From: Candidatus Eiseniibacteriota bacterium
GTDB lineage: Bacteria > Orphanbacterota > Orphanbacteria > Orphanbacterales > Orphanbacteraceae
DNA length: 64,000 nt
Assembly: GCA_029262235.1 (NCBI GenBank)
Contig: JAJCZU010000002.1
Span: forward strand, 1,170,041 to 1,234,040
Direction: 5' to 3'
Below, one piece after another: positions 1 to 64,000 of this stretch. Position numbers and translations under genes: made by a program. The stretch's first letter is position 1. Every line of letters starts with the position of its first letter. The notes below the pieces were generated by a model, which saw only the letters and a list, made by a program, of their open reading frames with translations, did not search any database and was not told the origin of the DNA.

Positions 1-9
1 GTTGACAAC

Positions 10-1626
10 GTGACAATTCGCGTGGAGCCGGTCCCCGCCCTCACGCCGCCGCTCGTACGGCGCTACTGTGCCGGCGATTCCTCACTGACGCCGCTGTACG
101 CGCACGCCCCGTTCGACGCCTCGCGTCCCCCCGTCTCACCTGCCGGGGGACGCGCTCTCGACGACGACGTCATCCAGCGCATGCTGAAGCTGAACCGTGA
201 GACCGGCGCCTCCGCCCGCTCACTTGCCAACTGCGAAAAACTGCGCGACCCGGCCGTTCATGCCATGCTCGCGGGACAGCAGCCGGGACTGCTTCTCGGT
301 CCGCTATTCGCTCTCTATAAGATTGTCACTCTGGTCGCCCGGTGCCGCGCCTGGGAAGCGCAGTCGGGCCAGTCGTACGTGCCCGTTTTCTGGATCGCGT
401 CGCACGATGCGGACCTCGCGGAAATCGATCACGTCTATCTGCCGGGGCAGGGCGGGGAACCCGAAAAACTCCGCTACCCGTGGACCGAAGTTCCACGGCA
501 GCAACTGAGCGCCTATGAGATCACCGATTCGGACTGGCGCGCGTTCACTGAAGCCCTGCGTGAACGATTGCCGGATAACGATTTTCGCGAGGACGCTCTC
601 GCGCGCTTCACGCCATCCCGCTTTCCCGCATCTCCTACGCATGCGTTCGCAGAGGCCGTACATGCTCTGCTGCCGGACGCGGGGATCGTATGCTTCGACG
701 GACGCGATGCGGAAACATGCGAGGCGGGGCGTTCGTTTCTCGCACGCACGCTGCGGAACCCGGCGCGCACCCTCGCGTCATGGCGGGAGGGCGAGGAGAC
801 CGTGCGGAACGCGGGGATAGCGCCGCCGCTCGACCTTGCGGAATCGCGATTCCCGCTGTTCCTCGTGGAAAACAGCGTGCGCCATCCGCTGTCATGGAAC
901 GGTTCTCGATTCGAAACGTCGGCCGGGTCTTTCGAACCCGAGACACTGGCGAAGGGCGTGGAGGAGGGAACCCGGACGGTGTCTCCGAACGCGGGCCTGC
1001 GTCCGGTTCTGCAGGACCTGCTGTTCGCGACCGCGGCGACGATCGCCGGTCAGTCCGAACTCGCCTACCATCCGCAACTCGCCTCTCTCTATGAAAGCGC
1101 CGGAGTCGCGCGTCCGCTTCTCGTTCCGCGTGCGAGCCTTTCGCTCGTTCACTTTCGGGCCTACGACCAGCTCGCGGACTTCGGACTTACGATCGCGGAT
1201 CTCAGAGAATCCCCCGACACGGCACAGGAGGGAGCGGCCGGCGACGCACACGCGGCAAGCCGCAGCCGCTTTACGCAGACGATCGAGGACGCCTGGCGCC
1301 GGTTCGCGGAAGAAGTCGCGTCCGCGTCGGACACGAGCCCCGTCCCCGGCGCCGACGACACGGAGTCGCAGTTCCTGAAAGCCGCCGCGCGATCGGCGGA
1401 CAAGTTCGTCAAGCAGGCCGACCGCGCCGGGGAAAACAGATCCCGCAAGATTCACAAGCTGACGCAGGAACTCGCACCGAAGGGCACGGCGCAGGAATTC
1501 GTATGGTCGCTGCTTCCGTTTCTGGCGCGCTACGGACCGGACTTCGCGACCCGCATCGCAGAGGCTTTGCCTGAGGAATCGACCGAGCATATGATGATGA
1601 CAGTAGACCCGAGAGGAGCATCATGA
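10..1626 (+). CDS. bshC: BshC, putative cysteine ligase of bacillithiol synthesis
   Basis: The 538-residue product has the length (about 540) and overall pattern of BshC, which is thought to join cysteine to glucosaminyl-malate in the last step of bacillithiol synthesis in the cytoplasm. Recognisable segments are the early 'AGQQPGLLLGPLF' (about residues 88-100), 'VPVFWIASHDADLAEI' and a C-terminal 'ITQKLAPKGTPQE'-like stretch seen here as 'LTQELAPKGTAQE'. A GTG start at base 10 gives the full length; only nine bases precede it, so its own promoter is not visible. The stop overlaps the bshA start by 4 bases (ATGA), which supports co-translation. The deacetylase BshB is not in this window. The family call is strong; the ligase reaction is the accepted but inferred role of the family. 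Confidence 0.93.
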   Translation: MTIRVEPVPALTPPLVRRYCAGDSSLTPLYAHAPFDASRPPVSPAGGRALDDDVIQRMLKLNRETGASARSLANCEKLRDPAVHAMLAGQQPGLLLGPLFALYKIVTLVARCRAWEAQSGQSYVPVFWIASHDADLAEIDHVYLPGQGGEPEKLRYPWTEVPRQQLSAYEITDSDWRAFTEALRERLPDNDFREDALARFTPSRFPASPTHAFAEAVHALLPDAGIVCFDGRDAETCEAGRSFLARTLRNPARTLASWREGEETVRNAGIAPPLDLAESRFPLFLVENSVRHPLSWNGSRFETSAGSFEPETLAKGVEEGTRTVSPNAGLRPVLQDLLFATAATIAGQSELAYHPQLASLYESAGVARPLLVPRASLSLVHFRAYDQLADFGLTIADLRESPDTAQEGAAGDAHAASRSRFTQTIEDAWRRFAEEVASASDTSPVPGADDTESQFLKAAARSADKFVKQADRAGENRSRKIHKLTQELAPKGTAQEFVWSLLPFLARYGPDFATRIAEALPEESTEHMMMTVDPRGAS

Positions 1627-2741
1627 GAATCGGCATCACATGCTATCCGAGTGCGGGCGGCTCAGGCGTCATCGCGACGGAACTCGGCCGTTCGCTCGCG
1701 GGCCGCGGCCACGACATTCACTTCATCAGCTACTCGCGTCCGTTCCGCCTTCCGGAGGAGGACGACCACATCCGCTTTCACAAAGTGAAAACGGTCACCT
1801 ACCCGCTCTTCAAGTATCCGCCGTACTCACTGGCGCTCGCTGTTCGCATGGCCGAGGTGGCGCGCCGGGAAAAGCTCGATCTGTTTCACGTGCACTACGC
1901 GATTCCTCACGCCACGAGTGCGCTCCTGGCCAACATGATTCTCGAGCCGCACCGCGTCGGCGTCGTGACGACACTCCACGGCACGGACATCACACTCGTC
2001 GGCAGCGACGAAAGCTTCTTCGAAATCACGAAGCTCAGCATCGAGCGCTCCGACGCCGTTACGGCGGTTTCGGATTTCCTTGCACGGGAGACGCAGCAGA
2101 AACTCGCCGTAAAGCACCCGATTGACGTGATTCCGAACTTCGTCGACGCCCACATGTTCGATACGCATGCCAGTCCGGCGATCCGCGCCGAAATCGGGCT
2201 CGAGGACGGACCCGTGCTGATGCACATTTCGAACTTCCGCAAAGTGAAGAACGTGAAAGATGTCATCCAGCTGTTCGCGGCAGTCCAGGAATCGACGGGA
2301 GCGCAGCTGGTACTCGTGGGCGACGGGCCCGAGCGTATCCCCTCGCGTATCCTTGCGGAAGAGCTCGGCGTTCTCGACCGCATTCTGTTTCTCGGGAATC
2401 GCGTGGAAGTGGGGCAGATTCTGCCGCTCGCGGATGTCCTGCTGCTGCCGAGTACGGTGGAAAGCTTCGGCCTCGTCGCTCTCGAAGCGATGGCGTGCGG
2501 AATCCCCGTCGTCGGATACGACGGCGGCGGCCTTCCCGAGGTGGTTCGGCACGGCACAGACGGCATGCTGGCCCCGCTCGGGAGCGTGGAAAGAATGATT
2601 GAAATGACTCTTGAGCTGCTACAGAATCCAGAGAAACGGGAGGCGATGGGCAAGGCCGCGCGGGAACGGGCCGTGCGTGACTTCGCGACCGCGTCGATCA
2701 CGGCACAGTATGAAGCCGTTTACGAACGGGTTCTGCGATGA
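1623..2741 (+). CDS. bshA: BshA, N-acetyl-alpha-D-glucosaminyl L-malate synthase
   Basis: A GT4-family glycosyltransferase of 372 residues that transfers GlcNAc from UDP-GlcNAc to L-malate, the first step of bacillithiol synthesis. The N-terminal signature 'GITCYPSAGGSGVIATELG' (residues 3-21) is highly characteristic of BshA, and the length matches the family (about 375). The C-terminal Rossmann domain carries the usual GT4 donor-binding pattern 'PSTVESFGLVALEAMACGIPVV' split around residues 277-298. The ATG overlaps the bshC stop, and the stop overlaps the next gene by 4 bases, so three genes are probably translated together. Nothing is missing from the family pattern. Confidence 0.95.
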   Translation: MRIGITCYPSAGGSGVIATELGRSLAGRGHDIHFISYSRPFRLPEEDDHIRFHKVKTVTYPLFKYPPYSLALAVRMAEVARREKLDLFHVHYAIPHATSALLANMILEPHRVGVVTTLHGTDITLVGSDESFFEITKLSIERSDAVTAVSDFLARETQQKLAVKHPIDVIPNFVDAHMFDTHASPAIRAEIGLEDGPVLMHISNFRKVKNVKDVIQLFAAVQESTGAQLVLVGDGPERIPSRILAEELGVLDRILFLGNRVEVGQILPLADVLLLPSTVESFGLVALEAMACGIPVVGYDGGGLPEVVRHGTDGMLAPLGSVERMIEMTLELLQNPEKREAMGKAARERAVRDFATASITAQYEAVYERVLR

Positions 2742-3115
2742 GCCTGGATCGAATTCTGGACGAGCTCGTCGAGCGGGAACCGCGCTATCATCGAGACGCA
2801 TACATTTTCGTGCTCGAAGCGATCACGTTCACGCAGGCGAAGTTCGTGGAGCCCCGGCATGTTTCGGGGCAGCAGCTTCTGGACGGTATTCGCGAGTACG
2901 CGAGGGAAATTTACGGGCCCACGGCGTGCATGGTGTTCGAACACTGGGGCGCGACCGAGACCCTCGATTTCGGCAGAATGGTTTACGCTCTGATCGAAAC
3001 GGGCCAGGTGAGCAAGCAGCCGGAAGACTCTCTCGAGGATTTTCGAGAGTACTACGATTTCAAGAAAGTGTTCGAAGAGCAGTACAAGTACATCGACGAG
3101 TCTTCTTCGCCCTGA
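2738..3115 (+). CDS. Minf_1886 family conserved protein
   Basis: A 125-residue soluble protein resembling the Minf_1886 family of unknown function. Features I recognise are the N-terminal 'ILDELVEREPRYHRDAYIFVLEA', here read over residues 5-27, and the aromatic-rich C-terminal end around 'YYDFKKVFEEQYKY'. It has no signal peptide or membrane segment and no obvious catalytic motif. The ATG overlaps the bshA stop (ATGA). It sits between bacillithiol and LPS-core genes, which does not define a role. No function should be assigned. Confidence 0.85.
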   Translation: MSLDRILDELVEREPRYHRDAYIFVLEAITFTQAKFVEPRHVSGQQLLDGIREYAREIYGPTACMVFEHWGATETLDFGRMVYALIETGQVSKQPEDSLEDFREYYDFKKVFEEQYKYIDESSSP

Positions 3116-3143
3116 ACGCAGTCATCCCGATGGAGCCACTCGA

Positions 3144-4214
3144 ATGGGCGTTCTCGATTTATATTTGCGGTATCAGCGCGCCGTTCGCCGCGATCGGAAC
3201 GAAACGATTTCGTTTCGCAAGCAACTCGAGAATCCGAGACGCGTCACCGTGCTCATTCCGGGAGACGACCGCATGCCGGCCGTGGTCGTACCCGCGCTTC
3301 GTCTTCTCCGCGCCCATCATCCCCATGTTCGGATCGTGCTCGTCGCGGGCCCGGACAACATCGACGCGATTCGCAAGGAGAAGATGGCGGACAAATCCAT
3401 CGTCTTTCATCGCAAGCGCGGCACGACGCAGATCGGTGAGATCAAGCGCGTCGCGAAAGAAGTCAGCAAGCTCGCTCCCGAACTGCTGCTCCTGTTCGAT
3501 CCGGAAAACGAACCGTCGCTCCTGGCGCTTGCCGAGGCCACGGGAACACCGCTTCGCGTCGGCTTCGGAGACGGCGCCCACTATCCTTATCTGAACTTCC
3601 AACTGGCCCCGCCTGAAAAAGAACTCTATCTCGCGGATGCGTTTCTGAAGCTCGTCGGCTCGCTCACGGGCGAGTTCGTCGACTTTCTGGACGATCGCGT
3701 CCGCCTTCGCATTCCGGAAGCGGATGTCACGCGCGCCACCCGTCTTCTTCATTTCTGGCAGCCGAAATCGGACAAGCTCCTCTTTGCGATCGAGCCGCCC
3801 GCGGGCGGACGAGACGCCGACATCCAGAAGTACGCGGGCATTGCGAGGCTTCTCTTAAAAGCCTACGACGCACGGATCATGGTGCTCACCGAACCGCGCG
3901 AGAAGTCTGCAGGAGAAGCGCTCGAGCAGAAGCTGGGCGCGATCGAACCGTATCGGGCACCGGTAGAGGGGATGCACGAATCGATCGCGTTCCTCTCGCG
4001 GGTCGATCTCTTCGTAGGCCCGAACGCGCCCCTGTTTCATCACGCCGTCGCGATGGGCACGCCCGCTGTCGGGCTCTTCACGGGGAACGACGCGTGCTGG
4101 TGGTATCCGCCTCACGACGTGCGCGCGCGCGCCCTTGATCTCGGCCGCAAGATGACGGAAGAGACGTTTCTGAAGGCGGTGCAGGAAGTCGGCGCGCCGG
4201 AGGACGCTTCTTGA
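3144..4214 (+). CDS. Glycosyltransferase family 9-like protein
   Basis: A 356-residue protein with a GT9 (heptosyltransferase)-like arrangement: an N-terminal Rossmann half beginning 'VTVLIPGDDRMPAVVVPALRLL' across residues 34-55, and a C-terminal half with 'RVDLFVGPNAPLFHHAVAMG' (about residues 287-306). The latter corresponds to the family's 'D-S-G-x-x-H-x-A-x-A-x-G' donor-binding segment, with the usual S replaced by N. This degeneracy makes the sugar and activity uncertain. An ATG 28 bases after the previous stop starts the gene, and its stop overlaps the next gene by 4 bases (TTGA). Lying directly upstream of the lipid A exporter, it most likely acts on LPS core. Confidence 0.78.
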   Translation: MGVLDLYLRYQRAVRRDRNETISFRKQLENPRRVTVLIPGDDRMPAVVVPALRLLRAHHPHVRIVLVAGPDNIDAIRKEKMADKSIVFHRKRGTTQIGEIKRVAKEVSKLAPELLLLFDPENEPSLLALAEATGTPLRVGFGDGAHYPYLNFQLAPPEKELYLADAFLKLVGSLTGEFVDFLDDRVRLRIPEADVTRATRLLHFWQPKSDKLLFAIEPPAGGRDADIQKYAGIARLLLKAYDARIMVLTEPREKSAGEALEQKLGAIEPYRAPVEGMHESIAFLSRVDLFVGPNAPLFHHAVAMGTPAVGLFTGNDACWWYPPHDVRARALDLGRKMTEETFLKAVQEVGAPEDAS

Positions 4215-6091
4215 ACGATCTCCGGCGTTTGTTTGCCTACGTGAAACCGTGGTGGAAGCTTCTGCTCGGCGGGCTCTTCTGCACGTTCCTTTTCGCGCTC
4301 TTTTCCGGCATCTCGATCGGCATGATTCTGCCGTTCACGAAAATCCTGTTTGAACAGGAGATCCCCCCGGCAGGCATCACGGTCGCCGATCCCGCCGGCA
4401 TTTCCGAAGAGGCGCTCTTTCCGCAGATCGAAGTATGGAAAGAAACCGGGCGCGCCTGGTTCATGGGTCTCTTCGCGGATGCCGACCCGAAAGCCGCGCT
4501 TCTGCGTGTGTGCATCGGCGTGTTCGTAATCTTTCTGATCAAAGGACTCTTCAATTACTATCGCCAGATCTTCATGGCCACGCTCGAAGAGCGCGTGATC
4601 AAGGACATCCGCGACCATCTCTATCATCATATGGAACGGCTCCCGCTTTCGTATTTCGAGAAGGAACGGACCGGTGTCATCATTTCGCGTATTACGAACG
4701 ACGTACAACTCGTACGGGAAATGGTCGGCAACCTGTTCTCGGCGTTCACACAGAATGCCTCGCTTCTGCTGATCTTTCTCGTCGTCGCGCTGATCATCAA
4801 CTGGCAGATGGCGATGCTCTCGTTCCTCGTGTTTCCGCTGATCGCGCTTTTCACGGCTAAAATTTCGAAGAGGCTCAGGCGGCACAGCGCACGTTTTCAG
4901 GAAGACATGGGGCGGATTACGAGCACGCTGCAGGAGACCATCGCCGGCATCCGGATCGTGAAGGCGTTCGGCATGGAGCGCTTCGAAGAGGCGAAGTTCG
5001 CGAAACAAACGGAGAGTTATCTGCAGTCGTTCATTCGCTTCAAGCGAACCTCGATCCTCGCGAGCCCGATTTCCGAACAACTCGGCGCGCTCGGCGCCAT
5101 CATCGTGCTCTGGTACGGCGGGAACCAGGTCCTCGACGGAAACAGGCTCGCCCCCGAGGAGTTCTTTCTCTTTCTCGCCGCGGTGCTCAACATGATGCAG
5201 CCGATCAGAAAGCTGAGCCACGTGAACACCGTCGTGCAGCAGGGCCTCGCCGCGGCGCGACGGATCTTTTTCGTGCTCGACACACCGATCGAACCGCGAT
5301 CCGCGGGGGGCGCGCGGATCGAAGGCGTGCACGACGCGATCGCGTTCGAGAACGTTTCGTTTTCGTACGACAACGCCGCGCCGGCTCTCAGCGACATCAC
5401 GCTTCGCATCGAGGCCGGTACGATGGTCGCGCTGGTCGGACCGTCGGGGGCGGGGAAGTCGACGCTCGCCGACCTCGTGGCGCGCTTTCACTCTCCCACG
5501 TCCGGGAGGATCACGATCGACGGCCTCGATCTTCAGGAAATCGAAATCGAATCGCTTCGGGAGAACATGGGCATCGTCACGCAGGAGGTCATCCTTTTCA
5601 ACGACAGCGTGAGAGACAACATCGCGTACGGAAAGAGCGAGATCCCCGAGGAGACGCTTCGTCATGCGGCACGCGCCGCGAGCGCGGACGAATTCATCAC
5701 GAACCTGCCGGACGGGTATGAAACGATCGTGGGCGACCGCGGTGTTCGGCTTTCGGGCGGCGAGCGTCAGCGCCTTGCGATTGCGCGCGCGATTCTGAAA
5801 GACCCGCCGATTCTGATTCTCGACGAGGCCACATCGAATCTCGACACGCAATCGGAAGCGCTCGTGCAGGCGGCCGTCGAGAATCTCGTGAAAGATCGCA
5901 CGACGCTCGCGATCGCCCATCGGCTCTCGACCATCCTGCGCGCCCACCGGATCCTCGTTCTCGACCACGGACGAATCGTCGAAGAGGGGACACACGAAGA
6001 CCTCGTGGGGCGGGGCGGTCTCTATTCCCGCCTGTTCGAAATGCAGTTTGCGGAGAGTGATCGCGCCCGGACCAGCCCGCCCGCGCGATGA
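4211..6091 (+). CDS. msbA: MsbA-type ABC exporter (lipid A/lipid-linked glycan flippase)
   Basis: A 626-residue half-transporter: an ABC type-1 membrane domain with about six helices (residues 1-330) fused to an ATPase domain. The ATPase shows Walker A 'GPSGAGKST' (about 410-418), the signature 'LSGGERQR' (about 514-521), Walker B 'ILILDEATS' (about 534-542) and the H-loop 'IAHRLST'. MsbA homodimers flip lipid A-core across the inner membrane; other lipids are possible for this family. The start is TTG within the TTGA overlap with the preceding stop, and the stop overlaps the heptosyltransferase gene. The surrounding LPS-core genes support the lipid A role. It is slightly longer than E. coli MsbA (582), through a loop near residues 45-80. 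Confidence 0.9.
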   Translation: MNDLRRLFAYVKPWWKLLLGGLFCTFLFALFSGISIGMILPFTKILFEQEIPPAGITVADPAGISEEALFPQIEVWKETGRAWFMGLFADADPKAALLRVCIGVFVIFLIKGLFNYYRQIFMATLEERVIKDIRDHLYHHMERLPLSYFEKERTGVIISRITNDVQLVREMVGNLFSAFTQNASLLLIFLVVALIINWQMAMLSFLVFPLIALFTAKISKRLRRHSARFQEDMGRITSTLQETIAGIRIVKAFGMERFEEAKFAKQTESYLQSFIRFKRTSILASPISEQLGALGAIIVLWYGGNQVLDGNRLAPEEFFLFLAAVLNMMQPIRKLSHVNTVVQQGLAAARRIFFVLDTPIEPRSAGGARIEGVHDAIAFENVSFSYDNAAPALSDITLRIEAGTMVALVGPSGAGKSTLADLVARFHSPTSGRITIDGLDLQEIEIESLRENMGIVTQEVILFNDSVRDNIAYGKSEIPEETLRHAARAASADEFITNLPDGYETIVGDRGVRLSGGERQRLAIARAILKDPPILILDEATSNLDTQSEALVQAAVENLVKDRTTLAIAHRLSTILRAHRILVLDHGRIVEEGTHEDLVGRGGLYSRLFEMQFAESDRARTSPPAR

Positions 6092-7092
6092 AGACGCGAT
6101 CCCCCCGCACGATTCTGATCATCCGCCTCGGACGCCTCGGCGACCTCGTGCTGACCGCGGCCATGACGCGCGAAACGAAGCGCGCGTTCCCGGACGCCAC
6201 GATCACGTTCGTGACGGCGCCCGTGTACGAAAGCGTGGCACGGCTTCTCCCGGGCATCGACACGGTCGTGCCCATTCCGAAAACGGGACTCTCTGAGCTC
6301 CGCGAAACCGTAGCCGCTTCGCTCCCCGATTCCTTCGACTGGATCATCGACCTGCACGGGAACGCGCGCAGCAAGACGATCGCGGGCGCGATCCGGGCCG
6401 ATCGCCGGTCGACGTACCCGAAGGACAGCATGCGACGCCGCATTCTCGTCTGGTTCAAGCGGGGCCGCGGAAAAGGGGCGCCGGTCTGGCGGCGGTATCT
6501 CGCTCCACTCGAGAGGGCCGGCATCGCGCCGGAATACTCCCCGCCAGCTCTTCTGCCCGTGTCCGGCAGCGGCGTGCCCGGGGCGATCGTGCTGGCGCCA
6601 GGGGCGGGGAGACCCACCAAACAGTGGCCGATCAACAAGTTTGCAGATCTTTCTAAGAAACTGCTCGAATCGTTTCCTGACCGATCTCTCGTGGTGGCGC
6701 TCGGTCCCGGCGAAGAGGACCTCGGGGCCCGGCTGGATCCCGACGGGAATGACCGCATACGGAAGCTCGTGGCCGCGCCGCTTTCCGCCCTGGCCTGCCA
6801 TCTTCGGGACGCCGCTGTGGTGGTTTCGAACGATTCGGGCCTTCTTCATTTTGCGGAAGCCGTTGGTACGCCGGTTGTTGCGTTGTTCGGCCCGACCACG
6901 GAGGAACTCGGATTCGCCCCCGCGGGTACAAGAAGCACACGGATCGAAAAAGATCTCGCCTGCCGACCCTGCTCTCTTCACGGGAGCCAGACCTGCCCAC
7001 TTCCGGATCGAAGCCACCGCTGCATGGAGGAGATCTCCGTGGATGAGGTGCTGGCCGCGGTTCGCGAAACGGCGGGTGGCCGGGCACTCTGA
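6088..7092 (+). CDS. GT9 heptosyltransferase (WaaC/WaaF-like)
   Basis: A 334-residue ADP-heptose:LPS heptosyltransferase family protein. It has the classic N-terminus 'ILIIRLGRLGDLVLTAAM' (residues 9-26), 'DWIIDLHGNARSK' (about 86-98), 'LAPGAGRPTKQWP' (about 170-182), and the donor-site motif 'VVVSNDSGLLHFAEAVGTP' (about 245-263) followed by 'VALFGPTTEE'. A late Cys cluster ('CRPCSLHGSQTCP') is also common in this family. The ATG overlaps the msbA stop by 4 bases. Together with gmhB just downstream it implies a heptose-containing inner core. I cannot tell heptosyltransferase I from II. Confidence 0.9.
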   Translation: MKTRSPRTILIIRLGRLGDLVLTAAMTRETKRAFPDATITFVTAPVYESVARLLPGIDTVVPIPKTGLSELRETVAASLPDSFDWIIDLHGNARSKTIAGAIRADRRSTYPKDSMRRRILVWFKRGRGKGAPVWRRYLAPLERAGIAPEYSPPALLPVSGSGVPGAIVLAPGAGRPTKQWPINKFADLSKKLLESFPDRSLVVALGPGEEDLGARLDPDGNDRIRKLVAAPLSALACHLRDAAVVVSNDSGLLHFAEAVGTPVVALFGPTTEELGFAPAGTRSTRIEKDLACRPCSLHGSQTCPLPDRSHRCMEEISVDEVLAAVRETAGGRAL

Positions 7093-7126
7093 GATCCGCT
7101 AGTATGCATCAGTTCAGGAGGAACCC

Positions 7127-7711
7127 GTGGGGCAGCGAGCCGTATTTCTTGATCGTGACGGAACCGTAAATCGGCAGGTCGGCTATCCGAACCATGTCTC
7201 GCGTCTCCGCGTCTATCCGTTCACGGCGGAGGCGATCCGAAAGGTCAACGATCGCGGCATCCCCGTGATCGTCGTGACGAATCAGTCGGGTGTCGCGCGC
7301 GGCCTCTATCCTGAAAGCGTGGTGCTCGAAACGAACGAGGCGCTCCAGGCGGAACTGGCTGAAGGAGGGGCGAGGATCGACGCGATTTACTATTGCCCGC
7401 ATCATCCGACCGCGGGAGATCATCCCACGCCATGCGACTGTCGCAAACCGGCGACGGGGATGGCCGAGCAGGCGGCTCGCGAGCACGGACTCGACCTCGG
7501 ACGCTCGTTCCTTGTGGGGGACAGCCCGTCGGATATCGAAATGGCGGTCCGGGCCGGCATGCGAAGCGTGCTCGTTCTGACCGGGTACGGCCTCGGCGAA
7601 GCAACGTACCGCCGGGAGCAGTGGAAGAATGAGCCCGATTGTATCAGTGAGAATTTAAACACGGCCGTGGACTGGATCCTGAGCCGGATCGACGAGGAGA
7701 ATGACGAATGA
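7127..7711 (+). CDS. gmhB: GmhB, D-glycero-beta-D-manno-heptose 1,7-bisphosphate 7-phosphatase
   Basis: A HAD-superfamily phosphatase of 194 residues acting in ADP-heptose synthesis. The nucleophile/acid pair is D9 and D11 in 'FLDRDGTVNR'. The structural zinc site typical of GmhB is present: C90, H92, C103 and C105 in 'CPHHPTAGDHPTPCDCRKP'. The HAD motif III/IV appears as 'FLVGDSPSDIEMA'. The GTG start is preceded by a good ribosome-binding site (CAGGAGG, 6 bases upstream). The length fits the family (about 190). The stop overlaps the DUF3108 gene by 4 bases. GmhA and HldE are not in this window. Confidence 0.93.
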   Translation: MGQRAVFLDRDGTVNRQVGYPNHVSRLRVYPFTAEAIRKVNDRGIPVIVVTNQSGVARGLYPESVVLETNEALQAELAEGGARIDAIYYCPHHPTAGDHPTPCDCRKPATGMAEQAAREHGLDLGRSFLVGDSPSDIEMAVRAGMRSVLVLTGYGLGEATYRREQWKNEPDCISENLNTAVDWILSRIDEENDE

Positions 7712-8439
7712 AATGGAACCGAGCCATTCCGGCGGCTGCCGGAGTCCTCTGCGTTCTTCTTGCGCTGTCCTCGCCGGCGGGAGCCCGTCCGGGTCCATCG
7801 GAAAAGGGCGAGAAGTTTACGTTTCAGATCCAGTACGGAATCATCAAGGCGGGCACCGCCACGATCGAATACCGGCCTGACCGCAACGGCCTCTGGCTGA
7901 TCGAGTCGCGCGCGGCTTCGAACTCGTTCTTCGACAGGTTCTTCAAAGTGCGGGACCGCGTTTCCGCGTGGGTCGAACCGGGTACCATGCGATCGGTCAG
8001 GTTCGAAAAGGAACTGCGCGAAGGAAGTTACGACAAAGACGAGTACGTCGATTTCGACTGGGACAGAAACCTCGCGATCTATGGAGACGGAGCGGAAGTA
8101 CCGATCACGGATGGCGTGTACGACGTGCTTTCCGTCTTCTACTACGTGCGCACGCTCCGCATGCCGCTCGGCGGACGCATCCCGGTTACGTATCACTCGA
8201 GCAAGAAAAACTGGCCGGTGCACGTCGACGTTCATCGCGTCGAGACGATCAAAACGCCGGCGGGCGAGTTCCGGTGCATCAAGATCGAGCCGCATCTGGA
8301 AAGCGTCGGCGTTTTCAATCAGAAGGGGAAGCTCTCGGTCTGGATTACGGCAGACGAGAGAAGAATGCCGGTGAAGCTGGAGAGCAAAGTCATCTTCGGG
8401 GCGTTCGAGGCCGTTCTCACCGATTACACGTCGGGATGA
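7708..8439 (+). CDS. DUF3108 domain secreted protein
   Basis: A 243-residue protein with an N-terminal signal peptide (charged start, hydrophobic residues 6-24, likely cleavage after 'AGA') and a DUF3108 domain. The domain is seen in 'GEKFTFQIQYGIIKAGTATIEY' split across residues 34-55 and 'NSFFDRFFKVRDRVSAWVEP'. DUF3108 proteins are periplasmic beta-rich proteins without an established biochemical role. The ATG overlaps the gmhB stop. It is the last gene of the 10-8439 operon and converges on rfbB with only 7 bases between the stops, with no clear terminator hairpin between them. Confidence 0.88.
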   Translation: MKWNRAIPAAAGVLCVLLALSSPAGARPGPSEKGEKFTFQIQYGIIKAGTATIEYRPDRNGLWLIESRAASNSFFDRFFKVRDRVSAWVEPGTMRSVRFEKELREGSYDKDEYVDFDWDRNLAIYGDGAEVPITDGVYDVLSVFYYVRTLRMPLGGRIPVTYHSSKKNWPVHVDVHRVETIKTPAGEFRCIKIEPHLESVGVFNQKGKLSVWITADERRMPVKLESKVIFGAFEAVLTDYTSG

Positions 8440-8446
8440 TCGGTCG

Positions 8447-9496
8447 CTATTCCTGTGCGGGCGCATCCTTTTCGCGCCGCGCATTGGCCAGACGATCGTC
8501 GTACCAGGACGCGAAGAACTGCGCCCATGACGGACGCCGGCGAATCGCTTCCCACCAGTCCGCGTTATCCCTGTACCACGCCACCGTTCTGTCGATCCCG
8601 CCTTCGAATGAAACCGCGGGCTTCCAGCCGAGGTCGCGTTCGATTTTCGCAGGGTCGATCGCATAGCGCCAGTCGTGGCCGGGTCGGTCCTTCACGAAGC
8701 GGATGAGTTCCGGCGACCGACCGAGACGCGTCAGAATCTCACGGACGATTTCGAGGTTCGGGCGTTCCGCGCGCGATCCGATATTGTAGACATCGCCGAT
8801 CGTTCCCTTCTCGAGCACCGCGTGGATCGCCGCGCAGTGATCCTCCACGAAAATCCAGTCGCGCACGTTCGAACCGTCGCCGTAAACGGGCAGCGTCTTC
8901 TCTTCGAGCGCCCGGATCGTCATGAGCGGGATCAGCTTTTCGGGAAACTGGAACGGCCCGTAGTTGTTGCAGCAGCGGGTGACCATGGCGGGTACACCGT
9001 GCGTCTCGACATACGAACGCACGAAGAGATCCGCGGCGGCCTTGCTCGCGGCATACGGGCTGTTCGGCTGAATAGGGCTGCTCTCGGAGAACGCGCCGGT
9101 CTCGCCGAGCGAGCCGTACACTTCGTCGGTGGAGATCTGAACGAAGCGCGACGGCTTGTGAACACGGGCGGCTTCGAGAAGAACGAGCGTGCCTTCCACG
9201 TTCGTCCTGTAAAACGACGAGGCGTCGAGAATGCTGCGGTCGACGTGCGACTCGGCCGCGAAATGAACGACGGCGTCACAGCCGCGCATGACCGCGTCCA
9301 CCGCTTTCGCGTCGGCAATGTCGCCCTGCACGAACCGGTAGCGGGGATCACTTTCAACATCCCGCAGGTTCTCTTCGTTCGCCACTTCCGTAAGCTTGTC
9401 GAAGTTGACCACCTGCGCGTCAGGACGGTTCGCGAGCACCCAGTGCACGTAATTCGAACCGATGAAGCCGGCGCCGCCTGTCACGAGAAGCTTCAC
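8447..9496 (-). CDS. rfbB: dTDP-glucose 4,6-dehydratase (RfbB/RmlB)
   Basis: An extended short-chain dehydrogenase of 349 residues that converts dTDP-glucose to dTDP-4-keto-6-deoxyglucose. It has the NAD-binding motif 'GGAGFIGSNYV' (residues 7-17), the family-specific 'STDEVYGSLGETGAFSE' and the catalytic 'YAASK' (Y-x-x-x-K). The reading frame stays open further upstream, but GTG at 9496 gives the canonical 'MKLLVTGGAGF' N-terminus and overlaps the rfbA stop in a GTGA junction, so I take that start. It lies last in a minus-strand block with rfbA upstream. Confidence 0.94.
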   Translation of the reverse strand: MKLLVTGGAGFIGSNYVHWVLANRPDAQVVNFDKLTEVANEENLRDVESDPRYRFVQGDIADAKAVDAVMRGCDAVVHFAAESHVDRSILDASSFYRTNVEGTLVLLEAARVHKPSRFVQISTDEVYGSLGETGAFSESSPIQPNSPYAASKAAADLFVRSYVETHGVPAMVTRCCNNYGPFQFPEKLIPLMTIRALEEKTLPVYGDGSNVRDWIFVEDHCAAIHAVLEKGTIGDVYNIGSRAERPNLEIVREILTRLGRSPELIRFVKDRPGHDWRYAIDPAKIERDLGWKPAVSFEGGIDRTVAWYRDNADWWEAIRRRPSWAQFFASWYDDRLANARREKDAPAQE

Positions 9497-10215
9497 GACA
9501 TCTTCTTCCTGGCCACGAGTTCGTTCGCGCGGTAGAGGGAGGGGAATGTGCCGGCATCCGTCCACCATCCCTCGAGTTCGTTCCACGTGAGTTCGCCGCG
9601 GTCAATGTACGCGTTGTTCACGTCGGTGATCTCGAGTTCGCCCCGGTCGGACGGCCGCAGCGTCTTGATGATTTCGAAAACGTTCGCATCGTAGAGATAC
9701 ACACCGGTTACGGCGTAGTGGGAGAGAGGCGTTTTCGGCTTCTCGACGATCCGCACCACGCGATCGCCATCGAGTTCGGCAACACCGAAGCGTTCCGGAT
9801 CGCTCACTTCCTTGAGCAGGATCTTCGCGCCGCGCTTCTGTTTCGCGAAATCTTCGACAGCCCCGCGAATGCTCGACTCGATAATGTTGTCGCCGAGAAT
9901 GACGCACACCGGATCGCCGCCCGCGAAGTACGCGGCCAGCCCGAGGGCTTCGGCGATGCCGCCTTCGCCTTCCTGATACGTGTAATTCAGATGCTCGAGC
10001 CCGAATTCCTTGCCGTTTCCGAGCAGCGTGAGAAAATCGCCCGCATCGTTCCCGCCGGTCACGATCAGAATGTCCGTAATGCCCGCGTCGACGAGGGTCT
10101 GAATCGGGTAGTAGATCATTGGTTTGTCGTAAACGGGAAGCAGATGCTTGTTCGTCACTTTCGTGAGCGGATGAAGACGAGTGCCGAGGCCCCCCGCCAG
10201 TACGATGCCCTTCAT
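9493..10215 (-). CDS. rfbA: Glucose-1-phosphate thymidylyltransferase (RfbA/RmlA, short form)
   Basis: A 240-residue nucleotidyltransferase that makes dTDP-glucose from glucose-1-phosphate and dTTP. The signature 'GIVLAGGLGTRLHPLT' (residues 3-18), 'NKHLLPVYDKPMIYYP' and 'VILGDNII' are present. ATG at 10215 gives the canonical 'MKGIVLAGG' start, although the frame is open upstream. At 240 residues it is shorter than the 290-residue enterobacterial RmlA and matches the short class that lacks the extra C-terminal helices. The stop overlaps rfbB (GTGA). Substrate specificity for dTTP rests on the rfbB neighbour. Confidence 0.9.
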   Translation of the reverse strand: MKGIVLAGGLGTRLHPLTKVTNKHLLPVYDKPMIYYPIQTLVDAGITDILIVTGGNDAGDFLTLLGNGKEFGLEHLNYTYQEGEGGIAEALGLAAYFAGGDPVCVILGDNIIESSIRGAVEDFAKQKRGAKILLKEVSDPERFGVAELDGDRVVRIVEKPKTPLSHYAVTGVYLYDANVFEIIKTLRPSDRGELEITDVNNAYIDRGELTWNELEGWWTDAGTFPSLYRANELVARKKMS

Positions 10216-10279
10216 ATCGTCAATCGTCCTTCTGCTTGGTGTAACAGGTTGTGGAGTCGTGATAATACCACGCCGGCCG

Positions 10280-13200
10280 TCAGACGGCGAAGTAGCGGGC
10301 ATCCGGATGGTGAAACACGAGCGCGGAAACGCTGGCTTCGGGATCCATCATGTCGCCTTCGGTGAGCGAAACGCCGATCTCGGTCGGATCGAGCAGCGCG
10401 AAAAGGAGCTGCTGGCCGGCAAGATCGGGGCAGGCGGGATAGCCGAAACTGTAGCGCTTGCCACGATACCGGGCGGACAGCGTCTCTTTCATCGTCATCG
10501 CGGCCGGGTCCGGGAAGCCCCATCGCCTGCGGATGTCGCGATGCACCCACTCGGCAGCCGCCTCGGCGGTCTCGAGTGCGAGCGCTGCCAGCGCGTGGCT
10601 TCGCAGGTACTCGCCCTGCTGCTTGTATTTCTCGACCCGCTCACGCATGGCGCTTCCGGCGGTCGTGACGAAAAGGGCGACATGATCGTTCTCGGGAAGC
10701 ACGTAGTCCGCAAGACAGAGCCCGTCCGGGCCGGCCCTTCGCGGAAGATCCCAGTGCCCGGCCTCCGCGCCACCGGAGTCGAGGAGAGTGAGGCGGTTCC
10801 CGTCCGACACGGCGCGATAGAAGCGATGCACCGCGCGCGCTTCCAGACCATCGCGCCGCCACTCGTCCTGCAGGCTCTTGACGAGACGCTTCAGATCGGC
10901 AAGCTTCGGGTCGTTCTTCTTCGCGAGACGCTCGACGCCTCCGCGGAGGCCGAGGTGTTTTCCGTAGAGCATCTGCTCGCTGAGAAGCGACCATACGCCG
11001 TCGAGATCAAGCACATCGACATGGCGATCGAGATCGGGGGGGACCGGTGCTTCGATCGAGCGATCGACGAGCGAACTCGGGGTCGTCCCCGCTTCCGCCT
11101 GGTCGGGCACGCTCTCCTGTGCGGATTCGCGATCGGCCGCCACCGATTCGGCGACCTCCGCCGCGAGTACGCCGCGCTCCTTCTCGTCCGTAAGACGCTC
11201 GACGAGCCGCAGCCCGGTCATGGCGTCTTCCGCGTACGTGCAGAGGCCGTCGTATGCCGCCGCAATCTTCTTGTGCGTGAAGCGGCGCGAGAGGGCCGCC
11301 CCGCCTACGAGGAGCGGCGTCGTGACACCCTGCGCCCGCAGGTCCCCTGCGGTCAGCACCATCTGCTGGGCGCTCTTCACAAGAAGACCGGAGAGGCCGA
11401 TCACATCCGGGTTGTGCTCACGCACGGCCTGCAGAATCCGTTCGCTCGGAATCTTGATCCCTAAATTGATAACTTTAAAACCGTTGTTCGAAAGAATGAT
11501 GTCGACCAGATTTTTCCCGATGTCGTGCACGTCTCCCTTGACGGTCGCAAGCAGAACGCGCCCGCGCGTCGCATCTTCGCTCTTGTCCATGTACGGCTCG
11601 AGATGAGAGACGGCGGCCTTCATTGCTTCCGCGCTCTGCAGTACCTCCGCGACGATCAACTGGTTCGACGAGAAGAGCCGGCCCACTTCCGCCATTCCCT
11701 TCATGAGCGGCCCGTTGATGATCGCGAGCGGCCCGTCCCACCGACCGTCCCCGAGCGCCGTGTCGAGATCTTCCGTCAGTCCGACTTTGCTTCCCTCGAC
11801 GATGGCGCGCGCGATGCGATCTTCGAGCGGCAGCGATTCGCGCGGCGTGGCCGATTCGCGCTTGCGTCCGCGGAAGTGCAACGTGAACGCTTCGATCGCG
11901 GCCTGGCTTCCGGCTTCGTCGCCCGGATCGAGGAAGATCAGGCTTTCCGCCAGGCGGCGTTCCTCTTCGGGGATTTCGGCGTACCGTGCGAGGCGTTCCG
12001 TGTTGACGATCGCGGCGTCCAGACCCGCGCGCGTCGCGTGATGCAGAAAGACGGCGTTCAGCACTTCGCGTCCGGCGGGGGGGAGCCCGAACGAGACGTT
12101 CGAAATGCCCAGTATCGTTTTCGTGAGCGGGAATTCGCCCTTGAGCATACGGACGCCTTCGATGGTAGCCCCTGCGGAGCCGATGTACTGGACGTCGCCG
12201 GTGCCGCATGGAAAGACGAGGGCGTCCCACAGGATGTCCTCGGGCGGTATCCCGTACTCTTCCGTCAGCAGTTCGTAGCTCCGGGCGGCCACTTCGCGTT
12301 TTCGCTCCACCGTAACGGCCATGCCCTGATCGGGATCCTCGTCGATCAGTCCGACCACGAGCGAGGCGCCGTACTTTCTGGCGAGCGGTACCACCTGATC
12401 GAAACGCTCCGGCCCGTCTTCGAGATTGATCGAGTTCAGAATCGACTTGCCCTGGCAGTATGTCAGCGCTCTTTCCATGACCTTGTGATCGGTGGAGTCG
12501 ATCATGAGAGGCACGCGCACCATGCGCACGATCCGGTCGAGAAAACGTTCGATGTCGTCCAGCTCGTCGCGATCGGGATTCTGCATGCAGATGTCGACGA
12601 TCTGAGCGCCCGTGCGAACCTGGGCGCGCCCGACTTCCGCGGCCGCTTCGAAATCGCCGGCTTCGATTAATCGCTTGAACTTGCGGCTGCCGAGAACGTT
12701 CGTACGCTCGCCGACGAGGAGCGGGCGGTTGTCGTTCGTGAGCTCCACCGCTTCCATGCCGGAGAGCAATGTTCGCTGATGGATAGACGAGCTGCGGGGC
12801 GTTCGCTCGCGCACCATGGCGGCGAGCGCCTTGATATGGGTGGGCGTCGTTCCACAGCAGCCGCCGACGAGATTGAGCCAGCCTTCGTCCGCGAACCGGC
12901 CGAGAATGCCGGCAACGTGCTCGGCGTCCTGCGAATAGAGTCCATCCTCGTTCGGGAGCCCCGCGTTCGGCACACAGGCAACGCGCGTCCGCGCCAGTCC
13001 GGAAATCGTACGGAGATGGTCGGTCATGAGATCGGGGCCCGAACCACAGTTCAGGCCGAGGTACAGCAGTTCGGGGTGGAGCATGGAAATGGCGTACGCC
13101 TCCGCATCCTGGCCCGCCAGCATGGTCCCCATGGTTTCGATCGTCGCCGAAACCGCAACGGGAAGCGTGCGCCCCGTCGCGCCCGCCGCGTCATCGATCC

Positions 13201-13753
13201 CGAGAAGGCCCGCTTTGATATTGCGCGTGTCCTGGCACGTTTCGAGCAGCAGATAATCCGCGCCGCCTTCGATAAGACCGATGGCCTGATCGCGGTACGA
13301 CGCGCGCAGTTCCTCGAACGTGACGCCCCCCGTAACCGAAATGGCCTTCGTGGTCGGCCCCATCGATCCGCACACGAACCGCAGGCGCCCGGGCGCATCG
13401 AACTCCGCGCACGCCTCGCGCGCGATTTCCGCGGCAAGGCGATTGATTTCGATCGCGTGGTCCTGCAGATCGTATTCCGCGAGCACGATGCTCGCCCCGC
13501 CGAACGTGTTCGTCTCGATGATGTCCGCGCCCACCGCCAGGTAGTCACGATGCAGATCGAGCACGACGTCGGGCCGCGTTCTTACGAGGTTTTCGTTACA
13601 CCCTTCGAGCGCCGGACCGCCGAAATCGTCTGCAGCAAGATTCCGCGCCTGGAAGCCGGTGCCGGTGGCCCCGTCCATGACGAGAATCCGTTCGTCGAAT
13701 GCGTCGTAAAGCGCCGCCTCGCGGGCCGCGCGGTCCTGTTGTGTTTCACTCAT
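10280..13753 (-). CDS. metH: Cobalamin-dependent methionine synthase (MetH)
   Basis: A full-length four-module MetH of 1157 residues. The homocysteine-binding barrel (1 to about 330) has zinc cysteines in 'LNCGSG' (about 236) and 'GGCCGT' (about 298-299). A pterin-binding barrel (about 340-620) follows, then the cobalamin cap and Rossmann domain with D-x-H-x-x-G in 'GDVHDIGKN' (about 741-746). The C-terminal reactivation domain has '[12 protein letters not shown]', which binds AdoMet. It transfers the methyl group of 5-methyl-THF to homocysteine through B12. Its start lies 2 bases beyond the stop of the upstream methyltransferase/reductase gene, so they are probably co-transcribed. No cobalamin or SAM riboswitch is visible close by. 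Confidence 0.96.
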
Positions 13754-13755
13754 GA

Positions 13756-15594
13756 TTAAAGGATCTCATCCAGTATGCGCTGTGCCGCTTCCGTTCGCCC
13801 GAACGGCGCGGCAATTTGAACGCCTTGTGTGTTGTTCTTCATATGGCGGAATGTTTCGAGTGCGATTGCGAGCCCTTCCTCGCGCGCGTCCTCGCGTGAA
13901 TCGCACTTTCTGAGGCGCTCGATCACATCCGCGGGCACCGAACATCCCGGCACTTCGTTGTTCATGAACTCCGCGTTCCGCAGAGACTGCAGCGGCCAGA
14001 GGCCCGCGATCACGGGAACGTCGAATCGCTCCACTTTCTCGAGAAAGCGATTCAGAACATCGAGATCGAACACGGGTTGCGTAATAATGTACTCGGCGCC
14101 GGCCTCGAGCTTCCAGTAAAGCCGCTTCAGTTCCTGGTCGAGGTTCAGCGCGCCCGGATCCGCTCCGACGCCGATGCAGAATCCTGCCGGCTCTCCGATC
14201 GGATTCGCGGCGATGTCGAGCCCGTGATTCAGGCGGTTCAAGATATTCGTAAGTCCGATCGAGTCGATATCGAACACGGCCGTTGCGTCCGGATAGTTCC
14301 CGAGCTTCGGCGGATCGCCCGTGATGGCCAGTATGTTGCGGACGCCGAGCGCCCACGCACCCAGAAGATCGCTCTGGATCCCGATCACGTTCCTGTCGCG
14401 GCACGCGTAATGAAGCACCGCTTCGATACCGACCTCGCGTTGAATCTGGATCGCGAGGGAGAGTGCGCTCATGCGCGCCATCGCGCGCGGTCCGTCGGGA
14501 ATATTGATGCAGTCGACGCCGAGCACGTGCATCCTGCGCGCGGCTTCGAGCTCCTTTTTCGCGCTCGTGCCACGGGGGGCCACGAGCTCGACGAGCGTCA
14601 CGAAGCGCCCGGTCGCGAGCTTCCCGCCCAGGCGACTCTTGTCGTACAGCGCGCGGGGTTCGACCTCCGGAGGCGCTTCGACCGCTTCGATCGGAGCGCG
14701 CGCGACGACCGACATCGCCGCCTCGGCCCGAAACGTGCGCGCCATCGCTTTCAGATGAGAGGGGGAGACGCCGCAGCATCCCCCGACAACACTGGCGCCC
14801 GCCTGCAGAAACCGCTTCGTGAAGCTGGCGAGATATTCCGGCGTGCTCAGATAGATATTGCGCCCTTCGACGTCGCGCGGCTTGCCGGCGTTCGGCATCA
14901 CGGCGAGCGGCACTTCGGTATTCTCGCGCACCGTTTCGAGCCACTCCAGCATCACGTGCGGGCCGACCGAACAGTTGACGCCCACGAGATCGGCTCCCAC
15001 CGAGAGAAGGTCGGTCAGCACCTGCGAGGGGGAAGCGCCCGTCAGTGAACCGGCGTCATCGGTGATCGTGAGCTCCGCCAGGATCGGAATGTCCGGCGCG
15101 ATCTGACGGCAGGCGCGCACGGCTTCCGCCAGTTCCGAGTGATACGTGAACGTTTCACATACGAAGAGATCGATGCCGCCCGCAACAAGTGCCTCCACCT
15201 GCTCCGCGAACATGTCGCGCGCTTCAGACAGCGCAAGGGGGCCGAGCGGTTCGATCTGAACACCGAGAGGGCCGACGCAGCCCGCGACCCACACTTCGTC
15301 GCCCGCCGCCTGCTGCGCAATCTCCGCCCCGCGACGATTGATTTCGACGACTTGATCCGCAAGCCCGTGTCGCTTCAGTTTCGCGCGATTCGCGCTGAAC
15401 GTGTTGGTCGTGAGCACTTCCGCGCCCGCGGCCCTGAATTCCTCGTGCAGAGAGCGCACGAGATCCGGATCGCTGAGATTCACCTGGTCGAACGACCGGT
15501 TGATGTAGACGCCGCGTTCGTAGAGGCTCGTCCCCATGCCGCCGTCGAACAGAACGGGGCCCTGGAGAAGGCGCTCTCGAAACGGGATCTTCAT
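13756..15594 (-). CDS. Bifunctional homocysteine S-methyltransferase / methylenetetrahydrofolate reductase
   Basis: A fusion of 612 residues, as in YitJ-type proteins. The N-terminal half (about 1-310) is a zinc-dependent homocysteine methyltransferase barrel with 'LFDGGMGTSLYERG' at residues 14-27 and the zinc ligands in 'GGCCGVSPSHLK' (about 271-272). The C-terminal half (about 320-612) is a MetF-type flavin reductase barrel with 'INIPDGPRAMARMS' and 'ITQPVFDLDVL'. The reductase would supply the 5-methyl-THF used by MetH next door. ATG at 15594 starts the family-like N-terminus; the frame is open further upstream but without family similarity. Gene order suggests a methionine-cycle pair. 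Confidence 0.94.
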   Translation of the reverse strand: MKIPFRERLLQGPVLFDGGMGTSLYERGVYINRSFDQVNLSDPDLVRSLHEEFRAAGAEVLTTNTFSANRAKLKRHGLADQVVEINRRGAEIAQQAAGDEVWVAGCVGPLGVQIEPLGPLALSEARDMFAEQVEALVAGGIDLFVCETFTYHSELAEAVRACRQIAPDIPILAELTITDDAGSLTGASPSQVLTDLLSVGADLVGVNCSVGPHVMLEWLETVRENTEVPLAVMPNAGKPRDVEGRNIYLSTPEYLASFTKRFLQAGASVVGGCCGVSPSHLKAMARTFRAEAAMSVVARAPIEAVEAPPEVEPRALYDKSRLGGKLATGRFVTLVELVAPRGTSAKKELEAARRMHVLGVDCINIPDGPRAMARMSALSLAIQIQREVGIEAVLHYACRDRNVIGIQSDLLGAWALGVRNILAITGDPPKLGNYPDATAVFDIDSIGLTNILNRLNHGLDIAANPIGEPAGFCIGVGADPGALNLDQELKRLYWKLEAGAEYIITQPVFDLDVLNRFLEKVERFDVPVIAGLWPLQSLRNAEFMNNEVPGCSVPADVIERLRKCDSREDAREEGLAIALETFRHMKNNTQGVQIAAPFGRTEAAQRILDEIL

Positions 15595-15623
15595 AGCGGG
15601 GCCTTCCGTAAGGGGAGAAGGAG

Positions 15624-16145
15624 CTAGCGGTTCGTAATTCCCCACGCATCGAAGCCGACGGCGGGATCGTCATGTGGAATACGGAATTCGTCGGACGGGT
15701 CGTAGGTCCTGTTCGTGTAGTAGACCATCACCAGATCGTCCCCCGGCATGACCTCGTATCCGTGCGCCACCCCCGCGGGGATGCGAACGGCCCGCGGGTA
15801 GAGTTCGCCCGCGAAAATCGAGTGCGCCACGCCGTAAGTGGGGGAGTCGACCCGGAAGTCGACAAGCGCAATCCGCGCCTTGCCCATGACGGGGAGGAAG
15901 ATGTCGTCCTGCTTCTTATGATAGTGGAAAGCTTTGATGACGCCAGCCTGGGACCGGGTGGTGGAAGTCTGGCGAAACGTAAAACCGGCGGCGATGGGGT
16001 CGTCATGACGAAAGACCTCGGCGAAGTGGCCGCGATCGTCCGGAAACAGACGAAGAGACCGGATCACGACTCCGTCGATCAGGCCGTCAGGCGCGTCGCC
16101 CTGAACAATGGTGTGAGTGCGAATGTTTGTCGGCTCCAGACGCAT
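15624..16145 (-). CDS. dTDP-4-dehydrorhamnose 3,5-epimerase family protein (RmlC-like cupin)
   Basis: A 173-residue cupin related to RmlC. 'LFPDDRGHFAEVFRHDD' matches the family's 'D-x-R-G-x-F-x-E-x-F', and 'GVIKAFHYHKKQDDIF' holds the catalytic histidine position but has K where classical RmlC has R. 'IPAGVAHGYEV' and 'YYTNRTYDPSDE' follow as in the family. The changes around the active site place it in the divergent branch, so it may be a 3- or 5-epimerase rather than true RmlC. ATG at 16145 has GAGGAG nine bases upstream, and a possible promoter lies at 16208-16236, which would exclude the longer frame start at 16223. Confidence 0.85.
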   Translation of the reverse strand: MRLEPTNIRTHTIVQGDAPDGLIDGVVIRSLRLFPDDRGHFAEVFRHDDPIAAGFTFRQTSTTRSQAGVIKAFHYHKKQDDIFLPVMGKARIALVDFRVDSPTYGVAHSIFAGELYPRAVRIPAGVAHGYEVMPGDDLVMVYYTNRTYDPSDEFRIPHDDPAVGFDAWGITNR

Positions 16146-16207
16146 GCGTACGTACTCCTCCACGGGCCGGGCGGGCTTTGTGCGTGCGGAAAACAGAATC
16201 TGCGTGT

Positions 16208-16236
16208 ACGATGCCGCAGGCATCCGGCAAGGTCAA
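16208..16236 (-). promoter_or_regulatory. Possible sigma-70-type promoter for the minus-strand dTDP-sugar/methionine block
   Basis: Read on the minus strand, TTGACC (16236-16231) is followed after 17 bases by CATCGT (16213-16208), about 60 bases before the epimerase start. The -35 matches other promoters in this window, but the -10 is weak. The epimerase and the divergent sugar transferase share the 317-base gap 16146-16462, which otherwise shows no gene. Confidence 0.35.
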
Positions 16237-16290
16237 GGGGAAAGGGGCTTGCGGCGGCCCTCCGACAAACCCCGTAAGTGCATGGAAGAC

Positions 16291-16320
16291 TTGACGCAGC
16301 GCCGTTTTTCATGGTATCGT
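16291..16320 (+). promoter_or_regulatory. Possible promoter for the exopolysaccharide locus
   Basis: TTGACG (16291-16296) and TATCGT (16315-16320) are separated by 18 bases, about 140 bases before the first gene of the exopolysaccharide locus. It is the best -35/-10 pair in the divergent gap. The long leader could hold regulation, but I see no riboswitch fold or terminator there. Confidence 0.42.
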
Positions 16321-16462
16321 AAGAAGGCGTCACAGTGACGTGACGACCCTCCCCCGCATCATCCTCAGCAGGAGCATACGTACAACGAACCTTGCTATCG
16401 AGCGGGACCGAACGAAATCGACGGTTCCATACATCCCTGAAGGACACCACGAGGGAAACTCG

Positions 16463-17104
16463 ATGACCGAGGTTCTACTCTCCCTTCCCATGGAGAAGCG
16501 GAGTACGTATGCATTCGTCAAGCGCGCGGTCGACATTCTGGTCGCCGGCGTTTTCCTTGTTGCATTTTTCCCTCTTTTTCTCATGATAGCGTTGCTGATT
16601 CGTATCGACTCACCAGGGCCGGTCATCTTTCGGCAGGTCCGCGTGGGAAAAGATGGAAAAAGATTTAACTTCTATAAATTCCGGTCGATGGTTAAAGATG
16701 CGGAGCAAATGAAGCAAAGTCTGCTGGATCAGAACGAAGCGGAACAACCGTTGTTCAAGATTCGTGAGGATCCGCGGATCACACGACTGGGTAAGTTCTT
16801 GCGGCTCAGCAGCTTGGACGAAGTACCCCAGCTGTTCAACGTTCTGCGCGGCGACCTGACGCTCGTGGGGCCCAGGCCGCATCTTCCGGAAGAAGTCCGT
16901 GAGTACACGGAGGCGCACCGGATCAGGCTGAGTGTGGCGCCGGGAATCACCTGTCTCTGGCAGGCGAATCACCGGTTGTCGACGAAATTCGTGGACTGGA
17001 TCGAGTCGGACATCCGTTACGTGAACGAGCGATCGTTCGCACTCGATCTGAAGATATTGTGGGACACGCTGATCACGGTCCTAAGCAGGAGAAACGCGGC
17101 TTGA
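16463..17104 (+). CDS. Polyprenyl-phosphate sugar-phosphate transferase (short form)
   Basis: A 213-residue initiating sugar transferase of the bacterial sugar transferase family (PF02397 type), which puts a hexose-phosphate onto undecaprenyl phosphate at the inner membrane. One hydrophobic helix (about residues 20-45) is followed by 'SPGPVIFRQVRVGKDGKRFN', 'YKFRSMVKD' and the catalytic region 'LSSLDEVPQLFNVLRGDLTLVGPRP'. It lacks the N-terminal membrane and nucleotide-binding-like part found in the second transferase at 32594. ATG at 16463 follows GAGGGA; an in-frame upstream extension has no similarity. Its stop overlaps the export lipoprotein gene (TTGA). Confidence 0.9.
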   Translation: MTEVLLSLPMEKRSTYAFVKRAVDILVAGVFLVAFFPLFLMIALLIRIDSPGPVIFRQVRVGKDGKRFNFYKFRSMVKDAEQMKQSLLDQNEAEQPLFKIREDPRITRLGKFLRLSSLDEVPQLFNVLRGDLTLVGPRPHLPEEVREYTEAHRIRLSVAPGITCLWQANHRLSTKFVDWIESDIRYVNERSFALDLKILWDTLITVLSRRNAA

Positions 17105-17964
17105 AACGGATCGCTCTTCTCATGGCCGGCTCACTGGCCGTCTGGATACTCTTCGCGGGTTGCGGTTCGCGCCCCGGTTTCGAGGCGGACTTCGCGGAAG
17201 GCCCTCGTGTGGACGCCCCGGAAAGCGGGATGACCGACGAGGAACTGGACAAGATCCGGCGTGAGGAAGCGGCGCAGCGAAAAACCGAGTTGCGCGAGAT
17301 GATCGCGGCCGATCGCCTGCAGGCGGTCGACTCCGAACGCGAGGGCGTGGACATTTACGCAGGGGTGGGACCGTATCGTCTCGGGCCCGGCGATGTGTTT
17401 CTGCTCCGGTTCGCGCCGCAGAACGAAATGAACGCGTCGTTCACGGTGCAGCCCGACGGCATGGTCAACTTCGACCTGATCGGGGAGCTCCCCGTCGCAG
17501 GGATGACGCCGTCCGATCTCGGGAAAACTCTCGAAGAACTGTACGCGGTCTATCTGCGCGATCCGATCATCAACGTCACGATGCGGGAGACGACCTCCCA
17601 GCGGCTTTATGTGTTCGGCGAGGTCACGAGACCGGGCATGTTCGAGCTGAAGAATCCGACCACGCTCACGCACGCGCTCAGCATGGCGGGCGGGTGGAAG
17701 GATTCGGCACGCATGGAAAACGTCATGGTGATCCGCGTCGGCGAGGATGACGTGCCGTTCGCGTTTCAGATCGACATCAAGGAGATGCTGGAAGAGCGCG
17801 TCGTGCACAGAGACGTCACGCTTCAGAATATGGATATCGTATACGTACCGGAAGGCAGGATCTCGGCGACGGGAGACTGGATCGCGCGCTTCTTCCGGAT
17901 CGTGCAGCCGCCGATCGACGCGGCATGGCGCGCTGTCATCGTGAAGAACGGGTTCACTCCGTAG
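17101..17964 (+). CDS. Polysaccharide export lipoprotein (Wza/OtnA family)
   Basis: An outer membrane polysaccharide export protein of 287 residues. A lipoprotein signal peptide ends in the lipobox 'LFAGC' with lipidated C21. The export domain starts at 'YRLGPGDVFLLRFAP' and includes 'FTVQPDGMVNFDLIGELPVAG'. An SLBB domain follows with 'YVFGEVTRPGMFELKNP'. Wza-type proteins form the periplasmic/outer membrane channel of Wzy-dependent export. The TTG start overlaps the previous stop, as at several junctions in this window. It is shorter than E. coli Wza (379), with one clear SLBB domain. Confidence 0.93.
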   Translation: MKRIALLMAGSLAVWILFAGCGSRPGFEADFAEGPRVDAPESGMTDEELDKIRREEAAQRKTELREMIAADRLQAVDSEREGVDIYAGVGPYRLGPGDVFLLRFAPQNEMNASFTVQPDGMVNFDLIGELPVAGMTPSDLGKTLEELYAVYLRDPIINVTMRETTSQRLYVFGEVTRPGMFELKNPTTLTHALSMAGGWKDSARMENVMVIRVGEDDVPFAFQIDIKEMLEERVVHRDVTLQNMDIVYVPEGRISATGDWIARFFRIVQPPIDAAWRAVIVKNGFTP

Positions 17965-18012
17965 GCACACTGTGTTTACGCAATCGATAACGAGCGGGGC
18001 ACCGGGAACGGC

Positions 18013-19440
18013 ATGAGCGATCAGGATACGAAAACAGTGGAAAACAACCACCGTCGCGAGGGGGCTACCTCGGAGTCCATCCGCGAGGGGGGGCAGCTCA
18101 CCGGGCGCGATATCTTCAAAGTCCTCTTTCGCCGCAAATGGGTCATCCTGCTGCTGTTCCTGACCACACTCGTCTTCGTTCTCTGGCAGGCGAGTCAGAT
18201 TCCGACGGAATACCGCGCCACGGCGGAAGTATTGATCAATCGCGGACAGCGCAAGAGCGCGCTCGACAGAAACGTTTCGCTCCTGACATGGGACGAAACG
18301 GTGGCGACCGAGCTGCAGATCGCCGAGAGTCGTCCGGTCATCAAGAGCGCGCAGGCCGCGCTCAATGCCGAGGCGGAAGCGAACGGTACCAAACCGATCG
18401 AGATCATCGCGAATAAAGTCCGGTCGCGACTCATGGAAGAGTCGAACGTGGTCGGAGTCATGTATACGTCACTCCGCGAGGAAGACGCCCGGCCTGTGGC
18501 CAACGCGCTCGCGACCGCCTACATCGAGTACCACAAACAGCTCTTCGCGCTTCCCGACGCCACCTCGTTCTTTGTCGAACGCGTGGCGTCCGCGGAAGAA
18601 AACCTGACCGACCTCATGTCGCGTCGCCAGGCGATCAAAGAGGCGGGCACGATCACGCGCATGGCGACGCAGCAGGATCTGCTGCTCCAGGAAATGCGCA
18701 CGATCCGCGAATCACTCATGAAGGACGAGAAGGAATACGCGGCGATGCAGACCGAGCTGGAACAGGCGCGACGGCTGTACCGGGGCGGAGTCGACATGCC
18801 GTTCGGCACCACGCGCGACGAGGGGAACGCCGGTCTCGCGCGCATCATGCTGCGTCTCAAGGAAGATCTGCTCAAGCTGAAGCAGAACCGCGACCAGCTT
18901 CTTACGAAGTACACTCCGCAGCACCCGCAGGTGCTTGCGCTCGACGACCAGATTGAGAAAGTGCAGGAGAGTCTGACGGATGAGACGGGCCAGGTTCTGC
19001 AGGTCAAGGAATCCGAGATCGCGATCAAGCGCTCCGAGATCCAGGATCTGCGGGAAAGCCTGAACAACCTGAACGCGAAAATGCGGGAGATGCCGCGGAT
19101 CGAACGGGAACTGGACGACCTCGACAGGTCCATCGACCTCGCTAGCAAAGCGTACCAGGAACTGCTCGACAACCAGGTGCGCATTCAGGTGGCCGAAGTA
19201 AGCTCACGCGACTTTACGCTGACGCTGCTTTCGGATGCCGGCGCTCCCATCGCAAGCAACCCGCGCGACCCCGTGAGGCTCGCGCTCGTTCCCGCGTTCA
19301 GTCTGTTGGTCGGGGTCAGCCTGGCCTTCTTTCTCGAAACAATGGACCACTCCTTCAAGAGCCGTGAGGACGTGGAACGATATCTCGATCTTTCGGTGCT
19401 GGCTTCCGTGCCCGACCGGAAGAAAGCGTTGACCCGCTGA
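18013..19440 (+). CDS. Wzz/GumC-type chain-length and co-polymerase protein
   Basis: A polysaccharide co-polymerase of 475 residues. A first membrane helix (about 42-60, 'WVILLLFLTTLVFVLWQ') leads into a Wzz domain. A long periplasmic coiled coil (about 190-390) follows, then a second membrane helix (about 425-447) just after 'ASNPRDPVRLALVPAFSLLV'. It controls polymer length together with the export channel. No kinase domain is fused; the BY-kinase-like protein is encoded separately 12 bases downstream. ATG at 18013 lies 48 bases after the export gene stop. Confidence 0.92.
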   Translation: MSDQDTKTVENNHRREGATSESIREGGQLTGRDIFKVLFRRKWVILLLFLTTLVFVLWQASQIPTEYRATAEVLINRGQRKSALDRNVSLLTWDETVATELQIAESRPVIKSAQAALNAEAEANGTKPIEIIANKVRSRLMEESNVVGVMYTSLREEDARPVANALATAYIEYHKQLFALPDATSFFVERVASAEENLTDLMSRRQAIKEAGTITRMATQQDLLLQEMRTIRESLMKDEKEYAAMQTELEQARRLYRGGVDMPFGTTRDEGNAGLARIMLRLKEDLLKLKQNRDQLLTKYTPQHPQVLALDDQIEKVQESLTDETGQVLQVKESEIAIKRSEIQDLRESLNNLNAKMREMPRIERELDDLDRSIDLASKAYQELLDNQVRIQVAEVSSRDFTLTLLSDAGAPIASNPRDPVRLALVPAFSLLVGVSLAFFLETMDHSFKSREDVERYLDLSVLASVPDRKKALTR

Positions 19441-19452
19441 CGGACGGAATCG

Positions 19453-20229
19453 ATGAGCAAGATTTATGAAGCGCTGAATCGCGCGCGAGACGACGACGAC
19501 GATCCGAAGAAGCCGACGCCGCCGACCGAAAAGCCGGTGGGCACCGGTTCGGGCTCGGGTACGCGCGGTGGTTTCGATCCTCGCATACTGAGCGAGGAAC
19601 TGCAGAAGGTCGCCGTCGACTACGAAGCGCTGCACAGCTCGATGGAGAAGACCCTTTCGACCGTCGCCGGCCATGCGATCATGATGGTCTCCTCGGTCGA
19701 GGAAGAGGGCACGACCACGGTCGCCGCGGAATACGCGAGCACGCTCGGACGCGGCATTCCGCGCGGCACGCTGCTGATCGACGCGAACTTCAGGAACCCT
19801 ACGCTTCACGACGTGTTCGGCGTGCCGAACGATACCGGTTTCGCCGACGTCCTCCAGGAGCGTGTCACCCTGAAGCAGGCCGTGCAGACGCTTGCCGAAA
19901 ACGAACTGTATCTGCTGACGGCGGGCCTTGTCGATTTCTCGCCGAGCGCGCGCATTTCGGGTTCTGTCGTCTCCCGGTTTCTCGCCGAGGCGAAAGCCCA
20001 GTACGGCGCCGTCATCCTGGACGGACCTCCCGTCATTCCGTATCCCGAGGCGGTCCACATCGCGAGCGCGGCCGACGGCGTTGTTTTCATCATCGAGTCG
20101 GAACGGACGAAGCGCGAGATCGTCGCGCGGGCGAAGGATGCGCTCGACGCGGTCGATGCCAACATTCTCGGAGTCGTGCTGAATCGCCGCCGCTATGTCA
20201 TACCGGAATTCCTGTATCGCCAACTCTAA
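19453..20229 (+). CDS. BY-kinase/CpsD-like protein with degenerate P-loop
   Basis: A 258-residue P-loop protein homologous to the tyrosine autokinases that partner Wzz proteins. It opens with the typical 'MSKIYEALNRAR'. The Walker A position reads 'SSVEEEGTTTV' (residues 80-90): the essential lysine is T87 and the usual P-G-E-G-K is E-E-E-G-T. Walker A' reads 'LLIDANFRNP' with N112 in place of the second aspartate. Walker B 'VILDGPP' keeps D190. The C-terminus 'RRRYVIPEFLYRQL' has only two tyrosines, not a cluster. I infer a pseudokinase or scaffold rather than an active kinase. An acidic/proline-rich linker occupies residues 12-40. Confidence 0.85.
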   Translation: MSKIYEALNRARDDDDDPKKPTPPTEKPVGTGSGSGTRGGFDPRILSEELQKVAVDYEALHSSMEKTLSTVAGHAIMMVSSVEEEGTTTVAAEYASTLGRGIPRGTLLIDANFRNPTLHDVFGVPNDTGFADVLQERVTLKQAVQTLAENELYLLTAGLVDFSPSARISGSVVSRFLAEAKAQYGAVILDGPPVIPYPEAVHIASAADGVVFIIESERTKREIVARAKDALDAVDANILGVVLNRRRYVIPEFLYRQL

Positions 20230-20242
20230 GCCGGACGCCCGC

Positions 20243-21484
20243 TTGCACTCGACCGATCCGTACACCGCACCTTTCGCGCCCGATCCGGACGTGGATCAAT
20301 TCTACCGGGAGAAAGTGCGCGCGGTCGTCGACATCGTGCTCGGCGCATGGAACGGCGAAGCCCCCACTGTGGTGCTGAGCGGAAGTCTCGCACTCGGCGA
20401 TGGGCGCGCTACACGCACTCCCGAAGGCCCCGGGCCCGCAAGCGACGTCGACCTCTATCTCGTAACAGAAGAAGCCGCGCACGCCGCCGCACTCACCGAC
20501 CTTCCCCGCATCCACGGCGCGCTCCGACGTTCCGACCGCACGTCTGATCTCACGGTCGATCTCGGCGTCACGACTGCCGCGCGCCTCGCGGCCGCGCCCG
20601 TTTCGATCGCAAACCGAACGCTGGCCGAGCACGGACGTGTTCTGACCGGTGATCGGGAGGTGCTCGATGCGATGCGGTCCGTACGGGGAAGACCGATCCC
20701 GCCGGCGGACGGACTGCTGCTGCTGCAGAACCGCACGGTGGAAGCGCTCGTGCCTGTCGCTCTCTTCGGGGACTCATCGATGCACGACGCTTTCTGGTAT
20801 CTTCACGCGAAGACGCTGCGCGATATCGGACTCTCGGCGATTGTCGCCGCCGGGCGTTTCGCTCCGCGACCCGGCGACCGTGCGGAACTCGTGCGGGCGA
20901 CATGGGAAGAGAGTGAGCTCGGCAAGGTCGTTCCCGGTTTTCCCGCACGCTATGAAGAGTCCTCGGGCTCGTCTTCGCGCGGAAGCGCGCCTTCGCGCGG
21001 AAGCGGAAGCAGCGTGCGCGGCGAAACGGCGCTTCGGCGCGCATGGGAAGATCTCGGCACCACTCTGTTCGCCGTGGCGCGATGGGAGCACCGTACGATC
21101 GACCCGCATGCGAGCGACGATCCGAACAGCTGGGTGCGTGCCGGGAGCGGACCGCTTCGGAGGCGGGTCAAATCGTGGCTCCCGTTTGCCACAGGAGACC
21201 CCGGCGCTTTTGCGAAAGCGCTGACCCGGGGATTTCCGGGAACACCGATGCAGGGCGCCTACGTGGCGGCTTCGTGTCTCATGGCATCCGCGGGGACCGC
21301 ATGGGGAGGCGGCGCGCCCGATCAAGGCACGATGATTGCAGGAGCCCGGGCCATCTGCCCGTTCACCGTCAAGGATCGCCGCCCGGACGCCGCATGGTGG
21401 GAACTCCGGAACGCGATCTGCGAGTACTGGAATGAAACGGTCCTCGGCGGAAGCCGCACGATCGAGAAGGGAGGTCCGCGATGA
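20243..21484 (+). CDS. Nucleotidyltransferase-fold protein of the exopolysaccharide locus
   Basis: A protein of about 413 residues with a minimal nucleotidyltransferase signature: 'VVLSGSLALGDG' followed by 'SDVDLYLV', the G-S-x(n)-D-x-D pattern of the polymerase-beta-like superfamily. The middle region is helical and basic with a low-complexity Ser/Arg/Gly stretch near two thirds of the length. The target is unknown. The start is uncertain: TTG at 20243 lies just after the previous stop, while an in-frame ATG at 20195 would overlap the kinase-like gene by 35 bases; neither has a good ribosome-binding site. The stop overlaps the phosphodiesterase gene, linking the two. It might modify a sugar or a protein of this locus. 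Confidence 0.72.
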   Translation: MHSTDPYTAPFAPDPDVDQFYREKVRAVVDIVLGAWNGEAPTVVLSGSLALGDGRATRTPEGPGPASDVDLYLVTEEAAHAAALTDLPRIHGALRRSDRTSDLTVDLGVTTAARLAAAPVSIANRTLAEHGRVLTGDREVLDAMRSVRGRPIPPADGLLLLQNRTVEALVPVALFGDSSMHDAFWYLHAKTLRDIGLSAIVAAGRFAPRPGDRAELVRATWEESELGKVVPGFPARYEESSGSSSRGSAPSRGSGSSVRGETALRRAWEDLGTTLFAVARWEHRTIDPHASDDPNSWVRAGSGPLRRRVKSWLPFATGDPGAFAKALTRGFPGTPMQGAYVAASCLMASAGTAWGGGAPDQGTMIAGARAICPFTVKDRRPDAAWWELRNAICEYWNETVLGGSRTIEKGGPR

Positions 21485-22635
21485 AGCGTGCCGTGCTGGC
21501 CGTTCTGATCGACGCCTTCGGCTATGACCTGCTCGATCGTCATCCGTTCATGCCGGAACTTGCAGAGCGCAGGCCGCTTGCAACGGTGGCCGGTTTCAGT
21601 TCATCCGCGATCCCGTCGCTCCTGACCGGCAAATGGCCGAACGAGCACGGGCGCTGGTTCCTGTACGGAAAAGCGGGCGAAACGACGCCGTTCAGCAACG
21701 CGCGTCTCTACGCATGGGCGGAGAATCTGCCGAAGATCGGCATCCGCGCGCGCCAGCGTTATGAACGCGAGTTCGCCCGGACTTCCGGCATCAACGAGTA
21801 TTACCATCTCTATAATATACCCTTGAAATATCTCCCCTCGTTCGACCTTCCCGGCAAGCGATCGATCTACGAACCGGGCGCGATCGAAGGCGTACCGAAT
21901 CTTTTCGACAAGCTCGTCGAACACGAGATCCCCTACGCGTCCTGGAACTGGAGCACGCCCGAAGAGAAAAACTTCACGGAACTGCACGCGACGATCCGCG
22001 AGGCGAAGCTTCCGTTCTATTTCCTCTACACGGCCGTGCTCGACGGCGTGATGCACGCGACGGGAACGGATTCGCCGGAAACCCGGGCGGTCATCGAGAG
22101 CAATCAGAAGTCGATTCGCGAGGCGGTGCGCATCGCGGAGGAATGCTACGACGAAGTCTCCCTCTACATTTTCTCGGATCACGGCATGGTGAACGTCGAG
22201 ACCGTGATCGATCTGATGAATGACGTGCGGGCGCTCCCTTTCGTCGAAGGGAAGGACTATCTGCCGTTCTACGACTCGACATACGCGCGCTTCTGGTTCC
22301 GGAACGAGCGCGCGGAGAAAGCGATCCGCGCACTGCTCGACTCCGCGGCGGGGGGCAGGCTGCTGTCACGCGGGGAACTCGAGCGCCTGCATGTATGGTT
22401 CCCGGACCGCGAATACGGCGACGCGATCTTTCTGACGGACGCCGGAACGGTCATCGCGCCGTCGTTCATGGGGAACGAACCGCCCCGCGCGATGCACGGA
22501 TACCATCCTGAAGACGCCGGTTCGAACGGGATGCTGGTCGGGAGCCGGTCCATCCCCGCGGGAGTCACCTCGATCATGGATATGGCGCTCTTTCTCGAGC
22601 AGGAAGCGCGGCGCGCCCACGGGACCGGGTCGTGA
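21481..22635 (+). CDS. Alkaline-phosphatase-superfamily phosphodiesterase
   Basis: A 384-residue protein with the type I phosphodiesterase/nucleotide pyrophosphatase pattern. The first metal aspartate is in 'VLIDAFGYDLL' (D11), the nucleophile region is 'FSSSAIPSLLTGKWPNEHG' (about 39-57), and a second metal site is 'YIFSDHGMVNVE'. It has no signal peptide, so it probably acts in the cytoplasm, unlike the second member at 37361. Candidate substrates are nucleotide sugars, phospho-glycans or lipid-linked intermediates. ATG overlaps the preceding stop and the GTG of the flippase overlaps its stop, so it is embedded in the exopolysaccharide operon. Confidence 0.85.
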   Translation: MKRAVLAVLIDAFGYDLLDRHPFMPELAERRPLATVAGFSSSAIPSLLTGKWPNEHGRWFLYGKAGETTPFSNARLYAWAENLPKIGIRARQRYEREFARTSGINEYYHLYNIPLKYLPSFDLPGKRSIYEPGAIEGVPNLFDKLVEHEIPYASWNWSTPEEKNFTELHATIREAKLPFYFLYTAVLDGVMHATGTDSPETRAVIESNQKSIREAVRIAEECYDEVSLYIFSDHGMVNVETVIDLMNDVRALPFVEGKDYLPFYDSTYARFWFRNERAEKAIRALLDSAAGGRLLSRGELERLHVWFPDREYGDAIFLTDAGTVIAPSFMGNEPPRAMHGYHPEDAGSNGMLVGSRSIPAGVTSIMDMALFLEQEARRAHGTGS

Positions 22636-24113
22636 GCACACTCGCGCGCGCCTCGCGGGCAGCCCCTTTCAGCCTCATCGCAAAAGCCGTCCGTTTCATC
22701 CTTTCGTTCGCGACCAGTATTCTGGTCGTGCGCATGCTTCCCGAGAACGAATACGGTGTACTTACGATCGTCCGCACGATCGCGTCGCTCGCGGGCGCGC
22801 TGATCGGCTTCGGAATGGGAAACGCAATCCTGCGCTTCCTGCCCGAACGCGAAGCGCAGGGAGAGGGGACCCGCGCGCTCCTGAACTGGGCCGCGCTTCT
22901 GCCCATGGCCGCCTGGGCGGTCGTCACCGGCTGCGCGTTTCTGCTTCGCGACTCGATCGACGCCCTCTATGGAACGCCGATCGGAACCCCGCTGCTCGCC
23001 GGCATCGCCCTGCTTTCCGGGAATCTCCTCTACACGATCCTGATGAACACATGGACGGCAACGTTTCGAACGCGGGAACTCGCGCTCGTGCAGTCCGTGC
23101 TCAGCTTCGCGATCCTGGCCGCTTCGTATGGCGCGATCCGCATGGGCTGGGGCGTGATCGGCGTCCTCGCCGCGAGCTCGCTCCCGTATCTGCTGGCCGC
23201 GATCGTGCGCGGCCCGGCCGTATGGCTGTCGCTCAAGCACGGGGCGGCGAGGCTGCCGGCCGGGCCGCTGCTTGCATACGGCATCCCCGTGGCGTTCGTC
23301 GACATTCTGAACCAGATCACGTGGCGCCAGTCCGAAACGATTCTGCTCGGGCATTACACGTCGGCCGCCGCGGCCGGCACGTTCGATATCGCGTACAAGC
23401 TCCCGCAGCTGCTCGTCGAATTCGTGCCCGACACGATCTGGCCGCTCGTTCTGGCGGCATTCGCCGAGGTGTACACGCGGGACCGCTCCCGTCTCGACGA
23501 GATGATCCGGCGGTACTACCAGGTGCTTTTTCTGCTCGTGCTCCCCGTCAGCGTGTTCGGTGTGCTCTACGGGGACCTTCTGATTCAGACGGCCTACGGC
23601 GCGGAACGGGCCGAAGCCGGGCAGTACGCGCGGATCTTCTTTTTCATCTTTCATCTCACGTTCTGGGGCACGCCGCTCTCGATGGCCCTCTATCTTCTGA
23701 AGAAGACGAACGTGAATCTCTGGCTCGCGCTGGTGGCCGCCACGGTGAACGTCGGCCTCGACTTCGTGATGATTCCGAAGTACGGGCTGCGCGGGGCGGT
23801 GCCTCCGGTCGCGATCGCGGTCGCGCTGACGGCGATTCTCCGCGGAATCACGCTCCGGCGCATGCACGGGACGCTTCCCATACCATGGCGATTTCTCGGC
23901 CGGGCCTATCTGGCAACGGCCCCGCTCGCGATTTTTTACCCGATTCGGGGCATGGGATCGCCTCAGACGGCTCTTTGTGCGATCAGTGCTTTGTCTCTTT
24001 TGCTGTTGCCCTTTACAATAAGGTTCGCGCGACTGCTCGGCGACGAGGAGCGCGAGTATCTCAGGCAGTCGGGCATTCCCGGACGCGAAATTCTCCTCCG
24101 GTGGTTCCGTTGA
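22632..24113 (+). CDS. Wzx-like polysaccharide flippase
   Basis: An integral membrane protein of 493 residues with about 12-14 helices, belonging to the polysaccharide transport/MOP flippase family. The N-terminus contains 'RFILSFATSILVVRMLPENEYG' over residues 17-38, typical of Wzx proteins ('A-x-x-L-G-x-x-x-Y-G' type). It flips undecaprenyl-linked repeat units to the periplasm for polymerisation by the Wzy protein at 27335. GTG at 22632 overlaps the preceding stop (GTGA). Confidence 0.9.
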   Translation: MSTLARASRAAPFSLIAKAVRFILSFATSILVVRMLPENEYGVLTIVRTIASLAGALIGFGMGNAILRFLPEREAQGEGTRALLNWAALLPMAAWAVVTGCAFLLRDSIDALYGTPIGTPLLAGIALLSGNLLYTILMNTWTATFRTRELALVQSVLSFAILAASYGAIRMGWGVIGVLAASSLPYLLAAIVRGPAVWLSLKHGAARLPAGPLLAYGIPVAFVDILNQITWRQSETILLGHYTSAAAAGTFDIAYKLPQLLVEFVPDTIWPLVLAAFAEVYTRDRSRLDEMIRRYYQVLFLLVLPVSVFGVLYGDLLIQTAYGAERAEAGQYARIFFFIFHLTFWGTPLSMALYLLKKTNVNLWLALVAATVNVGLDFVMIPKYGLRGAVPPVAIAVALTAILRGITLRRMHGTLPIPWRFLGRAYLATAPLAIFYPIRGMGSPQTALCAISALSLLLLPFTIRFARLLGDEEREYLRQSGIPGREILLRWFR

Positions 24114-24149
24114 TGCGGACACGGGGGTTCACGAACTACGGAGATCAGG

Positions 24150-24824
24150 ATGTATCGAGAGCGAACGGTATCGGCAGTGATTCCCTGCTACAACGAGGAG
24201 GAGGGGATCGCGCACGTCATCGAGTCGATGCCCGACTTCGTGGACGAAGTCGTCGTCGTCGACAACAATTCGACGGACCGCACAGCGGAAATTGCGACGA
24301 AGCTCGGCGCGCGGGTGATTCACGAAAAGCGCAAGGGTTACGGCGCGGCCTACAAAGCGGGGATTCCCGCGGCGAAGTCGGACATCATCGTGACGATGGA
24401 CGGCGACGGGACGTACCCGGTCGAGGAGATCAAGGATCTGATCGACTTCATGTTCGAGAAAGATCTCGACTTCGTTTCGGGTTGCCGGTTCCCGCTCAAG
24501 AACGCCGAAGCGATGCACTCCCTGAACAAGCTCGGCAACACGATCCTGACGATCGAAATGCTGATTCTGTATGCGCGCGGCATTCGCGATTCGCAGTCCG
24601 GCATGTGGTGCTTCAAGTCCGCAGTGTATCCGAAGTTCAAGATGACGTCGGACGGTATGCCGTTCTCCGAGGAGATCAAGATCGAAGCGATTCTCGCGAA
24701 GGACGTCAAGTTCGACGAGTATCACATTACGTATCATCAGCGAATCGGCGAAGTGAAGCTCAACATGTGGGCCGACGGCTTCGAGAATCTCTTTTTCCTC
24801 GCAAAGAAGCGATTCTTCCGGTAG
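24150..24824 (+). CDS. GT2 family glycosyltransferase (polyprenyl-phosphate hexosyltransferase-like)
   Basis: A 224-residue GT-A fold enzyme: 'VSAVIPCYNEEEGI' at the N-terminus, 'VVVVDNNSTDRTAEIA', 'VTMDGDGTYP' (the metal-binding D-x-D region) and 'SGMWCFKSAVYPKF'. It lacks membrane helices. The compact form resembles dolichyl/undecaprenyl-phosphate sugar synthases, whose products feed GT-C enzymes in the periplasm. That fits the two GT-C-like membrane proteins encoded just downstream, but the sugar cannot be told. Its ATG lies 36 bases after the flippase stop. Confidence 0.87.
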   Translation: MYRERTVSAVIPCYNEEEGIAHVIESMPDFVDEVVVVDNNSTDRTAEIATKLGARVIHEKRKGYGAAYKAGIPAAKSDIIVTMDGDGTYPVEEIKDLIDFMFEKDLDFVSGCRFPLKNAEAMHSLNKLGNTILTIEMLILYARGIRDSQSGMWCFKSAVYPKFKMTSDGMPFSEEIKIEAILAKDVKFDEYHITYHQRIGEVKLNMWADGFENLFFLAKKRFFR

Positions 24825-24869
24825 AGGGCGCCGCTGCGCGACACGCGCCGCGCGGGGGGGACATGTAGC

Positions 24870-27338
24870 ATGTTGTCCGTGCGCATCGCCCGTACTCTCG
24901 TTCTCGTCACGCTGTTCGCGATCGCGCGCAGCCCTTTCTTTACGAGCCTCGCTCTTCCCCCGTTCGTTACGATGTCCGCCGCGCTTCTCGCCATCGTGCT
25001 CCCGGGCATCTGGCTCGCGCAGGCGGTGCGCGGAATCGACGATTCGCCCGCCGCCGCAATCTGCTGGGGATTCGCCTTCTCTCTCGCGCTCGTGTCAGCC
25101 GGTTCGATCGCGTTTCATCTTACGGGAGCGTTCGGCCTCGGCGCGCTTCTCGCCCTTGTCATGGTATGCGGGTACGCGATCGCTCTGCTCGTGCCGCCCC
25201 GGGCAGAATCAACGCCGCTTCTTGCCCGCGCCGAAACCTGGCTGCTCGTCGCAACCGTGGCGATCACGGCACTCGTGTCCTCACCGCGAACCGGCTACCT
25301 GACCGACGCGTACGATCATCTCGGCACGGTGCGCTGGATGACGATCGAGGATCGCGCCTATCCGGTCGAGTCGTTTCACGCGGACCGCGCGGCGGCGGGC
25401 ACGCTCGATCCACGCAAGGGGACGTATCACACGACTTTCGCGCTCGCGAGCGACCTGACGGGCGTCGATCCGGTCGACGGCTACCGGACGTTCTGGGCGT
25501 TCACGCTGCTGCTCGCATTTGCTTCCGTGCTCACCGCGGCGCGCGCCTTTCTGACCGGAGAACGCGCCGCCTGGATCGCGTTCATTCTGTTCGTGGTGCT
25601 GCATCGCGGCGGCCCCGCGGGAGAGTGGTTCTCGACGGCGGGCTACCCGGGCTCGGCCGGGCTCTGGCTCTACCTGCTTTTCGTTTCGGTGATCGTACGC
25701 GGGCGCATGGCGCGCATGGCGCGCATGCCGCGCATGGCGTTGATCGCGCTCGGATTCGCGACGCTCGGCGTACATCTTTTCTACGGACTGCTGGCCGGCC
25801 TCGCATTCCTGTATCTGTTCGCGGGGCTCTTGATCTTCCGCCGCGCGGAGGGCGCAGGCCTGGTGCTGCGCGGGGCGATCGCGTTCGGCGCGGGCGCATT
25901 GCCCGTCGCGATCTTTCGCTATTTCGCCACGTACGATCCCGCCAACCCGATCCATCTGCACCGTCAGGCCGTGATCGAACTGACCGACCGGCTGGCGGTA
26001 CTCGACGCGACCCCCGTTCTGCAGGCGTTCGGCATCGGCGGTCTGATCGCGCTGTTCTTTCTGCCGTTTCTCGACTGGCGCGGCAGAGACGAACAGGGGG
26101 GGCGGGGCGACCTGTTTCTGGGAACCTCGCTTGCCGGCACGTTCCTGATCGTATGGAATCCGATCGTGTTTCCGGCTCTCGAACCACACCTCGGTTATCT
26201 CATGCGCCGGATTCCGTACGCGGTTCCGTGGGCCTTCGTCTTCGCGGCTGTCATGACCCGGACCATGGGGCCCGTCGGAACACCGGGCAGGACATCGATC
26301 TCCCGGGGCCGGCGCTCGATCGCGTGGGCGGCTCTGGCCGTCGTGGTCATTACCGCAGGCTGGGACGCGACACGCAGGCGTCCGCCCCGCGCAAAACCCG
26401 CGGCGGGCGTCGAAGAGATCGCGCAGCAGGTCGTGGCGGACGCGGCGAAACTGCTCCCGCCCGGCACGACGGTCCTGACCGATCCCGTAACCGGATACGT
26501 GCTCTTCGGGCGCACCTCGCTCCGGCCGGTTGCCATTCTCGACCAGCACTCGTCGCCGAACGATCCGCTGGCCGCACGCCGCCTCTCCGAAAGCCAGCGC
26601 GCGCTTCACCCCGCAACGAGCGAAGCCGAACGCCTGGACGTCATGAACCAGTACGAAACCCGTCACATTCTGCTCGTGACGGGGTATCCCCGCGATTTTC
26701 AGACATACAACGCGTTCTATTCGCCCGGAATGGCGTCCACGATGGACGCGGTTCTCACCGGCCGGACGACGTTCGACACGATCATGCGCACCGAACAGGC
26801 CGTGCTCTACCGTCTGGACGGCCGTGAATCGGTCGTGCCGCCGGGTGACCGTCGCCCCTGGGCCACAGCGGGCTCGCTCACGCGCCCCGGGGGCCCCGCG
26901 GACCTCCCGGGGGGCATCAGGCTCACGGGAGCGCGTCTCGGGACGTCTGAGGGGCGTCCGGGAGATCTCGTGTGGCTCGAAAGTGAGTGGACGCTCCCTC
27001 ATGAGGATGCCGGGGCCGTGCCGATGCTTCTTTATATAACGGGAGTCCGGCTGGAGGAGGGCTCCGATCCTGTGAGAACGCGTGCGGAGAGGCCCTGGAA
27101 GATCTTCTCCCTCGGCGGCCGTGAATTTCCGTATCTTCTCTGGAAGAAGAAGGAGCGGATCGCGTATGACGCCCCGCTTCGGATTCCGGAGCGGATCGCG
27201 CCTGGCCGGTACGAAGTGCAGGTCACGACGGATCGGCATCCGTTTTTCGCCGTGCGCAGACTTGAGAGGAACGGCCTTCGCTGGAGCGCCGCCCGCACGG
27301 GTTGGACGGCCGTTGATACAGTCGAGGTGATGCCTTGA
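24870..27338 (+). CDS. Large membrane protein, GT-C-like with C-terminal beta domain (paralogue of 28830-31337)
   Basis: A protein of 822 residues with about 12 hydrophobic helices (to about residue 500) and a soluble C-terminal part. The first extracytoplasmic loop carries 'TDAYDH' (D146, D149, H150), an acidic pair where GT-C glycosyltransferases keep catalytic or metal residues. The C-terminal part has 'LDQHSSPNDP' (about 558) and a final beta-rich domain starting 'GIRLTGARLGTSEGRPGDLV'. The same elements occur in the 835-residue protein at 28830. I do not recognise a named family; a periplasmic glycosyltransferase or polymer-modifying enzyme using lipid-linked sugars is an inference. The stop overlaps the wzy-like gene (TTGA). 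Confidence 0.8.
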   Translation: MLSVRIARTLVLVTLFAIARSPFFTSLALPPFVTMSAALLAIVLPGIWLAQAVRGIDDSPAAAICWGFAFSLALVSAGSIAFHLTGAFGLGALLALVMVCGYAIALLVPPRAESTPLLARAETWLLVATVAITALVSSPRTGYLTDAYDHLGTVRWMTIEDRAYPVESFHADRAAAGTLDPRKGTYHTTFALASDLTGVDPVDGYRTFWAFTLLLAFASVLTAARAFLTGERAAWIAFILFVVLHRGGPAGEWFSTAGYPGSAGLWLYLLFVSVIVRGRMARMARMPRMALIALGFATLGVHLFYGLLAGLAFLYLFAGLLIFRRAEGAGLVLRGAIAFGAGALPVAIFRYFATYDPANPIHLHRQAVIELTDRLAVLDATPVLQAFGIGGLIALFFLPFLDWRGRDEQGGRGDLFLGTSLAGTFLIVWNPIVFPALEPHLGYLMRRIPYAVPWAFVFAAVMTRTMGPVGTPGRTSISRGRRSIAWAALAVVVITAGWDATRRRPPRAKPAAGVEEIAQQVVADAAKLLPPGTTVLTDPVTGYVLFGRTSLRPVAILDQHSSPNDPLAARRLSESQRALHPATSEAERLDVMNQYETRHILLVTGYPRDFQTYNAFYSPGMASTMDAVLTGRTTFDTIMRTEQAVLYRLDGRESVVPPGDRRPWATAGSLTRPGGPADLPGGIRLTGARLGTSEGRPGDLVWLESEWTLPHEDAGAVPMLLYITGVRLEEGSDPVRTRAERPWKIFSLGGREFPYLLWKKKERIAYDAPLRIPERIAPGRYEVQVTTDRHPFFAVRRLERNGLRWSAARTGWTAVDTVEVMP
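25703..25738 (+). repeat. Four tandem 9-bp units inside the membrane protein gene
   Basis: The unit GCGCATGGC occurs four times in a row (the third copy has one change). It encodes a basic R-M-A/P loop between two helices. Being a multiple of three, copy-number change would preserve the reading frame. Confidence 0.8.
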
Positions 27339-28816
27339 AACGACAATCGACGATAGGAAAAGTGCTGAGCCCGCAACTCATCTGGGCGCTCTTCACCATT
27401 GCGCTCACGATGGTGCTCGGCTACGTGCTCGCGGGACAGATCATCTCGCCGAATCAGCGCATCATCAAAGCCTCGGTCGGTCTCGCGCTTCTCACGACGG
27501 CGTTTCTGCTTCCGAACCGCTTCGCCGTGGCGTTCATGCTTTTCGCGATCCCGTTTCCGCAGAACACGACCATTGGATCGACAACGGTCATCTTCGCGTT
27601 CATCATCTTTTCGTTCTGGCTCCTCAAGATGGCTCTCGGGTACGAAAAACCTCCGATCCTCACAGGTCTCGAGCCGTGGCTCGTCGCCATCGTGCTTCTC
27701 TACTTCATCTCGTTCGTCATGGTGCAACCGAACGAAATGAAGCAGGCGGTTGCGGGCTTCCAGACTTTCATTTCCGCTGTCTTCATCTTTTATCTCGTCA
27801 CGAACATGGTGCGAACCGAACGCGACATTCAATTCGTTCTGAACGCGCTGATCATTTCGTTTTCCGTTGTGGCCACGATCGCGATGATCGAACTCTGGCT
27901 GCCGGGCGCGGCCGACAAGCTCGGGTTCCTGAAGGTTTCCACGCGCACGGTGGGGAAGGCGTCGGGCGTGCGCGTCGGCTCCGTATTCGGCGACTACGAA
28001 ATGTTCGCGGAGTACTGCGCGATCTTCATACCGATTCTTCTGATTCGCGTGATCGGCGAGAAAGTATTCCTGCGCCAGTTCATCTGGATGCCGCTTCTGG
28101 GCGTCGCCATCATGCTTCTGATCGGCACCGCTACGCGCGGCGCGTTTCTGAGCATGCTCATCGGCCTGACTTACCTGGTCTGGATTTCGTGGCGCATCAT
28201 GGACTTTCAGAAGTTTCTGCCGCTCGTTATCGTCGCGGCCGTCGCGTTCTACGTATTCGCCATTACGCTCGACCAGTACACCGAATCGGCGTCGCTGTTC
28301 GGGCGGCTCGGAAGAACGAAGCTCGTCGACGGAATGCCGGACACGAGGGCCCGCGTCTGGAACGAAGCGTGGATTCGCATTCAGGACTCGCCCTGGATCG
28401 GCCATGGGCCTTACTACTTCACCGGCGTCGACGAGCGAAACGTGCATTCGAATTACCCGCACAGCCTGTTTCTCTTTCTGGCGCACATGATCGGCATCCC
28501 GGGCGCCGTGCTTTTTTACGGCTTTCTGCTCGCCATTTTCAGGCGGGGCTACATGGCGGCCCGGGCTTTCGCAACGGAGCGAGGTCAGTTCGCCTATACC
28601 GTGGTGATTCTATCGAGCTGCATGGTTATTTTTCTGATCGACGAATTCAAAATCTCGTTCCTGCGGTACGATCAGACGCAGCAGTTCACGTGGACGATGT
28701 TCGCGCTCGTTCTCGCCGCGAGCCGCGTGGCCATGATGCGCGTGGAAGAACGCAAGAACCAAAACCTGCCAGCGACTCTGCGCAGGAACGCGACCCGCTC
28801 CGCGCGCATCGCCTGA
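27335..28816 (+). CDS. Wzy/O-antigen ligase family membrane protein
   Basis: A 493-residue multi-spanning protein with 10-12 helices of the Wzy_C (O-antigen polymerase/ligase) family. The large extracytoplasmic loop carries 'RARVWNEAWIRIQDSPWIGHGP' over about residues 336-357 and 'HSNYPHSLFLFLAH', the H-x(n)-H pattern characteristic of these enzymes. It would polymerise repeat units or ligate polymer to lipid A-core in the periplasm. The start is TTG in a TTGA overlap with the upstream gene. Its position between two paralogous GT-C-like genes is unusual. Confidence 0.9.
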   Translation: MKRQSTIGKVLSPQLIWALFTIALTMVLGYVLAGQIISPNQRIIKASVGLALLTTAFLLPNRFAVAFMLFAIPFPQNTTIGSTTVIFAFIIFSFWLLKMALGYEKPPILTGLEPWLVAIVLLYFISFVMVQPNEMKQAVAGFQTFISAVFIFYLVTNMVRTERDIQFVLNALIISFSVVATIAMIELWLPGAADKLGFLKVSTRTVGKASGVRVGSVFGDYEMFAEYCAIFIPILLIRVIGEKVFLRQFIWMPLLGVAIMLLIGTATRGAFLSMLIGLTYLVWISWRIMDFQKFLPLVIVAAVAFYVFAITLDQYTESASLFGRLGRTKLVDGMPDTRARVWNEAWIRIQDSPWIGHGPYYFTGVDERNVHSNYPHSLFLFLAHMIGIPGAVLFYGFLLAIFRRGYMAARAFATERGQFAYTVVILSSCMVIFLIDEFKISFLRYDQTQQFTWTMFALVLAASRVAMMRVEERKNQNLPATLRRNATRSARIA

Positions 28817-28829
28817 TCCCTGAGGACCC

Positions 28830-31337
28830 ATGCTCCTTGCACGCCTTCTGAGCCTTCTCGGTATCGTCGGAACGCTCGGGCTCTTTCTGCCCGGCCGCTT
28901 TCGTGTGTTCGCGATTCTGGCTGCGGCCTCCGTTCTGCCGGGGCACGCGCTGCTCGTTCGCACGGCATGGGGGAGGCAGCAGAGCCCGTGGATGCGCGCC
29001 ACCGCGTCGATTGCCACGTCATGGGCGCTCTTCTTCGTGGCCATCGTCATTGCGGAGCGGCTTCAGATCGGCACGGGCTGGTTCTCCATCCCGCTGCTCG
29101 CCGCCACGCTTCTCGGCTCGTTCGTGGCCTGGCTCCCGCCGAGGATTCCGGTTGCGGACGGAGGGAGAGAGACCGGCGCGCTGATCGTGCTACTGACGGT
29201 TCTCGCTGCGCTCGCGCTGGCGCGCGGCGCCTCGGTCACACTCGCGACGGATGCTCTCGATCACATCGCTTATCTCAAGGAGATCGTGCACACGGGCGAT
29301 CCGTTTCCGCTGACGTCTTACTACGACCCGTCCACCGACACGGCGTACGACATCCGCAAGGGATTTTTTCAGCCGGTGCAGGCGGCCGTACTCGTTGCCA
29401 CCGGATGCGATGCGGTGGAAGGGTGGCACGCCTTTCCCGCGGTGGTGCTGCTTCTCAGCGGCCTCGCGTTCTTCGCACTCGCGCGGGAAACTCTCGGGGA
29501 CGCGCGGGCGGGCGTGATCGCAACCGCGGTCTATCTCCTCGGGTTCGACGCGGGAATCGCGGGTGTCTGGTTCGGACGCGCGTGCACGCCGTTTCTGTTT
29601 TCGGCGCCGCTTGTCTGGGGAATTCTGCTTCTTGCGTATCGAGCGGGGCGCGGGGAGAAAACGCCGTTCGTTCTTCCGTTCGTCTTCGGCTTCGCCATCA
29701 TGGGCGCGCACATCTTCGCCGCGGTCGTCGCCGGACTCCTTGCCGCGCTCTACGCGTTTCTGCACGTACTCCGTTGGAAGGGGCGCGCGCTTCGTTCTTT
29801 CAGCGCCGCTCTCGGACTCATTGCCGCGGGCATGCTGCCGCTCGGACTCTGGCGGTTCGCGACGAGCTATCCGCCGGTCGACCCGGTGCACACGCATCTC
29901 CAGGGAGTCGTTACCGTAAGCGAGGGACTGTTCTTCTCGACACCCGTTCTCGCGGTCGCGCGGCTCGGACTCTTTTCGCTCCTCGCGATCCCGGCAACGA
30001 TTCTGCTCGGCAGACGCTTATGGAAAGAGGAAGGCGTATTCTTCGCGGGGGCCGTTACGATCGGCCCGCTGCTGCTCATTTTCAACCCGCTTCTTGTCCC
30101 CGTGCTCGCCAGGATCGCGGGGTATCTCGTCGCCCGTCTCGCCTGGTTCGGCGGTTACGCCCTCGTGTGGGGAGCGCTCCTCGGTCACTGGTTCCGCAGC
30201 CGTGCTCCGGGTGACCGGAACACGGCACTCGCCAGGGGCGCCGGGGTCGCGGCGCTGCTCGTGTTTCTCGGCACGCTGAGCCTCGGCGATCGTCAGGAGG
30301 ACTGGCGCAAGCTGCAATGGATGCGGACGGCACCGCGCGCGGAATGGCACGTCGAGACCTGGCCCGATCTGATCGGGCTTCTGAACACGCTGCCCGCACG
30401 TTCGCGGATCGCGTCCGATCCGCTGACCTCGTATATGATTCCGGCGTTCACGTCGCACAAGGTGACCACGCTGCTCGCGCAGCATTCATCACCGGCGGAT
30501 CCTGTTGCGCCCGCGCGTCTGCAGGACGCCGTACGCATTCTTTCGCCGTTTACGAGCGCGCGCGAGACGTGGGACGCGCTCCGGCGCCGGGACGCGGATT
30601 ATCTGGTGCTGAATTTCCGTTTCGAGAAGCCCGTTGTGCTCTTCTACAGCGGAATCGATCCCGCGCTCCACGAAGCGACCCTCGCGAAGTTCCGGCGTGA
30701 CCCGGACCGCTATGAGGAGATCGGGGCGATGGACCGCTGTCATCTTTTCCGGATCGTGAAAAGCGCGCCTGCGCCGGAGCCCGGCGTCCCGGACGGGATG
30801 GCGGCGATGACCCCGGAAGTGGCCCTGTTGCCCCCGGATGCCACGCCGGTCGCTCCGAACGCGAGCCCCGCGGGCATACAGCTGCTGGCGGCGTCGCTCG
30901 GCACGAAGACCGTGTCGCCGGGAGACACGATTCCGCTTACCCTTTACTGGACACGCGGGGCGGGCAAGGTCGGCCCGATCCCGGAAAGGCTCTATCTGCG
31001 CCTCGACAGCCGGGAGCCCGGGGCGATCGATCGCGATTCTCCGATCGGCAAGCTGACCCGCAAATGGAGACAGACACGCGAAGGGAAGCTGTTCCGGGCG
31101 CGCACGAGCAGAAACCTCGTGCGCGGAAGCCTGCCGGCGTTTCTCTGGCATCCCGGAGCGATTCTCGTCGATTCGATCGCGATTCAGGTCCCTGCCCGGA
31201 TGGCGCCCGGCCGGTACGCCGTGGAGGCCATGCTCCGCCCCCATGCGCACATTCAGGTCTACCACTGGACCGACTTCCTTCGCGAAGAGGATTCGTTCAG
31301 CGGTATCACCGTAGGAGAACTGGAGATACGGCCGTAA
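28830..31337 (+). CDS. Large membrane protein, GT-C-like with C-terminal beta domain (paralogue of 24870-27338)
   Basis: A protein of 835 residues with the same layout as the 822-residue protein two genes upstream. Membrane helices fill about 1-490; 'TDALDH' (D141, D144, H145) lies in the first large loop, followed by 'YDIRKGFFQP' where the paralogue has 'LDPRKGTYHT'. 'LLAQHSSPADP' sits near residue 550, and a final beta domain begins at 'GIQLLAASLGTKTVSPGDTI'. Conservation of the acidic/histidine loop in both suggests it is functional. The role is inferred as a lipid-linked sugar or substituent transferase. ATG follows GAGG and lies 13 bases after the wzy-like stop. Confidence 0.8.
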   Translation: MLLARLLSLLGIVGTLGLFLPGRFRVFAILAAASVLPGHALLVRTAWGRQQSPWMRATASIATSWALFFVAIVIAERLQIGTGWFSIPLLAATLLGSFVAWLPPRIPVADGGRETGALIVLLTVLAALALARGASVTLATDALDHIAYLKEIVHTGDPFPLTSYYDPSTDTAYDIRKGFFQPVQAAVLVATGCDAVEGWHAFPAVVLLLSGLAFFALARETLGDARAGVIATAVYLLGFDAGIAGVWFGRACTPFLFSAPLVWGILLLAYRAGRGEKTPFVLPFVFGFAIMGAHIFAAVVAGLLAALYAFLHVLRWKGRALRSFSAALGLIAAGMLPLGLWRFATSYPPVDPVHTHLQGVVTVSEGLFFSTPVLAVARLGLFSLLAIPATILLGRRLWKEEGVFFAGAVTIGPLLLIFNPLLVPVLARIAGYLVARLAWFGGYALVWGALLGHWFRSRAPGDRNTALARGAGVAALLVFLGTLSLGDRQEDWRKLQWMRTAPRAEWHVETWPDLIGLLNTLPARSRIASDPLTSYMIPAFTSHKVTTLLAQHSSPADPVAPARLQDAVRILSPFTSARETWDALRRRDADYLVLNFRFEKPVVLFYSGIDPALHEATLAKFRRDPDRYEEIGAMDRCHLFRIVKSAPAPEPGVPDGMAAMTPEVALLPPDATPVAPNASPAGIQLLAASLGTKTVSPGDTIPLTLYWTRGAGKVGPIPERLYLRLDSREPGAIDRDSPIGKLTRKWRQTREGKLFRARTSRNLVRGSLPAFLWHPGAILVDSIAIQVPARMAPGRYAVEAMLRPHAHIQVYHWTDFLREEDSFSGITVGELEIRP

Positions 31338-31389
31338 AGACTCTCCAGAAATCGGGAATCCCGTCCGAAAAGAGGAACAATAGAGAGGG

Positions 31390-31418
31390 TTTACGCGAAT
31401 CGCCACGCGTCATACACT
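31390..31418 (+). promoter_or_regulatory. Possible promoter for the aminotransferase gene
   Basis: TTTACG (31390-31395) and TACACT (31413-31418) with a 17-base spacer lie 47 bases before the aminotransferase ATG, in the 127-base gap after the 835-residue membrane protein. A second transcription unit may start here within the exopolysaccharide locus. Confidence 0.4.
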
Positions 31419-31464
31419 TTTACACGACCTGTGCCATCGACACGCTCGCATTCGAAGGAGAGAA

Positions 31465-32562
31465 ATGAATATTCCGTTCGTCGACCTCAAGTCGCAGTAC
31501 GCAGGCATTCGTGATGAAGTTGCCGAAGCTGTTCAGGGGATTCTCGACAATACCGCGTTCATCGGCGGCAAGCCTGTGAAAGACTTCGAGGAGGCGTTCG
31601 CCGCCATGGAAGGCGCGCGCTTCGCCGTGGGAACGAGTTCCGGTACGTCTTCGCTTCACATCGCCCTCGAAGCGGCCGGGGTCGGCCCCGGCGACGAAGT
31701 CATCACCGTGCCGAACACGTTCATCGCGACGACCGAGTCCATCAGCCAGTGCGGCGCCAAGTTCCGGTTCGTCGATATCGAGCCGCTGCGCCACAACATG
31801 GATCCGGCGAAGATCGAAGCGGCCATCACGCCGAAGACGAAAGCCATCGTGCCGGTTCACCTGTACGGCCAGCCGGCCGACATGGCCCCGATCATGGCGA
31901 TCGCGAAGAAGCACGACCTGATCGTGATCGCCGACTGCGCGCAGGGTCACTGCGCGACGTACGACGGAAAGAAGATGGGCGAGCTCTGCCACGCTTCGAC
32001 ATACAGTTTTTACCCGGGCAAGAACCTCGGCGCGTACGGCGACGCCGGCGCACTCGTCACGAACGACGAGGCGCTCGCAAAGAAATGCGCGCAGCTGATC
32101 GACCACGGCCGCTCGGGCAAGTACGAGCACAATCTCGAAGGGTACAATTACCGGCTCGACGGGATACAGGCGGCGATCCTGCAGGTGAAGCTCAAGTACA
32201 TCGAGGGCTGGACCGAAGCGCGGCGCGCGGCGGCCTCCTATTATCGGGAACGCCTGACTTCGCTTCCGATCGAAGTGAATCAGGAAGCGAAGGGTTCGCG
32301 CCACGTCTACCACCTCTTCTCTGTGTTTCACGAAGACAGAGACCGACTGCGGGAGGGACTCGAGGCAAAAGGCATTGCCGCCGGAATCCACTATCCGATT
32401 CCGCTGCATCTGCAGGTGGCGTATGCCGACCGTGGATACGCGAAGGGAGATTTCCCGATCGCCGAGAAGAGCGCGGCCACCCAGCTCTCTCTGCCCATTT
32501 TTCCGGAACTGACGAAGGAACAGATCGACCACGTTGTCGATACGCTCGGGTCGCTGCTGTAG
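31465..32562 (+). CDS. DegT/DnrJ/EryC1/StrS family sugar aminotransferase
   Basis: A PLP-dependent aminotransferase of 365 residues acting on a keto-sugar nucleotide. N-terminal 'IPFVDLKSQYAGI' and 'GTSSGTSSLHIALEAAGVGPGDEV' split over residues 54-77 are family hallmarks. The PLP lysine is in 'SFYPGKNLGAYGDAG' (about residue 188), and 'EGYNYRLDGIQAAIL' follows. It resembles WbpE-type enzymes. The Gfo/Idh-type oxidoreductase at 34096 could supply the keto substrate, as WbpB does for WbpE; no N-acetyltransferase is encoded close by, so the full diamino-sugar route is not shown. ATG follows AAGGAGAG. Confidence 0.93.
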   Translation: MNIPFVDLKSQYAGIRDEVAEAVQGILDNTAFIGGKPVKDFEEAFAAMEGARFAVGTSSGTSSLHIALEAAGVGPGDEVITVPNTFIATTESISQCGAKFRFVDIEPLRHNMDPAKIEAAITPKTKAIVPVHLYGQPADMAPIMAIAKKHDLIVIADCAQGHCATYDGKKMGELCHASTYSFYPGKNLGAYGDAGALVTNDEALAKKCAQLIDHGRSGKYEHNLEGYNYRLDGIQAAILQVKLKYIEGWTEARRAAASYYRERLTSLPIEVNQEAKGSRHVYHLFSVFHEDRDRLREGLEAKGIAAGIHYPIPLHLQVAYADRGYAKGDFPIAEKSAATQLSLPIFPELTKEQIDHVVDTLGSLL

Positions 32563-32593
32563 CACGCCCGGCCTGATCCCTTTCGCGGAGACC

Positions 32594-34081
32594 ATGTTGG
32601 ATTCCAAACTCGCATCGTTACGGAGTCGCCGTTCGCGGAACCGCGCACTCCTGCTTGTCCTGAGCGACATGATTCTCGTCGCGGCGAGCTTCCTGTTTGC
32701 GTACTGGTTCCGGCTGCAGTCCGGGTTCTTTCTGCGAACCATTCCACTCGAGTCGTACCATTTCCTCTCGCTCGGGGCCGTCTGCCTCGTCTGGGTGATG
32801 ATCATGAGCGCGCACGGGCTGTACCGGCGCGAAGTGTATCTCTCCGTGTTCGATCAGATGGTCGGCATATTCAATTCCGTGAACCTGGGCGTACTGCTCG
32901 TCCTGTTTCTCGCGTTCGTTACGAAGTTCGACTACTTCCTCGAGCGACGTCTCGTGCTGCTCGTCGCCTGGGTCATGGCGATCACGCTGCTTACAGGTAC
33001 GCGCGTTTTTCTCTATCGCGGCCTTTTTCTGACGCGCATCGCGAAGGATCCGTTCCGGTGTCGCATTCTGATCGTGGGCGCGGGCGAAACAGGCACGCAG
33101 TTTCTGCAGCTCGTCCGTCACACGAAAGACCATGTGTACGACGTGGTGGGGTTTCTCGACGACGACCCCGCGAAACACGGACAGACGGTCGAAGACATTC
33201 GCATTCTCGGGAAAGTGGACGATATCGAAGACATCGTGGCCCGCCTCAATATCGAACGCGTGTTCGTGGCCGTGCAGAAAATCGGGCAGGAGGGGCTGAT
33301 CGATCTGATCTCCCGCTGCATGCGGTCGAAGGTCCCCGTCAAAATGATTTCCGATCAGTTCCACATGTTTGCCGCGGACGGCGCGATCGAACGAATCGAC
33401 GGCGTACCGACGCTCGCCGTGCGCGATACGCCGATGACGGGTTTCCATTTTCTGATGAAGCGGGCGTTCGACGCCACGACCGCGGGCGTGCTGCTGATCG
33501 TGCTCGCCCCGCTCTTTCTCGCGCTGGCGATCATGATCAAGACAGTAGGCGGGCGCGGCCCGGTCTTCTTCAGGCAGACCCGCGCGGGGCAGGGCGGAAA
33601 GCCGTTCAACTTCTACAAATTCCGTTCGATGCGGACCGACATGGACGACGCGGTCCATCGCGACTACGCGAAGAACTTCGTTTCAGGAGAAGCGAAAGCG
33701 ACTTCGGATTCCGAAGCGGACACGCCTGTCTATAAGATGAAACGCGATCCGCGCGTGACGGGAATCGGATGGATTCTGCGCAAGACGTCGCTCGACGAAC
33801 TCCCGCAGCTCTTCAACGTTGTGAAGGGGGAAATGAGCCTCGTCGGGCCGCGACCGCCGATTCTGTACGAACTGCAGTACTACAAAGAGTGGCACCGGCG
33901 GCGCCTCGACGCGAAACCCGGCCTCACCGGTCTCTGGCAGGTGAGCGGGCGGAGCAGCGTGCCGTTCAACGAAATGGTGCTTCTCGACCTCTATTACATC
34001 GATCACTGGTCCTTGAAGCTGGATTTTGAGATCATGTTGCGCACCGTCCCGGTTATACTGTTCGGGAAGGGCGCTTACTAA
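32594..34081 (+). CDS. Polyprenyl glycosylphosphotransferase (WbaP/WcaJ-like, long form)
   Basis: A 495-residue initiating transferase: an N-terminal membrane part with about four helices (residues 15-140), a Rossmann-like domain starting '[17 protein letters not shown]' (about 155-171), one more helix, and the catalytic sugar transferase domain with '[19 protein letters not shown]', '[20 protein letters not shown]' and '[13 protein letters not shown]'. ATG at 32594 is preceded by GCGGAG; the frame is open for 20 further codons that overlap the aminotransferase gene. With the short form at 16463 this gives two initiating enzymes in one locus. Confidence 0.93.
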
Positions 34082-34095
34082 GCGAAAGGACACCA

Positions 34096-35106
34096 ATGCG
34101 CAACATTGCCGTGATCGGGTGCGGATACTGGGGACCGAACTTCGTTCGGATCTTCACGCAGATGCCCGGATCCCAGGTTAAATACGTCTGTGATCTGAGT
34201 CAGGATCGCCTCGACCAGATGAAACTCCTCTATCCGCACGTGACGACCACCACGGATATGAACGATATTCTTCAAGACCCCGAGGTCGACGGTGTGGTCG
34301 TAGCCACCCCCGTGCGGACACATCATCCGATCGCGAAGATGTGCCTCGAAGCGGGGAAGCCGACGCTGATCGAAAAGCCGATCTGCTCCTCGGTCGAGGA
34401 AGCGGACGACCTCATCGCCATCGCGAAAAAGAAGAAAGTCGCCCTGATGGTGGGGCATACTTTTCTGTTCACCGCCGCCGTCAACAAGGTCAAGGATCTG
34501 TTGAACAAGGGCGACATGGGTGACATGCACTATGTGAACTCGACGCGCGTCAATCTCGGGATCTTCCAGGAAGACATCAACGTCATCTGGGATCTCGCGC
34601 CGCACGACATTTCGATTTTGAATTTCATTTTCGATTCCGATCCGGTCAGCGTCTCCGCGCACGGCCGCGACTACATTCAGAACGGCGTAGAGGATGTCGC
34701 GTTTCTGACGCTTCATTACCCGAACGGCAAGATGGCGAACCTGCACGTGAGCTGGCTCGACCCGTGCAAGATCCGCCGCACCACGTTCGTCGGCAGCAAG
34801 AAGATGGTCGTATACGACGATGTCGAACAGCTCGAGAAGATCCGCATCTACGACAAGGGCGTCGACGTGCAGCCGCACTACGAAACGTTCGGCGAGTTTC
34901 ATCTCGCGTATCGCTTCGGCGATATCTTCACGCCGAAACTGGACGACCGGGAGCCGCTGAAGGCGGAAGCCCAGGAGTTTCTGAAGGCGATCGAAACGGG
35001 TCGCGCAGAGCGCGCCACCGGGGAAGAGGGACGTTCGGTGGTCCGCGTGATCGAAGCTGCCTGTGAGTCGATCAAGAAACAGGGCGCCCAGATCTCACTC
35101 TCATAA
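34096..35106 (+). CDS. Gfo/Idh/MocA family oxidoreductase
   Basis: An NAD(P)-dependent oxidoreductase of 336 residues. The Rossmann motif is 'IAVIGCGYWGPNFVR' (residues 3-17), and 'PTLIEKPICSSVEEA' contains the family E-K-P motif. The catalytic region 'DLAPHDISILNF' follows. It probably oxidises or reduces a nucleotide sugar, as WbpB/WlbA do for UDP-GlcNAcA, and would work with the aminotransferase at 31465. The ATG follows GAAAGGA; its stop is immediately followed by the ATG of the next gene. Confidence 0.92.
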   Translation: MRNIAVIGCGYWGPNFVRIFTQMPGSQVKYVCDLSQDRLDQMKLLYPHVTTTTDMNDILQDPEVDGVVVATPVRTHHPIAKMCLEAGKPTLIEKPICSSVEEADDLIAIAKKKKVALMVGHTFLFTAAVNKVKDLLNKGDMGDMHYVNSTRVNLGIFQEDINVIWDLAPHDISILNFIFDSDPVSVSAHGRDYIQNGVEDVAFLTLHYPNGKMANLHVSWLDPCKIRRTTFVGSKKMVVYDDVEQLEKIRIYDKGVDVQPHYETFGEFHLAYRFGDIFTPKLDDREPLKAEAQEFLKAIETGRAERATGEEGRSVVRVIEAACESIKKQGAQISLS

Positions 35107-36201
35107 ATGAACGCACACCGCATCCTGTATGTTTCGAGCGGCCGCACATTCGGCGGCGCGGAGCAGGTCATGCTGTCGCTCGCGACGGCGTTCGCGCATG
35201 CCGGATGGGAAGTGCGTGCGACTCATCACCCCGAGAACACGATTCTGATGGACGAGATCGCGCGCCGCGGACTGGACGGGCGCGCGTTCCCCGAAATCGC
35301 GCGGCGCGCGGACGCGGGTGTGTTCGCGGACTTCGTTCGTGAGTACGCGCCTCGCCTCGTCCATATCCATCGAACATGGCCGCTGTCGGACCGACACGCG
35401 GGCCGGGGCGCGCGCAAAGCCGGAGTGCGCGTCATTGCAACCGAACATGTACGCATCGAAGAGGCGGGAGTGCGCGACCGTCTCGCGAAGCGCGTTCTTT
35501 CGCGCTACGACGACCGCGTGATCGCGGTTTCGGATGCGGTACGCCGTTCGTTGACGGGCTTCTGGGGCGTGGATAAGACGCGCGTCACGACGATCCCGAA
35601 CGGGGTCGATGTGGCGTCTTTTGCGCGCCCCCGCGTTCCCGCCGGGAGCGGCACGCACTTCTCATCCGGCGCGGCTTTTCGCATCGGCGCGATCGGACGC
35701 CTGGAACGCCAGAAGAACATGCCGGCGCTCATCGAAGCGTTTGCGATCGCGCGCCGTTCCGGCCTCGACGCCGAGCTTCGCATCGTAGGGGTGGGGTCCG
35801 AGCGCGACCGCGTAACACAGGCGATCGCCACGTCCGGCGAAGCTGATCGCGTGGCCGTTCTTCCTCGCATCGACGACGTCCCCGGATTCCTGGCCGAGCT
35901 CGATCTTTTCGTGCTTCCTTCGCTCTGGGAGGGACTCCCGCTGACGATTCTCGAGGCGATGGCGTCGGGCGCGCCGATCGTCGCAACCGAAGTCGACGGC
36001 ACGCGCGAAGCGCTCACGCACGGCGAGCATGCGCTGCTCGTGCCGCCGGACGACACGAAAGCGCTCGCTCGGGCCATCACGACGGCGGCCCGCGATCACG
36101 AAGGTGCGGCGCAGCGCGCGACCGCAGCCGGCCGGCGCGTGCGGGACGAGTTTTCGTTCGATGCCGTCGTCGCGCGGCACCGGGAGATCTACGAATCATG
36201 A
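35107..36201 (+). CDS. GT4 family glycosyltransferase
   Basis: A 364-residue GT-B enzyme. It begins 'ILYVSSGRTFGGAEQVMLSL' (residues 5-24), typical of GT4, and carries the C-terminal donor-site pattern 'PSLWEGLPLTILEAMASGAPIV' around residues 274-295. Middle segments 'IPNGVDVASFARP' and 'AIGRLERQKNMPALIEAF' are also standard. It likely adds one sugar of the repeat unit on the cytoplasmic face. ATG directly abuts the upstream stop, and its own stop overlaps the next glycosyltransferase (ATGA). Confidence 0.92.
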   Translation: MNAHRILYVSSGRTFGGAEQVMLSLATAFAHAGWEVRATHHPENTILMDEIARRGLDGRAFPEIARRADAGVFADFVREYAPRLVHIHRTWPLSDRHAGRGARKAGVRVIATEHVRIEEAGVRDRLAKRVLSRYDDRVIAVSDAVRRSLTGFWGVDKTRVTTIPNGVDVASFARPRVPAGSGTHFSSGAAFRIGAIGRLERQKNMPALIEAFAIARRSGLDAELRIVGVGSERDRVTQAIATSGEADRVAVLPRIDDVPGFLAELDLFVLPSLWEGLPLTILEAMASGAPIVATEVDGTREALTHGEHALLVPPDDTKALARAITTAARDHEGAAQRATAAGRRVRDEFSFDAVVARHREIYES

Positions 36202-37367
36202 AACGTGTCGTCGGTTTCTCGAGCATCCCGATTCGAAACGCCGCGAGCGGAGGCGCCGAGCGGATCGAAAGTCTATACCGCCACCTCCCGGATCGTTATC
36301 GCTGCACCGTGGCCACGCTCGGCGGCGCGAAAGCCCGGCGGGGGAGCGAAGACGTCACTCCGCACTTCACGATTCAGAATTATCCTTCGCCGGCGCAGAC
36401 CGCGTTCTATTACGCGGACCGGTTTCGGATCGCGCCTTTTTTCGAAGTTCACAAACTGCACGCGAAACGGCGCGCCATTCCGCGCGCTCTTCTCCGCGAC
36501 GCACCCGACCTCGTACAGTTCGACTCGCTCTGGCTCACGCCGTGGGCGGCGGAAGTGCCGGCCGGCGTTCCCGTCGTTTACGCGAGCCACAATTACGAAA
36601 CGGAATGGTATCAGGGGCAGCTGCGTCGTTTTCCGTTCTCGCAATCGCATCTCCGCAGCCTGCACGCGCTCGAGAAGCGGGCCGTGGCGCGCGCGGATCT
36701 CGTGATCGCCGTGACGAACGAGGATCGCGACAAGATGATCGAAGAGCTCGGAGGGAGCGCGGACAGGATCCGCGTGATCCCGAACGGTTTCGACGACGAG
36801 ACGATCCTGCCCGCGGACGAGCGCACGAAGCGGGAGGCGCGTCGCGCGCTCGGGCTGCCCGAAGACCGCACGATCGCGCTCTTTTCCGGATCGAACGTCG
36901 TTCCGAATCAGGACGCGGTCGAGTCGATCGTGCACGTCATGGCGCCGAAAGCGTCGGACGACGTCCTTTTCCTCGTGGCCGGCTCGATCGGCGAAGCGTT
37001 CCGGGGTTTTCAGAGAGACAACGTGGTATTCACCGGCCGCCTGCCGACGCTCACAGCCTGTTTTCAGGCGGCGGACGTCGGACTGAACCCGATTCGGCTC
37101 GGCTCGGGTTCCAATATCAAGGTGCTGCAATACCTGGGCGCGGGCCTGCCGGTTATTTCGACAGATTTCGGCATGCGCGGATTCGAGGAACTGGTACCGT
37201 ACGTCGCGACGAAGCGAATCGACCTGTTCCATCGTCATATCGGGAAGGATCTCGTGCCGGCGCAGGGAGCGGTCGATCGTGTAAGAGAAGCCTATTCGTG
37301 GAGGAGCGGGGCTGCTAAGCTCGCCGACGCGTACGATGCACTGCTGGGGGTGAACGGAAGTTGCTGA
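36198..37367 (+). CDS. GT4-like glycosyltransferase
   Basis: A GT-B glycosyltransferase of 389 residues with 'VIPNGFDDETILP' and 'ALFSGSNVVPNQDAVESI' in the middle. A C-terminal 'LNPIRLGSGSNIKVLQYLGAG' (about residues 296-316) corresponds to the acceptor/donor loop of the GT4 group related to sugar transferases of O-antigen clusters. The N-terminus 'SIPIRNAASGGAERIE' has the family G-G-A. ATG overlaps the previous stop; the TTG of the following gene overlaps its 3' end by 7 bases. Confidence 0.9.
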   Translation: MKRVVGFSSIPIRNAASGGAERIESLYRHLPDRYRCTVATLGGAKARRGSEDVTPHFTIQNYPSPAQTAFYYADRFRIAPFFEVHKLHAKRRAIPRALLRDAPDLVQFDSLWLTPWAAEVPAGVPVVYASHNYETEWYQGQLRRFPFSQSHLRSLHALEKRAVARADLVIAVTNEDRDKMIEELGGSADRIRVIPNGFDDETILPADERTKREARRALGLPEDRTIALFSGSNVVPNQDAVESIVHVMAPKASDDVLFLVAGSIGEAFRGFQRDNVVFTGRLPTLTACFQAADVGLNPIRLGSGSNIKVLQYLGAGLPVISTDFGMRGFEELVPYVATKRIDLFHRHIGKDLVPAQGAVDRVREAYSWRSGAAKLADAYDALLGVNGSC

Positions 37368-39367
37368 TTCGATCGTTTTACTGCGCGCTGACCGGGGTTC
37401 TGTCCGGGGCGCTGCTTACGTTGTTCGTGCTGTTCGGCCTGAACGAGCGTTTCGTTGACAGCGCAACGCTCGGCTGGACCGTTTTCCTCGGGCTCCCGCT
37501 GCTTCTCGCGGTACCGGCCACGCTGCTTGCGACGGCGGTCGGCGCGCTGACGCCACGCAGCCCGCGGGCGCACGGCGCGCTTTCCCTCACCTTGCTTCTC
37601 GGACTTCTCGTTCTGCCGATCACGCTCTTTCTGATGAGAGACGCCATGGCCGAGTTTCTGCTCGGTTCGCCGGGTCTCACGAACCTGCTGACCGTGCTCG
37701 CGGCCGCGCTTCTGCTGACGGGCCTCTACGGATCGGCGCGCCTCTTCGCGCGCGCGCTCATCGACGAAGAAAACGGACGCGTCCGCTGGGCGGTGCCGAT
37801 CGTGATCGGGCTGCTGATCGCGATCGCGTGTCCGGTCGGCAGCTTTCTCTCGGGCCGGCCGCTCGCGCTCGACAAGGACAAGCCGGTCACGGTGATCTTC
37901 GGCGCGGACGGCGTCTCATGGGAAAGGATCGACGAACTCACGGCGAAGGGCCAACTTCCCGCGTGGCAGGCGCTGCAGAAGCAGGGCACCCGCATCGACA
38001 TGGAATCGATCGAGCCGCTCATGTCGCCGATTCTCTGGACGACGATCGCGAGCGGCGTGGGCGCCGACAAGCACGGCGTGCATACGTTCTACGCGTCCTC
38101 GGCGTCGGTCGAAGTGCCCCGTATCTGGGATGTCGTCGAACAGAACGGCGGACGCGCGGGACTGCTCGGCTGGCCCGTGACGTGGCCGCCGCGCCCCATC
38201 AACGGTTTCATGATTCCTTCGCTGTTCGCGCGCGGCGCGGAGACGTATCCGCCTGAACTCTCGTTCGTCCGCGAACTCGCCATGCGTGAGAAGGGAAGAA
38301 GAGCGCGAGACATGCGCAGCTACGCGATCTACGGGATTCGCTGCGTGCAGTACGGCGTCAAACTGTCCACGCTCGTGCAGGCAGTCGAAGTGCTGCGCGG
38401 AACGGACGACTATCTCGCTTCACTTTCGCCGCGCCGTTTCCTGAAGCTCAAGATCCACGGGGACATCTTTCTCGAACTCTGGGACAGGGAACGTCCCGAT
38501 TTCATTTCGTTCTACAACAACGTCGCGGACGTAACGAGTCATTACTTCTGGAAATACTTCGAACCCGAAGCATTTCCCGAAGTCACACCCGAAGAAGCGA
38601 AGCGCTTCGGCGATTCCGTACCGGAAGCGTATCGTCAGTACGATGCCGTGATGGGGAACATACTGCGTTACATCCCCGAGCACGTGAACGTCCTCGTGCT
38701 TTCGGATCACGGGCTCCAGGCCGCGGCCACGCAGACCGACGGCACGATTCGCATCATCCGGACCGAAACGTTTCTCGACCGTTTCGGAATCGCCGACGTG
38801 ATTCAGGGAATCAATCTCGCTTCGCGCGTCTACCTTCGGCCGAGCTCGGGGAAGGGCACGATTCCGACCCAGTTCGCGACCATGCTCGATGACCTCGCGA
38901 TCGACGAAACGGGCGAGCGTCTTTTTCTGATCGCCGAGGACGACTGGGGGAACGTGATCGTGGATGTCCGCCGCGACGTCGCGATCGCGGGCTGTCACGT
39001 CACGCTTCCGTCGGGCGACACGATTCCGATCGACGAATTCGTGGAGGAGACGCACGCGAAAGTATCGGGTGTGCACCATCCGCGCGCCACGTTGCTCGTG
39101 CGCGGAGAGAAAGTCAGGCGCGGGGCGCGGGATATGGGCGCCACGATTCTCGACGTCGCGCCGACCGTTCTCTATCTGATGGGCTATCCGGTCCACGACG
39201 GGATGGAAGGAAAAGTGCTCTCCGACATCTTCGTCGAGGGCTACGTACGTAACAATCCACCGGCCTATCGCGCGTACGACGCGGCCGCGGCCCCGGACGC
39301 GCCGGAGGGGGAGTCGGCCGAAGAGGCCCTGAAAGCCACTCTCCAGTCGCTGGGATATCTGAATTAG
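37361..39367 (+). CDS. Membrane-anchored alkaline-phosphatase-superfamily enzyme
   Basis: A 668-residue protein with about five N-terminal membrane helices (residues 5-165) followed by an extracytoplasmic alkaline-phosphatase-fold domain. Metal and nucleophile motifs are 'VIFGADGVSWERIDEL' (about 178-193), 'MSPILWTTIASG' with the nucleophile Ser/Thr position, and 'VLVLSDHGLQ'. Proteins of this layout include phosphoglycerol/phosphoethanolamine transferases and phosphodiesterases, so a role in decorating or trimming the polymer outside the cell is possible but unproven. The start is TTG overlapping the upstream gene. A second family member without membrane anchor lies at 21481. Confidence 0.86.
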   Translation: MLIRSFYCALTGVLSGALLTLFVLFGLNERFVDSATLGWTVFLGLPLLLAVPATLLATAVGALTPRSPRAHGALSLTLLLGLLVLPITLFLMRDAMAEFLLGSPGLTNLLTVLAAALLLTGLYGSARLFARALIDEENGRVRWAVPIVIGLLIAIACPVGSFLSGRPLALDKDKPVTVIFGADGVSWERIDELTAKGQLPAWQALQKQGTRIDMESIEPLMSPILWTTIASGVGADKHGVHTFYASSASVEVPRIWDVVEQNGGRAGLLGWPVTWPPRPINGFMIPSLFARGAETYPPELSFVRELAMREKGRRARDMRSYAIYGIRCVQYGVKLSTLVQAVEVLRGTDDYLASLSPRRFLKLKIHGDIFLELWDRERPDFISFYNNVADVTSHYFWKYFEPEAFPEVTPEEAKRFGDSVPEAYRQYDAVMGNILRYIPEHVNVLVLSDHGLQAAATQTDGTIRIIRTETFLDRFGIADVIQGINLASRVYLRPSSGKGTIPTQFATMLDDLAIDETGERLFLIAEDDWGNVIVDVRRDVAIAGCHVTLPSGDTIPIDEFVEETHAKVSGVHHPRATLLVRGEKVRRGARDMGATILDVAPTVLYLMGYPVHDGMEGKVLSDIFVEGYVRNNPPAYRAYDAAAAPDAPEGESAEEALKATLQSLGYLN

Positions 39368-39437
39368 ACACGCCGGCGCCCGGCCCGCGCGTTCCGCAGA
39401 CCCCTCGAGGAACGCCCGAGGAACGCCCGATTCCTTG

Positions 39438-39466
39438 TTGGACGGCTCCGTGCGATCGGCTATATT
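39438..39466 (+). promoter_or_regulatory. Sigma-70-type promoter for the SPOR lipoprotein
   Basis: TTGGAC (39438-39443) and TATATT (39461-39466) with an ideal 17-base spacer, 24 bases before the ATG at 39491. The gap after the phosphatase gene therefore begins a new transcription unit. Confidence 0.55.
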
Positions 39467-39490
39467 GACGGCACGCAAGGGGGTGAACCG

Positions 39491-40207
39491 ATGAAACTGA
39501 TGACAATCTGCCTGCTTCTCGCCGTGATGGTCCTGACGGCACCCGGCTGTGGCAAGCTCACGAAACGGAGCGGCGCCGAACCGACGAACGCGACCGAAAT
39601 CGAAGCGCGCGGGACTGTCCCCGAAGAAGAGTGGGACATCACGATGTACGACCCGGAAGAGGTCGCGAAGATGCGCCAGGAGAAAGCCGCTCTCGCGAAG
39701 GCGAAGGAAGCGCGCGCGAACGAAGCCGCTCTTCCGACAGTGGCCGCGATTCCCGAGGAGAGCGCGCCGGCGCCCGAGCTCGGTTCGATCACGGAGCCGA
39801 TGGCGTCTCCGGATCTCGAAGACGCGGGGCGCACGACGATCCCGGCAACATCCGGCACGCCCGTATCGAGCGCGCCGACAGCAACGGCTGCGCCGAAGAC
39901 GATGCAGGCGACGAAGGCGACCGACCTCGCCTACGAAAAGCAGGCCGACGCGCTGCAGACGACGTACATTTCCGGCTATCGTGTGCAGCTCATGGCCACG
40001 ACGGACGCCGAGAAAGCCATGGAGTTCGCCGAGGCCATTCAGCCCGCGTTCTCACACAGCGTTTACGTCGAGTATCAGGAGCCGTTCTACAAGGTGCGCC
40101 TCGGCGACTGCCAGACCCGCGAAGAAGCGGGACGCATTCTGTCCGCTGTACGCGCGAACGGTTTCGACGAGGCGTGGATCACCGAAACGATGGTCATTCA
40201 GGATTAG
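39491..40207 (+). CDS. SPOR-domain lipoprotein
   Basis: A 238-residue lipoprotein: signal peptide with lipobox 'LTAPGC' (C20), a long charged Ala/Glu/Pro-rich linker (about 30-155), and a C-terminal SPOR-like domain with 'YRVQLMATTDAEKAMEFAE' and 'VEYQEPFYKVRLGDCQTREE'. SPOR domains bind denuded peptidoglycan at division sites, so it probably links an envelope to the wall. ATG at 39491 is preceded by AAGGGGG. It precedes the GT2 gene by 28 bases and may be co-transcribed with it. Confidence 0.88.
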   Translation: MKLMTICLLLAVMVLTAPGCGKLTKRSGAEPTNATEIEARGTVPEEEWDITMYDPEEVAKMRQEKAALAKAKEARANEAALPTVAAIPEESAPAPELGSITEPMASPDLEDAGRTTIPATSGTPVSSAPTATAAPKTMQATKATDLAYEKQADALQTTYISGYRVQLMATTDAEKAMEFAEAIQPAFSHSVYVEYQEPFYKVRLGDCQTREEAGRILSAVRANGFDEAWITETMVIQD

Positions 40208-40235
40208 TTGACGCGTTTCGAAACGAAGGACGCAC

Positions 40236-41057
40236 GTGACGGCAGATTCCAGCGCAGGCAACGGACCCGTCCACCTCACGGTGGTGATCCCCGCGTTCAA
40301 CGAGGAAGAGGTCATCCTGCAGACGCTCGAAACGGTCACGGCGTATCTCGGACCGCGCCCGTTCAAGAGCGAGATACTCGTTGTCGATGACGGGAGCCGG
40401 GATCGCACGGCCGCCATCGTGGAAGAAGCGGCGGGCGCGAACCCGTCGATTCGTCTCGCGCGAAACGGCGAGAATCGCGGCAAGGGATTTTCGGTGCGGC
40501 ACGGGATCGAGCGGGCGGCCGGTACGTTCGTGATTTTCAGCGACGCGGACCTGTCGACGCCGATCACGGAAACGGAGAAGCTGCTCTCGCATCTCGAAGC
40601 GGGCGACGACATCGTGATCGGATCGCGCGATCTCCCCGATTCGGACGTGCAGCTGCACCAGCCGTGGTATCGCGAGCTGATGGGCAAAATTTTCAATCGC
40701 ATCGTGCGGATTCTCGTCATCGGGGGGATTCACGACACGCAGTGCGGCTTCAAAGGCTTTCGGCGGGAGAAGGTTCTCGATATCGTGAGACGCATGAAAA
40801 TCGAGGCGTTCACGTTCGACGTCGAGATTCTGTTCCTGGCGAAACGGGCCGGTCTGCGAATACGCGAAGTGCCGGTCATCTGGCTCAATAACCCCGATAC
40901 GCGCGTGAATGCGCTCACGGATTCCGTCAGAATGTTCGTTGACCTATTCCGGATACGGTACTATCATTTTTCGGGTCAATACAAAGGATCCACTGTGCCC
41001 GTGGTCGCACGAACGCCCGGCACTTCTACACATGATCATCAAAATGGGCGGGAATAG
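40236..41057 (+). CDS. GT2 family glycosyltransferase (dolichyl-phosphate glucosyltransferase-like)
   Basis: A 273-residue GT-A enzyme with 'LTVVIPAFNEEEVI', 'ILVVDDGSRDRTA', 'NRGKGFSVRHGIERAAG' and 'FSDADLSTPITE' (metal-binding D-x-D). A conserved 'IHDTQCGFKGFRRE' is characteristic of polyprenyl-phosphate beta-glucosyltransferases. GTG at 40236 is the start. The last three codons and stop (41048-41057) lie inside the 5' end of tRNA-Gly, and a promoter for the tRNAs lies in its 3' end. The C-terminal 20 residues look unlike the family and may be a recent extension. Confidence 0.9.
   Translation: MTADSSAGNGPVHLTVVIPAFNEEEVILQTLETVTAYLGPRPFKSEILVVDDGSRDRTAAIVEEAAGANPSIRLARNGENRGKGFSVRHGIERAAGTFVIFSDADLSTPITETEKLLSHLEAGDDIVIGSRDLPDSDVQLHQPWYRELMGKIFNRIVRILVIGGIHDTQCGFKGFRREKVLDIVRRMKIEAFTFDVEILFLAKRAGLRIREVPVIWLNNPDTRVNALTDSVRMFVDLFRIRYYHFSGQYKGSTVPVVARTPGTSTHDHQNGRE
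40939..40967 (+). promoter_or_regulatory. Promoter for the tRNA-Gly/Cys/Leu cluster, inside the GT2 gene
   Basis: TTGACC (40939-40944), 17 bases, TATCAT (40962-40967), about 80 bases before tRNA-Gly. It lies within the coding 3' end of the upstream GT2 gene and would transcribe the three tRNAs independently of it. Confidence 0.55.
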
Positions 41058-41122
41058 CTCAGTGGTAGAGCGCCACCTTGCCAAGGTGGATGTCGCGAGT
41101 TCGAATCTCGTTTCCCGCTCCA
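41048..41122 (+). tRNA. tRNA-Gly (anticodon GCC)
   Basis: A complete cloverleaf: acceptor GCGGGAA pairs with TTCCCGC, D-stem GCTC/GAGC, anticodon stem CCACC/GGTGG around the loop TTGCCAA, and a T-arm with TTCGAAT. CCA is encoded (41120-41122). The first 10 bases overlap the 3' end of the GT2 gene. Confidence 0.97.
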
Positions 41123-41155
41123 TTTTTCTCTCCTCTATGAGCATCACTTCACGAA

Positions 41156-41230
41156 GGCGGCATAGCCAAGTGGCTAAGGCAGAGGACTGCAAATCCTTTA
41201 TCCCCGGTTCGAATCCGGGTGCCGCCTCCA
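41156..41230 (+). tRNA. tRNA-Cys (anticodon GCA)
   Basis: Acceptor GGCGGCA (41156-41162) pairs with TGCCGCC (41220-41226); the anticodon loop is CTGCAAA with GCA; the T-arm contains GGTTCGAATCC. CCA is encoded (41228-41230). Confidence 0.97.
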
Positions 41231-41247
41231 TTTTCCCTCGAACGGGC

Positions 41248-41332
41248 GCCGGGGTGGCGGAATTGGTAGACGCCGCGGACTTAAAATCCGCTGAACCTGA
41301 GGTTCGTGCCGGTTCGAGTCCGGCCCTCGGCA
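41248..41332 (+). tRNA. tRNA-Leu (anticodon TAA)
   Basis: A class II tRNA of 85 bases with a variable arm (AACCTGAGGTT). Acceptor GCCGGGG pairs with CCTCGGC with one G-T pair. Anticodon stem GCGGA/TCCGC encloses the loop CTTAAAA with TAA. Unlike its two neighbours it has no encoded CCA: the discriminator A at 41332 is followed by TTT. Confidence 0.96.
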
Positions 41333-41357
41333 TTTCCCGGGGGAATGACGCGCAATC

Positions 41358-42584
41358 GTGAAGTCTTCGCTCCAGTTCATCCCGACTCGCAGCGCCGCCC
41401 GTTTCCGTGCGCTGTTCCCGAACCGGCCTCTCGAAACGATCCTGTTCGGCGGGCTGACGTTCGCCGAGCGCTGGGAGCTCATGCTGAAGGGGCCCCGTGC
41501 GGCCGGTCAGTTCATGCTGCACGCGTCGCCGCTCACAATCCCGTCTCAGGGCCTTATTGACGAGATCAGACGCACCCCGGGTGAAAAAGCATGGGAGAGC
41601 TGCGGGAATGCCGTCGTGGCCCTTCTCGGCCCCGAGAGGGCCGAGGTCGCACGGAGGACCGGCTCGCTCGAAACGGCATGCAAGGGGCTCGTGCCCGATC
41701 CCGCCGACGACACGGCATGCATCGACTTCCCCTGGCAGCTGCTCGAAGCGAACGAACGGCGCATCGAAGAGGATATCGCGCTGCTCGAGTCGATCGACGG
41801 CGACTGGGGGATCCCGAGCGTCACGCGCCCTTCCACGCCCGATGTCGGGCGATTTCCCGGCGTCAAGCTCATTGGCGACACCGGGATCCATCTGGGACCT
41901 GAAGCAGAACTCGAACCTTTCGTCTTTCTCGATACGCGCGAAGGACCGATCTGGATCGGGGCGCGCGTGTTCGTCGAGGCGAACACGATTCTGCGCGGAC
42001 CGATCTGGCTTCGCGACGATGTCCGGGTCCGGGGCGGCGCGAAGCTCGGCGAAGGGACCACGGTCGGCGAGGGGAGCCGGATCGGGGGCGAGATCGAAGC
42101 CACGCTCTTCGGCGCCTTCAGCAACAAGCAGCACGACGGGTTTCTGGGCCACGCGCTCGTGGGCGAATGGGTGAACCTCGGGGCCGGCACGAACAACTCC
42201 GATCTCAAGAACAACTATGGTACGGTGCGCGTCGATCTGGGAGAGGGCCCGCAGGAGACGGGCCTGCGCAAGATCGGGTGCTTCCTGGGCGACCACGTGA
42301 AGAGCGCGATCGGCACGCGGATCAGTACCGGGACCGCCGTAGGCCCGTGCGCGAATCTGTTCGGGCCGACAGGCCTCGTTTCGGGCTGGGTGCCGCCGTT
42401 TACCTGGGGAGAGTCCGGTTCGCTCTATGACTGGGAGAGGGCGGCCGATACGATACAGGTGGTCCGGAGCCGCCGGGCGCGGCTTCTCGATCGATCGGGG
42501 AGACCCGCGGAATTGCCCGCGGCGGAAAGAGACGCACTCGAGGCCGTGTTTCAGGACGAAGTGCGGAAACGGGCCACGGGTTGA
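41358..42584 (+). CDS. Putative sugar nucleotidyltransferase with left-handed beta-helix (GlmU-like)
   Basis: A 408-residue protein of the GlmU-related putative sugar nucleotidyltransferase family (NTP_transf_4 type). The N-terminus 'ARFRALFPNRPLETILFGGL' followed by 'TFAERWELML' matches that family rather than classical GlmU. The C-terminal half (about 175-370) holds hexapeptide repeats with 'GDTGIHLGPEAELEPFVFLD', 'IGARVFVEANTILRGP' and 'GAGTNNSDLKNNYG', a beta-helix that usually carries acyltransferase activity. GTG at 41358 is the start, 25 bases after tRNA-Leu. The precise sugar is unknown. Confidence 0.85.
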   Translation: MKSSLQFIPTRSAARFRALFPNRPLETILFGGLTFAERWELMLKGPRAAGQFMLHASPLTIPSQGLIDEIRRTPGEKAWESCGNAVVALLGPERAEVARRTGSLETACKGLVPDPADDTACIDFPWQLLEANERRIEEDIALLESIDGDWGIPSVTRPSTPDVGRFPGVKLIGDTGIHLGPEAELEPFVFLDTREGPIWIGARVFVEANTILRGPIWLRDDVRVRGGAKLGEGTTVGEGSRIGGEIEATLFGAFSNKQHDGFLGHALVGEWVNLGAGTNNSDLKNNYGTVRVDLGEGPQETGLRKIGCFLGDHVKSAIGTRISTGTAVGPCANLFGPTGLVSGWVPPFTWGESGSLYDWERAADTIQVVRSRRARLLDRSGRPAELPAAERDALEAVFQDEVRKRATG

Positions 42585-42601
42585 GTGGAATTGACGATCC
42601 A

Positions 42602-42630
42602 TTGACCGATTCACGATCCTGGGATACAAT
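42602..42630 (+). promoter_or_regulatory. Strong sigma-70-type promoter for the PorV/PorQ-family gene
   Basis: TTGACC (42602-42607), a 17-base spacer and TACAAT (42625-42630), 74 bases before the ATG at 42705. It is one of four near-identical promoters in this window with a TTGACC -35. Confidence 0.62.
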
Positions 42631-42704
42631 CAAATGAGTTGTTACCGCAGCGATTCCCCCCACTCAGCGCGACTTACCCCTGGTTCGCCGACAAGGAATA
42701 GAGA

Positions 42705-43688
42705 ATGAAATCCCTCTGGATCGCCTGCGCCATACTGCTCGTTCTGATCTCCGTACAAGACGCCGACGCCGGCGCGGCCAAATACGGCGGCGAATTTCTG
42801 GCGACCGGCATCGGGGCCCGCGCCCTCGGCATGGGCGGCGCCTTCGTCGCGATCGCCGACGACGCCTCGGCCTCGTACTGGAACCCCGCGGGCATGATCT
42901 ATGTCAGCCGGCGCGAAATCGTGCTGATGCATTCGGAGCGTTTCGGCGACATCGTGAACTACGACGCGGGCGGCTTCGTGCAGCAGCTCGGCACGAGCAA
43001 CTCCAAACGAAAAGCGTTCGGCGTCTCGTTCCTGCGCGTCGGCGTGAGCGACATCATCTACACGGCGGAAGACCCGGGCAGCGGCCGCATCATCGCGGAC
43101 CGCGAAGTGTCGTCGGCGGAATGGGGCTTCGCCCTTTCGTACGCGAAGCTCCTGAACAACGTCACCTCGCTCGGCGGAAGCATCAAGCTCGTCCGCAAAT
43201 CGATCGGCGACGATTCCGGCGCCGGGTTCGGTTTCGACGTGGGCGCCATGTTCAAACCGTGGCGACGTCTCTCGCTCGGGGTCACGCTGCAGGACGCCAC
43301 GACCACGTTTCTCGTATGGGATCAGACCACCGAGAACATCTATCCCACGGGACGGCTCGGCATCGCCTACCCGTTCCTGTTTCCGAGCATGAAGGGGCGC
43401 CTCAACGCGGCGTTCCAGATCGACGGCCGGTTCGAGGGCCGCAAGACGGCCACCGCCTACTGGATCGGGAGCGCCAGCGCCGACCTGCGATACGGTCTCG
43501 AGTACTGGTACGACAGCAAGATCGCCGTCCGTTACGGAATCGAGCAGCATGAAAAGGTCGACCAGATGGCGGGCGCCGGGCTTCGGCTCCCGCTCGGGAA
43601 CACGACACTCGGGCTCGATTACGCTTTCCTGAGCAACGCGTTCAACCTCGACGACACGCACCGCATTTCGGGCTCGCTGATCTTCTAG
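42705..43688 (+). CDS. PorV/PorQ family outer membrane protein
   Basis: A 327-residue outer membrane beta-barrel. A signal peptide (residues 1-22, cleavage near 'ADAG') is followed by the family hallmark 'GARALGMGGAFVAIADDASA' and 'YWNPAGM'. The C-terminus 'TLGLDYAFLSNAFNLDDTHR' and final '...SLIF' end in an aromatic residue, as expected of barrels. PorV is the T9SS attachment-complex protein in Bacteroidota, but this family is widespread in organisms without T9SS and the window shows no other T9SS gene. The gene has its own promoter at 42602. Confidence 0.9.
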   Translation: MKSLWIACAILLVLISVQDADAGAAKYGGEFLATGIGARALGMGGAFVAIADDASASYWNPAGMIYVSRREIVLMHSERFGDIVNYDAGGFVQQLGTSNSKRKAFGVSFLRVGVSDIIYTAEDPGSGRIIADREVSSAEWGFALSYAKLLNNVTSLGGSIKLVRKSIGDDSGAGFGFDVGAMFKPWRRLSLGVTLQDATTTFLVWDQTTENIYPTGRLGIAYPFLFPSMKGRLNAAFQIDGRFEGRKTATAYWIGSASADLRYGLEYWYDSKIAVRYGIEQHEKVDQMAGAGLRLPLGNTTLGLDYAFLSNAFNLDDTHRISGSLIF

Positions 43689-43742
43689 CGCCCGGGCCCC
43701 CTCGCGCTCAGCAAGTCGACCGCCGCGCAGGCAGCACACCGG

Positions 43743-43771
43743 TTGACCCCGCCCGCCCGTCTCACTACAAT
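43743..43771 (+). promoter_or_regulatory. Strong sigma-70-type promoter for lapA-lapB
   Basis: TTGACC (43743-43748), 17 bases, TACAAT (43766-43771). It is the same box pair as at 42602. Because the -35 box covers the start of a longer open frame, it supports the downstream ATG at 43848 as the real lapA start. Confidence 0.62.
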
Positions 43772-43847
43772 TGCGGCTGTACTCTCCTTATTCCTTAAGC
43801 GAGCGTGGTCGTGTCCCTTCCGGGACACCGCCCTCTGGAGTCGTGCC

Positions 43848-44207
43848 ATGATGCGCTTTGTCGGTGCCTTTCTGCTTCTCGTCGTCGTCTTTCTGATCAT
43901 CGCGGTCGCGGTCCTGAACCCCGACCAGAAGGTCGGCGAGATCAATTTCGGTCCGGCCGGGCGTTTTCTCGACGTACCGCTCGTGATCGCGCTCTTTTTC
44001 TCGTTCCTGCTCGGATCGCTGCTTACTTTCGTCTATCTCGTGACGCATTCATTGAAGCAGCAGTTCCGCATCCGGCAGGTGCAGAAGGAGAACCGCGAGA
44101 TCGAAACCGAACTTCACAAGCTGCGCACGATCGCGGTCGAGGGGGAAGGATCCCACGCGGGAGACGACCCCGCGCCACCGCGCTCCGCACCGCCTGAGCC
44201 GGCATGA
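43848..44207 (+). CDS. lapA: LapA-domain inner membrane protein
   Basis: A 119-residue protein with two membrane helices (about 3-23 and 44-66) and a charged cytoplasmic coiled coil with 'QVQKENREIETELHKLR'. This is the layout of LapA (DUF1049), which works with LapB to control LpxC turnover and LPS synthesis in enterobacteria. Two ATG codons start the frame (43848 and 43851), preceded by CTGGAG. Its stop overlaps lapB by 4 bases. The gene-pair context makes the name secure despite low sequence complexity. Confidence 0.85.
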   Translation: MMRFVGAFLLLVVVFLIIAVAVLNPDQKVGEINFGPAGRFLDVPLVIALFFSFLLGSLLTFVYLVTHSLKQQFRIRQVQKENREIETELHKLRTIAVEGEGSHAGDDPAPPRSAPPEPA

Positions 44208-45394
44208 CCGAACTGTTCACACAGGGAATCGGCCCGTGGGTCGTGCTGGTGCTCGCCGCCGGCCTGCTCTTTCTGCTGATCCGCCCGCTCCTGAAGCGCG
44301 AGGAACCGCGTTCCCGCTATGTCGAGGCGCTGAACGCGCTGCTCGAAGGGGATGAAGAGCGCGCATTCGAAGAGCTGAAGCTCACCGTGCAGGTCGACAA
44401 GGCGAACGTCGACGCGTATCTCCGCCTCGGGAATCTGCTGCGGAGGCGCGGTGCCATCGAGCGCGCGCTGCGCATTCATCGTGACCTCGATGTCGGCACG
44501 TTCTTCCGCCGCAAGATCACGCCCGAAGAGAAAGTGCAGATCCGCGAAGCGATCGCCGACGACCTGCTGGCCGCGCGGCGTGCCGACGAAGCGCTTGCCG
44601 TGCTCGGCGAACTGCTGAAAGTCGACAAGACGAACCAGCGCATCCGGCGCAAGATGGTCGCGATTCATGAGCGTCAGTCGCAGTGGAACCGCGCGTTCGC
44701 GCTTTATCGCGAAGGGTTTCGCGTGCGTAAGGAGAAGGCGCCCGAACGCGTGGCCCGCTACCGTGCGTTCTCCGGATACGCCATGCTGCAGGAAGGGAAC
44801 CGCGAGGGGGCGATCGCCGCTTTCGAAGAAGCGCTCCAGATCGATCCCGCGGCACCCGAAGCGCTCTACCGTCTCGGCGAACTGCATTTCGAAGACGAAA
44901 ACCTCGAAGAGGTAACCGGCTACTGGGAACGTTTTCATCGCGCGTCACCCGAACTCGCGTTTCTTACGTTCGAGCGCTTCGAGCAGGTTTACTTCGAAAG
45001 CGGGCATTTGAACCGCATGGAAAAAGTGTACGAGGCGATTCTCGAAGAGTCCCCGCGCGAAATCGAAACGCTGCTTGCTCTCTCTTCTTTCTACTCGCGA
45101 CGCGGCGAGTGGGAGGACGCGCTCGTTTACGGCCGGCGCGCGCGGAACGCCGATCCGCTTTCCGTTCGCGCGTGGAGCCACATGCTTCTGCTGCTGACGC
45201 ATGACGCCGAGGATTCGGCGATCGCGGAAGAAGTGCGGCGCGAGCTCACGGGGAAGGATCCCGCCGAGCGCGAACTCATCTGCGGCACGTGCCAGTACAC
45301 CGACGGCACGCCGTTCTGGCGCTGCCCGCAGTGCCTCAACTGGTACACGGCGAAGAAGATCGTAGTCCGCAGGAAAGAACCGCTCGATGCCTAA
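44204..45394 (+). CDS. lapB: LapB (YciM)-like TPR protein with rubredoxin-type zinc site
   Basis: A 396-residue protein: one N-terminal membrane helix (about 11-28), a series of TPR repeats (about 45-345), and a C-terminal rubredoxin-like domain with paired cysteines in 'CGTCQYTDGTPFWRCPQC' (about 361-380). This exact architecture defines LapB, which delivers LpxC to FtsH and scaffolds LPS assembly at the inner membrane. Its ATG overlaps the lapA stop, and its stop overlaps the next gene by 8 bases. Confidence 0.93.
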   Translation: MTELFTQGIGPWVVLVLAAGLLFLLIRPLLKREEPRSRYVEALNALLEGDEERAFEELKLTVQVDKANVDAYLRLGNLLRRRGAIERALRIHRDLDVGTFFRRKITPEEKVQIREAIADDLLAARRADEALAVLGELLKVDKTNQRIRRKMVAIHERQSQWNRAFALYREGFRVRKEKAPERVARYRAFSGYAMLQEGNREGAIAAFEEALQIDPAAPEALYRLGELHFEDENLEEVTGYWERFHRASPELAFLTFERFEQVYFESGHLNRMEKVYEAILEESPREIETLLALSSFYSRRGEWEDALVYGRRARNADPLSVRAWSHMLLLLTHDAEDSAIAEEVRRELTGKDPAERELICGTCQYTDGTPFWRCPQCLNWYTAKKIVVRRKEPLDA

Positions 45395-46253
45395 AGTTTT
45401 TACCGTAATCGTCTCGCTGCTCCTGGCCGGCTCACTTGCGCAGGCCGACGTCGCCCAGCGCCTCGAGGAAATCAGCAGGCTCCAGGACGGCGCGGCCTAC
45501 CTCGACGCACTGACCGCGCTTCACAAAGTCACGCCCGATGCGCGCGCGCTGTTCGCGATTGCGGAGTACCGCTTCGCCGTCGGCGCCTACGCGCAGGCGG
45601 CCGAAGACTATGCCGCGGCCGGCCGCGATCTGAAAGGCGACCGGAAGAGCCTGGCACGCGTGGGCGAAGGGCTCTCACGCTGCGCCGCCGGAGATGCGGA
45701 GGGCGGCCTCGCCATTCTCGAACGCGAGGCGAAGGAACGATCGTCCCAGGCCGATCGCGCGCGGTATCTGGCCGCGCAGTATCGAATCGAAGGGGGCGAG
45801 CATCAGAAAGCGCTCGAGCACGCCAAACGGCTCGCGCAGGGAGGCGGCGATTACGCCGCGCCCGCCAAACTGCTGGCCGCGCGACTGCTGCAGGTTCTCG
45901 GGAGAAAAGACGAAGCCAGAGACGAACTGCAATCCATCGTGAAAGAGAGTCCCGGCACGGGCGAAGCAACAGCCGCGGAAAAGGCGCTTTTCCAGTACGA
46001 CACGGCCGGCGCTCCTGAACCGGGCTTCTATGTGCAGATCGCGTCGTTCTCGCAGGAAGAGAATGCGATCCGTTTCGCCGCTTCCAAACGCGAAGAGGGA
46101 ATGGGCGCCGTCAAACTGTTCCGCGAGGAACGCGACGGCCGCCGGCTCTTTCCGGTCCGCATCGGCCCGTTCGCAACCGAGGAACAGGCACGCGAAGCCG
46201 TGGCCGGGCTCGCCAAACGCCGCATCGAGGGAAACGTCGTGCGCGTCCGCTGA
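45387..46253 (+). CDS. Secreted TPR and SPOR-domain protein
   Basis: A 288-residue protein with a signal peptide (residues 1-20, cleavage after 'AQA'), helical TPR-like repeats (about 25-190) and a C-terminal SPOR domain starting 'GFYVQIASFSQEENAIRFA' and ending in a 'VRIGPFATEEQAREAV' strand-helix. It probably sits in the periplasm at peptidoglycan. It overlaps lapB by 8 bases, suggesting co-translation; this may reflect coupling of LPS and wall assembly, which is my inference. Confidence 0.87.
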   Translation: MPKVFTVIVSLLLAGSLAQADVAQRLEEISRLQDGAAYLDALTALHKVTPDARALFAIAEYRFAVGAYAQAAEDYAAAGRDLKGDRKSLARVGEGLSRCAAGDAEGGLAILEREAKERSSQADRARYLAAQYRIEGGEHQKALEHAKRLAQGGGDYAAPAKLLAARLLQVLGRKDEARDELQSIVKESPGTGEATAAEKALFQYDTAGAPEPGFYVQIASFSQEENAIRFAASKREEGMGAVKLFREERDGRRLFPVRIGPFATEEQAREAVAGLAKRRIEGNVVRVR

Positions 46254-46283
46254 TCATCGCAGACGAAACGAACAGGATACTTC

Positions 46284-49052
46284 ATGGCCGCACAAACACC
46301 GATGATGCGTCAGTACAAAGAAATCAAGGCCAGGCATCGAAACGAAATTCTCTTTTTTCGCCTCGGCGACTTCTATGAGATGTTCTTCGAAGACGCCGAA
46401 ACCGCATCGCGCGTTCTCGGGCTGACGCTCACCGCGCGCGGCAAAGAGAGCGGGCGTCCCATTCCGCTCGCCGGCATTCCGTATCACAAGCTCGACCACT
46501 ACGTTGACCGGTTGTTACAAGCCGGCCACAAGGTCGCCATCTGCGACCAGACCGAAGATCCCAAAAAAGCCAAAGGACTCGTGAAGCGAGGTGTGACCGA
46601 GATCGCGACTCCCGGAACCGCGCTCGGGTCCACTCTGCAGACGAAGCAGGCGAACTTTCTCGCTGCCGTGCGGCCGGGAGAACGCGATGAGCCCGTGGGT
46701 CTCGCTGCGATCGACGTGACGACGGGCGATTTTCGCATCGGCGTATTCCCGCAGGACGAATGGATCGACGAACTGTCGCGGCTCGGGCCTGCCGAGATCG
46801 TGCTTCCCGACGGCCAGGACACAGCACATCTGTTCGACGACCTCGACCGCGCCCCCAGCATTTCGCGCATGCCCGACTGGGCGTTTTCGATCGAAGAAGG
46901 CGACCGCATCCTGCGCGATCATTTTCGCGTGGAGACGCTCGACGGTTTCGGGGCGCGGGGAGCCGAACAGGCCATCGGCGCTGCCGGCGCGCTCTTTTCG
47001 TATCTCAAGGATCTCGGGCGCACGAACCTCGCCCACGTCGACCGCCTCGCGCGCATCGAGTCGGGCGCGCATCTCGTGCTCGACGAATCCACGCGCCGGA
47101 ATCTCGAACTGTTCCGCGCGATGCGCGAAGGTCCGCGCGAGACGTCGCTCCTGTCCGTGATCGACCGCACCGTGACCGCCGCGGGCGGGCGTCTGCTGCG
47201 CGACTGGCTCATGCGTCCGCTGCGCGATCGCGACGCGATTGCCGCGCGTCACGAAGCGGTCTCCGACTCGGAGGGTGACGCCGAGTGGCGCACTGTCATT
47301 CGCGAAGAGCTCGCGGGCTTCTGCGACATCGAACGCGTCGTGGGGCGTTTCGTGCTCGGCCGCGGCACGCCGCGTGATCTTGTCGCACTCGCGCAGACAT
47401 TGTGGCGCGTGCCGAATCTCCGCCAGTTCGTCGGCGGGGGAAGGGCGGCCCGCCTCGCGGAGCTCGAGAGACGCCTGACGCCCATGAACGCGCTCGCGGA
47501 ACGCATCGATAAGACGATCGTTCCCGAGCCGCCCGCGAGCATTCGGGACGGCGGCTTCATTCGTAAAGGATTTCACGCCGAGCTCGACGAACTGCGCGCG
47601 CTCGGATCCGACGTCCAGGAGTGGCTCGCGAAGTTTCAGGCAGAAGAGCGCGCCAAAACCGGCATTCAGACTCTCAAGGTCAAGTTCAATAAAGTCTTCG
47701 GGTATTACATCGAAGTGAGCAAGGCGAAAGCCGACGATGTTCCGCCTGAATACGTTCGCAAGCAGACGCTCGTGAACGCCGAGCGCTACATCACGCCGGC
47801 GCTCAAAGAGCAGGAAGAGAAGATTCTGAGCGCCGAGGAGAAGATCCGGGCGCTCGAAGAGGAACTGTTCTACGAACTGCGCGAGGCCACCGCCGCGCAT
47901 GTGACGGAGCTCCGTGCGCTCGCGCGCACGTCAGCTGAACTCGACGTGCTCTTCGGGTTCGCGGATCTCGCGAGCGCGCGGAACTACTGCTGCCCGGTGA
48001 TGACCGACGATCGCCGCACGAAGATTCAGGGCGGGCGCCATCCCGTGGTCGAAACGCTTCTCGATACCGGGGACTTCATCCCGAACGACACCTTGCTCGA
48101 CCCCGCGAGCGAACAGATCCATCTCATCACGGGCCCGAACATGGCCGGGAAGTCGACCTACCTGCGTCAGGTCGCGCTCATTCAGATCCTGGCGCAAATG
48201 GGATCGTGGGTGCCCGCAGCCGGCGCCGAGCTCGGCGTCGTCGATCGCGTTTTCACGCGCGTCGGGGCCTCGGACGATCTCGCGCGCGGCCAGAGTACGT
48301 TTTTAGTCGAGATGACCGAAACCGCGAACATTCTGCATAACGCCACCGGGCAGTCGCTCGTGCTGCTCGACGAAATCGGGCGCGGCACGTCGACTTACGA
48401 CGGCGTTTCGATCGCGTGGGCCGTTATCGAGTACATGCACGACCACGCGCCCGTCGCCGCGAAGACACTCTTCGCCACGCACTATCATGAGCTCAGCGAG
48501 CTCGAAGGACGGCTCGAGCGCGTGCGTAATTTCTCCGTGCGCGTCGAAGAGCGCGGCGAGGAGATCGTGTTCCTGCGCAAGATCGGGCCCGGCAGCATCG
48601 ACCGGAGCTACGGCATCCAGGTCGCGCGGCTCGCCGGACTTCCCGCGCCCGTCATACGGAGGGCGATGGAAGTGCTGCGCAAACTCGAGCAGGATCATCC
48701 GCAGCAGCCCGTCGGCGCCCCGATTGCGAAGGACCGTTCGCCGCAAATCGATCTCTTCCCGGGCGAAGGCGACACGATTCTCGACGAACTGCGCTCGCTC
48801 GATCCAAACCAGGTAACACCGTTCGACGCGCTCTCGAAACTGAAGGACTACTGGGACCGCTTGCGTGAGGACGCCGGCGAAGGCGAGAGGCCTGAGGCAG
48901 GCGATGAAGTCGACACTACGACCGCACGTGCAAGTGACGGCAGCAGCGAAAGCAGCGGCAACAACAAGGGCAGCAGCAACGACAGCAACGACAGCAACGA
49001 CAGCAACGGCGCACCATTGAAACCCGCGCCGTCGAAGGAATCACGATCGTGA
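46284..49052 (+). CDS. mutS: DNA mismatch repair protein MutS
   Basis: A 922-residue MutS. The mismatch-binding motif is in 'FRLGDFYEMFFEDA' (F-x-E type). The ATPase has Walker A 'GPNMAGKST' (about 616-624), 'STFLVEMTE' and Walker B 'LLDEIGRGTSTYDG' (about 693). It binds mismatches and recruits MutL. It is about 50-70 residues longer than usual, because the C-terminal end is a Ser/Asn/Asp/Gly low-complexity tail (about 885-915) built from a 9-bp repeat. ATG at 46284 precedes the canonical 'TPMMRQYKEIK'. Its stop overlaps mutL (GTGA). Confidence 0.97.
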   Translation: MAAQTPMMRQYKEIKARHRNEILFFRLGDFYEMFFEDAETASRVLGLTLTARGKESGRPIPLAGIPYHKLDHYVDRLLQAGHKVAICDQTEDPKKAKGLVKRGVTEIATPGTALGSTLQTKQANFLAAVRPGERDEPVGLAAIDVTTGDFRIGVFPQDEWIDELSRLGPAEIVLPDGQDTAHLFDDLDRAPSISRMPDWAFSIEEGDRILRDHFRVETLDGFGARGAEQAIGAAGALFSYLKDLGRTNLAHVDRLARIESGAHLVLDESTRRNLELFRAMREGPRETSLLSVIDRTVTAAGGRLLRDWLMRPLRDRDAIAARHEAVSDSEGDAEWRTVIREELAGFCDIERVVGRFVLGRGTPRDLVALAQTLWRVPNLRQFVGGGRAARLAELERRLTPMNALAERIDKTIVPEPPASIRDGGFIRKGFHAELDELRALGSDVQEWLAKFQAEERAKTGIQTLKVKFNKVFGYYIEVSKAKADDVPPEYVRKQTLVNAERYITPALKEQEEKILSAEEKIRALEEELFYELREATAAHVTELRALARTSAELDVLFGFADLASARNYCCPVMTDDRRTKIQGGRHPVVETLLDTGDFIPNDTLLDPASEQIHLITGPNMAGKSTYLRQVALIQILAQMGSWVPAAGAELGVVDRVFTRVGASDDLARGQSTFLVEMTETANILHNATGQSLVLLDEIGRGTSTYDGVSIAWAVIEYMHDHAPVAAKTLFATHYHELSELEGRLERVRNFSVRVEERGEEIVFLRKIGPGSIDRSYGIQVARLAGLPAPVIRRAMEVLRKLEQDHPQQPVGAPIAKDRSPQIDLFPGEGDTILDELRSLDPNQVTPFDALSKLKDYWDRLREDAGEGERPEAGDEVDTTTARASDGSSESSGNNKGSSNDSNDSNDSNGAPLKPAPSKESRS
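48974..49008 (+). repeat. 9-bp tandem repeat in the mutS tail
   Basis: CAGCAACGA is repeated nearly four times, encoding alternating Ser-Asn-Asp. Length change by whole units would alter only the disordered tail and not the frame. Confidence 0.85.
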
Positions 49053-50938
49053 ACCGCATACAAATACTCCCGGAGTCCGTCGCCAATCGAATCGCGGCGG
49101 GCGAAGTCGTCGAACGTCCGGCATCCGTCGTCAAAGAGCTGGTCGAGAATGCGATCGATGCCGGGGCGACAGAAATCACGGTCGCGATCGAAGACGCGGG
49201 CATGAAGCGCATCGAAGTGGCCGACAACGGCGACGGCATGAGCGAGGAAGACCTGCTCCTCTCAATCGAGCGTCATGCCACAAGCAAACTGACCACGGTG
49301 GAAGAGCTTTCCACGCTGCGCTCGTTCGGCTTTCGGGGAGAAGCGCTGCCGAGCATCGCGTCGGTTTCGCGCTTCGAGATCCGCACGGCGCTCCGGGGCG
49401 AAGACCGCGCCCATCGCCTGACCGCAACGGGAGGGAGCGATCGCAAGGTCGAGCCTGCCGCGCGCACACACGGTACGTCGATCGTCGTGCGCTCTCTATT
49501 CTATAATACGCCCGCGCGGCGCTCGTTTTTAAAGACGGCGCAGACGGAAGAGCGTCAGATCCGGCGCGCCGTAATGGCACACGCGCTCGCGCAACTGGAC
49601 ATCGCGTTTCGTTACGTGCGCGAAGGCGAGGAGATCTTCCATCTACCCGCCGGTGACTCGCTGCTCGCGCGCGTCACGCAGCTCTTCGGTTCGTCGCTTG
49701 CGAAGAATCTCGTCGAAGTGAGCGGCGCCGAGCGCGGCCCCGTCGTCAGCGGACTCGTATCGAACATCGACGCGCATCACGGCAATCGCAACTACCAGTA
49801 CTTCGTCGTGAACGGACGCCCCGTGCAGCAGGTGCTGCTGACACAGGCCGGCGCGAATCCGTATCGCGAATATCTTCCGCCCAAACGTTTTCCCGCGCTC
49901 TTTCTCGCGATCGACATCGACCCTTCGTTCGTCGACATCAACATTCATCCCACGAAGCGCGAAGTCCGCTTCGCTCCCGAACGCTCGATCTTCGGCGGGA
50001 TCGATGGCGCCATTCGCCGCGCGATCCGGGCCGAGCGCTCGCTGCCGTCATTCTGGATGAAGGACGGGGGCACGCACGGGGCGGGGCCATCGGACGGCGG
50101 CGGTTCCGGCATCATGGCACCGGGCATGGGAGCACGCGGCACCGGCGCGCACGGAACCGGCGGCAGTCAAATCGCGGGCAGCGACGCCATACGCGAGTCC
50201 GGCCTTCCGCTCGAGGGCGCAGAGCGCCAGTGGACGTACCACCCCGGGAAGGGAGGCCCGCTCGCACACGGCGGCCCATCCGGACCGTTCGACTCGCACA
50301 CCGGCTCGCTGCCGCTTCCCGCCGGAGCGGTCGAGGCCGCGGCGAACCCCATGAGCTGGATTCACCGTGTCGATCTCACGAACGTGCAGCAGATCGCGGC
50401 CACGTTTCTCGTGGCGTCCGGGCCGGAGGGCATCGTGGTTGTCGACCAGCACACGGCCCACGAGCGCATCCTGTTCGAAGAGACCGTGCACGCGATTGAT
50501 GGCCGCGCGGCGCAAAGCCAGCGGCTTCTGTTCCCCGAATCGATCGAGATCGATCCCGAACTCGCGAGCACGGTCGAAGAGTACGGCGACATGATCGAGA
50601 AGGCCGGGTTCGAACTCGCACTCGGCGGCCCGCGCACCGTGCGACTCGAAGGTATTCCCGCCAGTGCGCGCGGCGAAGACCCCGTGGCTTTCGCGCGAAG
50701 ATTTCTGGAGCACCTCGCAGCCGGCAGCGGCGAGGAACGAACCGGAAGCCGGCGCGTGGCCGCATCGATCGCGTGTCATGGCGCTGTGCGCGCCGGCGAC
50801 AAACTGACGCGCGAAGAGAGCTCCGTGCTGCTGAAGCGCCTGCTCGACTGCGAACAACCCCTGCGCTGCCCTCACGGCCGCCCGACGTTTCTCGCGATCG
50901 ACAGCATGGAACTCGCGCGCCGCTTTCTGCGAGCCTGA
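49049..50938 (+). CDS. mutL: DNA mismatch repair protein MutL
   Basis: A 629-residue GHKL-ATPase MutL. N-terminal motifs are 'ENAIDAGATEI', 'DNGDGM', 'GFRGEALPSIASV' and 'GTSIVVRSLFYNTPARR'. A glycine-rich linker (about 330-425) leads to the dimerisation domain. The endonuclease metal motif D-Q-H-A-x2-E-x4-E appears as 'DQHTAHERILFEE' (from D466), with T for A. 'SIACHGAVRAGDKLT' and 'CPHGRPT' supply the remaining metal sites, so endonuclease activity is likely. GTG at 49049 overlaps mutS; the stop overlaps miaA by one base. Confidence 0.96.
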   Translation: MNRIQILPESVANRIAAGEVVERPASVVKELVENAIDAGATEITVAIEDAGMKRIEVADNGDGMSEEDLLLSIERHATSKLTTVEELSTLRSFGFRGEALPSIASVSRFEIRTALRGEDRAHRLTATGGSDRKVEPAARTHGTSIVVRSLFYNTPARRSFLKTAQTEERQIRRAVMAHALAQLDIAFRYVREGEEIFHLPAGDSLLARVTQLFGSSLAKNLVEVSGAERGPVVSGLVSNIDAHHGNRNYQYFVVNGRPVQQVLLTQAGANPYREYLPPKRFPALFLAIDIDPSFVDINIHPTKREVRFAPERSIFGGIDGAIRRAIRAERSLPSFWMKDGGTHGAGPSDGGGSGIMAPGMGARGTGAHGTGGSQIAGSDAIRESGLPLEGAERQWTYHPGKGGPLAHGGPSGPFDSHTGSLPLPAGAVEAAANPMSWIHRVDLTNVQQIAATFLVASGPEGIVVVDQHTAHERILFEETVHAIDGRAAQSQRLLFPESIEIDPELASTVEEYGDMIEKAGFELALGGPRTVRLEGIPASARGEDPVAFARRFLEHLAAGSGEERTGSRRVAASIACHGAVRAGDKLTREESSVLLKRLLDCEQPLRCPHGRPTFLAIDSMELARRFLRA

Positions 50939-52071
50939 TGAAAGACCGACGCACACGCACGACGCACGGCGCCGACACGTTCGGCCGGCGGGCGGACGAT
51001 CCGAAACCGGACGAGCCTCGCGTCAAGAGTGCGGACGCGCCGGCGAGGCCGCGTGGTTCCGGCAGCGACCGACCGCTCCTCGTTCTCGTCGGCTGCACGG
51101 CAACCGGCAAGACGTCCGTCGCGATCGAACTCGCGCGCCATTTCGGCGGCGAAATCGTTTCCGCCGACGCGCGCCAGGTCTATCGTCATCTCGACATCGG
51201 AACCGCGAAACCGACTTACGACGAAATGAACGCCGCGCATCATCACATCGTTGACCATGTCGATCCCGTCGACTCGTACAACGCCGGGCTCTTCACCGAA
51301 GAAGCCGACGCCGCAATCGAAGCCATCCGCGCGAAAGGGATGTTCCCGATCATTGCGGGAGGGACCGGGCTCTATCTTCGCGCGCTCATTCACGGACTGG
51401 ATCCCGCCGTCGGGCGCGACCCGGCCCTGCGCGACAAGCTCGAACGCGAAGCCGACAAGCACGGCGTTCCCGCGCTGCACAAGCGCCTCGCGAAAGTCGA
51501 CGCCACGAGCGCCGAGCGCATTCACGAAAACGACCGCGTGCGTATTATCCGCGCGCTCGAGATCCATTCCAAAACAGGCCGCACACGAACCGCCGTCTTC
51601 GCAGACGCCACAGAAACGCCCCGGCACGACGCGCTCTGGGCAGGCCTCGCCTGGAACCGCGAAACGCTCTACCGTCGCATTAATAAACGCCTCGACGTCA
51701 TGATGGAAGACGGACTGCTCGCGGAGGTGAAGGGACTGCTCGCGATGGGATACGATCCGGGCCTCAGCTGTTTTCGCTCACCCGGATATCGCGAGATTCT
51801 GGAGTCGCTCGACGGACGCTACGACCTGCACGAAGCACTCGACCGCGCCAAACGCGAAACGCGCCGCTTCGCGAAGCGCCAGGCGACCTGGTTTCGGAAA
51901 GAAGCCGCGACGTGGTTCGAGGCGACCGAACGCGATCCTGCCGAAGTCGCGGCCGCCATTGCCACCTGGTACGAGAGTGGGGGGGCGGCGCCTGCGAGCG
52001 ACCTTGCCGCGTCCGATCCGCTCGCCTCCGGCGATTCCGACACGCGAAACGGAGTCAGCGTCGCCGAGTAG
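50938..52071 (+). CDS. miaA: tRNA dimethylallyltransferase (MiaA)
   Basis: A 377-residue prenyltransferase that modifies A37 of tRNAs reading UNN codons. It has the P-loop 'GCTATGKTS' (residues 52-60), 'SADARQVYRHLDIGTAKP' and 'HHIVDHVDPVDSYNAGLF', all typical. It is longer than the usual 300-315 residues: about 45 hydrophilic residues precede the P-loop domain and about 25 low-complexity residues end it. A later start cannot be excluded, but no good alternative codon is apparent. It is coupled to mutL by a TGATG junction. Confidence 0.93.
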   Translation: MKDRRTRTTHGADTFGRRADDPKPDEPRVKSADAPARPRGSGSDRPLLVLVGCTATGKTSVAIELARHFGGEIVSADARQVYRHLDIGTAKPTYDEMNAAHHHIVDHVDPVDSYNAGLFTEEADAAIEAIRAKGMFPIIAGGTGLYLRALIHGLDPAVGRDPALRDKLEREADKHGVPALHKRLAKVDATSAERIHENDRVRIIRALEIHSKTGRTRTAVFADATETPRHDALWAGLAWNRETLYRRINKRLDVMMEDGLLAEVKGLLAMGYDPGLSCFRSPGYREILESLDGRYDLHEALDRAKRETRRFAKRQATWFRKEAATWFEATERDPAEVAAAIATWYESGGAAPASDLAASDPLASGDSDTRNGVSVAE

Positions 52072-52230
52072 GTGCGCGCTCAGGCAAACCCGCTGTTCGT
52101 CTCCGTTTCGGCATTCGTTCCTGGTCGCCGATCCACAAGACACTGCATGACAAGGCGTTGCGGCTCGGACGCATTTTCGTGATAGGATGTGCGAAGTACA
52201 TACATCAAGTTCCCATCAGGAGGCTGACGC

Positions 52231-52764
52231 ATGAGATCCCTGCTTGTACTCATCCCCGCACTCTTACTCTATGCGACGGCGGCAAACGCGCAGTACAGCA
52301 TCGAGCTGGATGGAGATGGAGTACTGGGCAACGGCCCGGACTACGTGTTCGCTCTCGCAGCAAACGCGGTATCCGTGGATGCCTATGTCACGGGACAGGC
52401 GTCACAAGTCTACTCTGCCAACTTCACGCTTCGACACCTGGGCCCCGGCACATGGAACTCCTATACGCATGCTACGGGATGGACGACGACGCCGGATCAG
52501 AACCAGGGTGGTAACGACTGGCTCGTGCAGGCCACCGATTTCGGCTTCCTCGGTCTCGTACCGCCGTTTCTCCACGGTACGGCTCACTACACGTTCGACG
52601 GTCCTTTCGGCATCGTGGCGGTCTCGATCGAACAACCAAACGGCTGGTTTGATTCCAGTTTCACGACCGGTCCATTCGGGAACAACACAGGGCTCATTTT
52701 CGGACACATCGTTTTTTCCACAGAAGAATCCAGCTGGGGAGCGGTGAAGGAGCTGTTCCGGTAA
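52231..52764 (+). CDS. Secreted tagged protein, family 1 copy A1
   Basis: A 177-residue secreted protein of unknown family. The signal peptide is residues 1-20 (cleavage after 'ANA'). The mature part starts 'QYSIELDGDGVLGNGPD', where D-G-D-x-x-L-x-x-G-P-D could bind calcium. It continues as a beta-rich domain with 'YSANFTLRHLGPGTW' and 'PPFLHGTAHYTFDGP'. The last residues are the conserved tail 'EESSWGAVKELFR'. No function is known to me. ATG at 52231 follows CAGGAGG. The 159-base gap after miaA has only a weak promoter-like pair (TTGCGG at 52158, TAGGAT at 52183). This copy pairs with the closely similar protein at 53452. Confidence 0.88.
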   Translation: MRSLLVLIPALLLYATAANAQYSIELDGDGVLGNGPDYVFALAANAVSVDAYVTGQASQVYSANFTLRHLGPGTWNSYTHATGWTTTPDQNQGGNDWLVQATDFGFLGLVPPFLHGTAHYTFDGPFGIVAVSIEQPNGWFDSSFTTGPFGNNTGLIFGHIVFSTEESSWGAVKELFR

Positions 52765-52825
52765 TCAGCGGGCGAAAGAGTTGTCGTGGAATACATAGCC
52801 ACCCGGGAGGCAGGAGGCAGGTCCC
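52765..52825 (+). repeat. Duplicated intergenic leader, copy 1
   Basis: This stretch between the first and second tagged genes (CAGCGGGCGAAAGAGTTG near its start, then the purine-rich GGAGGCAGGAGGCAGG before the ATG) closely matches 54001-54056. It holds a strong ribosome-binding site and marks duplication of a two-gene unit. Confidence 0.85.
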
Positions 52826-53365
52826 ATGAAATCGATTCTCGCACTCAGTATTGCAACCATACTGCCCTCGACAGCGGTAAGCGCGCAATACAGCATCGAG
52901 ATGGACGGCGACGGCATTCTCGGCAACGGTCCCGACTACGTGGCGGCAGCTCCTTCGAGTACGGTACCGATTGACGTATACGTAACGGGACAGGCCTCGG
53001 CTGTCTATTCCGCGAACTTCACGATACACTGGATCGGTCCGGGCAGTTGGATCCCCTATGCGCACGCAACAGGCTGGACAACTTCTCCGGATCAAGGCAC
53101 ATGGTGGCCGCTCATTCAGGCCACCGACTTCACGTTCACCGGGCTCGTTCCGCCGTTTCTGCACGGAACCGCGCGGTTCACCTACGACGGCCCCGTAAAC
53201 CTCGTCACGGTCTCGATTATTGCCCCGAACGGATGGTTTGATTCCAGCTACACATCCGGTGTATTCACGAACAACACGGGGATCACTTTCGGCATCGGGA
53301 TCGATGATCCGCCGACGGCCACCGAGGAGTCGAGCTGGAGCGACATAAAGGAAATGTTTCGCTGA
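52826..53365 (+). CDS. Secreted tagged protein, family 1 copy B1
   Basis: A 179-residue secreted protein of the same family. The signal peptide (1-20, 'VSA' then 'QYSIEMDGDGILGNGPDYV') is followed by 'YSANFTIHWIGPGSWIPYAH', 'PPFLHGTARFTYDGP' and 'NGWFDSSYTSGVFTNNTG'. It ends 'TATEESSWSDIKEMFR'. It is most similar to the protein at 54057 (both share 'NGWFDSSYTSGVFTNNTG'). ATG follows the GGAGGCAGGAGGCAGG leader. The function is unknown. Confidence 0.88.
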   Translation: MKSILALSIATILPSTAVSAQYSIEMDGDGILGNGPDYVAAAPSSTVPIDVYVTGQASAVYSANFTIHWIGPGSWIPYAHATGWTTSPDQGTWWPLIQATDFTFTGLVPPFLHGTARFTYDGPVNLVTVSIIAPNGWFDSSYTSGVFTNNTGITFGIGIDDPPTATEESSWSDIKEMFR

Positions 53366-53451
53366 GTGGAACAGGCATAAGAATCGGACAGCTGTTTACC
53401 AGACGATCGACTCGATTCGAGGTACTAGCTGCGAGGGAGGAGAGTGGCATT

Positions 53452-54000
53452 GTGAGATCGTTCCCGGTACCTGTTCTAGCTCACCTTCTGCTGGCTGTGT
53501 GCGCAGGCGCGCAAGATCTCAGTATCGAATTGGACGGCGACAACATTCTCGGAAACGGTCCGGACACTTTGATTGTATCTCCGTTCAGCAGTGTCCCCAT
53601 CGACGTGCACGTAACGGGCTTGTCGGTGATTGTCATTTCCGCGAACTTCACGCTTTCTCACAGCGGCCCGGCCACCTGGAATCCGTATTCGCATGCCACG
53701 GGCTGGACGACGCAACCCGACCAGCACTACGGCGGCAACGACTGGCTCATACAGGCGACCGACTTTGCTTTTCAGGGCTTGTACCCACCATTTCTGCACG
53801 GTACGGCGCACTATACATTTGACGGTCCCGTGGGCCTCGTCACGGTCTCGATCGTGGAGCCGACAGGGTGGCTCGGTAGCCAATTCATTACGAATTACTT
53901 TGTGAACAATATCGGCCTGACGTTCGGCATCGATAGCGAGGATCCGCCGACCGCCACCGAAGAATCCAGCTGGGGCGCTGTGAAGCAGTTGTTTCGGTAA
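53452..54000 (+). CDS. Secreted tagged protein, family 1 copy A2
   Basis: A 182-residue member of the same family, with signal peptide (cleavage near 'AGA'), 'QDLSIELDGDNILGNGPD', 'YSHATGWTTQPDQHYGGNDW' and 'PPFLHGTAHYTFDGP'. It ends 'TATEESSWGAVKQLFR'. The 'GGNDWL(V/I)QATDF' stretch and the '-WGAVK-' tail match the protein at 52231, making these two the A copies. The start is GTG at 53452, with GGGAGGAG about 10 bases upstream. The function is unknown. Confidence 0.86.
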   Translation: MRSFPVPVLAHLLLAVCAGAQDLSIELDGDNILGNGPDTLIVSPFSSVPIDVHVTGLSVIVISANFTLSHSGPATWNPYSHATGWTTQPDQHYGGNDWLIQATDFAFQGLYPPFLHGTAHYTFDGPVGLVTVSIVEPTGWLGSQFITNYFVNNIGLTFGIDSEDPPTATEESSWGAVKQLFR

Positions 54001-54056
54001 ACAGCGGGTGACAGAGTTGCCGTACAACTCCGCAGCCAGGCAGGAGGCAGGCTCCC
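54001..54056 (+). repeat. Duplicated intergenic leader, copy 2
   Basis: It matches 52765-52825, including ACAGCGGGTGACAGAGTTG and the GGCAGGAGGCAGG ribosome-binding region directly before the ATG at 54057. Confidence 0.85.
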
Positions 54057-54599
54057 ATGAAATGGTTTCTTGCTCTCAGCACCACAATCATCTTGTTCTC
54101 TACCGGTGCAGGCGCTCAGTACAGCATCGAGATGGACGGCGACGGCATTCTCGGGAACGGCCCCGACTTCGTGACTACCGCGCCAGGGGATACCGTGTTC
54201 ATTGACTTCTATGTAGCGGGACAGGCCTCGGCTGTCTATTCCGCGAACTTCACGATCAAGTGGTCAGGGCCCGCATGGTGGAACGGGTACACGCATGCCA
54301 CAGACTGGACAACACCCGGGGTTACCGACATGCCCCAGTGGCCGCTCATCCAGGCAACCGACTACACGCTCACGGGATTGATTCCGCCGTTCCTGCACGG
54401 CACGGCAAGATACACATACATTGGCCCCGTGAACGATGTCACTGTCTCGATTATCACCCCGAACGGGTGGTTTGACTCCAGCTACACATCCGGCGTATTC
54501 ACGAACAACACGGGGCTCACTTTCGGCATCGGGATCGAAGATCCGCCGACCTCGACTGAGGAATCGAGCTGGAGTGATGTGAAACAACTGTTCCGCTGA
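54057..54599 (+). CDS. Secreted tagged protein, family 1 copy B2
   Basis: A 180-residue protein with signal peptide (to 'AGA'), 'QYSIEMDGDGILGNGPDFV', 'VYSANFTIKWSGPAWW', 'PPFLHGTARYTYIGP' and 'NGWFDSSYTSGVFTNNTG'. It ends 'TSTEESSWSDVKQLFR'. It is the closest relative of the protein at 52826. ATG is preceded by the duplicated leader. The 204-base gap after it, up to 54803, shows no gene. The function is unknown. Confidence 0.88.
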   Translation: MKWFLALSTTIILFSTGAGAQYSIEMDGDGILGNGPDFVTTAPGDTVFIDFYVAGQASAVYSANFTIKWSGPAWWNGYTHATDWTTPGVTDMPQWPLIQATDYTLTGLIPPFLHGTARYTYIGPVNDVTVSIITPNGWFDSSYTSGVFTNNTGLTFGIGIEDPPTSTEESSWSDVKQLFR

Positions 54600-54803
54600 T
54601 CAATCCACTCCTTACGCACTACGGATCCTGCGCAATAATCGAAACGCGACGTGGGCGTGCTCTTCGGGCTCAGCGTCTACCAGTAGATCGACTGACCTGC
54701 ATCAATCACTCTTTTCGTGACACCGGACCCAGTGTTCCGTCGCTTTCCTTCTCGAGAGGCCAGGTCGCCATCCCGCGAACGGCCCAAAAAGGAGAGCATT
54801 CTC

Positions 54804-55424
54804 ATGAAAAAGCATTCGGACTGGTACGGGTCGCCGTTCCGGCCTGCCACGACAAGCACGCTCGCTATGATGACACTCGCCCTGATCGCACCCCTGTCGC
54901 CCTCTGAGGCAGGCACAACGCCGGGGGTGACAGCCGGCTACTTCAAGAACGAAGTGCTGTTTACGGCTACCGCGTTTGCCGGTAACGCAGGAAGTACCGA
55001 CTGGGTGGGATTCCTGGAGTTCGACCTGACGCCGCTTGCGCCCGGACCTCACGATAGCGTCTCACTGTTTCTTGCGGACAAAGGGGGCACCGGCAACACG
55101 GCAACGACCGCTGTTTTTTACTTTTCGGGCGACGGCGTGGAAACGCAGGGCGACCTTACGATTCCGGCGCAATACCTGTTCGACATCACAAGACCGCTTA
55201 GCGGCGAAACCACTGAACACGACGTGACAGATGCCGTCAATGATCTCCTTGCGGCGCAGGCCACACACATCGGGTTCCGATTTCACGGTACGCAGTCGAA
55301 CCGCACGGACGCATTCGGGTTCGAGTATGATAACAACCTGGTCTGGGATGCCACGTCCGTTTCCGTGCCTCTGCCGAGTCGCGAAGTCTCCTCATGGAGC
55401 GGGGTGAAGATTCTCTTCCGCTAG
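54804..55424 (+). CDS. Secreted tagged protein with DNRLRE/CBM-like beta-sandwich
   Basis: A 206-residue secreted protein unrelated in its main domain to the four upstream genes. The signal peptide is about residues 1-38 with a long n-region. The mature part resembles DNRLRE/CBM96-type beta-sandwich domains: 'GFLEFDLTPLAPGPHDSVSL' then 'HDVTDAVNDLLAAQATHIGF'. The protein ends 'SREVSSWSGVKILFR', the same tail as the neighbours. ATG at 54804 follows AAAGGAG, giving a better start than the earlier in-frame codon at 54717. It may bind a carbohydrate, which is inferred only from the fold resemblance. Confidence 0.82.
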   Translation: MKKHSDWYGSPFRPATTSTLAMMTLALIAPLSPSEAGTTPGVTAGYFKNEVLFTATAFAGNAGSTDWVGFLEFDLTPLAPGPHDSVSLFLADKGGTGNTATTAVFYFSGDGVETQGDLTIPAQYLFDITRPLSGETTEHDVTDAVNDLLAAQATHIGFRFHGTQSNRTDAFGFEYDNNLVWDATSVSVPLPSREVSSWSGVKILFR

Positions 55425-55443
55425 AATCTCTTTCCCCTGTCGA

Positions 55444-55599
55444 TTGATTTTCGAATCCGATCTGTCGAATCTGGCACCGGGCCCGCATGCGAACGTAACG
55501 CCGCACTTCTACGACGGCGGCGGCACGAACTCGGCGACGACTTCGATCTACTACTACACAGCGGACGGCATCGGCACGCAGTCTTTCAATAGCGCGTGA
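55444..55599 (+). pseudogene. Fragment of a second copy of the DNRLRE-like gene
   Basis: An open stretch of 51 codons reads 'FESDLSNLAPGPHANVTP' then 'GGGTNSATTSIYYYTADGIG', aligned with 'FLEFDLTPLAPGPHDSVS' and 'GGTGNTATTAVFYFSGDGVE' of the gene just upstream. It has no start, signal peptide or C-terminal tail and ends in TGA. It is a degraded tandem duplicate within the 274-base gap before the sigma factor gene. Confidence 0.82.
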
Positions 55600-55698
55600 C
55601 GCCCGGTACGAGGCCCTCGTAGCGTAAGAGACGCGATCCGGCTGCTGACATGATATGGTAATGGTTGCTCCTCGAGCCAGAAATGGGGCGCCGCTGCC

Positions 55699-56265
55699 AT
55701 GCAAGACACACCCGCAACCATCACGCGCCTTCTTCTCGACTGGCGCGCCGGCAGCGAGCAGGCCCTGGACGAACTCGTGCCACTGGTTTATGCGGAGCTC
55801 AAGGGGATTGCCGCTCACCTCATGATCAGAGAGAGCGGGAGTCACACCTTGCAATCGACGGCGCTTCTTCACGAAGCGTATGGCCGTCTGGTTTCGTCGG
55901 ACATCGCCTGGCAGGATCGCACGCATTTCTTCGCGGTGGCGGCGCGCACCATGCGCCGGGTGCTGACCGACCATGCGCGGGCGAAGGGACGGATTCGGCG
56001 CGGGGGAGAGTGGAAGCGCGAGCTCCTGCACGAGAACATTCCGGTGCCGTCGCCGCTCGCATCACCGGAGGTGCTGCTTGCCCTCGACGACGCTCTCCAG
56101 AAACTGCAGATTCATGACGAAAGGAAAGCGCAGGCGGTGGAACTGCACTACTTCGGTGGCATGAACTGGGACGAGATCGCCGAAGTGCTGCAGGTCTCGC
56201 GATCAACCGTAGCCCGCGAGATTCGTTTCGCCAAAGCCTGGCTCCTCGGAGAGCTGCAGAAGTGA
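55699..56265 (+). CDS. ECF sigma factor (ECF43/TIGR02999-like)
   Basis: A 188-residue sigma factor with region 2 in 'LVYAELKGIAAHLMIRESGS' and 'LQSTALLHEAYGRLV', a middle 'DRTHFFAVAARTMRRVLTDH', and region 4 with the helix-turn-helix 'NWDEIAEVLQVSRSTVAREI' (about 155-174). The 'H-F-x-A-x-A-A-x-x-M-R' signature is characteristic of the ECF43 group. No anti-sigma factor is encoded; in this group the partner is a Ser/Thr kinase, and one follows directly with a GTGA overlap. ATG at 55699 begins the family-like N-terminus. Confidence 0.92.
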   Translation: MQDTPATITRLLLDWRAGSEQALDELVPLVYAELKGIAAHLMIRESGSHTLQSTALLHEAYGRLVSSDIAWQDRTHFFAVAARTMRRVLTDHARAKGRIRRGGEWKRELLHENIPVPSPLASPEVLLALDDALQKLQIHDERKAQAVELHYFGGMNWDEIAEVLQVSRSTVAREIRFAKAWLLGELQK

Positions 56266-58751
56266 CCGCCCACGATCCCACCCGCTGGCGCCGCATGCAG
56301 GAAATCTTCGAAGCCGCACTGGCGCTTTCAGGGCCCGCGCGCGATTCGTACATCGACAAAGAGTGCGCAGGCGCCGCGGGACTCGCCGAAGAAGTGCGCG
56401 CCCTCATTCGTAACAGCGAAAGCGCAGGCTCGTTCCTCGACAACGGGCTTCCGAACGTCGCCGATTCGTTCCCGGCGCTCCAGCTGCTTCAGCCGGGCGA
56501 AAGACTCGGCCCCTACCAAGTACTGAAGGAGATCGGCCGGGGTGGAATGGGCGCCGTTTATCTCGCCGTTCGCGCGGACAACGAATACAAACGCAACGTC
56601 GCGATCAAGGTGATGCGCGTCGAGTCGAGCGCAGGCGATCCGACCCGGCGATTTCGCGCCGAGCGCCAGATCCTGGCCACGCTTGATCACCCCCATATCG
56701 CCGGCTTGATCGACGGCGGCACAACCGCAAGTGGCCTCCCGTATCTCGTCATGGAATTCGTGGAAGGGGAGGCGCTCGATACGTACTGCGCGAAGAACGA
56801 ACTCACTCTCGTCGACCGGCTCGCGCTCTTCACACTGATCTGCGACGCCGTTTCTCACGCGCATCGCAAGCTGATCATCCATCGGGATCTGAAGCCCGGC
56901 AACATTCTCGTTACGAAAGCAGGCACACCGAAGCTTCTCGACTTCGGGATCGCGAAGCTGCTCGACACGGAGATGACGCCGTTCACGCTCGCCGTAACCG
57001 GAACGGGCGCGCGCCTTCTGACCCCCGAGTACGCGAGCCCCGAGCAGGTGCGCAACGACCCTGTCACAACGGTCAGCGATGTGTACGCCCTCGGCGTCGT
57101 GCTCTACGAACTCGTGGCCGGCCGGAAGCCGTATGAGCTCGCTTCGAAGAGCGCGGCGGATATCGAGCGCACCGTGTGCGAAACGGAACCGGTGGCGCCA
57201 AGCATCGCCGCCGCGAACACGTCATTCAAAAAGGGAATCACCGGCGACCTCGACACGATCACCATGACCGCACTCCGCAAGGAACCCGACCGCAGATACT
57301 CTTCCGTCGATGCGCTTGCACAAGACGTGCGGAACCATATCCGGGGGCGCCCGATCACGGCGCATCCGGATACGCTCGGTTATCGCATGGGGAAGTTCGT
57401 GCGGCGCAATGTCGGCGCCGTAATCGCCGGGACCATCGTCATCACGGCCCTCGCCGCGAGTTCCATCGCCATGACCGCGCTCTATCTGCGAGCCGAGTCC
57501 GCGCGCGAGCACGAACAGGTGGCGCGCATGGAAGCGGAGACCCAGCGAGAAACGGCCGAGACCATCAGTCAGTTCCTGCGCGAGATGCTGACACAGGCGA
57601 GTCCGCGTGAAACGCAGTCGGCCGACCAGATTCCGATTCGCGACGTGCTCGACCAGGCCGCGGATCGCATCGAAACGGACCTTGCGGAGCACCCCGCTCT
57701 TGCCGCGGAACTCTACGTGACGATAGGCGCCGTGTATCGCGACCTCGGGCTCTTCACGGACGCGATCGAGAATCATGCTGCCGCGGCCGATCTCGTGCGT
57801 GCGCTGCCATCGCCTGAACCCCGACAGCTTGCCGAGAGCCAGATCGAACTCGGCCTTTCATACTTTCGAAACGGCGAATACGAACCTGCGGAAGAGGCCG
57901 CGCGCGCAAGCTATGCAATCGTTTCCGCAATCGATCCGACGCCCCTCTGGTCGCACCGGATCTCGCGCGAACTGAGCCGGATCCTGGCCGATGTCGGCAA
58001 GCTTGACGAAGCCGAGGCGCTCGCCACTGAAACCGTTGCCTTGCTGCGCAGCCGCCCCGACGCTTCCCCGGATGATCTCGCCTGGGCGCTCGACGCCCTC
58101 GGAACCGCGCTCTTTCGCCTGGAGAAGTTCGAGGAAGCCGAGATTCCATTGCGCGAAGCCCTGGCTCTGTCGCGCGAAGTGCACGGCCCCGCTTCGCCCG
58201 GCTACGCCCACATGCTGAACACGCATGCCATCATTCTGACGCGTACCGATCAGCACAAACAGGCGGCCGCCGAACTCGAGGAAGCGCTCACGATCCTCCA
58301 GTCCATCTATGAGGAAGGACACATGGAGCGCCTGACCGCCGAGTCGAATCTCGCCGACGCCCTTCTTCACGACACGCAGTATGCGAAGGCCGAAAAGTAC
58401 TATCAGAACGTGCTCGCGACCCTCGCCCGGCAGTACGGGGCCGACCATCCCGCCGTCGCCACGATCGCCAACAACCTGGGCCGCTGCTACGAGCATCAGG
58501 AGCGTTACGACGATGCGATCCCGCAGTATGAGCGGGCGCTCGGCATGTACCGCAGCATCCTGGGGGAGGAGCATGCCTACGTCGCTCTCGTCGAGCTGAA
58601 CCTGGCGCGCGTTCTGCGAGGGGCCGGCGATCGGGCCGGCGCACTGCAGCACGCCGGAACCGGCCTCGCAATCCGACGCGAGCTTTACGACGAGGACTCA
58701 CCGCAGGTCGCGGAGGCGGTGGCGCTCCTGGACGAGTTGCAGGTGGATTGA
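56262..58751 (+). CDS. Membrane Ser/Thr protein kinase with TPR sensor domain
   Basis: An 829-residue PknB-type kinase. The glycine loop is 'IGRGGMGAVYLAV' (91-103), catalytic lysine K116, 'HRDLKPGN' with D209, and 'DFG' at 227-229. One membrane helix (about 384-408) separates the kinase from a C-terminal TPR region (about 480-825) placed outside the cytoplasm. GTG at 56262 overlaps the sigma factor stop, so the two form a signalling pair; the kinase would phosphorylate and activate the ECF factor, as known for related pairs. All catalytic residues are present. The regulated genes may include the neighbouring secreted proteins, which is inference. Confidence 0.93.
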   Translation: MTAHDPTRWRRMQEIFEAALALSGPARDSYIDKECAGAAGLAEEVRALIRNSESAGSFLDNGLPNVADSFPALQLLQPGERLGPYQVLKEIGRGGMGAVYLAVRADNEYKRNVAIKVMRVESSAGDPTRRFRAERQILATLDHPHIAGLIDGGTTASGLPYLVMEFVEGEALDTYCAKNELTLVDRLALFTLICDAVSHAHRKLIIHRDLKPGNILVTKAGTPKLLDFGIAKLLDTEMTPFTLAVTGTGARLLTPEYASPEQVRNDPVTTVSDVYALGVVLYELVAGRKPYELASKSAADIERTVCETEPVAPSIAAANTSFKKGITGDLDTITMTALRKEPDRRYSSVDALAQDVRNHIRGRPITAHPDTLGYRMGKFVRRNVGAVIAGTIVITALAASSIAMTALYLRAESAREHEQVARMEAETQRETAETISQFLREMLTQASPRETQSADQIPIRDVLDQAADRIETDLAEHPALAAELYVTIGAVYRDLGLFTDAIENHAAAADLVRALPSPEPRQLAESQIELGLSYFRNGEYEPAEEAARASYAIVSAIDPTPLWSHRISRELSRILADVGKLDEAEALATETVALLRSRPDASPDDLAWALDALGTALFRLEKFEEAEIPLREALALSREVHGPASPGYAHMLNTHAIILTRTDQHKQAAAELEEALTILQSIYEEGHMERLTAESNLADALLHDTQYAKAEKYYQNVLATLARQYGADHPAVATIANNLGRCYEHQERYDDAIPQYERALGMYRSILGEEHAYVALVELNLARVLRGAGDRAGALQHAGTGLAIRRELYDEDSPQVAEAVALLDELQVD

Positions 58752-58810
58752 GCGATTCGGCGGTGCCTTCCGCCCGTCGCATGCAGACGGGGGCGAGGCC
58801 GTTCTGCTGC

Positions 58811-58838
58811 TTGACCGAGCAGACTGTCCGTGTATCAT
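58811..58838 (+). promoter_or_regulatory. Sigma-70-type promoter for the LamG-like gene
   Basis: TTGACC (58811-58816), 16 bases, TATCAT (58833-58838). The -10 box covers the first ATG of the frame at 58837, so translation from there is unlikely and the start is taken as 58924. The boxes match those upstream of the tRNA cluster. Confidence 0.58.
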
Positions 58839-58923
58839 GAGGCTACCCCAGCTGACCACAATGGCTCTCCAGGCCGCAATGCACAGTGTGCAAAAGAAAC
58901 TTCAGCGACTTCGGAGGAGCACA

Positions 58924-60054
58924 ATGCGTACGTTGATCCCGCTCGTTCTTATCAATCTATTCGCGTGTCAGAGCGCCTTTTCGCAGGAAATGATTCAGGG
59001 GAATATCGACCAGGGCGAGATTGTTCCACTGGATACGACATTCTGGGATATCAGCGCCCAGGCCCATGTCTTCGAGCGCTATGAGGGGAAGGACGCGATC
59101 TACATTCAGGAGGGCTTCGCAACACTGAAAGAAACGAAGTTCCTGAACGGTACGATCGAGTTTGATGTTTACCTGACCGAGCGCCAGGCGTTTCCCGGTG
59201 TTCGTTTTCGTGCCGATGACGGCGGCAACATGGAATCGTTCTATCTGAGGCCGCACCTGTCGGGCAAGCCGGACGGGAATCAGGCTGTCCCGGTCATCAA
59301 CGGAATCTCCGCGTGGCAACTCTATTTCGGCCCCGCGTACTCTTTCGCGTACGAGTATCAATTCGACGGCTGGACTCACGTAAAACTCGTGATCCACGAC
59401 AGACGTGCCCAGGTCTATCTCGACTACTCGGAAACACCACACTTGTCGTGGAATCTGAAGCATGCGCCGCGCGAAGGACTCGTAGCCATAGGCGGCAGCT
59501 TTGCTCCCATGCACTATGCCGATTTCAGGATCGACACGAATTCCATGGAGATCATCGACTTCCATGTGGTCGAAACTGAACCTGTGGAAGGCGCCATTTC
59601 CGAATGGGAGATTTCCAGCAAGTTCGAAGAAGCGCTCCTGTCCAATCCCGAGAAGATAGAGGGCCTGATCGACACGGTTCATTGGAAAGGCAAAATCCGG
59701 ATCGAAGAGAACAGTGCCGCCAATGTCTCCTGGGTTGCCACACGTTACGGAACACCGGGCAACACCGTGTTCGCGCGCCTCCGAGTCGAGTCGGATCGAG
59801 ACCAGCTGAAACTGTTCGAGTTCGGTTACAGCGATCGGGTCGTGGCGATCGTGAATGGCAGGGCCATTTACAAGGGGAACAACAAATGGCGAACCCGTGA
59901 TTATCGTTATCTCGGGACCATCGGCCTCTTCGACGCCATCTACGTTCCCCTCGTGAAGGGGGAGAACACGATTCTGCTGGCGGTCTCTGAAGACTTCGGC
60001 GGCTGGGGCGTCATGGGAAGATTTGAGAACCAGGACGGGCTGCAGCTCAGGTAG
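58924..60054 (+). CDS. Secreted LamG/concanavalin-like protein without the C-terminal tail
   Basis: A 376-residue secreted protein with signal peptide (1-20, cleavage near 'AFS'). A jelly-roll-like domain (about 45-195) contains 'FDVYLTERQAFPGVRFRAD', 'DGWTHVKLVIHDRRAQVYLD' and 'YADFRID', typical of the DUF1080/LamG fold. A second beta-rich region (about 215-376) includes 'TVFARLRVESDRDQLKLF'. It ends 'NQDGLQLR' and lacks the S-W-x-x-V-K-x-x-F-R tail, so the tail is not universal for secreted proteins here. ATG at 58924 follows GGAGG. The role is unknown; carbohydrate binding is possible. Confidence 0.8.
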   Translation: MRTLIPLVLINLFACQSAFSQEMIQGNIDQGEIVPLDTTFWDISAQAHVFERYEGKDAIYIQEGFATLKETKFLNGTIEFDVYLTERQAFPGVRFRADDGGNMESFYLRPHLSGKPDGNQAVPVINGISAWQLYFGPAYSFAYEYQFDGWTHVKLVIHDRRAQVYLDYSETPHLSWNLKHAPREGLVAIGGSFAPMHYADFRIDTNSMEIIDFHVVETEPVEGAISEWEISSKFEEALLSNPEKIEGLIDTVHWKGKIRIEENSAANVSWVATRYGTPGNTVFARLRVESDRDQLKLFEFGYSDRVVAIVNGRAIYKGNNKWRTRDYRYLGTIGLFDAIYVPLVKGENTILLAVSEDFGGWGVMGRFENQDGLQLR

Positions 60055-60163
60055 CGCCCCGGACGAGCAGGAAGCGGAGCAGACGTTGTCTTTGAAGAAG
60101 ACTTTCGCGTAAACTCCTGGCACGTCGGATACAGAGACGAGTCCAACCTCGTAAGTCGTTGAT

Positions 60164-60201
60164 GCGGGAATAGCTCAGTTGGTAGAGCATCAGCTTCCCA
60201 A
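60164..60201 (+). pseudogene. 5' half of tRNA-Gly (CCC), cut in the anticodon loop
   Basis: GCGGGAA, D-arm GCTCAGTTGGTAGAGC, anticodon 5' stem TCAGC and the loop TTCCCAA with anticodon CCC are intact and parallel the tRNA-Gly at 41048. After 60201 the expected GCTGA stem, T-arm and acceptor are absent. I found no matching 3' half downstream in the window. The break coincides with the change to AT-richer sequence. Confidence 0.85.
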
Positions 60202-60697
60202 CGGAAAATAGGCACTTTTGCCCCGACCACTTAAGGTGTGTCACTGCAATGCAATAGAATTTACCCCAGGGGTTTACTCTCCTGGGGTAAATCATTTTCT
60301 AGGAATGAATATGAAAGGAAATGAGGGGTTTGACACCCGATCTTGTAGCAGTTTCTGTAGCAGTTTTTCGATGCACTAAACAGGCTGATGCTCTTCATGA
60401 GTTAAGTGATGTGTTTTCAATACCGGGAATTAGGGCATCAGCAAAGTCGGCTACACGGTGTCCGTCCTGGCCGCTCCCAGACTGGGTGGAAGTGGGCAGT
60501 TGCTCAGGAATCTGCTACATAATCGAAAACAGGAGAAATCTCCTCTCAGAGCGATTCTAAGACCTTCACTTTTCCAGGGTAACTCAACCTACAGAGAATC
60601 AGAGATCTCCTCTCCTGGAGGCTCTCCGCAAGCCTGAGAAGCACCACTTGTGGCATAATGGAATTCAACTCGATCAACCACAACCTGGAGGTACAAC
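60202..60697 (+). other. Start of AT-richer island, no confident gene
   Basis: These 496 bases follow the cut tRNA. They hold a perfect 12-bp hairpin (60259-60292), a near-direct repeat GTAGCAGTTT (around 60343-60368), and a repeated ATCTCCTCTC (near 60536 and 60605). A 79-codon open frame at 60321-60560 has no ribosome-binding site, no recognisable domain and odd composition, so I leave it uncalled. Base use from here to 63731 is visibly lower in GC, with many AGA/AGG codons that are rare elsewhere. Confidence 0.6.
60259..60292. terminator. Perfect 12-bp hairpin (terminator-like)
   Basis: ATTTACCCCAGG (60259-60270) and CCTGGGGTAAAT (60281-60292) are exact inverted repeats around a 10-base loop, followed by CATTTTCT. 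It lies 58 bases beyond the cut tRNA and may be a terminator or part of an element end. The T-tract is short, so intrinsic termination is uncertain. Confidence 0.5.
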
Positions 60698-61744
60698 GTG
60701 AGACGCTTCCCCTATTCAGCAGTGGTGTTGGCACTCGCAGTTTCTATCGCTTCCCCAGTATCAGCTGGGGATGATCCGATGTTCCAGTTCACATTCTTGG
60801 CTGGAACACTTCCTGACACACTCTACGCTGCTGACAGCCCATTCATGGCACTTTCCACCATCAACTCTGGAGACACTCTGGTGATCGAAGCGGGTGTAGA
60901 GATCCAGTTCACTACGGGAACAAGTTTGATCGTGAACTCAGGAACGGAACTCTTCAGTAGCGAAGGAACTTCGTCGAACCTAGTTGAACTCAAAGATGCC
61001 GGGCAGGGCCAATGGGGAGGCGTTCTCCTGAGAGGATCGTCGGGTGCAGCCCCATTCAAGATTAGGGAAATAGAATATACAACGGCTACAGGGGCTTCAT
61101 CCGGTATCACCATAGAGTCGCAGCAGAATATGGTGAACACTACGTATGCGTTACGAAACTTCGAATCTTTCGGAAACACGCATGGTCTGACTCTGAGCAC
61201 ATCAGGCTCAGCGGTTGGATCACACATTGCGGTGGAATTCACAGATTGTACGTTTTCTAACAATACTGATCACGGCGTGAAAGCTGATTTCGGCGGGAAC
61301 TACCTCAGTACACGCTATGACAACTGCTACTTCGAGAACAACGGCGACTGCGGTCTCTTCATGAATTCAACCTGCACAACATGGGAGGTGTCTAACTCCG
61401 TCGTATCTGGGAATGATATCGGATTTAGGGTTCTGGCTGCTGATTCGGTGGTGGTAGTCAACTGGAACGTAATACAAAACAATGTCACCTATGACGTAGA
61501 AACAACCACCAACGTATCGACTTTCACGAGTCATAATTTCAATTTCAACTCATGGAGTTCTGGAACGACAGCAGAGATGCTCAGTCTGGGAACCTTTGCG
61601 GACATCACCAGCATCTACGACTGGTGGGAGAACTCAAGCTACAGCGTCATTGACTACTCAGGCTACTCAGGTGGTCCCACAGGTGTAGCTGAAGGTCGAT
61701 TTGAGGAGAGCACCTGGACCGACGTTAAGGAAATGTTCAGATAA
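60698..61744 (+). CDS. Secreted tagged beta-helix protein
   Basis: A 348-residue secreted protein: signal peptide 1-23 ('VSA' then 'GDDPMF'), then a right-handed parallel beta-helix pattern with short hydrophobic/Asn-rich rungs such as 'FTDCTFSNNTDHGVKADF' and 'YDNCYFENNGDCGLFMNS'. It ends 'RFEESTWTDVKEMFR', the same tail as proteins at 52231-55424 although composition and family differ. The N-terminal 'VIEAGVEIQFTTGTSLIVNS' is typical of beta-helix caps. GTG at 60698 follows CTGGAGG. A polysaccharide-binding or lyase-like role is possible; no catalytic residues are assignable. Arg codons are largely AGA/AGG or mixed, unlike the GC-rich neighbours. Confidence 0.85.
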   Translation: MRRFPYSAVVLALAVSIASPVSAGDDPMFQFTFLAGTLPDTLYAADSPFMALSTINSGDTLVIEAGVEIQFTTGTSLIVNSGTELFSSEGTSSNLVELKDAGQGQWGGVLLRGSSGAAPFKIREIEYTTATGASSGITIESQQNMVNTTYALRNFESFGNTHGLTLSTSGSAVGSHIAVEFTDCTFSNNTDHGVKADFGGNYLSTRYDNCYFENNGDCGLFMNSTCTTWEVSNSVVSGNDIGFRVLAADSVVVVNWNVIQNNVTYDVETTTNVSTFTSHNFNFNSWSSGTTAEMLSLGTFADITSIYDWWENSSYSVIDYSGYSGGPTGVAEGRFEESTWTDVKEMFR

Positions 61745-61759
61745 CAGAGGAGACCAACA

Positions 61760-62041
61760 ATGAAACGCTTCTTCTACGCATCCATGGGAATTCTGGCACT
61801 GGCAATCAGCTTCCATCTGGGAGCAAGCACGGTGAAGGCTTCTGGCTCCACGCAAACAGTGGCGGCCTTTGGTTTGTACGTGTACGACCAGTCCAGTCAT
61901 GTGGCGGTCACACCAGACGGAGATCTGTATACTTCTAATGGTGCCGGTGAGTATCCTTATGTCTTCCAGGGCAACATCTTTGGTGGCACTACCAAGACCG
62001 AAGATGCCAGCTGGGGTGAAGTCAAAGAAATGTTCAGATAA
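61760..62041 (+). CDS. Small secreted tagged protein
   Basis: A 93-residue protein with a signal peptide (1-27, cleavage near 'VKA'), about 50 residues with no recognised domain ('VAAFGLYVYDQSSHVAV', 'VFQGNIFGGTT'), and the tail 'KTEDASWGEVKEMFR'. It is the smallest tagged protein in the window. ATG at 61760 follows AGAGGAG and lies 15 bases after the beta-helix gene, so the two are probably co-transcribed. The function is unknown. Confidence 0.8.
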   Translation: MKRFFYASMGILALAISFHLGASTVKASGSTQTVAAFGLYVYDQSSHVAVTPDGDLYTSNGAGEYPYVFQGNIFGGTTKTEDASWGEVKEMFR

Positions 62042-62068
62042 GGTCAGAGAACGAGAGGGGAGAGTTCA

Positions 62069-62485
62069 ATGAATGAAGATGTATCCCGATCAATTGAGAG
62101 AATGAACACTCTTACGAGTAGCTTGCAGAGCACAAGGAGCACAGGCGACGAGATATTTAGAAATCTCGTAGAGCCGAACCTTGCGAGTGAGCAGTATGAG
62201 AAGATTGCCAGGATGGTCAAACAATTTGAGATGGATCTTGACGATGAGCACGAAGTAGGCATGAGGCTTGTTACGTTTGGAGAAGCAATCAAGATTCATG
62301 TAGACGATCTTGGATTTTCGAATCCCTGCCTGATGAGATACTACGGATTCTTGGAGGATGGATCGAAAGTGCAGCTGATCCAGCACGTCTCTCAGATCTC
62401 ATTCCTTCTGGTGGCACTCCAGAAGACAGGAGAAAAGCCCAGAAGAATCGGATACAAGCTGAAGAAGGACTTGGAGGAAGAATAG
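62069..62485 (+). CDS. Hypothetical cytoplasmic protein (DUF6173-like)
   Basis: A 138-residue soluble protein. The region 'DDEHEVGMRLVTFGEAIKIH' followed by 'VDDLGFSNPCLMRYYGFLED' and 'QLIQHVSQISFLLVAL' resembles, from memory, proteins called DUF6173, found in many mobile regions; I hold this loosely. There is no signal peptide or membrane helix. ATG follows AGGGGAGAG. No function is assigned. Confidence 0.72.
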   Translation: MNEDVSRSIERMNTLTSSLQSTRSTGDEIFRNLVEPNLASEQYEKIARMVKQFEMDLDDEHEVGMRLVTFGEAIKIHVDDLGFSNPCLMRYYGFLEDGSKVQLIQHVSQISFLLVALQKTGEKPRRIGYKLKKDLEEE

Positions 62486-62636
62486 TTCAGACTGATAGAT
62501 GAATTCGTTTCTTCGGTGCCCACTGTCTGTCTTTTCAGGGAGTGGGCATCCACGTGGAGTGACTTCAAGACAATGTTTAAGTTTCATCTAGCCTCTGAGA
62601 AGCCACTGGTTACAACTTTCATTAGGAGGACTTCAG

Positions 62637-63056
62637 ATGGTAGATCCAGGTACAGCCATAACACTGATTGGTGCGGCAGCAAGCACCGTGAAGAAGCTGA
62701 TCGGTCTGACCAAGGACATCAAGAACATAGAGGTCAACAGTCTTGTTGTTGATCTTCAGGGGAATCTTGTTGATCTCAAGTCAGAGATTGTTGATCTGAA
62801 GGAGGAGATACTTTCACTCAGGGAGAAGAATGTTCTTCTGGAGCAGCAAGCCAAGCAGCGCGATGAGACAGAACTTGTTGAACAAGAGGGAGCCTACTGG
62901 ACAAAGGACATGAAGAAAGGACCTTACTGTACAGCGTGTTTTGATTCCAACGGAGAGAGAAACAGGCTCACTGAATTGAAGGGTTTACTCAAGAGAGAGA
63001 TTGCAGACTACGAGTGCAAGAAGTGTACGGGAAGATTCCACAAGAAGAGCAGGTAG
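62637..63056 (+). CDS. Coiled-coil protein with C-terminal zinc ribbon
   Basis: A 139-residue protein: N-terminal amphipathic segment ('GTAITLIGAAASTVKKLIG'), a coiled coil with leucine heptads (about 38-72), and two C-x-x-C pairs, 'YCTACFD' and 'CKKCTG', spaced like a zinc ribbon (about 100-133). Such proteins are common near phages and islands. ATG at 62637 follows TTAGGAGG. The 151-base gap upstream has no gene. The function is unknown. Confidence 0.75.
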   Translation: MVDPGTAITLIGAAASTVKKLIGLTKDIKNIEVNSLVVDLQGNLVDLKSEIVDLKEEILSLREKNVLLEQQAKQRDETELVEQEGAYWTKDMKKGPYCTACFDSNGERNRLTELKGLLKREIADYECKKCTGRFHKKSR

Positions 63057-63330
63057 CTAGACCAGCCATCTTCTTCGATAAGAGGTTTCTTGCTCCCCAG
63101 ATAGAGGATGGTACTGAGAAGTGTTACAATAAGAGTGATTAGGGATCTCTCTCAGATTCCCTATGGCCTGTTTATCCTGTTGATCTCCCAAGGTCACCCT
63201 ACTTTTCTGGGGTGACTCAAGAATTACCAACCAGTATCAATATCCCATCAGTAAGAGCGGGCATCTCTATGCCCTGTCCTAAAGCATTACCTCAAGTGAC
63301 TACCGAATCGAATTCACCAGGAAGCGGCAG
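63057..63330. other. Intergenic stretch with two hairpins
   Basis: These 274 bases contain TAGGGA/TCCCTA arms (63140-63163, extended inward by TCT/AGA) and GTCACCC/GGGTGAC arms (63193-63216). Neither is followed by a convincing T-run. No gene is supported. Confidence 0.5.
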
Positions 63331-63731
63331 ATGAGAGATCCAGAAGAATTAGACGTAGATGAAGTAGAGGAAGAAAGACAGGACACTCCTGCAAGGCAAG
63401 AGATTGCCATTGCCATGATTCATGAAGTTGAGATCAAGGGACACACTGTTAAGTCCCTTGCTGACTCTCTTGGAATACCAGCAGATAGGCTCTACCAGAT
63501 GAGAAAGAGAGCTTGGTATCAGCTTCTGATGGAAGAGGAGAAGAAGCAAGTTGCTAAGGACCAGTTCAGCACTATGAAGGGCTGGATCATTAAGACAGAG
63601 GCAGCAGACAACCATGCCCTGAATGCAATGGTAGGTATCCTGAATGATGAGGGAGCCAAACCACAGGATAAGACCAAGGCAGCAGAACTGGTCTTCAAGG
63701 TCAGTGGCAAGCTCGTAGATAGGAAGCTATC
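63331..63731 (+). pseudogene. HTH-containing protein gene interrupted by an IS element
   Basis: The native reading frame runs for about 133 codons and is then cut by the IS at 63732; the frame reads on into the IS only by chance. The product has an acidic N-terminus, a helix-turn-helix-like segment 'TVKSLADSLGIPADRLYQMR' and a helical 'NAMVGILNDEGAKPQDKTKA'. It resembles small phage-type DNA-binding proteins such as terminase small subunits, though I cannot confirm this. The missing 3' end may lie beyond the IS outside the window. ATG follows AGGAAG. Confidence 0.7.
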
Positions 63732-64000
63732 TGAACCGCCCCGACTTTACCGGAGGCTCTATTTCTTGAGAGAATGGAGCTTATGGAACATCCCAAGCGA
63801 TACTCACCGGAAGTCAGAGAGCGAGCGGTGCGGATGGTTTTCGACCACCAGGGAGACTGCGACTCCCGGTGGGCGACGATCCGCTCGATCGCCGAGAAGA
63901 TCGGATGCTCGCCGGAGTCTCTTCGGAAGTGGGTTCGTCAGGCCGAGCGGGACGATGGAGTTCGCCCCGGCACGACGACAGACGAGCAGAAGCGTCTGAA
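63732..64000 (+). mobile_element. IS3-family insertion sequence, left part
   Basis: The element begins with TGAACCGCCCCGACTTTACC (63732 onward), which matches the terminal inverted repeat typical of IS3-family elements and starts with TGA. An orfA follows at 63783. GC content rises sharply at the junction. The right end and target duplication lie outside the window. Confidence 0.85.
63783..64000 (+). CDS. IS3-family transposase OrfA (truncated by the window)
   Basis: The first 72 codons are present. 'HPKRYSPEVRERAVRMVFDH' and 'SIAEKIGCSPESLRKWVRQA' form the helix-turn-helix DNA-binding part of IS3-family OrfA. The catalytic D-D-E OrfB would lie downstream, beyond the window. ATG at 63783 follows GGAG. 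The frame differs from that of the interrupted host gene. Confidence 0.92.
   Translation, partial: MEHPKRYSPEVRERAVRMVFDHQGDCDSRWATIRSIAEKIGCSPESLRKWVRQAERDDGVRPGTTTDEQKRL

Follow-up and report, generated by a model that had tools for sequence, protein, structure and literature searches.

The 64,000-nucleotide window, meaning the whole stretch of DNA analysed here, carries seven plus-strand genes for exported proteins that end, immediately before the stop codon, in variants of one short peptide. Four of them belong to a single family with a predicted cohesin-like beta-sandwich: the protein at 52231-52764 ends in TEESSWGAVKELFR (tail EESSWGAVKELFR plus stop, 52723-52764), that at 52826-53365, for which a structure was modelled, in TEESSWSDIKEMFR (tail EESSWSDIKEMFR plus stop, 53324-53365), that at 53452-54000 in TEESSWGAVKQLFR (tail EESSWGAVKQLFR plus stop, 53959-54000) and that at 54057-54599 in TEESSWSDVKQLFR (tail EESSWSDVKQLFR plus stop, 54558-54599). 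The protein at 54804-55424 is DNRLRE/CBM96-like, by a match below curated cut-offs, and ends in REVSSWSGVKILFR (tail EVSSWSGVKILFR plus stop, 55383-55424). A right-handed beta-helix protein at 60698-61744 ends in FEESTWTDVKEMFR (tail EESTWTDVKEMFR plus stop, 61703-61744), and a 93-residue orphan at 61760-62041 ends in TEDASWGEVKEMFR (tail EDASWGEVKEMFR plus stop, 62000-62041). A paralogue of the orphan with a similar N-terminus is found at G000 C4:137813. Start codons are uncertain for three of the genes (53452 or 53530; 54717 or 54804; 60698 or 60779).

The original prediction was that these seven proteins share a terminal tail, that all carry signal peptides and that their main domains are of at least four unrelated types. 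All seven do end in [ST]-W-[GST]-x-[VIL]-K-x-[LMI]-F-R and a stop, where chance would give approximately none; at the DNA level, the pattern W..[VIM]K.[hydrophobic]FR-stop matched exactly seven times in the window, and not once in 100 dinucleotide shuffles. Heuristic prediction found a signal peptide in 7/7, and the four passenger types were borne out as the four-copy family, a weak DNRLRE/CBM96-like domain, a right-handed beta-helix and the 93-residue orphan. The tail pattern first given fits the seven window proteins but is somewhat too narrow genome-wide, where position -6 may also be L and the final R is occasionally Q.

Occurrence, conservation and predicted structure of the tail

Across the 4.47-Mb genome, a strict DNA-level tail pattern had 63 matches, against none for the reversed pattern. 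Tail termini were seen in 70 of 1261 proteins, where composition alone predicts about 0.0002, and the motif was terminal in 70 of its 73 occurrences, the three internal copies all falling in one lipoprotein array. In the gene-called sample (1.5 Mb of the genome, roughly half of which was selected for its proximity to tail matches), 80 tail proteins fell into approximately 36 unrelated groups. Signal peptides were heuristically predicted for 77 of these 80, compared with 509 of the 1119 remaining proteins (p = 1e-21); on the longer contiguous stretches alone, part of one of which, C4:1-400000, was itself picked for its tail cluster, the figures were 28 of 29 and 327 of 744 (p = 3e-9). Stop-anchored matches are, as anticipated, commoner than chance in secreted proteins. 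The stop-anchored enrichment, the exported carriers and the roughly 36 unrelated passengers together support the earlier view of the tail as a sorting, anchoring or assembly signal, where 'signal' is what we infer from sequence.

Within this genome, the W and K of the tail are conserved at 100%, the F at 98% and the R at 93%. The stop codon TGA is avoided in this genome's unrelated tails (1/36, against 46-48%); it ends 12 of 80 tails when all are counted, and 12 of 42 in the single-copy family described below. We set aside stop-codon bias as evidence of selection for an exact C-terminus, because, outside the unrelated representatives of this genome, it is not clear.

The structure model of protein 52826 places a beta-sandwich at residues 23-157, then a linker and then a helix at 171-177, and two structure models share this arrangement of ordered beta-domain, low-confidence linker and separate C-terminal helix. 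The tail has a helical moment of 0.64, compared with 0.40 for shuffled tails, with W, V/I, L/M and F on one face, flanked by K and R. AlphaFold and the sequence pattern point, with moderate confidence, to a tail that forms a short amphipathic helix, capped and preceded by a flexible linker, in contrast to the beta-structured C-terminal domains (CTDs) of the T9SS. The beta-signal of outer-membrane barrels was considered and rejected, the hydrophobic spacing of the tail being helical rather than alternating.

The tail, the CTD and the T9SS

The claimed lack of resemblance between the tail and the T9SS CTD holds up, as no CTD model matched any tail protein: among 74 tail proteins there was no match to the type A models TIGR04183/PF18962, and none at E<=1e-3 to the type B model TIGR04131 or the type C ChiA-type C-terminal model. 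What the earlier reading overlooked is that tail genomes possess a T9SS and that the tail replaces the CTD on the same passengers.

Tail and CTD are mutually exclusive, with 80 tail proteins, 61 terminal CTD proteins and none that bears both. Nineteen tail proteins have a homologue in the same genome with a T9SS-type CTD in place of the tail (nine at E<1e-10), among them a beta-helix pair about 1 kb apart on contig C10, one with a tail and one with a CTD, that are 40% identical over 314 aa. In Bacteroidota, a single-copy tail protein carries the same FN3 domain that immediately precedes T9SS CTDs; in Adhaeribacter, 10 of 18 FN3 matches were followed by a CTD 19-34 nt later, among the CTD matches listed. 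By sequence comparison, then, tail and CTD alternate on shared passenger domains in two independent cases: this genome, with the beta-helix and other families, and Bacteroidota, with FN3. Forty-six of the 61 CTDs in this genome end in Arg. CTD proteins are the main recurrent non-tail type among the neighbours of its tail genes, although the excess of adjoining CTD genes is weak (13 observed, 7.1 expected, p = 0.03).

The tail also occurs on exported proteins of relatives across many Bacteroidota-type phyla. On the question raised earlier, whether a secretion gene co-occurs with the tail, SprA was present in 27 of 28 tail genomes, PorV above cut-off in 27 and the C25 peptidase in all 28; the SprA association is confounded by phylogeny. 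In this genome, SprA lies at C2:830019-834620, and C25 at C2:677585 adjoins PorV at C2:680014. Among 198 Bacteroidota genomes, all 46 with a tail were SprA-positive, and none of the 44 SprA-negative genomes had one. Each Bacteroidota carrier has a single tail protein, a conserved single-copy SP-FN3-tail protein in which W-G-K-F-R is invariant across Ignavibacteria, Kapabacteria and Hymenobacter.

Our data favour, with a probability of about 60%, a model in which Sec-exported proteins of T9SS-bearing bacteria are sorted by the tail, a new and very short C-terminal signal that stands in for the CTD. The signal peptide, supported by heuristic prediction, would carry the protein across the inner membrane. 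A dedicated receptor, periplasmic or at the outer membrane, would then bind the tail, which the pattern and AlphaFold predict with moderate confidence to be a capped amphipathic helix of 9-10 residues, with a free Arg at its C-terminus and a flexible acidic linker before it; the passenger would thereby reach the outer membrane or cell surface. The tail would serve small passengers as the CTD of approximately 70-90 residues serves large ones. The likeliest receptor, and the weakest step of the model, would be T9SS-associated, for example a PorV/PorP-type shuttle or the translocon. More tentatively, the tail may define an undescribed Gram-negative sorting pathway beside the T9SS, and not a type of CTD, whose receptor reads a 10-residue C-terminal helix with a free terminal Arg; such a pathway would date far back in the FCB superphylum, and would have shrunk to one client in many Bacteroidota and grown to dozens in this phylum, Eisenbacteria and Krumholzibacteriota.

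Alternative explanations

The alternative that fares best, although we consider it unlikely, is that the tail is a localization signal of a T9SS-independent route, one that might for instance retain small exported proteins at the outer membrane, on the periplasmic side, or pass them to an outer-membrane receptor of its own, and that co-occurrence with the T9SS reflects shared ancestry. Tail proteins tend to be small, with a median of 218 aa against 586 aa for CTD proteins, and 8 of the 80 in the gene-called 1.5 Mb have lipoboxes. Lipoproteins are unusual among known T9SS cargo, and the presence of several among the tail proteins counts against a T9SS signal. No receptor gene was found among the neighbours of tail genes in this genome or of the single-copy gene; beside the latter, no T9SS gene recurred and the only recurrent genes were housekeeping ones (maf 15, MatE 8 and LPG_synthase_TM 6, of 110 neighbours). 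In addition, 108 SprA-positive genomes of the 198 Bacteroidota had no tail match, so the T9SS works in the absence of the tail, and one genome (G031) has five tails with CTD-like and C25 matches yet no SprA match. Against such a route stand the mutual exclusion of tail and CTD, their exchange on the same passengers and the absence of the tail from the 44 SprA-negative Bacteroidota genomes.

It is improbable that the tail is an assembly plug, a helix that docks, in the manner of a minimal dockerin, into a folded partner within a surface or periplasmic complex. Cohesins are the best structural matches of the predicted fold of the four-copy passenger, a possible partner, and tail genes are frequently next to one another (27 adjacent pairs). 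However, the cohesin-like family bears the tail itself, the tail falls far short of the length of an EF-hand dockerin, and with one tail protein per genome a multi-carrier assembly is impossible in Bacteroidota. It is similarly doubtful that the tail binds membranes as a generic amphipathic helix and has no specific receptor: the helical moment, hydrophobic face and flanking K and R would suit such a helix, but membrane helices tolerate substitution and internal placement, whereas the tail is fixed at the stop and keeps exact residues, beyond mere character, across phyla.

Two further readings appear very improbable. The fixed position at the stop, the free Arg C-terminus and the avoidance of TGA in this genome would fit a tag read by a protease or by quality control, or a peptide that arrests the nascent chain at the stop codon, but the roughly 80 exported carriers are diverse and share no common downstream gene, and a degradation tag would not persist on so many products. 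An anchoring tag of exosortase, sortase or rhombosortase type would share the shuffling logic and some passenger families (choice-of-anchor X, ExeM with GlyGly and PepA with PEP-CTERM bear other sorting tags elsewhere). Yet the logo of the last 22 residues contains no membrane segment, LPXTG or PEP motif, as first reported, and no Gly-Gly or invariant Cys motif of the GlyGly-CTERM or MYXO-CTERM kind; exosortase (PF09721), found in 6 of the 28 tail genomes, is missing from all seven of this genome's own family (this genome and six relatives), which bear 16-63 tails each. Recent duplication of one gene's 3' end, the artefact named in the original prediction, has a few tandem arrays in its favour (the four-copy family, L227 and the lipoproteins on C4) but is refuted by the approximately 36 unrelated passengers, their mixed and diverged synonymous codons (tail DNA of unrelated genes has a mean identity of 66% over 27 nt and is identical in 0 of 630 pairs) and the presence of the tail in many phyla.

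Relation to known sorting systems

On the preferred reading of a short sorting signal, the tail looks like a previously undescribed label that addresses proteins to the cell surface. It is matched by no sorting model in NCBIfam or Pfam, and literal motif searches of the literature and papers on T9SS signals yielded no published description, in agreement with the initial view that it belongs to no named class. If the reading is correct, a 12-residue tail that replaces CTDs would reveal the minimum required for C-terminal sorting, furnish a compact surface-display tag and bring under a common label many proteins now without a recognized domain. The single-copy SP-FN3-tail protein of Bacteroidota makes the question testable in growable organisms.

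Dockerins and encapsulin cargo peptides are likewise short C-terminal docking elements, and one tail passenger family is cohesin-like in predicted fold, but the tail lacks the EF-hand repeats of dockerins, and encapsulin peptides sit on cytoplasmic cargo whereas the tail sits on exported proteins. The PEP-CTERM/exosortase, GlyGly-CTERM/rhombosortase, MYXO-CTERM and LPXTG/sortase systems also shuffle a short C-terminal tag onto dozens of unrelated exported proteins, with passengers such as choice-of-anchor X in common; their tags combine a membrane helix with a basic end, unlike the tail, which has no membrane segment.

The T9SS signals known so far fold into beta domains at least 43 residues long (PMC11969387, PMC10202324). 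Type B and type C CTDs (TIGR04131 and the ChiA family) are alternative C-terminal T9SS signals (PMC10202324), and the destination of type B is set by dedicated PorP/SprF shuttles (PMC12618676); they differ from the tail in their length of about 100 residues and several conserved motifs, and neither matches the tail proteins. The short CTDs of Prevotella intermedia, of 43-55 residues and three beta-strands, retain motifs B, D and E (PMC11969387); they resemble the tail as a shortened signal replacing a full CTD, but the tail is without these motifs. Lastly, the tail and the type A CTD (TIGR04183, PF18962) are both C-terminal modules of Sec-exported proteins, found on the same passenger families in the same genomes and with a basic residue at or near the stop, but the CTD is a beta-sandwich of approximately 70-90 residues, whereas the tail is a predicted helix of approximately 12 residues that shares no motif with it.

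A modular, stop-anchored tail on exported proteins

The original prediction held that seven exported proteins encoded at 52231-62041 of the window share a conserved C-terminal tail, and all seven do end in it directly before the stop codon. A DNA pattern for the tail (W-x-x-[VIM]-K-x-[hydrophobic]-F-R-stop, a type of search that misses variants) matched exactly these seven genes in the window and nothing in 100 shuffles. Across the 4.47-Mb genome there were 63 matches versus none for the reversed pattern, and all seven genomes examined of the same phylum carried 16-63 matches each, with none in controls.

Within about 1.5 Mb of the genome, sampled in stretches and with genes called by a hexamer coding model, 80 of 1261 called proteins end in a relaxed form of the tail (last residue R, rarely Q). 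The core motif was terminal in 70 proteins, where composition predicts 0.0002 core-form termini, and internal in three. Variants ending in FQ rather than FR occur at L228:8078-9632, L235:7969-8607 and L242:9224-10125, some of them adjoining FR-type paralogues. Gene calls and signal peptides are approximations made for this analysis, and the permissive heuristic (not SignalP) is to be read through the contrast between groups: 77/80 tail proteins, 55/61 proteins with the C-terminal domain (CTD) of type IX secretion system (T9SS) cargo and 509/1119 others were positive. The same predicted enrichment in signal peptides, in line with the earlier claim, appeared in the longer contiguous stretches alone (28/29 versus 327/744, p = 3e-9).

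The logo of 36 unrelated representatives reads T(66%) A T(77%) E(83%) x [SAT] S/T W(100%) [GST] [ED] [VIL] K(100%) x [LMI] F(100%) R(88%) stop, in which the S/T ahead of the W and the acid at -7 resemble a helix capping box. The helical hydrophobic moment is 0.64 (0.40 in shuffled tails), and AlphaFold models of two unrelated carriers predict a well-ordered beta-domain joined by a low-confidence linker to a separate C-terminal helix, at residues 119-130 in the single-copy family described below (pLDDT 65-70) and 171-177 in the four-copy family (pLDDT ~79). The passenger of the latter (window 52231-54599; model meed72c3248a4), a family recognized by neither Pfam nor NCBIfam and with 19 members in the examined part of the genome, several in tandem, has a predicted cohesin-like fold (best Foldseek E 2.9e-8). 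At 55699-58751, flanked by the two clusters of tail genes in the window, the gene of an ECF sigma factor (Sigma70_ECF) overlaps a Ser/Thr kinase-TPR gene by 4 nt, possibly as a regulatory unit.

Replacement of the CTD on the same passengers

The tail and the CTD are ALTERNATIVES: this genome has 80 tail proteins, 61 CTD proteins and none with both, and T9SS CTD models matched 0/74 tail proteins. For 19 tail proteins, a homologue in the same genome has the matching domain followed by a T9SS-type CTD, nine of them at E<1e-10. The clearest pair is two beta-helix proteins encoded about 1 kb from each other on contig C10, one with the tail (10269-11396) and one with the CTD (12372-13673), 40% identical over 314 aa. 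An independent case comes from Bacteroidota, where the single-copy tail protein carries the FN3 domain that sits directly ahead of T9SS CTDs; in Adhaeribacter, a listed CTD follows 10/18 other FN3 matches after 19-34 nt. Other passengers match families that elsewhere bear different sorting tags (choice-of-anchor X, ExeM-GlyGly, PepA-PEP-CTERM).

A tandem array of one lipoprotein family on contig 4 (L217:4945-12542; C4:1092944-1100541) contains some members with the tail, two paralogues that stop just ahead of the tail linker, and all three internal core motifs, of which two look like fused duplicates and the third is followed by seven further residues.

Distribution and co-occurrence with type IX secretion

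Among the matches listed in a genome_contigs scan, the tail occurs in Eisenbacteria, Krumholzibacteriota, Effluviviaceae, Latescibacterota, Zixibacteria, Calditrichota, Delongbacteria, Kapabacteria, Ignavibacteria and Bacteroidetes, including Hymenobacter and Adhaeribacter; a handful of matches in other taxa are put down to chance. These are MAG or isolate names, and names and completeness of MAGs are uncertain; G001 (L075, L091), G006 (L057) and G003 (L060) are labelled Gemmatimonadetes or Eisenbacteria, in disagreement with their GTDB placement. Three matches in a Reyranella sp. MAG (G038, L110), nominally alphaproteobacterial, are probably contamination. Copy number is bimodal: genomes of Bacteroidota, Ignavibacteria, Calditrichota and Zixibacteria have roughly one copy, and those of Eisenbacteria, Krumholzibacteriota and the phylum of the window roughly 4 to 63.

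The T9SS translocon SprA was found in 27/28 tail genomes (here at C2:830019-834620). PorV-family proteins pass the cut-off in 27/28, all 28 have C25 peptidases (a C25/PorV pair lies at C2:677585-680877 in this genome), and T9SS type A CTD models matched at least 20-140 places per genome, at least 139 in this one. The only tail genome without a SprA match, the Verrucomicrobia bacterium B12_G4 MAG (G031; L276, L281-L283), has five tails, CTD-like and C25 matches and only a weak PorV match, and is possibly incomplete or mixed; among 115 genomes of its phylum, used as a control, true stop-anchored matches were confined to it and one other, the remainder ending in TGG. Of 198 Bacteroidota genomes, 46 have exactly one tail each, and all 46 fall within the 154 that are SprA-positive (hypergeometric 1.5e-6, uncorrected for phylogeny, of which the association is not independent). 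The other 108 SprA-positive genomes lack a tail match, and the tail is therefore not required for T9SS as such.

In Bacteroidota and kin, the single tail proteins are orthologues of one another. They are about 135 aa long, are matched by no family model, and comprise a signal peptide, a domain with structural likeness to FN3 and the tail. Mean column identity over 45 sequences is 32%, and conservation is highest in the tail, where W, G, K, F and R are invariant. In many Ignavibacteria and Bacteroidota the gene adjoins maf (L072, L079, L082, L122, L152, L162, L164, L167).

A probable sorting signal and a rival route

The tail most likely serves as a sorting signal, because it is shuffled onto unrelated exported proteins, always occupies the extreme C-terminus and replaces a known secretion and sorting domain on the same passengers. 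Such a signal would be recognized by a receptor, and its carriers would travel by the T9SS to the cell surface. A serious rival is that the tail works by a T9SS-independent route: tail proteins are small, a lipobox is present in 8/80, and the single-copy gene has no linked T9SS gene.

An origin from a single recently copied 3′ end is rejected, since the tail DNA of unrelated genes averages 66% identity over 27 nt, with 0/630 pairs identical and synonymous codons mixed. TGA stops are rare in tail genes of this genome (for example, window 52764 and 55424), at 1/36 unrelated representatives versus 46-48% in other genes (p ~1e-7), and the avoidance is weaker with all paralogues included (12/80). 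Either selection for an exact C-terminus or the inheritance of 3′ ends could account for it.

The T9SS-signal literature searched contained no signal as short as the tail and none that is helical. There is precedent for CTD classes whose destination is set by type-specific shuttles (PMC12618676), and for shortened CTDs of 43-55 residues (PMC11969387); the latter are still beta-structured, whereas the tail is shorter again and is predicted to form a helix.
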